Below are positions 1 to 5,443 of a stretch of DNA of 5,443 nt, piece after piece; the first letter of the stretch is position 1, and every line of letters starts with the position of its first letter. This stretch comes from Dethiosulfatibacter sp. (GTDB lineage Bacteria > Bacillota > Clostridia > Tissierellales > Dethiosulfatibacteraceae). The stretch covers positions 1 through 5,443 of the forward strand of contig JAUVAG010000113.1 of the NCBI GenBank assembly GCA_030591825.1, read 5' to 3'. The translations under genes were made by a program, and so were the position numbers. The notes under the pieces were generated by a model. It was given only the letters and a program-made list of their open reading frames with translations, had not been told where the DNA came from and did no database searches.

Positions 1-123
1 ATCAATAAGCCCGCTCCAAAGAGTCTTCGCAAACCTTCTGGAAAGAAGGCTGGTGTTTTCGAGGCATTAAACGCTGCAATAGAAGGACGAGATTTTAGCT
101 TGCTTCTTTCTGCGACTGAATAG
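1..123 (+). CDS. C-terminal 40 residues of an unrecognised protein (5' end outside window)
   Basis: Frame 1 is open from the first base to a TAG at 121-123 and encodes 40 residues. The tail is basic at first (KPAPKSLRKPSGKKAG) and then forms a likely amphipathic helix (VFEALNAAIEGRDFSLLLSATE). I do not recognise the family. By my count G+C is about 45% (55 of 123 bases), clearly above the AT-rich DNA that follows immediately, which could mean a different origin, for example a mobile-element protein. The reading frame is only assumed from the absence of stops and the sensible amino-acid composition. The start and full length lie to the left of the window, so no function can be given. Confidence 0.5.
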   Translation: MNKPAPKSLRKPSGKKAGVFEALNAAIEGRDFSLLLSATE

Positions 124-161
124 TTACTTATTAATTTATATTATAGCACAAGTTATGTGAG

Positions 162-398
162 TTGGAACAGGAGGTTGAAACAGTCATTCAAAATGTTAAT
201 GGAAGTAATAGAAATGATTTCTCTAAGGGTAATAATGATAAGACAGTTACAAGAGAATTTGAACCCTTGATATCTATTAAAGATCATTATCCTAAATATG
301 TAGTGTCTATGGATACTCATTTCAAAGAAAATATTGAGGGTGTTAGACATATTCATTTATTTGATTTTCTGACTTCGGAATTAGAGGGGATTGGATGA
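162..398 (+). pseudogene. Orphan C-terminal fragment of an AAA ATPase with DUF4143 domain
   Basis: The reading frame ends in TGA at 396-398. Its last ~50 residues (from REFEPLISIKDHYPKYVVSM to IEGVRHIHLFDFL) match, from memory, the C-terminal end of the AAA_14/DUF4143 ATPases. In those proteins a segment like REFxxLxxIxDNYPKYVxSMD is followed by IxGIxHxxxxDFL. Full-length members are about 400 residues with a P-loop near the N-terminus. Here the P-loop, the ATPase core and most of DUF4143 are absent. The first ~25 residues after the TTG at 162 (Asn-rich) do not look like the family, so recognisable homology starts near base 235. GGAG-like bases at 169-174 lie after the TTG, so they do not support that start. 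I read this as a dead 3' remnant left by deletion or insertion rather than a 78-residue gene. Confidence 0.7.
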
Positions 399-460
399 TA
401 AATAACCATAGCAATTTGATGGACCATCTTATGAAAAAATAATAAATCTGGGGGATTACA

Positions 461-1447
461 ATGAAACGTAAAAGAGTATTAATTACCTTAATGATAATGT
501 TGATGGCATGCACATCCATAGGATTTGCTGCAAATGGAATTCAGTATGAAGGTGAAGCAGAACAATTGCAGGACCTTGGTTTGTTCAAAGGGACAAACAA
601 TGGCTTTGAACTGGAAAGACAGCCTACAAGGGCCGAAGCAGGAGTAATGCTCATTAGGATGCTTGGTAAGGAAGCATTGGCATTATCTCAAGATAGTGAT
701 CACCCTTTTGATGATGTTCCAGAATGGGCTTCACCATATGTTGGGTACATGTATCAGAACGGACTGACTAATGGTATAAGCGCCAATGAATATGGAACAC
801 AGAATTTTATTGACTCAAAATCATATGCCACCATGCTTATGAGAGTATTGGGATATGAGGATAGTAAGGGAGACTTTTCATGGAATCAGGCACTGGATAA
901 GGCTGTAGAGATTGATCTGATAGATGATTCAGAAATGTTGAGGCTTGCAGGGGAAGATTTCATAAGAGATGACATGGCTCATTTCTCATTCAATCTGCTT
1001 AAGACGGACCTTAAAGGTTCTGAAACCAAGCTTGTGAATAATCTTGTCAACCAGGGTGTTGTTGATAAAGATACAGCTATTAAATGTAATCTTCTTGAAA
1101 AGGAGATTATGGTGACCGGATATTATACTAGTCCGGATGATGTTGCCGACTACCTGCATCTTTATGGAAAGCTGCCTGGAAATTATCTTACAAAGCAGGA
1201 AGCCAAGGACTTTGGATGGATCAGTACAGCGGGTAATCTTTGGGAAGTAACTGATAAATTGAGTATTGGTGGGGATCATTTCGGCAATTATGAAGGGCTG
1301 CTTCCAGATGCTAATGGCAGAAAATGGCATGAATGCGATGTCAACTATAATGGTGGATACAGAGGATCCGAGCGATTGGTTTACTCCAATGACGGATTGA
1401 TTTACTATACCGAAGACCATTATGAATCTTTTGAGAAGATGTATTAG
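461..1447 (+). CDS. Secreted SLH-domain protein with C-terminal barnase-like ribonuclease
   Basis: This 328-residue protein starts at ATG 461 behind GGGGGA (450-455). Residues 1-24 are a signal peptide: MKRKR, a hydrophobic stretch, then an AxA-like exit (GFAA). LMAC at 14-17 is a possible but imperfect lipobox. Residues ~30-206 resemble S-layer-homology repeats: LGLFKGT then QPTRAEAGVMLIRMLG at 54-69, HPFDDVPEWASPYVGYMYQNGLTNGI at 81-106, ATMLMRVLGY at 122-131, and a weaker third unit. SLH domains usually bind secondary cell-wall polymers. Residues ~226-328 align without gaps to barnase (a guanyl-preferring RNase) at offset 218. K245, E291, R301, R305 and H320 match barnase K27, E73 (general base), R83, R87 and H102 (general acid). 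IGGD, GNL, YS and DHY motifs are also kept. R59 is replaced by Y277 and W94 by G312. Predicted role: a cell-surface or extracellular endoribonuclease for RNA scavenging or competition. No barstar gene is adjacent. Confidence 0.9.
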   Translation: MKRKRVLITLMIMLMACTSIGFAANGIQYEGEAEQLQDLGLFKGTNNGFELERQPTRAEAGVMLIRMLGKEALALSQDSDHPFDDVPEWASPYVGYMYQNGLTNGISANEYGTQNFIDSKSYATMLMRVLGYEDSKGDFSWNQALDKAVEIDLIDDSEMLRLAGEDFIRDDMAHFSFNLLKTDLKGSETKLVNNLVNQGVVDKDTAIKCNLLEKEIMVTGYYTSPDDVADYLHLYGKLPGNYLTKQEAKDFGWISTAGNLWEVTDKLSIGGDHFGNYEGLLPDANGRKWHECDVNYNGGYRGSERLVYSNDGLIYYTEDHYESFEKMY

Positions 1448-1529
1448 GAAAGAGGTTGAAATGATTGATTTACCTCACAAAACAGACATTTTGTTAATAT
1501 CACAAACTATAAGCAATATGGAGTATAAA

Positions 1530-1814
1530 ATGAAAATTATTATCAGTCCAAGCAAAACTATGAACTACTGTGATCTGCAGCCTTTAAATAATAATAATCA
1601 AAGTCCCTTAAACAAACTTACCAAAGATTTATTAAACACTTTGAATAATTTGGAGTATGATTCATTAAAGAGTCTGTATAAAACTAGCGATAAAATTATT
1701 GTAGAAGAAATCAAAGGACTTTCAGTTATGAATTACGTTTTTGATGAAAAAATGTCATCAGATAAGGAATATATATTTAGTAGATATACAGATCCTTACA
1801 ATATGGATTATTAA
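1530..1814 (+). pseudogene. yaaA: YaaA-family (UPF0246/DUF328) gene with internal in-frame deletion
   Basis: From ATG 1530, behind GGAG at 1520-1523, the frame encodes 94 residues. The start MKIIISPSKTMNY is the characteristic N-terminus of the YaaA family, known for limiting iron and DNA damage under peroxide stress. Residues 23-55 (LNKLTKDLLNTL to LYKTSDKI) continue like the family's N-terminal third. Residues ~57-85 (VEEIKGL, NYVFDEKMSSDKEYIFSR) resemble the family's extreme C-terminus, where a G/NYxFxExLSSxxEYxFxR pattern is usual. Full-length YaaA is about 245-260 residues, so roughly 150 middle residues are missing, with the join near residue 56. The same frame is open back to ATG 1461, which has its own AGAGG at 1451-1455; this would add 23 unrelated residues (MIDLPHKTDILLISQ...). 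The product is unlikely to fold as YaaA. The gene lies 82 bases after the barnase gene and could share its transcript. Confidence 0.75.
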
Positions 1815-1983
1815 TCGTCGAATTAGTATAGGTTGATAAAAATCAATCAAATTAATTCTTTAAAATAAAGAATAGCTTCTGGAGGCTAATATGAAGAAGA
1901 TGAAAAATCAATGGTTTCTTTGTTAAATGAAGATAGCAAATTGATATTAACCGTGAAACCTATGGGTTCCATTATAAGCTATT

Positions 1984-2012
1984 AAATACCAACCATTGTG
2001 GTTGGTATTTTT
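1984..2012 (+). terminator. Rho-independent terminator-like hairpin
   Basis: A perfect 12-bp inverted repeat, AAATACCAACCA at 1984-1995 and TGGTTGGTATTT at 1999-2010, surrounds a 3-base loop (the outermost pairs may open). The 3' arm runs into a T tract (TATTTTT, 2006-2012). It is well placed to end transcription of the barnase/yaaA-remnant unit before the acetyltransferase promoter. It lies within the possible decayed membrane-protein frame, so it either arose there or the frame is spurious. Confidence 0.65.
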
Positions 2013-2025
2013 GGTTGTTTTGCAG

Positions 2026-2054
2026 TTGTAATATGTGTTATCCTAGATTATAAA
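2026..2054 (+). promoter_or_regulatory. Candidate sigma-A promoter for the acetyltransferase gene
   Basis: TTGTAA at 2026-2031 (4 of 6 to the -35 consensus) is followed after exactly 17 bases by TATAAA at 2049-2054 (5 of 6 to the -10 consensus). Transcription would begin near 2061, giving a 5' leader of about 33 bases with a GGAG at 2081-2084. It sits just downstream of the hairpin terminator, as expected for a new transcription unit. In AT-rich DNA such matches also occur by chance. Confidence 0.45.
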
Positions 2055-2093
2055 TGAAAATAATTAAGAGGTAATAGTAAGGAGTGATAGAAA

Positions 2094-2576
2094 TTGAAAA
2101 GAATTGATATAAGACCAACAACTCTATCAGATTGTGAATTCATAATTAAAGCCAATGAAGGAATGGACGAGGATTTTCTGCATCAATGGTCCGGACCGTC
2201 TTATGAATTCCCCATAACAATGGAACAAATTAAAAAAAGGCTGGTTGACAGTATATATACCAAGTTTTTTACTGCTGAAATCCAGGGTGAAACCATAGGA
2301 ACTGTAGAGCTTGGATTTATAAACTACAAGAAAATGGAATGCAGGATATGCAGGTTTTTAGTTGGGGAAGAATACAGAAACAAAGGTTATGGAAGCCAAA
2401 TATCAAAATATCTTATTGACCATGCTTTTAATGAGCTGAAAATGGAAAGGGTGATGCTCAATGTTTCATCTTCTAATATGTCAGCCATAAGATGTTATGA
2501 AAAAGTTGGGTTCAAGGTTGTGGAAAAGAAAGAAAAAAATAATGGGAACCTTTTATATGAGTTATTGAGATTATGA
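2094..2576 (+). CDS. GNAT-family N-acetyltransferase
   Basis: This 160-residue protein starts at TTG 2094, set by GGAG at 2081-2084. It has the single-domain GNAT layout for acetyl transfer from acetyl-CoA to an amine. The N-terminal IDIRPTTLSDCEFI (4-17) is the usual first strand and helix. Motif A includes FLVGEEYRNKGYGSQIS (88-104), in which RNKGYG (95-100) is the R/QxxGxG/A pyrophosphate-binding loop. Motif B includes NMSAIRCYEKVGFKVV (128-143), the typical NxxAIxxYEKxGF. Length fits the family. The substrate cannot be read from the sequence; the overall look is close to the RimJ/RimL and Acetyltransf_1/3 groups. The gene appears intact and is probably transcribed from its own promoter between 2026 and 2054. 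No clear terminator follows before the next gene. Confidence 0.9.
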   Translation: MKRIDIRPTTLSDCEFIIKANEGMDEDFLHQWSGPSYEFPITMEQIKKRLVDSIYTKFFTAEIQGETIGTVELGFINYKKMECRICRFLVGEEYRNKGYGSQISKYLIDHAFNELKMERVMLNVSSSNMSAIRCYEKVGFKVVEKKEKNNGNLLYELLRL

Positions 2577-2674
2577 GTTATTATGTTTTGAATTAGTATA
2601 AAATAGTGATTAGTACTAACATGAATAATGTGATAGACAATGAAAATTATAGAAATTGATAAAGAGGAGTATTA

Positions 2675-3028
2675 ATGAAATTTATATCAAATAGAAAAGA
2701 AATGGATTTGGATTCCAGTATTTCTGAATCAGATGTTATTGAAGAGTATGTCGATGTTCCGGTGAAGAATATCATTAATGCTTCAAGAGCCGAGGGTGCA
2801 ATAGAGGCATTGAATATCATCCAAGGTAATTTGATGAGCTACTTGGATGATAATGGTATTGTACCAGAAGAGGCGGATCCAGAAATTAGGAAGATTGTAG
2901 GGCTTGTATTTAAAAGTTCTATAAACATTAAAAATGAGTGTCAAAGTATGCTGAAAGAGACTTATGACTTTAATTATGAACTTGATGGTATCAAAGTGAA
3001 GGTGCCTAAAGAGAAAGTGATAAGATAG
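2675..3028 (+). CDS. Hypothetical cytosolic protein, 117 residues
   Basis: ATG 2675 lies 5 bases after a strong GAGGAG (2664-2669), so translation from here is convincing. I do not recognise the family. The protein has no signal peptide or membrane segment. The N-terminal third is acidic (MDLDSSISESDVIEEYVDVP, 10-29). Residues ~31-60 (NIINASRAEGAIEALNIIQGNLMSYLDD) and ~67-96 should form helices, with a PEEADPE turn at 64-70. The C-terminus is basic with a short strand (DGIKVKVPKEKVIR, 104-117). The next gene starts 59 bases downstream on the same strand with no terminator between, so the two are probably co-transcribed; the partner is nucleotide-related, but that alone does not assign a function. 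Confidence 0.7.
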   Translation: MKFISNRKEMDLDSSISESDVIEEYVDVPVKNIINASRAEGAIEALNIIQGNLMSYLDDNGIVPEEADPEIRKIVGLVFKSSINIKNECQSMLKETYDFNYELDGIKVKVPKEKVIR

Positions 3029-3043
3029 ATAGCAAACATTGAT

Positions 3044-3080
3044 TGAGTTAAGAAAAGGAAGTTGTGAGTTAAGAATAGGA
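3044..3080 (+). repeat. Tandem 16-bp direct repeat, 21-base period, carrying the ribosome binding site
   Basis: TGAGTTAAGAAAAGGA at 3044-3059 is repeated as TGAGTTAAGAATAGGA at 3065-3080, with one mismatch (A at 3055, T at 3076). The second copy supplies the AGGAG (3077-3081) used by the gene at 3088; the first copy supplies a similar AGGAAG with no good start behind it. It looks like a local duplication of the translation-initiation region. Confidence 0.65.
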
Positions 3081-3087
3081 GACAAAA

Positions 3088-3405
3088 ATGACAGGAAAAT
3101 ATAAAGTAATAACGTTATGTGGTAGCACCAAGTTCAAGGATGAATTTATTGAAGTACAAAAAAGATTGACGATGGAAGGAATTATTGTTATTAGTGTTGG
3201 TCTTTTTGGCCATGCAGACGGTGATTATCAGACTGTATTGACAGAGGAAGTAAAAGTGATGCTTGATGACATGCATAAAAAGAAAATTGACATGGCAGAT
3301 GAAATATTTGTAATCAATAAAGGCGGATATATTGGGTCAAGCACTAATAGTGAAATCGAGTATGCAATGGGAACAGGAAAAAAAATTAATTATTTTGAAG
3401 AATAA
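3088..3405 (+). CDS. Nucleoside 2-deoxyribosyltransferase-like (DUF4406-type) protein
   Basis: The 105-residue product starts at ATG 3088, 6 bases after AGGAG (3077-3081). It resembles small proteins of the nucleoside 2-deoxyribosyltransferase/DUF4406 fold, which bind nucleotides or transfer deoxyribosyl groups between bases. Supporting motifs are ITLCGSTKFKDEF (8-20), a phosphate/ribose-binding loop after strand 1; VISVGLFGH (34-42); KIDMADEIFVIN (66-77), where Asp sits at the ribose site in relatives; and GGYIGSSTNSEIEYA (79-93). In that last segment E89 is in the place of the nucleophilic Glu of true deoxyribosyltransferases. The C-terminal KKINYFEE is the usual last strand. Length is typical of the short members. 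Whether it is an active transferase or hydrolase is unknown. It follows the 117-residue hypothetical gene by 59 bases, probably in one transcript. Confidence 0.85.
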   Translation: MTGKYKVITLCGSTKFKDEFIEVQKRLTMEGIIVISVGLFGHADGDYQTVLTEEVKVMLDDMHKKKIDMADEIFVINKGGYIGSSTNSEIEYAMGTGKKINYFEE

Positions 3406-3498
3406 TATTCTTTTGTCTATTAGAATTAAACACAGTATTAATCAAAAAATGGAAAGAAAAATATTTTAGGAATTAATTTTGAGATAAGGGACATTTCG

Positions 3499-3527
3499 TT
3501 GAAGTGCAAATAAACATATGCTATACT
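3499..3527 (+). promoter_or_regulatory. Sigma-A-type promoter upstream of the GGDEF gene
   Basis: TTGAAG at 3499-3504 is followed by a 17-base spacer and TATACT at 3522-3527. The -35 matches consensus at 4 of 6 and the -10 at 5 of 6, and the spacer is optimal. Transcription should begin near 3534. It lies 94 bases past the end of the deoxyribosyltransferase-like gene and points at the GGDEF gene, so that gene is probably its own unit. A hairpin with a T tract lies only about 30 bases past the expected start point. Confidence 0.65.
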
Positions 3528-3564
3528 ATTGTTTGGGTAGGGACTGAATTTTAGATAGTAAATT

Positions 3565-3590
3565 AGGTGTCTGCCAAGCAGACGCCTTTT
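3565..3590 (+). terminator. Intrinsic terminator-like hairpin in the leader of the GGDEF gene
   Basis: GGTGTCTGC at 3566-3574 pairs with GCAGACGCC at 3578-3586 (nine pairs, one of them G-U, plus an outer A-T pair) around the loop CAA. It is followed by TTTTATATTTT at 3587-3597. The GC-rich stem and T tract fit a rho-independent terminator. It could end transcripts from the preceding operon. It also lies between the promoter at 3499-3527 and the gene at 3630, so it could act as an attenuator or end a small RNA of about 55 bases. Confidence 0.65.
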
Positions 3591-3629
3591 ATATTTTGGA
3601 GAGGATAAAAACGAATCAAGGGAGCAGGA

Positions 3630-5443
3630 ATGGGAAAGAATAATAGGAGTATCGACAGGAAAAGATTTGTTTATATTCCTTTTCTTATAGTCTTTTTTGC
3701 GGTACTTATAATAAATATCACCACATTTTTCATCAGTAGAAACATTTATATGGAACAATCGGGAAATTATGCTGAAAATCTTGCAATTATGCTGTCAGAT
3801 AATATAAAGGACAACCAGGAGAATCTGGACAGGATTATTGAATTATTGGATGAAAAGATGATAAGTGTAGGTAATGATGTTGTCATGAACATTGAGTATG
3901 TTGACAGCAAATACCTAAAGGAGCTGTGTGGAAACTTCAGCCTTCAAGAAATAAATTTGTATGATAATGAAGGAGAGATTATAATTTCCTCTGTTGATAG
4001 TTTAATTGGACGTAAATATGAAAAGGGCAGTCCCATTGACAGGTTTGTAAGGTCTTCTGAAAGAGTCAAGGTTGAGGACATCAGAAAGTCATTGGACAGT
4101 GATGACTATATAAAGTCGGTTTTTGTTCGAAGTGATGATGGCAGATTTGTACAGGTTGTAATTAACGCGGAAGATATATACAAGCTGATTGAAAAATATA
4201 CATATCAGTCTACACTTGATGAGTTCACAAAGGACGAAACCGTGTTATATAGCTATTTAATGAATATGATGCTGGAAAAAGTTGCCGGGTCACTGGATGT
4301 GGTTGACCATGAATATGATAGGACCCATTATGCCAGTGTAATCAACGGGAATACGAAAGTACACATTACATCTGAAAACCCAATAGATACGAAAGCGCTG
4401 GAGGTTGCAGTGCCCTTGAAATATGGTGATATGACAGTTGGAGTCATAGTAATTGGAGTGAGTACCGATTATGCCAGAACCAGCATGTTTCTGGTTTGTT
4501 TAAATGTATTGATAATAGGTGCAGGATTTCTTTTGATTTTTTACAGATTTATAAAGAAAAATCTAGTAACATCACTTAATGAGCTTGATAGTAATCTGGA
4601 TATGTTAAATATTGAGAAACATTCATATGTTATGATGCCTGAAGATGACAAGAGCATTTTTACAGGAATATACCAAACGATCAATGGCATTCTTTCCAAA
4701 GTATATGAATACAATGATAAAGTTCTTATGCTTGACAAAAAGTTTTTTTCGGCCTTGAGGGAGTCAGGAACTGTTTACTGGGAATATGATTCCATAGAGA
4801 AGAATCTTGGATTTCCATACGGCGACATTCTCAGAAGGACTGATATCAATGGTGAAGACAGTGAGATTGCCTTGTCTGAAATAGTAAACGATGAAATGAT
4901 TGCAATTATTTCAGAAAGGGTTTCAATGAAAATCGTTGATTCAGGCGATAATGTTCAATATATAGACAAACTTTGTCCGGAGAATGGAAAAGAAGTATGG
5001 GTTTATCTGGCGCTTATTAAGAACATGGATAAGGTGAAAACAAATTACAGTGGAATATGCATTGATATTTCAAAGTTCAAGGAGCAGGAAAAACACATAT
5101 ATGATCTTGTATTCAGAGATGAAATAACTTCTCTATACAATGGAAGATATTTCAATGAGAAATTAAGGGAAAGACTTTTGGAAAACACTGCAGGAACGGT
5201 ATTGTTGTTTGACATAGATTCATTCAATGAACTTAACAATATAAAAGGAATGGTTTTTGGGAACAAGGTTTTAAAGACCATTGCCAAAATTATTAAATTA
5301 TACAGGCCGGAAGGTTCTTTTGTATCCAGATTGGGTGAAGATGAGTTTGCTGTTCTTATGAAAAATGACAATAATGGAAGACAGGAGTTACTGGACAGTC
5401 TTACAAGAGTATTCGGCAAGGATATTCTTGTTGGTGATGAATA
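3630..5443 (+). CDS. Membrane sensor protein with PAS-like and degenerate GGDEF domains (3' end outside window)
   Basis: 604 codons are visible from ATG 3630, and the frame is open to the window edge. GGGAG (3620-3624) and an in-frame TAA at 3606 fix the start. TM1 (about 13-35) and TM2 (about 286-307) flank an extracytoplasmic region of ~250 residues that looks like a Cache/PAS-type ligand sensor (EINLYDNEGEIIISS near 107-121). Next are a linker, a PAS-like domain (about 372-490, closing with GICIDISKFKEQEKHIYDL) and a GGDEF domain from about 490. Diguanylate cyclases join two GTP into c-di-GMP. Here the signature is GEDEF (569-573), with Glu for the second Gly. Relative to PleD, metal-binding D327 is kept (D528) and N335 is kept (N536), but K332 is N533, H340 is M541 and D344 is N545. 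The cyclase is therefore probably weak or inactive. An EAL phosphodiesterase domain may follow beyond the window, but this is only inferred. Confidence 0.85.
   Translation, partial: MGKNNRSIDRKRFVYIPFLIVFFAVLIINITTFFISRNIYMEQSGNYAENLAIMLSDNIKDNQENLDRIIELLDEKMISVGNDVVMNIEYVDSKYLKELCGNFSLQEINLYDNEGEIIISSVDSLIGRKYEKGSPIDRFVRSSERVKVEDIRKSLDSDDYIKSVFVRSDDGRFVQVVINAEDIYKLIEKYTYQSTLDEFTKDETVLYSYLMNMMLEKVAGSLDVVDHEYDRTHYASVINGNTKVHITSENPIDTKALEVAVPLKYGDMTVGVIVIGVSTDYARTSMFLVCLNVLIIGAGFLLIFYRFIKKNLVTSLNELDSNLDMLNIEKHSYVMMPEDDKSIFTGIYQTINGILSKVYEYNDKVLMLDKKFFSALRESGTVYWEYDSIEKNLGFPYGDILRRTDINGEDSEIALSEIVNDEMIAIISERVSMKIVDSGDNVQYIDKLCPENGKEVWVYLALIKNMDKVKTNYSGICIDISKFKEQEKHIYDLVFRDEITSLYNGRYFNEKLRERLLENTAGTVLLFDIDSFNELNNIKGMVFGNKVLKTIAKIIKLYRPEGSFVSRLGEDEFAVLMKNDNNGRQELLDSLTRVFGKDILVGDE

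What the first reader, a model, noticed from the sequence alone, without database searches (positions are those of the whole stretch)
461..1447. Barnase-type RNase fused to an S-layer-homology region
Classical barnase is a small secreted enzyme of about 110 residues with a short propeptide. Here a barnase domain with K27, E73, R83, R87 and H102 equivalents all present is joined to an export signal and about 180 residues of SLH-like repeats. That would display the nuclease on the cell wall. A wall-tethered RNase could serve RNA scavenging, biofilm-matrix turnover or contact-dependent competition. The alignment is made from memory of the barnase sequence and is ungapped over about 100 residues.
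Basis: partly seen in the sequence, partly recalled or inferred. Interest (0 to 1): 0.75.

Follow-up and report, generated by a model that had tools for sequence, protein, structure and literature searches.

The report
Wall-anchored barnase without neighbouring barstar
This bacterial gene joins an intact barnase-type RNA-cutting domain to a module predicted to hold it on the cell wall, and unlike most of its relatives it has no inhibitor gene beside it, so it would be an unusual way to carry a potentially self-harming enzyme outside the cell, likely to digest RNA there.

Summary

Six full-length database relatives (75-79% identity) show the fusion is real. None of the other 142 barnase proteins listed by two capped searches has the module.

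Surface tethering of barnase is ordinary in these Clostridia: 65 of 93 barnase frames match a lipoprotein pattern, so the anchor was swapped. And barstar is missing: of 63 other barnase-bearing genomes of the order, 62 have it directly downstream and one 1.6 kb away; the window has none. The host assembly is only 68% complete, so an unlinked barstar is not excluded.

Best reading: a wall-displayed RNase, likely digesting extracellular RNA; a contact-dependent toxin is less likely. New variant of a known kind.

The parts
461..1447 (+). whole coding frame, 328 aa: SLH module fused to barnase
   Evidence: six full-length relatives at 75-79% identity
450..454 (+). GGGGG, ribosome-binding-site-like run 6 bases before the ATG
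   Evidence: read in the sequence; not tested
461..529 (+). export signal, residues 1-23, likely signal-peptidase-I type (conserved [GV][FY]A before residue 24); Cys17 gives a lipobox-like LMAC in this protein only
   Evidence: by eye on alignment A1; Cys17 is absent in the 6 other fusions; no signal-peptide program was available
536..670 (+). SLH repeat 1, residues 26-70; GLFKG glycine G44, TRAE arginine R57
   Evidence: G44 in 37 of 37 and R57 in 36 of 37 aligned rows; fold
704..850 (+). SLH repeat 2, residues 82-130; W89 and G105 kept, TRAE arginine position is S119
   Evidence: PF00395 E 3.6e-6; W89 and G105 in 37 of 37 rows
872..1015 (+). SLH repeat 3, residues 138-185; W141 and R169 kept, second glycine of GIIxG lost
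   Evidence: R169 in 37 of 37, W141 W in 24 and Y in 10 of 37 rows; fold
1061..1114 (+). short linker, residues 201-218
   Evidence: between the two modelled domains
1115..1444 (+). barnase domain, residues 219-328, with K245, E291, R301, R305, H320
1448..5443 (.). downstream stretch in which no barstar gene is found; where relatives carry barstar this window has a shortened yaaA-like frame
   Evidence: best barstar-profile score anywhere in the six-frame window 4.1 bits, E 0.51; yaaA matches

Best explanation
The gene encodes a barnase-family ribonuclease, complete in its catalytic residues, that is likely exported and held on the cell wall by an N-terminal three-repeat SLH module, where it would cut extracellular RNA. 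Steps. (1) Export through Sec by the signal at residues 1-23: predicted. (2) Non-covalent docking of the SLH trimer on a pyruvylated secondary wall polymer through grooves 1 (G44, W89, R169) and 2 (G105, W141, R57): predicted from fold and from the published residue rule. (3) RNA cleavage after guanines by the E291/H320 pair with K245, R301 and R305: inferred from identity with barnase. (4) Role: retention of a general RNA-digesting enzyme at the cell's own surface so that the products stay within reach: inferred, untested. The barnase domain descends from free barnases that are followed by barstar, so the fusion most likely swapped the lipid or secretion anchor for an SLH anchor and lost the adjacent inhibitor gene: inferred from a tree whose key set is well supported, though the fusion branch itself is not strongly supported.
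Against: No PF04230 hit in the host's own assembly, nor in G004; the host assembly is 68.3% complete. No wall binding, RNase activity or expression is measured. Neither model shows both domains well (SLH good, barnase good), so their relative orientation is unknown. Cys17 makes a lipobox-like motif in this one protein, so lipid anchoring of it is not excluded. The fusion clade itself has SH-aLRT 77. The scavenging role rests on family knowledge alone.
Confidence: 0.62

Rival explanations
1. Contact-dependent antibacterial toxin: the wall-displayed barnase is delivered into neighbouring cells.
For: Barnase domains do serve as toxin domains of polymorphic toxin systems (PMC3482391, passages); the domain is C-terminal, as toxin domains are there.
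Against: No immunity gene of the barstar type beside it, while that paper ties Imm-barstar to barnase toxins; Pfam and NCBIfam show no delivery domain in the protein; the 7 fusions keep the same barnase domain, with no swap of C-terminal domains among them. The same paper's passages do not mention SLH (0 occurrences).
Confidence: 0.12
2. Lipid-anchored like its relatives: Cys17 is lipidated and the SLH part only spaces the nuclease from the membrane.
For: 65 of 93 barnase frames match a lipobox pattern; LMAC at 14-17 is lipobox-like.
Against: The six other fusions have no Cys there; my pattern test did not pass this protein; all six Gly/Trp/Arg residues of two SLH grooves are kept.
Confidence: 0.1
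3. An ordinary barnase-barstar pair in which barstar has merely moved: an unlinked barstar in the unsequenced third of the genome protects the host.
For: Assembly 68.3% complete; the same-genus genome G001 has a barstar but no barnase; one relative, G149, has its barstar 1.6 kb away.
Against: No PF01337 hit in the assembly; the host contig C310, which carries the hydrogenase gene that flanks G001's barstar locus (79% DNA identity over 921 bases), has other genes next to it and no barstar.
Confidence: 0.35
4. Artefact: misassembly, or a decayed gene.
For: The next frame downstream looks like a shortened yaaA, so the region has decayed genes.
Against: Six database relatives of the same layout, catalytic and groove residues kept, open frame without stops.
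Confidence: 0.02

Closest known systems
Barnase of Bacillus amyloliquefaciens and binase (PF00545, bacterial N1/T1 ribonucleases)
   Same: Ungapped over 103 residues, five catalytic residues, fold with rmsd 1.2
   Different: Classical enzyme is about 110 residues, freely secreted (PMC8625414, passages); here behind a 216-residue SLH-bearing N-terminus and without adjacent barstar
Free clostridial barnases with barstar downstream, e.g. L023-L025 (genomes G046, G034, G020)
   Same: Closest barnase domains (L023 73% identical; tree)
   Different: Short proteins of 168-172 aa, two of the three matching the lipobox pattern, barstar overlapping or next to them
SLH trimers of SpaA (Paenibacillus alvei) and Sap
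   Same: Fold, and two complete ligand grooves with the third lost, as in SpaA
   Different: S-layer proteins, not RNases; about 18-20% identity
Clostridial surface proteins with the same degenerate SLH module (P0122-P0147)
   Same: 42-53% identity over most of the module
   Different: Carry CAP, transglutaminase-like, rotamase or metallo-beta-lactamase domains, or none recognised, instead of barnase
Barnase toxins of polymorphic toxin systems
   Same: C-terminal barnase-type domain
   Different: Those come with delivery domains and Imm-barstar (PMC3482391, passages); neither is found here

Membership tests
Barnase family (PF00545) | Profile match over the curated cut-off | tested here: met
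   72.8 bits against 24
Barnase family (PF00545) | Catalytic residues K27, E73, R83, R87, H102 | tested here: met
   K245, E291, R301, R305, H320
Barnase family (PF00545) | Barnase fold | tested here: met
Barnase family (PF00545) | RNase activity | not testable with these tools
   needs an assay
Barnase-barstar gene pair | Barstar gene directly downstream | tested here: not met
   Best barstar-profile score in the window 4.1 bits, E 0.51; 62 of 63 other barnase genomes of the order have it
Barnase-barstar gene pair | Barstar anywhere in the genome | tested here: inconclusive
   No PF01337 hit, assembly 68.3% complete
SLH-anchored wall proteins | PF00395 match over cut-off | tested here: met
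   one of three repeats, 27.3 bits against 20.8
SLH-anchored wall proteins | Three-repeat SLH trimer fold | tested here: met
SLH-anchored wall proteins | At least one groove with Gly29, Trp13, Arg43 | tested here: met
   two of three grooves, residues placed by motif and spacing
SLH-anchored wall proteins | Pyruvyltransferase (PF04230, CsaB type) in the genome | tested here: inconclusive
   not in the own assembly; 6 of 8 genomes of the family
SLH-anchored wall proteins | Binding to wall sacculi | not testable with these tools
   needs an assay
Polymorphic / contact-dependent toxin | Adjacent immunity gene | tested here: not met
   no barstar in the window; immunity proteins of other families were not searched one by one beyond Pfam and NCBIfam
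Polymorphic / contact-dependent toxin | Known delivery domain | tested here: inconclusive
   none recognised by Pfam or NCBIfam over cut-off

The most novel reading that the evidence does not exclude
The SLH module makes barstar unnecessary: with 216 residues of export-committed chain ahead of it, the C-terminal nuclease leaves the ribosome only when the chain is already in the secretion channel, so it never folds in the cytoplasm and the inhibitor could be lost. This would be a barnase kept safe by domain order and wall capture instead of by an inhibitor.
Probability: 0.22. Interest if true: 0.65.

Novelty: new variant of a known kind. Interest (0 to 1): 0.42.

Why it matters
Barnase and barstar are a textbook pair: the inhibitor is held to protect the producer from its own enzyme. 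A natural barnase with all catalytic residues, a different anchor and no inhibitor gene beside it makes testable when the inhibitor is needed. It also adds an RNase to the kinds of enzyme that bacteria mount on their wall through SLH modules, and the survey shows that most clostridial barnases are probably not free secreted enzymes but surface lipoproteins.

Tried and rejected
Hypothesis 'surface-tethered barnases lack barstar, free ones keep it': suggested by 9 of 80 named loci without barstar, 8 of which look like lipoproteins. Rejected: 57 of the 65 lipobox-matching frames do have barstar. Those nine loci also mean that lack of adjacent barstar is not unique to the fusion; a relaxed search of the nine found nothing over the inclusion threshold. 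The lipobox test is a regular expression of mine, not a validated predictor, and missed some likely cases (L025, L030).

Hypothesis 'the fusion's active site or barstar face has decayed, which is why barstar could go': rejected. K27, N58, E60, E73, R83, R87, H102 and Y103 equivalents are unchanged in 7 of 7; R59 is Tyr in 6 of 7, but also in 45 of 110 free barnases, many with barstar. Interface positions are recalled, from no call.

Four relatives seemed to lack barstar by Pfam (G126, G132, G133, G134); a profile built from 8 relatives' barstars found it directly downstream in all four, so Pfam under-counts divergent barstars. The window was tested with that same profile, the own whole genome only with Pfam.

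First structure model had a poor barnase part because alignment A2 holds few barnases; a second one on alignment A3 cured this but has a poor SLH part. The first genome-contig scan found no relative; the second used the alignment. Rfam: nothing over threshold. Promoter scan no better than shuffles.

Papers: barnase with S-layer homology gave one paper, unrelated by its title; SLH domain, ribonuclease, S-layer and nuclease gave one, on phages; S-layer homology, extracellular, RNase and cell wall-anchored gave none; barnase, binase, barstar, Paenibacillus gave none. Only listings were seen for these. Searches were other listings. The library lacks most subscription journals, so this does not show that the architecture is unreported.

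Full report

How rare is the fusion. Two searches of 5.8 billion proteins, each listing the best 120 of thousands of hits, gave the same six full-length relatives, P0002-P0007. Of the 143 further proteins listed in these two searches, 142 hold two barnase domains in tandem and no SLH module; the last, P0048, holds the module and no barnase. The lists favour tandem proteins because two domains score twice, so rarer layouts lower down are not seen. Among frames from loci L001-L157, 40 carry the module, and only the window's own frame (held twice, as L001 and L022) also carries barnase. Of 64 barnase-bearing genomes among 249 of the order, only the own frame (333) and G082 (447, without the module) exceed 230 codons.

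What barnase looks like in the relatives. Among 93 barnase frames (own, 12 relatives, 80 named; L026 and L083 are the same genome) 65 match a lipobox pattern. Tethering of barnase to the cell surface thus seems ordinary in these bacteria; the fusion exchanges the anchor. I first thought that tethering goes with loss of barstar; 57 of the 65 have barstar, so this is wrong.

The missing barstar. In the 249 genomes of the order, 64 have PF00545 and 69 have PF01337. Of the 63 other than the own, 58 have barstar 4-134 bases downstream on the same strand and one, G149, 1,565 bases away. The last four (G126, G132, G133, G134) have a divergent barstar directly downstream by a profile of eight relatives' barstars. 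That makes 62 of 63 adjacent. In 80 named loci, 71 have barstar within 332 bases and 9 have none in the locus. The window has none: best score 4.1 bits, E 0.51, over all six frames. The own assembly has no PF01337 hit, but it is 68.3% complete. The same-genus genome G001 has a barstar without barnase. The host contig carrying the flanking hydrogenase gene (79% DNA identity) has other genes beside it and no barstar. So barstar is absent from the two places where it would be expected, and its absence from the genome is open.

Origin. In a tree of 117 barnase domains the seven fusions lie with four free barnases (L023, L024, L025 of one family in the order; L052) in a set with SH-aLRT 99; the fusions come out as one side of a branch with support 77. 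All four neighbours have barstar downstream. A fusion of the SLH module to a barstar-accompanied barnase, with the inhibitor gene lost from the neighbourhood, is the simplest reading; it is inferred. The tree has few columns and many unresolved forks.

Host. Genomes of the same order are labelled Clostridium sp. Cult2 (G069 = L083) and Tissierellaceae bacterium (G241 = L070, G242 = L071) by shared sequence (titles), so the host is a member of the Clostridia near Tissierellaceae; its own name is not given.

Function. Barnase cuts RNA without much choice, and barstar protects the producer (PMC8625414, passages). Contact-dependent toxins with barnase carry delivery domains and Imm-barstar (PMC3482391, passages); neither is seen here. 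I therefore prefer digestion of extracellular RNA at the cell's own surface. How the host survives is open: an unlinked barstar, or safe export by domain order.

Verdict. Real, correctly read in its main parts, and a rare architecture of two well-known modules. New variant of a known kind; interest moderate, raised by the missing inhibitor and lowered by the incomplete genome and the lack of any experiment.

Noticed in passing
P0008-P0047, P0049-P0121, P0151-P0179: Proteins with two barnase domains in tandem behind an export signal are common in Clostridia (e.g. Candidatus Limiplasma): 142 of 143 non-fusion proteins listed in the two searches. No paper was found with 'Limiplasma' and 'ribonuclease'.
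   Followed up: partly
L086, L111, L114, L116, L120, L122, L125, L128 (and L093): Barnases without barstar nearby; the first eight look like lipoproteins with long acidic linkers, and L114, L116, L120, L122, L128 share the same membrane-protein neighbour.
   Followed up: partly
L153:1495-1764 (G001), L157:1498-1752 (G087): Barstar genes in genomes without a PF00545 hit; 10 of 69 barstar genomes of the order are of this kind.
   Followed up: partly
1530-1814: yaaA-like frame whose ends match profile positions 1-53 and, weakly (E 0.057), 226-253, with the middle missing: looks like an internal deletion.
   Followed up: no
3630-5443: Membrane sensor with a GGDEF domain (E 4.4e-17), motif GEDEF, cut by the window's end.
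   Followed up: no
3088-3405 and 2675-3028: Two small frames (105 and 117 aa) with no Pfam or NCBIfam family.
   Followed up: no
1984-2010: Terminator-like stem with a T-rich tail before the acetyltransferase gene.
   Followed up: no
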